A DNA stretch of 23,708 nt. Source: a virus. Each line of letters starts with the position of its first letter. Within the stretch, counting starts at the first letter, position 1. The notes beneath the pieces were generated by a model, which saw only the letters and a program-made list of their open reading frames with translations, was not told the origin of the DNA and did not search any database. The translations under genes and the position numbers were made by a program. This document shows positions 1 to 23,708 of this stretch, one piece after another. The stretch is from the IMG/VR virus record IMGVR_UViG_3300020478_000070, positions 1-23,708 of that record; one strand, written 5' to 3'.

Positions 1-288
1 GGTTTGTGTAACAGAGGTGGTTGCCACTGCCACTACTGCTGTTGTTACAGCTGTTACCACTACCGCTGTTTCAGGTATTGGCATCTGTATATCTAATACA
101 GGAATTGTTAATTTAGGTGGCTCAGGTTCCTCAGTCGTAGGTTCCGCCTCAGTGTCCTTAGGACGCTCCAAATCGGCTGGGGGTACGATCATAGGTTTAT
201 AGGCTGGAACGTCCGCTGTAGGCGGTTTAAAGTACATCTGAGGGATATCTAATGCCTTGGGTAGGTCAGCACTAGGTATGTCTATCAT
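1..288 (-). CDS. Proline-rich protein with probable membrane segment, 5' part only
   Basis: The frame stays open from an ATG at 288 to the window edge, giving 96 codons with no stop. The ATG overlaps the stop of the preceding fibre-like gene as ATGA, so translation is probably coupled. The protein opens MIDIPSADLPKALDIPQMYF and then has many prolines and acidic residues in short PPAD, EPTTEEPEPP-type stretches up to about residue 65. From about residue 75 it becomes a run of Val, Ala and Thr (TAVVVTAVTTAVVAVATT), which looks like a membrane helix or fusion-like segment. I recall proteins of this design (Pro-rich stalk, then VTAATTAV-like hydrophobic segment) as conserved unknowns in cyanophages; that is memory, not a search. 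Function is unknown. The position after the fibre genes would fit a virion-associated or lysis-related membrane protein, but nothing here decides that. Confidence 0.7.
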   Translation of the reverse strand, partial: MIDIPSADLPKALDIPQMYFKPPTADVPAYKPMIVPPADLERPKDTEAEPTTEEPEPPKLTIPVLDIQMPIPETAVVVTAVTTAVVAVATTSVTQT

Positions 289-965
289 CCGATTGCTGTG
301 ATACCAACGCAGGGTACTTGTGTTATATCGGCGTTAGTTTGATCCCAATAAAATGTATTATTTATCCTTGCTTCATTTCCACTTCCATATCTTCTACCCA
401 TAACTTTAATAGTTTTAGCAGTATTCCATGCATCTATCCTACCAGTATCATTATCAGTAATACCACCTATATTGATACCCCATTTGAAGACCATTGATGG
501 GTTAGCATCTTCACCATTAGCATGATGATACTGAGATTTTCTGGAATGTGTAATATCATTACCATCGAAATTCAGTTTATAATGGATTAAATGGGAACCA
601 CTATTACCAGTAGCATTATTAGCTGAGAAATGAAATTCATAAATAACTTGTTTCGTTCCAGTTGGAGGATTATAAGATATTTCTGAACCTTCAAACGTAG
701 TATGTGTATCACTAAGTGTTTGAGAACCAGTTACATTAGTAACCGTTATATCCCCATTTGCTGTTGCTATAGTTGAACCATCAGCAGGAGTAAAAAATTG
801 TTCTATAATATATCTACCAGAGGAGATATTATTAGTACCATTAACAGTAAGATTACCATTTATTGTGGTATTACCTTTTAATGTGGTATTACCTGAAGCA
901 TCTAATGATATAGCATCAGAAGAAGCTCCAGTTTGACGTATGTCATCAACTTTTAATCTGCTCAT
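285..965 (-). CDS. Tail fibre-like protein, 226 aa
   Basis: This gene starts MSRLKVDDIRQTGASSDAIS, a short adaptor-like beginning often seen in cyanophage fibre proteins. It continues with a strand-turn repeat around residues 22-50 (LDASGNTTLKGNTTINGNLTVNG), which suggests a trimeric beta-structured shaft. The remainder (about residues 52-226) looks like a beta-sandwich head, with VIYEFHFSANN and a later SHLIHYKLNFDGNDIT strand pair, and lacks the LMEI-type ending of the four related fibre genes nearby. It overlaps the gene before it by four bases and the gene after it by four bases. I infer a receptor-binding or decoration role from composition and location. No catalytic motif is visible, and a chaperone role cannot be excluded. 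Confidence 0.65.
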   Translation of the reverse strand: MSRLKVDDIRQTGASSDAISLDASGNTTLKGNTTINGNLTVNGTNNISSGRYIIEQFFTPADGSTIATANGDITVTNVTGSQTLSDTHTTFEGSEISYNPPTGTKQVIYEFHFSANNATGNSGSHLIHYKLNFDGNDITHSRKSQYHHANGEDANPSMVFKWGINIGGITDNDTGRIDAWNTAKTIKVMGRRYGSGNEARINNTFYWDQTNADITQVPCVGITAIG

Positions 966-1633
966 GCTCCTACCTCCATCAATGTTATATGTTGTGATGT
1001 TCTAGTATTATAATTACCATCAGCAGTATTACCATTACCACCTAAAATTATTGTATAAGCACTACTATTAGGAGTACCAAGCTGTATTTTATAAGTTAAT
1101 GTATCTCCAGCTGTATAAGTAGGTGTATCTAAATATGTACCAGAAATATTATCCTGTGTATAATAATGAGGTCCAGTAGCAGCATAATAAGAGAAAAATC
1201 CTCTTTCTCTACTTCCAGCAGCATCACCTCTATTAATTTCAGTACTATCACGGAACATTTTACCACCTGCATGAGTGTTACCAGCACTAATATTTATAGA
1301 ATAATTTACTAGAACTTTACTCCCTGCATTTGGTAATGTTATCTTACAACACCATATACTACCAGCTCCTGCTTGATCTGTTCCTGGAATATCTGTATAT
1401 GAAGCTGTACCAGTTTGACTATAAACATCAGTCTTTTCAGACATAACGACTTGTAAGATTTTACCACCATCTAATGTAGCAAATTCTAATTCACCTGCAG
1501 TCCCACTATTTTTTAAATATTGATTTGCACTTCCATTACTTGTTGGTAGTGTAAGTGTATTACTACCTGCAGTTGCTGGTGCTGATAATTCAACATAACC
1601 AGACGTACCTGATAATTTAACTTTTCCTGTCAT
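962..1633 (-). CDS. Short fibre-like protein of the LMEI-ending family, 223 aa
   Basis: This is one of four neighbouring genes that share a C-terminal domain. Markers of that domain here are GGKILQVVMSEKTDVYS (about residues 56-72), ITLPNAGSKVLVNYSINIS (about 98-116), a later YLDTPTY-TLTYKIQLG strand pair, and the final residues HITLMEVGA. The N-terminal part (residues 1-55) has LPTSNGSANQYLKNSGTAG, closely matching the gene at 3973-4701. The protein is rich in Gly, Ser, Thr and Asn, with no membrane segment or enzymatic signature. It follows the previous gene with a one-base TAATG-type overlap. The likely role is a tail fibre or fibre-tip receptor-binding subunit. This is inferred from the fibre-like modules and from lying downstream of the gp17 homologue. 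Confidence 0.7.
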   Translation of the reverse strand: MTGKVKLSGTSGYVELSAPATAGSNTLTLPTSNGSANQYLKNSGTAGELEFATLDGGKILQVVMSEKTDVYSQTGTASYTDIPGTDQAGAGSIWCCKITLPNAGSKVLVNYSINISAGNTHAGGKMFRDSTEINRGDAAGSRERGFFSYYAATGPHYYTQDNISGTYLDTPTYTAGDTLTYKIQLGTPNSSAYTIILGGNGNTADGNYNTRTSQHITLMEVGA

Positions 1634-2223
1634 TATTTAATCTCCGATACAATTAAAGTAGAGACGTTTCTACCACCAGATGAACTATCATTACCAGTAT
1701 GTGGTCTATTTAGATAAGCCGTATAAGCACCTTCTATTTTAAATTGTGCTTTAAAAGTTATAGTAGATGTTGTTGCAGGAGAATGTACACCAATAAAAGT
1801 TGTAGGTTGGAAGCACCAATTATCAGTATTGGTGGATACTCCATACAAGTTTCCAAACTGTGTCTCACTATTAGATGTTTGTAATGAGGTACTAGTTAAA
1901 TCAGTTAAAGCACTTGTTGTCCCACCTATCTCTTTTACAATTCTAGCCCAAGAATAATTCTCATGTGAAACTATACATAATGTAGATAGAATTAAAATTT
2001 TTGAATCAGTTGATGAAGGTGTTATATCAACAGAAAGACCAGCAATATCTGTAAAAGTATTTATACTGGAAAAAGTTGCAACATCTGTTTTGGTGGCATA
2101 TTTCGTTTGAAGTGTTTCTCCAAGTTTAATAGCAGTTGCTAAATCATCAGCAGTTACTGATTGATCTGGATAACCTCCTGCGGGAATCCCTGTGATCCCG
2201 CTACCACTTATTGTTACTGGCAT
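1633..2223 (-). CDS. Short fibre-like protein of the LMEI-ending family, 196 aa
   Basis: This is the shortest member of the four-gene set. The N-terminus (MPVTISGSGITGIPAGGYPD) differs from its siblings and contains the QSVTADDLATAIKLGE segment typical of phage fibre shafts. The shared domain follows, with LQTKYATKTDVATFSS (about residues 38-53), LSVDITPSSTDSKILILSTL (about 63-82), and an ending STLIVSEIK in place of the LMEI form. It lies directly next to the start of the following gene. A receptor-binding or host-range role is inferred. The divergent N-terminus suggests that the attachment part and the head domain have been exchanged independently. Confidence 0.7.
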   Translation of the reverse strand: MPVTISGSGITGIPAGGYPDQSVTADDLATAIKLGETLQTKYATKTDVATFSSINTFTDIAGLSVDITPSSTDSKILILSTLCIVSHENYSWARIVKEIGGTTSALTDLTSTSLQTSNSETQFGNLYGVSTNTDNWCFQPTTFIGVHSPATTSTITFKAQFKIEGAYTAYLNRPHTGNDSSSGGRNVSTLIVSEIK

Positions 2224-2991
2224 TTATATCACCGTCCATGTGTGTGTAGAGCCAATTGTAACAGTTTTAGTGGCGGCTATTGTTACGGGTCCGATTGTCA
2301 TTGCATTTATATTATTTGTAGTTCCGTTATCTCCAATAGAATAATCTTCAGTTATTTCATTAGAGTTTTCCCAAAACATTTTATCAGTACCACCACCTTT
2401 AGCAGATGCAACATCACTCCAAGCTAGATTTCCAGCTGCATCACTTGTTAAAGCTTGTCCACTAGAAGTAGCATCAGCTGCAGGAAGTTTCCAAATTAGT
2501 TGTGTACCTGAAGGTAAGGATGAGCCTACGCTACTGAACCCAACATAATCAGCCTCTACATTCCCACAGAATTTCATACTGCAAGGTCCAGCAGTAGTAC
2601 CACTTAGTAAAACACCATCAGACTGTAAATAACCAGCACTTGTTCCAGTTCCTGAAGTCCCTGGACCTAACCAAGTGAATGAAGTTCCTTGACCAGTTGC
2701 ATAAAATGCTGGAGTGTCAAGACGTCCACTATTAGAATTATACTTTAAACCTGTATTAGTCTTAGGTGCTTGATCACCTGTATCATCTGTAGTAAATACA
2801 GGGTAACAGTCTGTATCTGTACCCTCATTAGTAACTGGAATAGTTGAAGTATTTACTGTATCCCACTCAGGTGCTCCACCATCTACATTCTTTAGGAACT
2901 TACCAGCATCGCTAGTAGTTCCATTTTCAAAATCCTCTAACTTTATAGAAGCATCCTTAAGACCTTTAGTACCGACTTCGGTTAAAGCCAT
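2224..2991 (-). CDS. Tail fibre-like protein, 255 aa
   Basis: The start is well supported: AGGAGG lies five bases before the ATG, the best ribosome-binding site in this fibre block. The N-terminus (MALTEVGTKGLKDASIKLED) resembles cyanophage fibre adaptors. The middle is Gly/Ser/Thr-rich and contains a fibre-type segment SGQALTSDAAGNLAWSDV at about residues 177-194. The last 45 residues (NSNEITEDYSIGDNG through IGPVTIAATKTVTIGSTHTW) match in pattern the C-terminus of the gp17-like fibre at 5936-8092, where the sequence is SVGPITVNGTVTVNGRWVV. This closing module, ending in a Trp-containing strand, is common in marine phage fibres and may form a trimer cap. The function is therefore probably a secondary fibre, and no enzyme motif is seen. 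Confidence 0.7.
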   Translation of the reverse strand: MALTEVGTKGLKDASIKLEDFENGTTSDAGKFLKNVDGGAPEWDTVNTSTIPVTNEGTDTDCYPVFTTDDTGDQAPKTNTGLKYNSNSGRLDTPAFYATGQGTSFTWLGPGTSGTGTSAGYLQSDGVLLSGTTAGPCSMKFCGNVEADYVGFSSVGSSLPSGTQLIWKLPAADATSSGQALTSDAAGNLAWSDVASAKGGGTDKMFWENSNEITEDYSIGDNGTTNNINAMTIGPVTIAATKTVTIGSTHTWTVI

Positions 2992-2996
2992 TTATT

Positions 2997-3002
2997 CCTC
3001 CT
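2997..3002 (-). promoter_or_regulatory. Strong Shine-Dalgarno site for the 255-aa fibre gene
   Basis: The minus strand reads AGGAGG followed by AATAA and then ATG, a full anti-16S match at ideal spacing. Most neighbouring genes lack such a site and instead start inside the previous stop codon. This suggests that translation is re-initiated independently here, after the 111-aa gene. Confidence 0.75.
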
Positions 3003-3336
3003 ATGGTTTAGGATATTTATCTTTTGTGGCTTTGATTGCTGTGGCAAAACCTCCACTGGTGGTTAAAGTTCCAGCTACAATATCTTTATAAAGTAAGTCG
3101 AGCTGGTCTCCTATTGGTAGATAGACTGTATCTTGTGAAGACCCAGGGAATGCTCCTACTCTATCTTTTTTATATTTAACAGCAGCAGCTTCGTTATCCA
3201 AAGCTGTACGTGCTGTATTGATTTTTGAAATCTCTAAGGTAATTTTATTACCATCTTTATCAAACGCTCCATGCCCATCATCAATGGAACAAGCGTTTGG
3301 ATAAGCTCTTCTGATTGCTTCGTGATCTAATGCCAT
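3001..3336 (-). CDS. Conserved cyanophage small protein, 111 aa (IGDQLDLLY / KDKYPKP type)
   Basis: This 111-residue protein ends with the pattern YLPIGDQLDLLYKDI followed by FATAIKATKDKYPKP. I recognise that pattern as a recurrent C-terminal signature of small proteins encoded among tail fibre genes of marine phages. The N-terminal half (MALDHEAIRRAYPNACSIDD, then EISKINTARTALDNE) is probably alpha-helical. No signal peptide or membrane segment is present. Its place between two fibre-like genes suggests a fibre assembly or attachment role, but its biochemical function is not known to me. Only 25 bases separate it from the upstream fibre gene. Confidence 0.7.
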   Translation of the reverse strand: MALDHEAIRRAYPNACSIDDGHGAFDKDGNKITLEISKINTARTALDNEAAAVKYKKDRVGAFPGSSQDTVYLPIGDQLDLLYKDIVAGTLTTSGGFATAIKATKDKYPKP

Positions 3337-3361
3337 GATTAAAAATAAGTGTTAAAATTAA

Positions 3362-3973
3362 TTACGCTACTACTTCCATAAGGATTAATGAAGAAGTTGT
3401 CCGTTGCTTCGCTGTATTATCACTATCATTTATAGTTCTATTTACATAAATAGCATTAGAACTATCAGGATCCATATCTTGAACTGCATAAGTATGCGTT
3501 CCAGTACCAGGAGTATCTAAATAATTAAATACAAGTGATCCTGGGTAGTCATCGTGTGGTTGAAGTGCAACAGTTCCTACAGTCCTACTTCCTGCATCAG
3601 TTGCTTGAGAAATTTTTGTTGAACCTCTTACTAAGTTAAGAACATGTCCTCCGTAACTACTTCCACAAGTTGCTTGAACTTGTGCCATAATTAACACTTT
3701 ATTAGAAGCAGAAGTCATTGTAATTGATTGTTCTAATCCAGGGATAGTTGTGGAAGTACTATCAGATGTTCTTGTATAAGAATCGCTTTTAAATGCTTGA
3801 AGAACTTGGATAACTGTACCAGGACAAGCTAATTTCTTTTCAGGTACTGTTAAAGTCTCAGTTACTGTTAAATCCTTAGCTACTGTTACATTACCCGTAC
3901 CAGCTAATGTTATATTCGCTGGTCCTGCTGTATTCCCTGAATGTGTCAGGGTATCTACGATTATTTCACTCAT
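3362..3973 (-). CDS. Short fibre-like protein of the LMEI-ending family, 203 aa
   Basis: The N-terminus is MSEIIVDTLTHSGNTAGPAN followed by a strand repeat (NVTVAKDLTVTETLTVPEKK), a typical beta-helical shaft pattern. From about residue 50 comes the shared head domain, with GTVIQVLQAFKSDSYTRTS, then LEQSITMTSASNKVLIMAQV, then YLDTPGTGTHTYAVQ, ending SSLILMEVVA. The pattern (LQV..K.D, then ITxxSxxSKxLI, then LDTPGT-TY, then LMEV) repeats in the neighbours. It overlaps the previous stop by one base (TAATG). It is inferred to be a receptor-binding fibre subunit. A structural search would be needed to decide whether the head is lectin-like or C1q/TNF-like. Confidence 0.72.
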   Translation of the reverse strand: MSEIIVDTLTHSGNTAGPANITLAGTGNVTVAKDLTVTETLTVPEKKLACPGTVIQVLQAFKSDSYTRTSDSTSTTIPGLEQSITMTSASNKVLIMAQVQATCGSSYGGHVLNLVRGSTKISQATDAGSRTVGTVALQPHDDYPGSLVFNYLDTPGTGTHTYAVQDMDPDSSNAIYVNRTINDSDNTAKQRTTSSLILMEVVA

Positions 3974-4701
3974 TATGATTCAATCTCCATTAAAGTTAGT
4001 GTAGATATTGAAACCCATGAAAAGTCAGTATCTTGTGATGTCTGTTGTGAATTAGTATTCACGTATGTTGTATGAACACCACTGTTGTCTGCAATGTTAC
4101 CAAAATAAACCTTATAAGTAAGGTCTACTACTGAACCACTACCTCCAAAAGGATCATCTAAATATGTACCTGCCAAAGTGAATGCACCTTCATAATCTGT
4201 ATACGAACCACCACTAGGGTTAGCCGGACACATTTTAGCTACCCGCCTTCTGTTAGAACCGCTTTGGTTCCCTGCGGATGTCATAACTTCTGTACCTCCA
4301 GCAGGAGTTCTACTAATTCCTATACCTGAATATCTAGTAGTAGAATGTAAGGATACATCGTACATAATAAGAATTTTACTATTAACACTAGCAGGAGTTA
4401 GAGTTAAACTTAATCCTGTTACCAAGGTTCCCCAAGTATGAAATTTAAGAGCATCACTAGCACCAGTTGTATCTGCTGTAGTTGATTGACCATCTTTTTG
4501 AGATGCCGATTTAACTTGTAGAATCTTTCCACCTTGATCTGTTCCCCATCCAAGGTTTTTGTTACCATCAGTTTTTAAATACTGTCCTGCTGAACCATCA
4601 GCATTAGGTAATACAAAAACACTATTTTCTGATGTACTAGCAGCTCCTTTTAAAGAAGTTGAACCTCCACCAGATGTTGCAGTTATTTTAATTTCTGCCA
4701 T
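3973..4701 (-). CDS. Short fibre-like protein of the LMEI-ending family, 242 aa
   Basis: This is the longest of the four related proteins. The N-terminal 55 residues include FVLPNADGSAGQYLKTDG, nearly the same arrangement as in the 962-1633 gene (LPTSNGSANQYLKNSG). The shared domain follows, with GGKILQVKSASQKDGQSTT at about residues 57-75, LSLTLTPASVNSKILIMYDV at about 98-117, YLDDPFG later, and the ending ISTLTLMEIES. Start and stop codons of adjacent genes overlap by one base on both sides, so the block is translationally coupled. Composition (Gly, Ser, Thr, Asn) and lack of catalytic motifs fit a fibre subunit. Confidence 0.72.
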   Translation of the reverse strand: MAEIKITATSGGGSTSLKGAASTSENSVFVLPNADGSAGQYLKTDGNKNLGWGTDQGGKILQVKSASQKDGQSTTADTTGASDALKFHTWGTLVTGLSLTLTPASVNSKILIMYDVSLHSTTRYSGIGISRTPAGGTEVMTSAGNQSGSNRRRVAKMCPANPSGGSYTDYEGAFTLAGTYLDDPFGGSGSVVDLTYKVYFGNIADNSGVHTTYVNTNSQQTSQDTDFSWVSISTLTLMEIES

Positions 4702-5936
4702 TAGTAATTAACTCCTATTCCATGAATTTCAGTTACTAGAGATCCATCAGTTTGTCCAAGAAACTCTGCTTTATATTTAACTTGAGTTCCTGCTGTACAA
4801 TTTGTTTCGCCTAAATAAACTGTTTTAACACCTGTACTGAAATCTGACCCAGCTGTATAACTCACTGCTTCAGTCCAACTTGAACCATTATCACAAGTAA
4901 AATAGATTTTAAAGTCAGTTCCAGGTGTTGCAGTACCAGACACATTTTTATATGTTACAACTCCACTTACCTTCTCTCTTGAAGATGAAGCTGTATTAAG
5001 TGTACTAATTACAGAACTAGTACCACTTGATACTGGATTTTCGTTTCCTAATCTATATGATAAGCCACTCCATGAGCTAGCCCAACCTCCAGTACCACCA
5101 GCATGTAAAGCTAGAGTATTTGTATTGGTTTCATTTACATCAGCTCCACTTGCATCTGTACCATTAGAAGCACCTACAAGAGTTCCAGTTTCTCTAGACC
5201 CAGCATAGGCTCGAAAAACACCTGAAGCATCTCTTGTTATAGTTATTAGTTGGTTAGCACCTTGTAAAGCACTACCACTATTTGCAAGTGTATAAGGTCC
5301 ACTTCCATCCATTTTACTGCCTTGAGCATAGCCCCAGCTGGTTCCTGCACCTACATGGAATGCACCATAAGCACCCCAATTACCTGCACTAACCCAAGCT
5401 CCAACTCTCCAACCACTCGTTGCAGTTGCAACAGAATCATCTGGAGTTGTACCTATATCTAATGAAGCTGTCCAAAATCCAAGATAAGGACCATAAGCAT
5501 CACTACCATTAGTAGCTCTAACTTCAACCATTCCATCAAAAGTTAATGGTGTAGTAGATCTTAAAGTGATACCATTACCATCAGAGTAATAAGCATTAGT
5601 ATTAGTAAAAGTTCCATCCCCTGCTGAGTTAAAAGACTGAGGTACTAGCCAGTTATCAGCTGTTGTATTAGTCCATGCTCCACTATCATCCCAAGTAGCA
5701 TCACCATAAGGACCGATACATTCGGTAGTTGTATGTTTCTTTGCACTAGTTGAAGAGCCTATACCTGAATCTGATTCAAATTGATCTATAAAACTATTAT
5801 TTAAATTATATGCAGTTCTATTAGATTCAACTGCTATTTGTAAAGAAGTTTTAGCAAGATCTCGTCGGATGCTTCCTAAATAATCTTCTGTCGAAGTACG
5901 AATAGTTCCCGCACCTCCATCAAAAATTAATGCCAT
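4701..5936 (-). CDS. Tail fibre-like protein, possible lectin-like domain, 411 aa
   Basis: The gene begins immediately at the end of the gp17-like fibre with a one-base overlap. Residues 1-65 (MALIFDGGAGTIRTSTEDYL, later SFIDQFESDSGI) look like an attachment segment. Residues about 80-295 are rich in Trp, Gly and Ser with alternating strands, and resemble a concanavalin-type beta-sandwich in overall texture. This is an impression, not a domain hit. The last 90 residues (GTATPGTDFKIYFTCDNG, SYTAGSDFSTG, QVKYKAEFLG) look like a second beta domain common in phage fibres, in which a data strand is followed by a KYKAEF strand. A glycan-binding role on the host surface is inferred. It is not similar to the four LMEI-ending genes. 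Confidence 0.65.
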   Translation of the reverse strand: MALIFDGGAGTIRTSTEDYLGSIRRDLAKTSLQIAVESNRTAYNLNNSFIDQFESDSGIGSSTSAKKHTTTECIGPYGDATWDDSGAWTNTTADNWLVPQSFNSAGDGTFTNTNAYYSDGNGITLRSTTPLTFDGMVEVRATNGSDAYGPYLGFWTASLDIGTTPDDSVATATSGWRVGAWVSAGNWGAYGAFHVGAGTSWGYAQGSKMDGSGPYTLANSGSALQGANQLITITRDASGVFRAYAGSRETGTLVGASNGTDASGADVNETNTNTLALHAGGTGGWASSWSGLSYRLGNENPVSSGTSSVISTLNTASSSREKVSGVVTYKNVSGTATPGTDFKIYFTCDNGSSWTEAVSYTAGSDFSTGVKTVYLGETNCTAGTQVKYKAEFLGQTDGSLVTEIHGIGVNY

Positions 5937-8092
5937 TAGCTAACCACCCAACGTCCGTTTACAGTTACAGTGCCATTTACTGTTATGGGTCCGACACTGT
6001 GTACACCCTTTCCTGCAGCAACTGTATATGTTCCTGCTGATATTTCATCATCATTTTCATAACCACAACCATCTAGAGTTGTAGGGTCTGTAACTATTCC
6101 TGTTAAATTTGAACCGTCACCATGAAATGAAGTAGCGACACATTGACCGCTAATAATTGAACCAGTATTAGATGTTTCAAATCGTTTTACATTATTATAA
6201 TATAATTCAACACTATCAGTATCGGTTGCAATAATATACTGATTACCAGCGGTACTCTGTAGTAATATTTGATTATCACCTTGTATAAACAAGGATCCAG
6301 TACCTACATCTTTTATATATGAGTTAGAAGCATCATGAGAAATTGTTAAATCACTACCAGTACCCCAAGCAGCACTTACATTATCGTCAAATTGAACTGC
6401 ATTAGAACCACCTACGCCAGCTGGGACATCTGCCCATACAACGTCAGCTCCAGTACCTTGTGTCTTTAAATATTGACCTGATGTACCTGCAGGTAAATTA
6501 GTCCATGCATCTACACCTGTACCAACAATAACATCACCTTGATCTATAGATAAATCTGTCTTAGCTGCTGTAACTGAGTTATCGTTAGGGACTAGTAATT
6601 GAGTACCTGTACCTATTTGAACTACAAATACTTGAGAGTTAGCAGGAGGGGGATCACAGAATTTAATAGTACTCGATGTTGGTATATAGAAACCTTCTTG
6701 AGTTCCATCAAATGTACCAGTGTTTGGTTTCTGTATTACACCATTTAAACTTACTATACATTGTAATGCAGTTGTAACTGTTGCTGCAGATCCAGTAGGA
6801 GATACACCTATTTTTAAATCAAAGGTATCATCTGAAGTACCATTAAAGGTAGCAGCAACACTTGTACCAGTATTAGCTAAAGTTAAGAATTTATAATCAC
6901 CTGTTGCTGTAACTTCACCCCATGAAGTCCCATCATAGACCTTCATCTTACCAGCATCCTTGTCAAAACAAAGATCACCTTCATCTAAAGAATCACTAGG
7001 TTCACCTTCAGTAACACGATATCTAGCGGCAAAATCATTCATATCATTACTTAGACTTAAGACGTCACCGTCTTTAGCTAAGAACTTATAGAATGTATAT
7101 GTATGAGCAGTAGTTGTAGTCTGTACCAGCATTGAATAATTAGCTGATAATGTAGACCCAGCATCTGTTGGAATATCTGTTATTGTTACAGACCCACCAC
7201 CTGACCTTGTACCGTTTGTACTTGTACCAGCAGTAACAGTAAGATCTAGTGGATTTGTAATACTTAAGACAGTACCAGCATTCTCCTTTGGATCAGGATG
7301 TGCATCAGGAAAACTATCTTTATTAGCTACAACTCTAAAACCACCAACAGAGTTTACAACATCAGCTACGTGATCTGCAACTGCTTTAGATGTAGGTAGT
7401 TTTACATCACTTGTAGAAGTTAGACTGGTTTCTGTATCAGATATATTTGCAATCTGTACAGCATTATCTTGAATAGTAGTAGCACCTGCATTATCAATAT
7501 GTACATCACCTGTTAAAGCCGTAGCAGTAGGGATGTTACTAACATTTCCTAGCAGTACTTTACCAGAATCAATAGTTGCTAGTTTTGTATGTGCAATAGC
7601 AGCATCAGTTTTAATATGAGCATTAATTATTGAATCATCTTGGATCTTAGCAGTTGTTACAGCTCCGTCTTCGATATCCTCACTATAGACAGGCTGTTCT
7701 CTTTCTTCATCAAGTGCAAATAATGTATGTTCATATATATCATTCAAAGCATTTGCTTTAATAGCTGAACCCGCTTGGAATACATGCCGTCTATTTGCTG
7801 GGGATGTTACTTGAGTATCACGATATACTCTTACTGTAACTCCAGTTTTAGGAGCACCCGTCGATTCCTGTACAACAGTATCAATACTTGTATTATTGAA
7901 TTCTATTGAAGCAGGACTAGCAATAACATCATATTTAGTTGTAGCTTGAGTTACTCCATTTAGAGCAACCTTAACTTCTGAGTTTGTCTTAGAAGTTGTA
8001 TCAGTTGATTCAATTGTTTCAAAGGAATAGGTGAAGATCTTATCACTCCCATTAGGAGCACCTCCACCGTTATCCGTATATGTAGTTGCCAT
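5936..8092 (-). CDS. Tail fibre protein, T7 gp17-like, 718 aa
   Basis: Residues 1 to about 150 match the phage T7 tail-fibre N-terminal domain that anchors the fibre to the tail. Visible marks are FTYSFETIES near residue 23, VALNGVTQATTKYDVIA near 46, TVRVYRDTQ near 86, and FQAGSAIKANALNDIYEHTL near 105-124. The shaft then carries repeated DGAVTTAKIQDDSI-type turns. Around residues 530-680 is a module common in marine phage structural proteins (SNAVQFDDN, DLTISHDASNSYIKDVGTGS, SVELYYNNVKRFETS, SFHGDGSNLTGI). The final 45 residues end in the SVGPITVNGTVTVNGRWVV cap. T7 gp17 is 553 aa, so this fibre is longer in shaft and head. It lies just after the gp16-like gene, as in T7. The C-terminal end is the probable host-range determinant. 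Confidence 0.88.
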   Translation of the reverse strand: MATTYTDNGGGAPNGSDKIFTYSFETIESTDTTSKTNSEVKVALNGVTQATTKYDVIASPASIEFNNTSIDTVVQESTGAPKTGVTVRVYRDTQVTSPANRRHVFQAGSAIKANALNDIYEHTLFALDEEREQPVYSEDIEDGAVTTAKIQDDSIINAHIKTDAAIAHTKLATIDSGKVLLGNVSNIPTATALTGDVHIDNAGATTIQDNAVQIANISDTETSLTSTSDVKLPTSKAVADHVADVVNSVGGFRVVANKDSFPDAHPDPKENAGTVLSITNPLDLTVTAGTSTNGTRSGGGSVTITDIPTDAGSTLSANYSMLVQTTTTAHTYTFYKFLAKDGDVLSLSNDMNDFAARYRVTEGEPSDSLDEGDLCFDKDAGKMKVYDGTSWGEVTATGDYKFLTLANTGTSVAATFNGTSDDTFDLKIGVSPTGSAATVTTALQCIVSLNGVIQKPNTGTFDGTQEGFYIPTSSTIKFCDPPPANSQVFVVQIGTGTQLLVPNDNSVTAAKTDLSIDQGDVIVGTGVDAWTNLPAGTSGQYLKTQGTGADVVWADVPAGVGGSNAVQFDDNVSAAWGTGSDLTISHDASNSYIKDVGTGSLFIQGDNQILLQSTAGNQYIIATDTDSVELYYNNVKRFETSNTGSIISGQCVATSFHGDGSNLTGIVTDPTTLDGCGYENDDEISAGTYTVAAGKGVHSVGPITVNGTVTVNGRWVVS

Positions 8093-8121
8093 GTTTGTAT
8101 GTTATTAGTTATGGCGGGTGG

Positions 8122-11100
8122 TTATTTGAACATTTCTAAAGTCTCTTCAATAGGTGTTTTCTCTTCTTCATATAAAGTATTTAAATCACCTACTTCTGTA
8201 TTAAACTTTCTATTTAATAATCTAAATTCTCTTGCTTGTATATTTGCCCATAATAATTGTTCTGCTTCATTACCTTCTTCTAAGGTACTTTCGGCTAAAC
8301 GTTTACATTTGTTATATGCAGCCGTTATATCATCAAAAACTTTTGCAAATTTCTTATGATCTAAAACTTCAGATGATATATTACCACGTCTAGCAGCTCT
8401 TAATATATCTCTAAATCCTGTATATGTTTTACCAGTTTCATCGGTATAAGTAAGACCATCAGCTCGTTGTTTGATTTTTAGAAGTTCTTCTTTATAATAA
8501 CCTTGTTTACCCATTATAGAGTTGATAGCTTCAATCTCATCTTTCTCTAGTAATGCACCTCTATTACTTAAATTCATAGCGGTTGAACCTGTATATTCAA
8601 TATCTATTAACCATTGATTAACAGGACTTGGACGGTCATTAAGTTTAACAACATTCTTAGATACTCGTTGCCACCAAGACAAATCATTTACTGGTTTACC
8701 ATCTACAGGATCTACTATAGCAGGTAATTTACGAGTAGGATCAAAGGCATCTAACCAAGCATTCTTATTTCTTAATGCATCATCTAGTTGTGTACGGACT
8801 TCCCTTAATTCAGGGTACATCATTTTACCAGCCCATTGTCTAGCAGAACCCATTGGTAACATATTGTTCAATAGATTACTTTGCCATCTAGTAGCTGCCG
8901 CACCATTACCTTGCATTACATCAAATAAAGGTTCTAGTTGAGTTAGAACTTGTTTATCAGAAAAATTAGCAGCACCTATTACCCATATTTTTTGAGCAAA
9001 TTCTTCCCATTGACCAGTACTTAAAGTATCAGCATTATCAACAAGATCTATTGCTAAAGATAACCAATCACCGACTGGTCCCATCCATTCATAACTAACA
9101 ACTTGATCTGTACCTGGTACTTTACAAGACTTTTTCTTCCAACCTAATTTATTTCTCTTACTTTGAATAGCTTTATTTATATGACCTGTACCTGTACATC
9201 TATCACCAATACCTGCCATAAATGCACCTGTTAATAGAAAACCACTTATAGCAGCTTTGCCTTTCACTTCATATCTTAAAGTTTCAAAAGTCTGTTCATA
9301 GAATTCGTCTACAGGTTTACCTCGTCTAGTAAGATGTTCAATTATCTCTTTAGGTTCAAAATCATCAATACTTTTTGTACCTAATGGTCCCCACAATTCG
9401 TACCAATCTGCAGAGAAAGCACCTCCTGGGCTCCATTTAGAAAATGTATCTAGAACGTTTGCAGTAGTTCTAGGGAACCAGATAACGGATCTCATAATAG
9501 GATAGTTTCTGATAAGTTTATTCATCAGATCAACCATAGGAGAATCAGCATTAAGGGCTATTTCCCGTGCATTAGCATCTATAGCTTGGTGAGATAACAT
9601 TTGATTAGAATCAAAGAAACTATCATAAATGTCATTATAAGCTTTCTTAAATGCTTCTTCAGATAATTCTGTACCTTCTTGAGTAGCTTTCCAAAGTGCT
9701 CTATATTTAGCTTCAGAGTTAGCTAGAACTGATTTAGAGAATCCATCAAGACCTGACATGGTATTAGATCCCCATCTTAATACAGGATCTTTAGCCATGT
9801 CTTCCATATCATCAAATATTCTTAATAAACCATTAGCTCCATGTTCTCCATTAGCAGCAGCTGCATCACCATAAGCTCTTAATGCACCTAATTCTTTGGT
9901 CTCTTTAAGTGCAATATCACTACGCATAGTATAACTAATGTCTTTTGGATTAGTAGATGCTTTCCTAAATACTAATCTCATGTGATTAAATGCTTTTTGG
10001 AAAGTATCATCTAAAGAATACCAAGCTGTCATAGCTTCTTTGGCTTTACCAAAATCACCTGATAAAGCTGCACCCCATATCTGAGCTTGAGATTTACCAA
10101 ATAAACCAGTTAGGTTACCAATTCCAGCTGCGATAGGTGTTGTAGGAGCTGAAAGCATAGAGTTAAATATATTAGACATCAATGCTTTATTCATAATAGA
10201 AGGTACTTGAGGGTTACCATCTTTTATTAATTTACTCCAAGTTCCTAGATTCTCTTGTGCCCATTTATGTAGTTTCCATAATGAATCTACATCACCATCA
10301 GCTAATTCACTAGCCATTAATAAAGGTTTTAAGAATTCAGGATTATCAATAGATACTTGTTTAAGAGTAGCTGACCATTCTTTTGCATCAGGTATTATAT
10401 CTAATAAAGCAGATTTATTATGATCTACAAGTACTGCAGCTGCTTGTTCTATAACTTTTTTATCTCCACTAGCTACTGCTTGTTTCCAAGCTTTCATGTT
10501 TTGCAACATAGTACCAGCTTCAAAATTAGCTAAACCTTTTTCAACCATCAATACTTCTAAACGATCTGCCATAAGTTCAACAGTACGCTGAACTGATGTA
10601 CTATCTTCCATTAATCTAGCACCTTCCGCCATATCAGATATCTGACCAGCTTCAGAAGTAACTAAATAAGCTCTAGCTTTATAAGCATCTAAATCAACCA
10701 TTTGTGATTTAAGATCATTTAATGCTTTATTAATACCTTTTTTACCTACTATTCTAGTTATAGAACCATCTACTGATTCTTTAAATTCTCTAAGTATTGC
10801 TAAGATATCTTCTTTATCAACTCTAGGATGTATTAAGGTAGCAGCTAAATGTTCTCCTGCTTCCTTGATCATTTTTTCTGTAATGACTTTACCTGAATTT
10901 GTTACATATTTAAATGAGCCGCCTTCTTTTAATTTAGTCGTAACTTCTGATACAAGAGTACGATCCATTAAATTATCAAATTCAATACCATTCTTTCTAC
11001 CAGCTTCTGAGATGATTCTATTGATTCTACCCCAAGAACTTTCAACGTTATTAGCAATATCTGCTGCATTAACTTGTGCTCTTAAAAGAGGATTAGCTTC

Positions 11101-12132
11101 AGTAACAGGCATTACTAAATCTTCAGTGGTATCAAAGACAGCATGTAAACCAACAGTAGGTTTATTAGGTAATTCACCTTTAGTCTGATAGTATTCACCT
11201 AATTCTTTTAGGGCTTCATTCTTCTCATGAGTTCTTTTTAATACTGCATTTTCTAATGGTTGGTCAGAGAATTTAATATCAGCACTTGCTTCATTACCTG
11301 CTTTATTTAAAGCTTTAGCACTTTTACCATCAGTAGGTACAAATCGGGCTGTACGTTTTACACTCTTTCCATACTGTCCTAAATAAGCAGCTCCTTCTAA
11401 TATACCAGCAAAGATGTTAAATACACCACCTTCTGCTACATTAGCAAAACGTATTTGATCAGCAGTTTTATCAGGACCAGTTAACATATAATCAGGTATG
11501 AATACCTTAGTCGATGGCCAAAAGTTTGCTATTTGTGTTAAAGCTGTATCATTTTCTTGGTTCTGTTCTGCTACATAATCTACAATACCACCAGAACTAA
11601 AATCAATACCACCTCTTGCAAAGTATTCAAAGGTTTTATTATTACCTAATCTTTGTAACCAAGGTGCTGCAGTCTTAGCTGCGTGTATTTTAGACCCAGC
11701 TCTCATCATCATACTTCTTAAACCTAAAGAAGGTATAACTAAGCCAGATATATTACGAATAGCTTGAGAAGCTTTATTTTCATATGATGGTAATTTAGGT
11801 ATATCAAATTGATCTCCAGCTGATGCAAAATTAACAAAGTCAATTAATGTATCAGATAGACCAACGATAGGTGCAGCTTGTTGCCACATACCTTGTCCAA
11901 CATCATGGAAGAAACCACCTATACCTGGTCTAGGCTTCCGTATACCCCATGTTCCTGGTATGATTTCACCTGGTTTGACGTCTGGAAATTTATCTTCTTT
12001 CGGACTAGCAACTGGAATATCCGTAGATACTTCAGGCTGTTCCGTTGGTTGTTCAGGCTGTTGTGGCTTATCTAAAGATTCCAATTCGGTATCTATTTCA
12101 GAAAGTCGTTGCCTGATTTCTTGTTCTGTCAT
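8122..12132 (-). CDS. Internal virion protein D, T7 gp16-like, 1336 aa
   Basis: Size and position match T7 gp16 (1318 aa), the large internal core protein that is ejected into the cell and helps form the trans-envelope channel for DNA entry. The first 75 residues are hydrophilic and Pro/Glu-rich. The body is mostly helical with amphipathic segments, for example AAPIVGLSDTLIDFVNFASA near residue 90 and a hydrophobic AISGFLLTGAFMAGIG stretch near residue 1020, which could insert into membranes. The T7 protein begins with a lytic transglycosylase domain. I see no matching catalytic segment in the N-terminal 200 residues here, so peptidoglycan opening may rely on another protein. It follows the gp15-like gene with a four-base gap. 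The family assignment rests on length and order more than motifs. Confidence 0.8.
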   Translation of the reverse strand: MTEQEIRQRLSEIDTELESLDKPQQPEQPTEQPEVSTDIPVASPKEDKFPDVKPGEIIPGTWGIRKPRPGIGGFFHDVGQGMWQQAAPIVGLSDTLIDFVNFASAGDQFDIPKLPSYENKASQAIRNISGLVIPSLGLRSMMMRAGSKIHAAKTAAPWLQRLGNNKTFEYFARGGIDFSSGGIVDYVAEQNQENDTALTQIANFWPSTKVFIPDYMLTGPDKTADQIRFANVAEGGVFNIFAGILEGAAYLGQYGKSVKRTARFVPTDGKSAKALNKAGNEASADIKFSDQPLENAVLKRTHEKNEALKELGEYYQTKGELPNKPTVGLHAVFDTTEDLVMPVTEANPLLRAQVNAADIANNVESSWGRINRIISEAGRKNGIEFDNLMDRTLVSEVTTKLKEGGSFKYVTNSGKVITEKMIKEAGEHLAATLIHPRVDKEDILAILREFKESVDGSITRIVGKKGINKALNDLKSQMVDLDAYKARAYLVTSEAGQISDMAEGARLMEDSTSVQRTVELMADRLEVLMVEKGLANFEAGTMLQNMKAWKQAVASGDKKVIEQAAAVLVDHNKSALLDIIPDAKEWSATLKQVSIDNPEFLKPLLMASELADGDVDSLWKLHKWAQENLGTWSKLIKDGNPQVPSIMNKALMSNIFNSMLSAPTTPIAAGIGNLTGLFGKSQAQIWGAALSGDFGKAKEAMTAWYSLDDTFQKAFNHMRLVFRKASTNPKDISYTMRSDIALKETKELGALRAYGDAAAANGEHGANGLLRIFDDMEDMAKDPVLRWGSNTMSGLDGFSKSVLANSEAKYRALWKATQEGTELSEEAFKKAYNDIYDSFFDSNQMLSHQAIDANAREIALNADSPMVDLMNKLIRNYPIMRSVIWFPRTTANVLDTFSKWSPGGAFSADWYELWGPLGTKSIDDFEPKEIIEHLTRRGKPVDEFYEQTFETLRYEVKGKAAISGFLLTGAFMAGIGDRCTGTGHINKAIQSKRNKLGWKKKSCKVPGTDQVVSYEWMGPVGDWLSLAIDLVDNADTLSTGQWEEFAQKIWVIGAANFSDKQVLTQLEPLFDVMQGNGAAATRWQSNLLNNMLPMGSARQWAGKMMYPELREVRTQLDDALRNKNAWLDAFDPTRKLPAIVDPVDGKPVNDLSWWQRVSKNVVKLNDRPSPVNQWLIDIEYTGSTAMNLSNRGALLEKDEIEAINSIMGKQGYYKEELLKIKQRADGLTYTDETGKTYTGFRDILRAARRGNISSEVLDHKKFAKVFDDITAAYNKCKRLAESTLEEGNEAEQLLWANIQAREFRLLNRKFNTEVGDLNTLYEEEKTPIEETLEMFK

Positions 12133-12136
12133 CTTG

Positions 12137-14704
12137 TTATAGTGTACCTTGGAAATCTAAATGTAAATTTAATTTATTCTTTTTCTCTTTTTCTATTTCA
12201 TCTAATTTTTGTTGTAAGTCTTCTTTTTCTTTATTTAAATCAATTTTCTTTTGGTCTGTTTCCTTTTTTAGTTTCTCTGCTTTAGCGGCATCATCTTCCT
12301 GAACAGTCGATTCAACTTCAATAGCTTCGCCTTCTTCTAACGATTCACTGGATTGTTTAGCAAGACCTCTAGCGGCTTCTTGACGTTGTTGAGTTAACCC
12401 TGCTTCCTCTATAGCTGCATTAACTCTTTGCAATTGATTAGGACTTAAGTATTCAATACGTTTCTGTTTAACCATCTTAGAGATTTCAGGAGTTAATTCA
12501 AGAGCTTTGAAAAATTTAACTTCTGCTTCATTAACCTTTACTTCACCTAAGTTATATCTCGCTACAAGATCTTGATGTTTAGGATCAGGACTAGCGATTA
12601 AAGCTTGTAGTTGCATTTCATATAATGTCCCAGGAGCAAGATTAAGACGTGCTGCTTTGTATTTTAATTCTTCTGAATAAATACCAGTTGCAGCCATTCC
12701 AGCAAAGTCGGTAGCCTCCATTATAGCTTCTGGGTCGTCGTTTAAATCGCCCCATGTACCACCTTCTCCTAAACCTCTTTTAGCACTTTGCAGTTGATTT
12801 TCCCATAATCCTGTATTATGTTCTGTAGCTGTTTCTTGAGCATCACGTTTTATATCAGCAAGTTTGTCTGTATGTTTCTTATAATTCTTAAATTTACCAT
12901 GAACAGTTATTGAATATATACCATCTCCATCTCTCACACCACCGCCATTTGTAGTCCATTCTCTATCAATTCCTCTATCAATAAAGACTTGTAAATCATT
13001 ACCTCGTAAACCTTGAGCATATCCTTTAGCAAATAATTTATTACCTAATTTAGTTAGTTTTGTATGTATTCTAACAGCTTGTCCTTGAAACTCACCCTTC
13101 TTATTTAAAAGAGTTTTACCATCATAATTGATTTTTGTATCAAGATATGTTTTTAAACCTTCATCAAAATTGAGCTCATTTCTTTCAAAATTCAGGTCTT
13201 TACGAAGTTGCTTCATCTTTGCTTTAAAGCCACCATGCGGTATAGCTTCAATTTCTTTATCAATATTTTTTGAATTTAAACCCTCTTCAATTTTTTTTGC
13301 CCAGTCTTGTTCTAATTTCTGTAATTCAGTTTGAGATTGAGTGCTGTTCAACATCTGTGATAAAGGTCTGATATATTTCTCATCAGCACCTTTAGCTTCA
13401 AGAGTATTAATAGCATTCTGCAATTTATCTTTATTCCAATTATTAGGATCAGACATCTCAGCAAGTAGTGAATCTCTTAGTTGTGCAAAAGATGCATCTC
13501 TTTTTGCTAAAGCAACATCAGTTCTTATGATATCACCTTTTCTAGCAGATGCTCTTAGTTGAGCCCATTCATCATCTTTATATAATTTTTCTACTGAGTC
13601 ACCTACACCAGTTTCAATAGCACCTCTTGTATTAATATGATCTAATTCTGCGCTACTTAAATAACCATCAGCTGCTAATTGCTCAAGTCTATTTTTAACA
13701 ATTTTTCTAGCTATTTCTTGGTTGCTACTTTCAGGTGTAATGCCTTCAATATATTCTCCATCAAATGTACCGCCAGATTGACTCCATTGTATTTGAGATT
13801 TTTCTTCACCGATATTAGCTGCTAGTACGTTTATCTCTTTTTTTACTAACCCACCAACAATAGAAGCATCATCATTACTAAGAGTGACACCTATACTGTT
13901 TCCAAAATCTATAGTTTTTTGAGTAAGTATATGTTGAGTAGCACCAACTTTACCTCTAACACCATCTGAATCTAGCCATGTTTTTATATTTTTAGAAGCA
14001 TGGGTAAACATTAAGCCCTTATCTAGGAGTTCATCACCAAATTGTTTTGATGCCCACCTACGTTTAAAAGCTTTTAATGCTACTGGTTTATCTGCATAAC
14101 TTCTAGCTAAATCTCTATCTTTAATAAGTTCAGGATCATCACCTTGGTAATTAACCATGGCATTCCATTTAGCTGGTATAGTTGCTGATGTATGTCCTGC
14201 TAAAAAAGATTTCGTTGTAATTAATTTATCACCATGTAAATTCTTTATTTGTTCTCTCTGTATTGCATCAAATCTATCAAGTATTTTATTAAATTCTATG
14301 TAATCTTCACTTGATTTATTAGAATTTTCTTTAAACTTAACAATCTTATGAAGAGCGTCTTCAAAGGATTCTAACTTCTCACCTGGTTTTAAATTCTTTT
14401 CTTCACCAGGGTTATACTTACCTGCCCATGTATCTATTTCTTGGTAAGTTTCTTTAGATGCTTTAGCTTTACTTGATTCTGAAGGCTTAAGTGCAGTTGC
14501 TACTGTATTAACAGTACTAGCAAATTTTTCCAACATTTTTATTGGACTAGCTTTTTCTTTAGCATCAAGCCATTGCTGACCCTGCTCTACAAGTTGCTGA
14601 TGGTGACGTGCAAGAGAATCAGAATCCTTTCTATACTGCTCAGCAAGTTTATCAGAAAGTTTATTAGGATGTAATAAAGCTTCTATGTTTGATAATGTTC
14701 TCAT
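12137..14704 (-). CDS. Internal virion protein C, T7 gp15-like, 855 aa
   Basis: The gene stands between gp14-like and gp16-like genes and has the size expected for the middle core protein (T7 gp15 is 747 aa). The protein is almost wholly helical and charged. Its C-terminal 55 residues (from about residue 800) form a clear coiled coil of Lys/Glu/Leu heptads, including KKIDLNKEKEDLQQKLDEIE, before ending LHLDFQGTL. In T7 this protein joins gp14 and gp16 in the ejectosome tube across the periplasm. No enzymatic motif is evident. Start MRTLSNIEAL is three bases after the previous stop, so the order gp14-gp15-gp16 is nearly gapless. The extra length relative to T7 lies partly in the C-terminal coiled coil. 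Confidence 0.75.
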   Translation of the reverse strand: MRTLSNIEALLHPNKLSDKLAEQYRKDSDSLARHHQQLVEQGQQWLDAKEKASPIKMLEKFASTVNTVATALKPSESSKAKASKETYQEIDTWAGKYNPGEEKNLKPGEKLESFEDALHKIVKFKENSNKSSEDYIEFNKILDRFDAIQREQIKNLHGDKLITTKSFLAGHTSATIPAKWNAMVNYQGDDPELIKDRDLARSYADKPVALKAFKRRWASKQFGDELLDKGLMFTHASKNIKTWLDSDGVRGKVGATQHILTQKTIDFGNSIGVTLSNDDASIVGGLVKKEINVLAANIGEEKSQIQWSQSGGTFDGEYIEGITPESSNQEIARKIVKNRLEQLAADGYLSSAELDHINTRGAIETGVGDSVEKLYKDDEWAQLRASARKGDIIRTDVALAKRDASFAQLRDSLLAEMSDPNNWNKDKLQNAINTLEAKGADEKYIRPLSQMLNSTQSQTELQKLEQDWAKKIEEGLNSKNIDKEIEAIPHGGFKAKMKQLRKDLNFERNELNFDEGLKTYLDTKINYDGKTLLNKKGEFQGQAVRIHTKLTKLGNKLFAKGYAQGLRGNDLQVFIDRGIDREWTTNGGGVRDGDGIYSITVHGKFKNYKKHTDKLADIKRDAQETATEHNTGLWENQLQSAKRGLGEGGTWGDLNDDPEAIMEATDFAGMAATGIYSEELKYKAARLNLAPGTLYEMQLQALIASPDPKHQDLVARYNLGEVKVNEAEVKFFKALELTPEISKMVKQKRIEYLSPNQLQRVNAAIEEAGLTQQRQEAARGLAKQSSESLEEGEAIEVESTVQEDDAAKAEKLKKETDQKKIDLNKEKEDLQQKLDEIEKEKKNKLNLHLDFQGTL

Positions 14705-14707
14705 AAT

Positions 14708-15298
14708 TTATACAGGTTTAAACGGCATATACATAGTTGCTAATGAACCGCCTATACTTAATGCATCCATAAATGATGCAGCGCCAACATCTTGCATAAC
14801 AGGAGGAGGTGGTGCAAAATCAGGCATCTTAATAATTTGTTGTTCAAGCCATGCTTGTCGTTGTTGTGACGCAGCAGCACCTGCAGCTCTGGCTCCTTGT
14901 CTATTCAATTCTTTAGCATCATTAGCAACATCACGAGCTCGTAAAGTACTCTCAGTTAAATATTGAGCTAAATCTAAAGAGGCAATTCTATCTGCTGATT
15001 TACCTGTAACACCACTTGCAGCTAAAGTGCTACCAGTATTTTTTTGTAAAAATTCTCTCCATTTAACATCATCTTCTCTTGCTAATGCATCTATATTATC
15101 TCCATGTTTTTCTTGAAGTTCGGCATACATATTTGCAACACCCATTTTGGTTGCATTAACACCTTGTTCATATTCAATACGTTGAACTCCACTTAAACTG
15201 AGTTGCTGCATCCAATCGGATTCTCGTTTTTGAAGTTGGTATTCATAGTTACGCCTAGCTTGCTCGTTAGCTGCTCTGGCTTGTGCTCCTAAACACAC
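14708..15298 (-). CDS. Internal virion protein B, T7 gp14-like, 196 aa
   Basis: The length, 196 aa, equals that of T7 gp14, the core protein that forms the outer-membrane pore of the ejection channel. It opens MCLGAQARAANEQARRNYEY; T7 gp14 also begins Met-Cys with an Ala-rich segment. The middle is a long Gln/Arg/Glu-rich helix. Near residues 90-97 is STLAASGVTG, and toward the end MPDFAPPPPVM followed by ASFMDALSIGGSLATMYM, a mildly hydrophobic tail. Translation starts with GTG (reading GTG TGT TTA GGA), and the gene overlaps the end of the gp13-like gene by 32 bases. Confidence 0.82.
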   Translation of the reverse strand: MCLGAQARAANEQARRNYEYQLQKRESDWMQQLSLSGVQRIEYEQGVNATKMGVANMYAELQEKHGDNIDALAREDDVKWREFLQKNTGSTLAASGVTGKSADRIASLDLAQYLTESTLRARDVANDAKELNRQGARAAGAAASQQRQAWLEQQIIKMPDFAPPPPVMQDVGAASFMDALSIGGSLATMYMPFKPV

Positions 15299-15722
15299 GG
15301 CAAAACTCTATAAAGGTCAATTGGTTGGGTCCGTGTTTCAATTCTCTTAGAAATTTAAACCCTAGGAATCTAAGTAACTTTAAATGAACTATGTTTCGTT
15401 TATCAACGATGTTCCAAAGTAACTTCTCTTGTCTACTGTCTACATAACGTTTTGCTTCCCTTGCAAAGGTTACTGGATATTTAAGTATAGCTGGTGTACA
15501 GAGCATCCAGATTTGCCCTTTATCATGTACTCCTGCTATTCCTGCTAGTTCACCGTTCGGTACTCTGAAATAGACTGAATCGCCCATATCATAGGTTGAA
15601 GGTAGTATTACGGTAGGATCATATCCATGACCCTCTTCGACCTCTCTACGGTCTTCTGGGAGGAGATTAGAGGCTACCTCAAAAGCAGCCTCTTTGGTTA
15701 GTGGGTGAATGTATTTAGACAC
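15267..15722 (-). CDS. T7 gp13-like protein (DUF2833, GNAT-like fold), 151 aa
   Basis: Placed exactly where T7 has gene 13, and similar in size (T7 138 aa). Features visible include LLPEDRREVEEGHGYDP (about 20-36), the strand GELAGIAGVHDKGQIWMLCT (about 57-76), and NIVDKRNIVHLKLLRFLGF (about 104-122). This order (acidic turn, GVxxxGxxWML(C/T)T, VDxRNxxHLKLLxxLGF) is what I know of the DUF2833 family, distant relatives of GNAT acetyltransferases. In T7 the product is needed for proper assembly of the internal core. Whether any acyltransferase activity survives is unknown. The start is GTG, overlapping the tail tube B stop by eight bases. Confidence 0.8.
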   Translation of the reverse strand: MSKYIHPLTKEAAFEVASNLLPEDRREVEEGHGYDPTVILPSTYDMGDSVYFRVPNGELAGIAGVHDKGQIWMLCTPAILKYPVTFAREAKRYVDSRQEKLLWNIVDKRNIVHLKLLRFLGFKFLRELKHGPNQLTFIEFCRVFRSTSQSS

Positions 15723-18700
15723 TTCTATAATAAGCGTTTGTAAAGTCCCCTTCCCATGTCATTGTATATAATGTAGCTGGGGCAGGGTGGGAGGATTTAA
15801 GTGTTAAAGTTAAGTTCTTATTCTTTTCATAGATTGGTATAGTCTGAGTTACGTCAGTATTAATACCAACTTGGTTTGCTCTATAACTATCTGCTAAAGG
15901 TGGTTCCCATGTTTCAGTGTATTGTGGTTTACCTATTCTATCTAAAATAGTAGTATACATACCACTAGAACCAAAGTTTAATTTAACTCTATGGATAACT
16001 AAAGAACCGTTTGTTTGTGAAGTTACATTATCACCTGATGTTTGTGTAGGGTAGATGGTAGGGAATTCTACTTCCATATCAAAAAGATAACCTACAATAA
16101 TATCATGACCAGTCCAGTCACCATCCCATTCTATGTTATAATTTCCAGGATTACCAACAACACTAGCTGTAGTATAAGAACCTATGAGATCTGAATCTTG
16201 ATCAGATTGAGAAGAACTAGAAGTAGAATCTGCTTTATGGCAATAGACAACAAGTTGACCTGTAGTACTATTGAATCCATCAGGTTTTGTAAATCCTGTT
16301 CTACCTGTAGAGGCTGAATATCCTAATTGAGATGCTGTGATAACTTTACTATTATCTAAATGTACTCTATATGTAATATCATCTGTAGTATCAACTGTAT
16401 CTTTATCATCTGTTATAGATAAAGTATCTGTATCCATTTTAATTGGGATACGTTGCATTGTATCTTTACCGTCGTCCCTGAGTACAATATATAAAGCATC
16501 ATCTAAGACACAGTGATGTTGTATTGAACCACTGAAAGTCCATTTAAACCAAGCTTGTTGTAAACGTTTTTGACTTGAAGCAAAATAACTGAATCCATAT
16601 AGAACTGATTTATCTTTTCCAGTAAAGAATATTACTGAGTTTTCACGAGAGTTAGAGATTTTATCTAAATCTTTATCAAATAATTTACTAACAACTTTTG
16701 TCTGGTCAATAACTGAAGGCTCACCTTCACGTAATATATTTGCCATTTCCCAGAAACGTGAGTATTTACCAGCATTATCTAAGAATCCAATTGTAGTACC
16801 AAGTGAGATTGGGTTACTCGCTTCATTGAAATTATATGTAGATATAGCATTTAACTTGGCAGTTTGTGGACTTAATACATCACTATCTGTTGTCAATAAG
16901 AATTGCTTAGTTTTTGTAAATAACACTAAACCTGAGTTACTTTGAATACCATCGTAAACATCAGCAGGAAATTCAGAACTACAAGATATATCTATATTAT
17001 CTGTAGCTGTATATGTGATCGAAGATTTTGGCCAAAAATTAAAGAAGTTTCCAGGTTGAGATAAAATGATATCTTCTTCACTCAGTATTACTAATCTGTT
17101 TCTCCAGAATAGCATCTTATTAATATATCTATCTTTAGTCACTTCATCATCATCAACACCATTTACTGTTGAAATGAAACTAGGTTTAGGTACTGTTACA
17201 GTATTACCTACAGGACATTTATCCCATGTGACTTGACTTATCTTAAAGCTCCCATCAGCTTGCCTTACTAATTGTATAGGCATTTTAGCTGGATCAAATT
17301 CTATTAATCTACCAGGTGCAGGACATTCTTCCCAACTGCCTTTACCATCTCTACCATTCTGTCCTTCAAATCTTAAATAATAATCATCTTCAGTAGCTTC
17401 ACTATTTTTAACCTTAACAACAAAACCATGTTTACATTGTCCAGGTAAATCATCTATACTTTGAATTTCATTGGTAACAACATTCAATAATTCATCATCA
17501 ATAGCAGTTACATTAAAGGAATCTGCGTCAGTCAAATATATACCATTACCAATTATTTGTACATCTGATGTCGCTCCATACCAAACACTATTTGTACCGT
17601 CAGATTTTTTTGCGTTCAAAATCTCATACTGTATATCACCTAAGATTAACTCAGCTGTAGTAGTTGTATCAGTATCAAATGGTGTAGGTTGTGGTCGTAT
17701 TAAACCAAGGTTAGCTTGTACTTGAGCTGTACTTACTTCAGTAATATTGATTTGATATAAACCATCTTTCATCCATACATAGAAGTAATCATTCTTTAAC
17801 CAACCTCCACCACCATATAATAAATCATGTGTAGTAGTATAACGTGCAAAATAGACAACACTGCTACCAGCACCTTGAGGTATAGCTTGAGATATATTTG
17901 TTATTTGGAAATATAAATCTTTTTTACTATCTTCAGTAGTATCGCCTTTATTATAAGTACATGTTAATCTATTTGTAGTTGTAGAACCACCTGAATGATC
18001 TGTTATATCAAATCTAGAGCTATTACCAGCAGGTACTGTAACTATATATTGACCATCTGTGTCACCACTTCCTTCAAAATTTAAATCTACAATATCACCA
18101 GTTGAGAGTCCATGATTATATACATTGACGTACCAATTTGTACCATCTCTATGATATGATGGTCCATAAGTGAATGTTTGACTATTATTACCAGTACCAT
18201 CTAAATCTAAAGCAGTACCAGCATTTGCCTCGGCTTCAGTATTGGCTATTTTAATAGTATCATCATCTACTTTAATTACAAAGTAATGAGCTTCTTCATC
18301 TAAATCTGTACCACCGACAGTTATTGCTGTACCTGGACCAGTTACATCATCATATAAAATAGGATCACCTGTAGATCTACCATGTCCAGTAATAGTTATA
18401 GTATCAGCACCTATATTTACATCACCAGTTGCTATTGTATATCGTCTAGCAGTATTGTTTAGATTATCTGTATTAAATACAGCAACGTTATATGTATGAC
18501 CTCCTGAAAGTCCTTCATCTGTTAATGCTACTCCAGAACCTACTGAAAAAATTTCTGTTGCAGTATTTGGGGCTAATGAATCTTCTCCTGTACCTGCTGA
18601 TGCAGTACATCTACTTGGAGAATTTCTTGCAACATATTCTCTATTTCCTCTACTTACCATACTACCACCACTACAGTAGTTATTACTAGATGCTACTAAA

Positions 18701-23613: not shown

Positions 23614-23708
23614 CAGAATTTCACGTTATCAGAACGTTCTAGTTTTTCAATTATGTCTTGTCTATAAGCAGGATCTTCATCGTAACGAGGATCACTCATA
23701 GCTGCGAC
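23613..23708 (-). CDS. Capsid assembly scaffolding protein, C-terminal end only
   Basis: Only the last 31 residues are in the window: VAAMSDPRYDEDPAYRQDII followed by EKLERSDNVKF. The (A)MxDPRYxxDPAYRQ pattern at the C-terminus is one I know from cyanophage and T7-type capsid assembly (gp9-like) proteins, where the C-terminal helix binds the shell protein. The position two genes before psbA and upstream of the capsid gene agrees. The rest of the gene lies beyond the right edge of the window. Confidence 0.75.
   Translation of the reverse strand, partial: VAAMSDPRYDEDPAYRQDIIEKLERSDNVKF

Follow-up and report, generated by a model that had tools for sequence, protein, structure and literature searches.

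A putative host-recognition array with exchangeable C-terminal tips beside the main tail fibre gene of a probable T7-like marine cyanopodovirus

The DNA analyzed here, a stretch of 23,708 nucleotides from IMG/VR virus record IMGVR_UViG_3300020478_000070 (hereafter the window), carries, beside a gene for a gp17-type main tail fibre, a run of fibre-like genes, four of which (B, C, F and G in Table 1) share one C-terminal domain. How did these paralogues arise, and what are they likely to do? A sequence-only reading of the locus had proposed a host-range cassette built by tandem duplication and domain exchange. All array genes, including the four paralogues, are on the minus strand, and the open reading frames of the paralogues lie where that reading had placed them. 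The gp17-type product matches the P-SCSP1u fibre gp28 (8i4m; E = 9e-44), and its N-terminus is 54% identical to that of P-GSP1. A megablast comparison of the array region with phages gave no match. As part of the best explanation, the window would come from a T7-like marine cyanopodovirus, which the array would serve in host recognition.

Table 1. Genes and cassette edges of the array
Feature	Coordinates	Strand	Tip	Description
gp17-type main tail fibre	5936..8092	-		718 aa; next to the array on its upstream side
Gene H	4701..5936	-		411 aa; fibre-like, outside the tip family
Gene G	3973..4701	-	~3976-4530	242 aa; N-type II + predicted TNF-like tip
G, 5' junction	4513..4530	-		GGAAAGATTCTACAAGTT
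G, 3' edge	3973..3990	-		ATGGAGATTGAATCATAA(TG); GGAG before the F start
Gene F	3362..3973	-	~3365-3820	203 aa; N-type III-like + predicted TNF-like tip
F, 5' junction	3803..3820	-		GGTACAGTTATCCAAGTT; degenerate
Gene E	3001..3336	-		111 aa; small protein, candidate tip-assembly chaperone
Gene D	2224..2991	-		255 aa; fibre-like, outside the tip family
Gene C	1633..2223	-	~1636-2121	196 aa; N-type I + predicted TNF-like tip
C, 5' junction	2104..2121	-		GGAGAAACACTTCAAACG; degenerate
C, 3' edge	1633..1650	-		...TCGGAGATTAAATAA(TG); GGAG before the B start
Gene B	962..1633	-	~965-1465	223 aa; N-type II + predicted TNF-like tip
B, 5' junction	1448..1465	-		GGTAAAATCTTACAAGTC; GKILQV codons
B, 3' edge	962..979	-		ATGGAGGTAGGAGCATGA; end of B overlaps start of A, GGAGG being a Shine-Dalgarno-like site for A
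Gene A	285..965	-		N-type III + different tip
3' edge, family-wide				ATGGAGGTAGCAGCATAATG; codes for MEVAA and contains the Shine-Dalgarno used by the following gene

The shared tip domain and its predicted fold

Pairwise blastp and profile searches confirmed that the four paralogues have a C-terminal domain of ~150 aa (the tip) in common, and the C-terminal motifs read from the sequence are present. Pairwise E-values were 8e-14 for B and G, 2e-13 for B and F, 2e-5 for C and G, 8e-5 for F and G and 0.002 for B and C. The segment LP..GSAxQYLK, reported as common to two of the genes, is indeed found in B and G, and a similar one occurs in gp17 as well. A profile made from the four C-terminal halves detected homologues in cyanophage P-SSP7 (E from 1e-32 to 3e-14). 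When iterated, it retrieved 158 ORFs in 99 loci, including genes F (3e-38), B (2e-37), C (8e-33) and G (1.7e-26), and gave no match to A, D, E, H or gp17. A single-sequence scan of viral contigs for relatives of gene G found none. Since no part of an alignment of 13 tip proteins was sufficiently conserved for a scan, relatives were collected first by way of gene E and later by way of the DNA edges of the tips, the latter route yielding a second set of 321 further tip ORFs in 133 further loci. Overall, 479 tip ORFs in 232 loci, most of them metagenome contigs, were available for analysis.

The AF2 model of gene F, a monomer, has a pLDDT above 90 over the tip. The Foldseek matches of this tip were the Pgp3 C-terminal domain (E = 2e-6), the TNF-like lectin PLTL (3e-5), the BC2L-C lectin (9e-5), the lambda gpJ fibre (3e-4) and, weakly, the tip of Bdellovibrio Bd2734 (8okw; 8e-3). 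Target-normalised TM-scores to the Pgp3 domain and PLTL were ~0.7, and a search of viral structure models gave 228 matches at E of 0.001 or below. Pfam gave no match to any of the four tip genes at E of 1 or below, so the tips, though TNF/C1q-like in fold, stand outside Pfam families, and a PDB sequence search with G returned nothing significant. The C-terminus of orf22 in PDB entry 9efk (18 chains) is a sequence relative of the tip (E = 3e-37), to which the tip of gene C is related. The domain also forms the C-terminus of a longer fibre-like protein in MED4-184, as it does in orf22, and deposited annotations of tip relatives read tail fibre. The models thus predict a jelly roll of the TNF/C1q type, most similar to glycan-binding lectins that form trimers and to the fibre tips of phages and Bdellovibrio. 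The best PDB relatives are trimers (PMC10769870), and the tips, modelled here as single chains, may be trimers as well.

C1q-type receptor-binding candidates have been reported in marine phages (PMC3909814). By fold and by this analogy, the tip proteins are probably host-recognition proteins that would bind receptors; this part of the host-range proposal is supported, and its duplication part is not clearly supported.

Array order and exchange of tips

The N-terminal parts of the tip genes fall into slot types, which were assigned with hand-written patterns. Genes B and G carry type II (E = 1e-9 and 4e-14), C carries type I (9e-13) and F is III-like with a modest score (8e-6). Gene A has, unnoticed in the sequence-only reading, a type III N-module (4e-15) joined to a C-terminal tip that is unrelated to the shared family by profile search; the same tip is also found on a type I module in another locus (L020:4279-4872; phmmer E = 1e-39). 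The possibility that it is a diverged family member was rejected as unproven (hhalign probability 10%). The slot order of the window is read as II-III-E-D-I-II-III. The C-terminus of D is of a type common to other marine phage fibres (phrog_34255, E = 2e-10; phrog_6942 tail fibre, E = 2e-5), and the last 116 aa of H are 68% identical to locus L008.

The array is of a known type, as judged by its likeness to P-SSP7 genes 037-041 (NC_006882.2), where four tip genes and a small gene directly follow gp17; the window, too, has tandem tip genes and an E gene downstream of gp17, and the array is thus no peculiarity of this phage. The P-SSP7 order is I-II-IV-E-III. Compared with it, the window keeps I before II, is expanded, has the III-like gene F in the type IV slot, gene H at the place of slot I, an additional fibre-like gene D, and on gene A a tip that is not homologous.

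Among adjacent pairs, type I precedes type II in 97 cases and never follows it (30:0 in the first set, 67:0 in the second). Tip phylogeny and N-type are almost independent of each other: the first-set tree required 65 changes, compared with 66.1 after shuffling (84 of 200 shuffles were as low), and 72 on the second-set tree, compared with 80.7. A slight clustering of N-type is seen in the second set (4 of 200 shuffles as low). Near-identical tips occur on unrelated N-termini, cross-type pairs having tip DNA 76-88% identical and N-terminal DNA 41-52% identical, with the edges exactly at GKILQV and the stop codon. For example, the tip DNA of P-SSP7_037 is 98% identical to that of locus L034, with unrelated flanks on both sides and edges at the first motif codon and the stop. 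The isolate P-SSP7 takes part in three such examples. Since N-modules are tied to position, tip phylogeny is nearly independent of them and near-identical tips sit on unrelated N-termini, we conclude that it is the C-terminal tips that are exchanged, between slots that stay fixed. Domain exchange had thus been correctly proposed, but the moving unit is the tip and not the N-terminus. The exchange is a property of the family; the tips of the four window genes are distant and the edges of C and F partly degenerate, so it is not seen directly in them.

Cassette edges conserved as DNA

Both edges of the exchanged unit are conserved as DNA beyond the needs of the protein. At the 3' edge, the glutamate codon of MEVAA is GAG in 140 of 149 cases (94%, against a background of 17%; p = 5e-96). 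At the 5' edge, ATT for isoleucine and CTT for leucine are favoured family-wide, and interior columns of equal protein conservation lack a codon bias of this strength. In the second set, exact 3'-edge 20-mers lay within tip ORFs in 126 of 128 cases and 5'-edge 18-mers in 66 of 66, counts that describe edge specificity rather than frequency, since this set was collected through the edges. GGAGG precedes an overlapping start after 71 of 105 tip genes, 19 of 135 other genes and 0 of 52 E genes. The alternative codon GAA is commoner where the next start does not overlap (4/10 versus 5/139, p = 0.001), as in window gene F and P-SSP7_039.

We consider it likely that the locus is an ordered-slot adhesin array with exchangeable tip cassettes. 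Each gene would encode a short trimeric adhesin consisting of an N-module of 20-60 aa, whose slot type (I, II, III or IV) would fix the place of the gene in the array, and a TNF/C1q-like tip with a surface glycan or protein as its probable target. Tips would travel between slots and phages as exact cassettes that begin with the GKILQV codons and end with the stop codon, and the two short conserved edges would probably serve as recombination homology. The last codons of the cassette would double as the Shine-Dalgarno of the next, overlapping gene, and because the cassette end carries this site, any inserted tip would maintain downstream translation. Host-specificity segments of the T-even distal tail fibre adhesin are likewise swapped between short conserved motifs, but in one adhesin gene, whereas here there are several ordered slots and the exchanged unit brings the ribosome-binding site of its neighbour.

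Gene E and alternative readings

The tip gene lies directly upstream of E homologues in 77 of 80 loci, and from this pairing gene E belongs to the tip system and is not a bystander. It probably acts as a tip-assembly chaperone that helps tips fold or trimerise. There is an appreciable, though lesser, chance that E is instead an adaptor with a structural role, or a small gene with no connection to the system. Sixty E homologues are 44-72% identical to the window protein across very different tips, a strong conservation that would suit an adaptor. A Pfam search with the window protein and 59 aligned homologues gave no convincing match to PF16778 or any other family, and a PDB sequence search and Foldseek with the E model (pLDDT 90) found nothing significant, the second Foldseek match, PBSX XkdW (2hg7), being below significance at E = 1.7. 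Against these readings stand the pairing with tip genes, the RB11-B homologue, which alone matches PF16778 Phage_tail_APC (E = 2e-15) and ends in it, and a solved precedent, Pam3 gp24/gp25 (PMC9608196), in which a small two-domain chaperone accompanies a TNF-like fibre domain. Pam3 gp24 differs in its glycine-rich domain, which is not evident in the window tips, and PDB searches gave no sequence match to Pam3.

Tandem duplication and divergence in this phage lineage, with N-termini replaced later, would agree with the tandem arrangement, the common domain, the weak pairing of B with G in the tree (SH-aLRT 86) and one locus, L022, whose own two tips group. However, the window tips are at most 40% identical to any others, only B and G pair, and the four are no closer to one another than to tips of other phages; most of their nearest relatives by path belong to other phages, no starred set unites them, and the order of N-terminal types stays the same across tips that are unrelated. 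Duplication is thus not clearly supported and we regard it as quite unlikely. It is also unlikely that the array proteins decorate the virion off the tail as head fibres, horn or knob proteins of the same fold. Marine podoviruses such as Syn5 do have extra head appendages, but the array directly follows gp17 beside a tail-assembly-chaperone-like gene, and the annotations and longer fibre-like proteins described above point to the tail. A more serious contender, which we consider possible but not favoured, is that the edges do not act as recombination anchors: conservation of the 3' edge would serve translation of the following gene alone and that of the 5' edge another purpose at the mRNA level, exchange being random illegitimate recombination followed by selection for intact proteins. 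Shine-Dalgarno use alone explains the 3' edge well, including the distribution of GAA. Yet the same synonymous conservation is seen at the 5' edge, which plays no part in ribosome binding, and observed exchanges start exactly there.

The exchangeable-cassette reading has parallels elsewhere. The candidates of PMC3909814 have a C1q-like domain beside the tail fibre, a hypervariable domain with a better-conserved N-terminus, and an XkdW-type gene listed with the island genes; slot types, exchange edges and ribosome-binding-site carry-over were found here and are absent from the partial text of that account. Bdellovibrio mosaic adhesive fibres (PMC10769870) are trimeric and carry evolutionarily swapped TNF-like tips, but these are bacterial surface proteins of ~1000 aa, whereas the phage proteins encoded in the window are short and their genes form an ordered array.

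In its fullest form, which we put forward tentatively and with not quite even confidence, this would be a combinatorial plug-in system: ordered slots with their own N-terminal adaptors would be open to any tip of a common marine gene pool, and selection would keep the edges for exchange, bringing the next ribosome-binding site so that swaps never break the operon. The conservation of MEVAA, in part that of a ribosome-binding site, cautions against taking all protein conservation for protein function. How Prochlorococcus and SAR11 viruses keep pace with the fast-changing surfaces of their hosts is a long-standing question, to which the tip cassette would contribute a unit of host-range change that is concrete, defined by its sequence and exact in its ends, countable in any virome and testable in isolate P-SSP7.

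The fibre-gene array and its precedent

The window, a 23.7-kb virus contig, carries on its minus strand the structural block of a marine, T7-like cyanopodovirus. Judged by its core genes, it is nearest among isolates to Prochlorococcus podoviruses, of which P-GSP1 is one (capsid 72% and PsbA 86% identical). The block also contains a high-light-inducible gene, the major capsid protein, tail tube genes and internal proteins, and a row of fibre-like genes comes after the gp17-type fibre gene, in the transcription order gp17, H, G, F, E, D, C, B, A, Z. As the sequence-only reading had proposed, four genes (B, C, F and G) share a C-terminal domain of ~150 aa, here called the tip, which extends from the GKILQV codons to the stop codon and is absent from H, D, E and A. 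No close match to the DNA of the array region was found in the phage collection.

Features of the structural block and the array
Feature	Position	Strand	Description
Z	1-288	-	truncated by window end; matches phrog_9426 (unknown function), E 2e-29
A	285-965	-	226 aa; type III start, tip of a second family
B	962-1633	-	type II start, tip
C	1633-2223	-	type I start, tip
D	2224-2991	-	255 aa
E	3001-3336	-	111 aa
F	3362-3973	-	type III-like start, tip
G	3973-4701	-	type II start, tip
H	4701-5936	-	411 aa, fibre-like
gp17	5936-8092	-	gp17-type fibre
tRNA-Gly	21247-21319		adjoins 118-aa ORF
118-aa ORF	21578-21934	-	between psbA and capsid gene
psbA	22155-23213	-	

The same reading had contrasted the array with T7. 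The contrast is correct, but this is not the first sight of such an array, since the genome of isolate P-SSP7 has genes 037 to 041 directly after gp17; 040 is a 96-aa E homologue, and 037, 038, 039 and 041 all match the tip profile. The window likewise has tip genes and E downstream of gp17.

Gene Z also has matches in P-SSP7 and P-GSP1, where they lie downstream of the array. No family match was obtained for the H protein; over its last 116 residues it shares 68% identity with a protein in locus L008. The 118-aa ORF starts with a signal-peptide-like stretch (MKKIALALAATLASTPAMA), has a beta-barrel-like body and resembles a small protein of outer-membrane type.

N-terminal slots and exchange of tips

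The relatives, most of them metagenome contigs, have N-terminal modules of a small number of types: I (MPxxINGSGxxTGIxVGGLPDG), II (MxxKIKLxxxSGGGxVSLxAP...LPxADGT), III (MSRxIVxxIRxTxASxDAITxD), IV (MATLNxTNxKHASS), V (NINGTTGISGVDGSV) and VI (MSQLKVNSIVP), assigned by patterns, with a profile check for the window genes. In loci gathered mostly through E, type I stood immediately before type II 30 times and immediately after it 0 times, and type II stood immediately before E 60 times. In a second set, gathered through the DNA edges of the tip, I preceded II 67:0, and the runs seen included I-II-IV-E and I-II-E-III. The window order is II-III-E-D-I-II-III, the last III being gene A. The type of N-terminus thus goes with position in the array.

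The tips of the family, by contrast, are exchanged between N-terminal types. On a tree of 143 tip domains, N-type labels take 65 changes vs. 66.1 for shuffled labels (84/200 shuffles were as low); the second-set tree shows slight clustering by N-type (72 vs. 80.7; 4/200 as low). Nine pairs combine tip DNA 76-88% identical with N-termini of differing types (41-52% identical); conversely, tips are <45% identical in 109 of the 128 pairs whose N-termini are ≥85% identical. In bin-by-bin comparison the exchanged stretch begins with the first GKILQV codon and ends at the stop codon. Isolate P-SSP7 supplies the clearest example: the tip of P-SSP7_037 and one in contig L034 are 98% identical in DNA, and the ungapped flanks on both sides are unrelated. 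Gene A extends the rule to another tip family (VIYEFHF type), the one homologue found for its tip being on a type I start (L020:4279-4872). For C and F, whose own edges are degenerate, no claim of recent exchange is made.

A cassette built by duplication and domain exchange had been suggested from the sequence. Exchange is borne out for the family; B and G, which pair at 86% in the tip tree, may have arisen by duplication within the phage. The tree gave no well-supported group joining the four window tips, each ≤40% identical to any relative, and for the others acquisition from a shared pool fits better than duplication.

Edges of the tip at the DNA level

Synonymous codon use was tested column by column against the background of the same genes. 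At the 5′ edge, Ile is ATT in 91% (background 51%) and Leu is CTT in 78% (25%); at the 3′ edge, Glu is GAG in 93%, with Val GTA and Ala GCA also biased. The column-wise background takes in the edge codons; that of GAG is 17% with the last codons left out. Equally conserved interior columns (Ile32, Thr33, Asp103, Tyr113 and Asn129) show almost no departure. Exact edge matches are nearly exclusive to tip genes (126/128 and 66/66 in the loci pulled).

The 3′ edge sequence, ATGGAGGTAGCAGCATAATG, has GGAGG within the MEVAA codons, a few bases ahead of the next overlapping start. GGAGG precedes an overlapping start after 71/105 tip genes vs. 19/135 other genes and 0/52 E genes. GAA is commoner at the Glu codon (Fisher p 0.001) when the next start lies clear of the tip gene, examples being P-SSP7_039 and the window's gene F, with its gap of 25 nt. 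The 3′ edge is thus best read as a built-in Shine-Dalgarno sequence, a reading with which a deposited annotation agrees: in Pelagibacter phage EXVC031P Hodr (OQ414635.1), a ribosome_binding_site feature underlies the tip gene match at 23637-24098. The 5′ edge has no Shine-Dalgarno reason, and putative homology for recombination is its simplest reading.

Predicted roles of the tip and of gene E

The model of the gene F tip, built on an alignment of 111 relatives, has pLDDT >90 across most of residues 52-203 and 57-67 in the N-terminal 51 residues. In Foldseek against the PDB the hits were TNF-like domains that form trimers, namely those of chlamydial Pgp3 (its C-terminal domain) and of the lectins PLTL and BC2L-C. 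Weaker hits were gpJ of phage lambda, the spike of phi812 and the tip of the Bdellovibrio fibre Bd2734. By sequence, the family takes in the last ~180 residues of orf22 (PDB 9efk, 18 chains); in this solved phage-like protein the tip domain occupies residues 480-657. Further relatives occur in Pelagibacter, Methylophilales, Limnohabitans, Synechococcus and Prochlorococcus phages. On this evidence, a host-recognition tip is the likeliest role of the domain, whose TNF-like fold is predicted.

Among E homologues gathered without reference to tips, a tip gene ends ≤60 nt upstream in 77/80 loci, the other three being a 407-bp fragment and two loci where the gap is longer. The E version of Synechococcus phage RB11-B has a C-terminal Pfam tail-assembly-chaperone domain (PF16778); the window protein had no Pfam match, and its confident model no significant match in the fold search. 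That such a pairing can work is known from Pam3, where the structure of a 3:3 complex has been solved between the fibre gp24, which has a TNF-like domain, and its small chaperone gp25 (PMC9608196). E is conserved far above the tips, as would suit a single chaperone serving several of them. E is a candidate chaperone, and this is probably its role.

Swappable phage adhesin tips are of a known kind. What these loci would add is an ordered multi-slot array of cassettes whose ends are exact and bear signals for translation.
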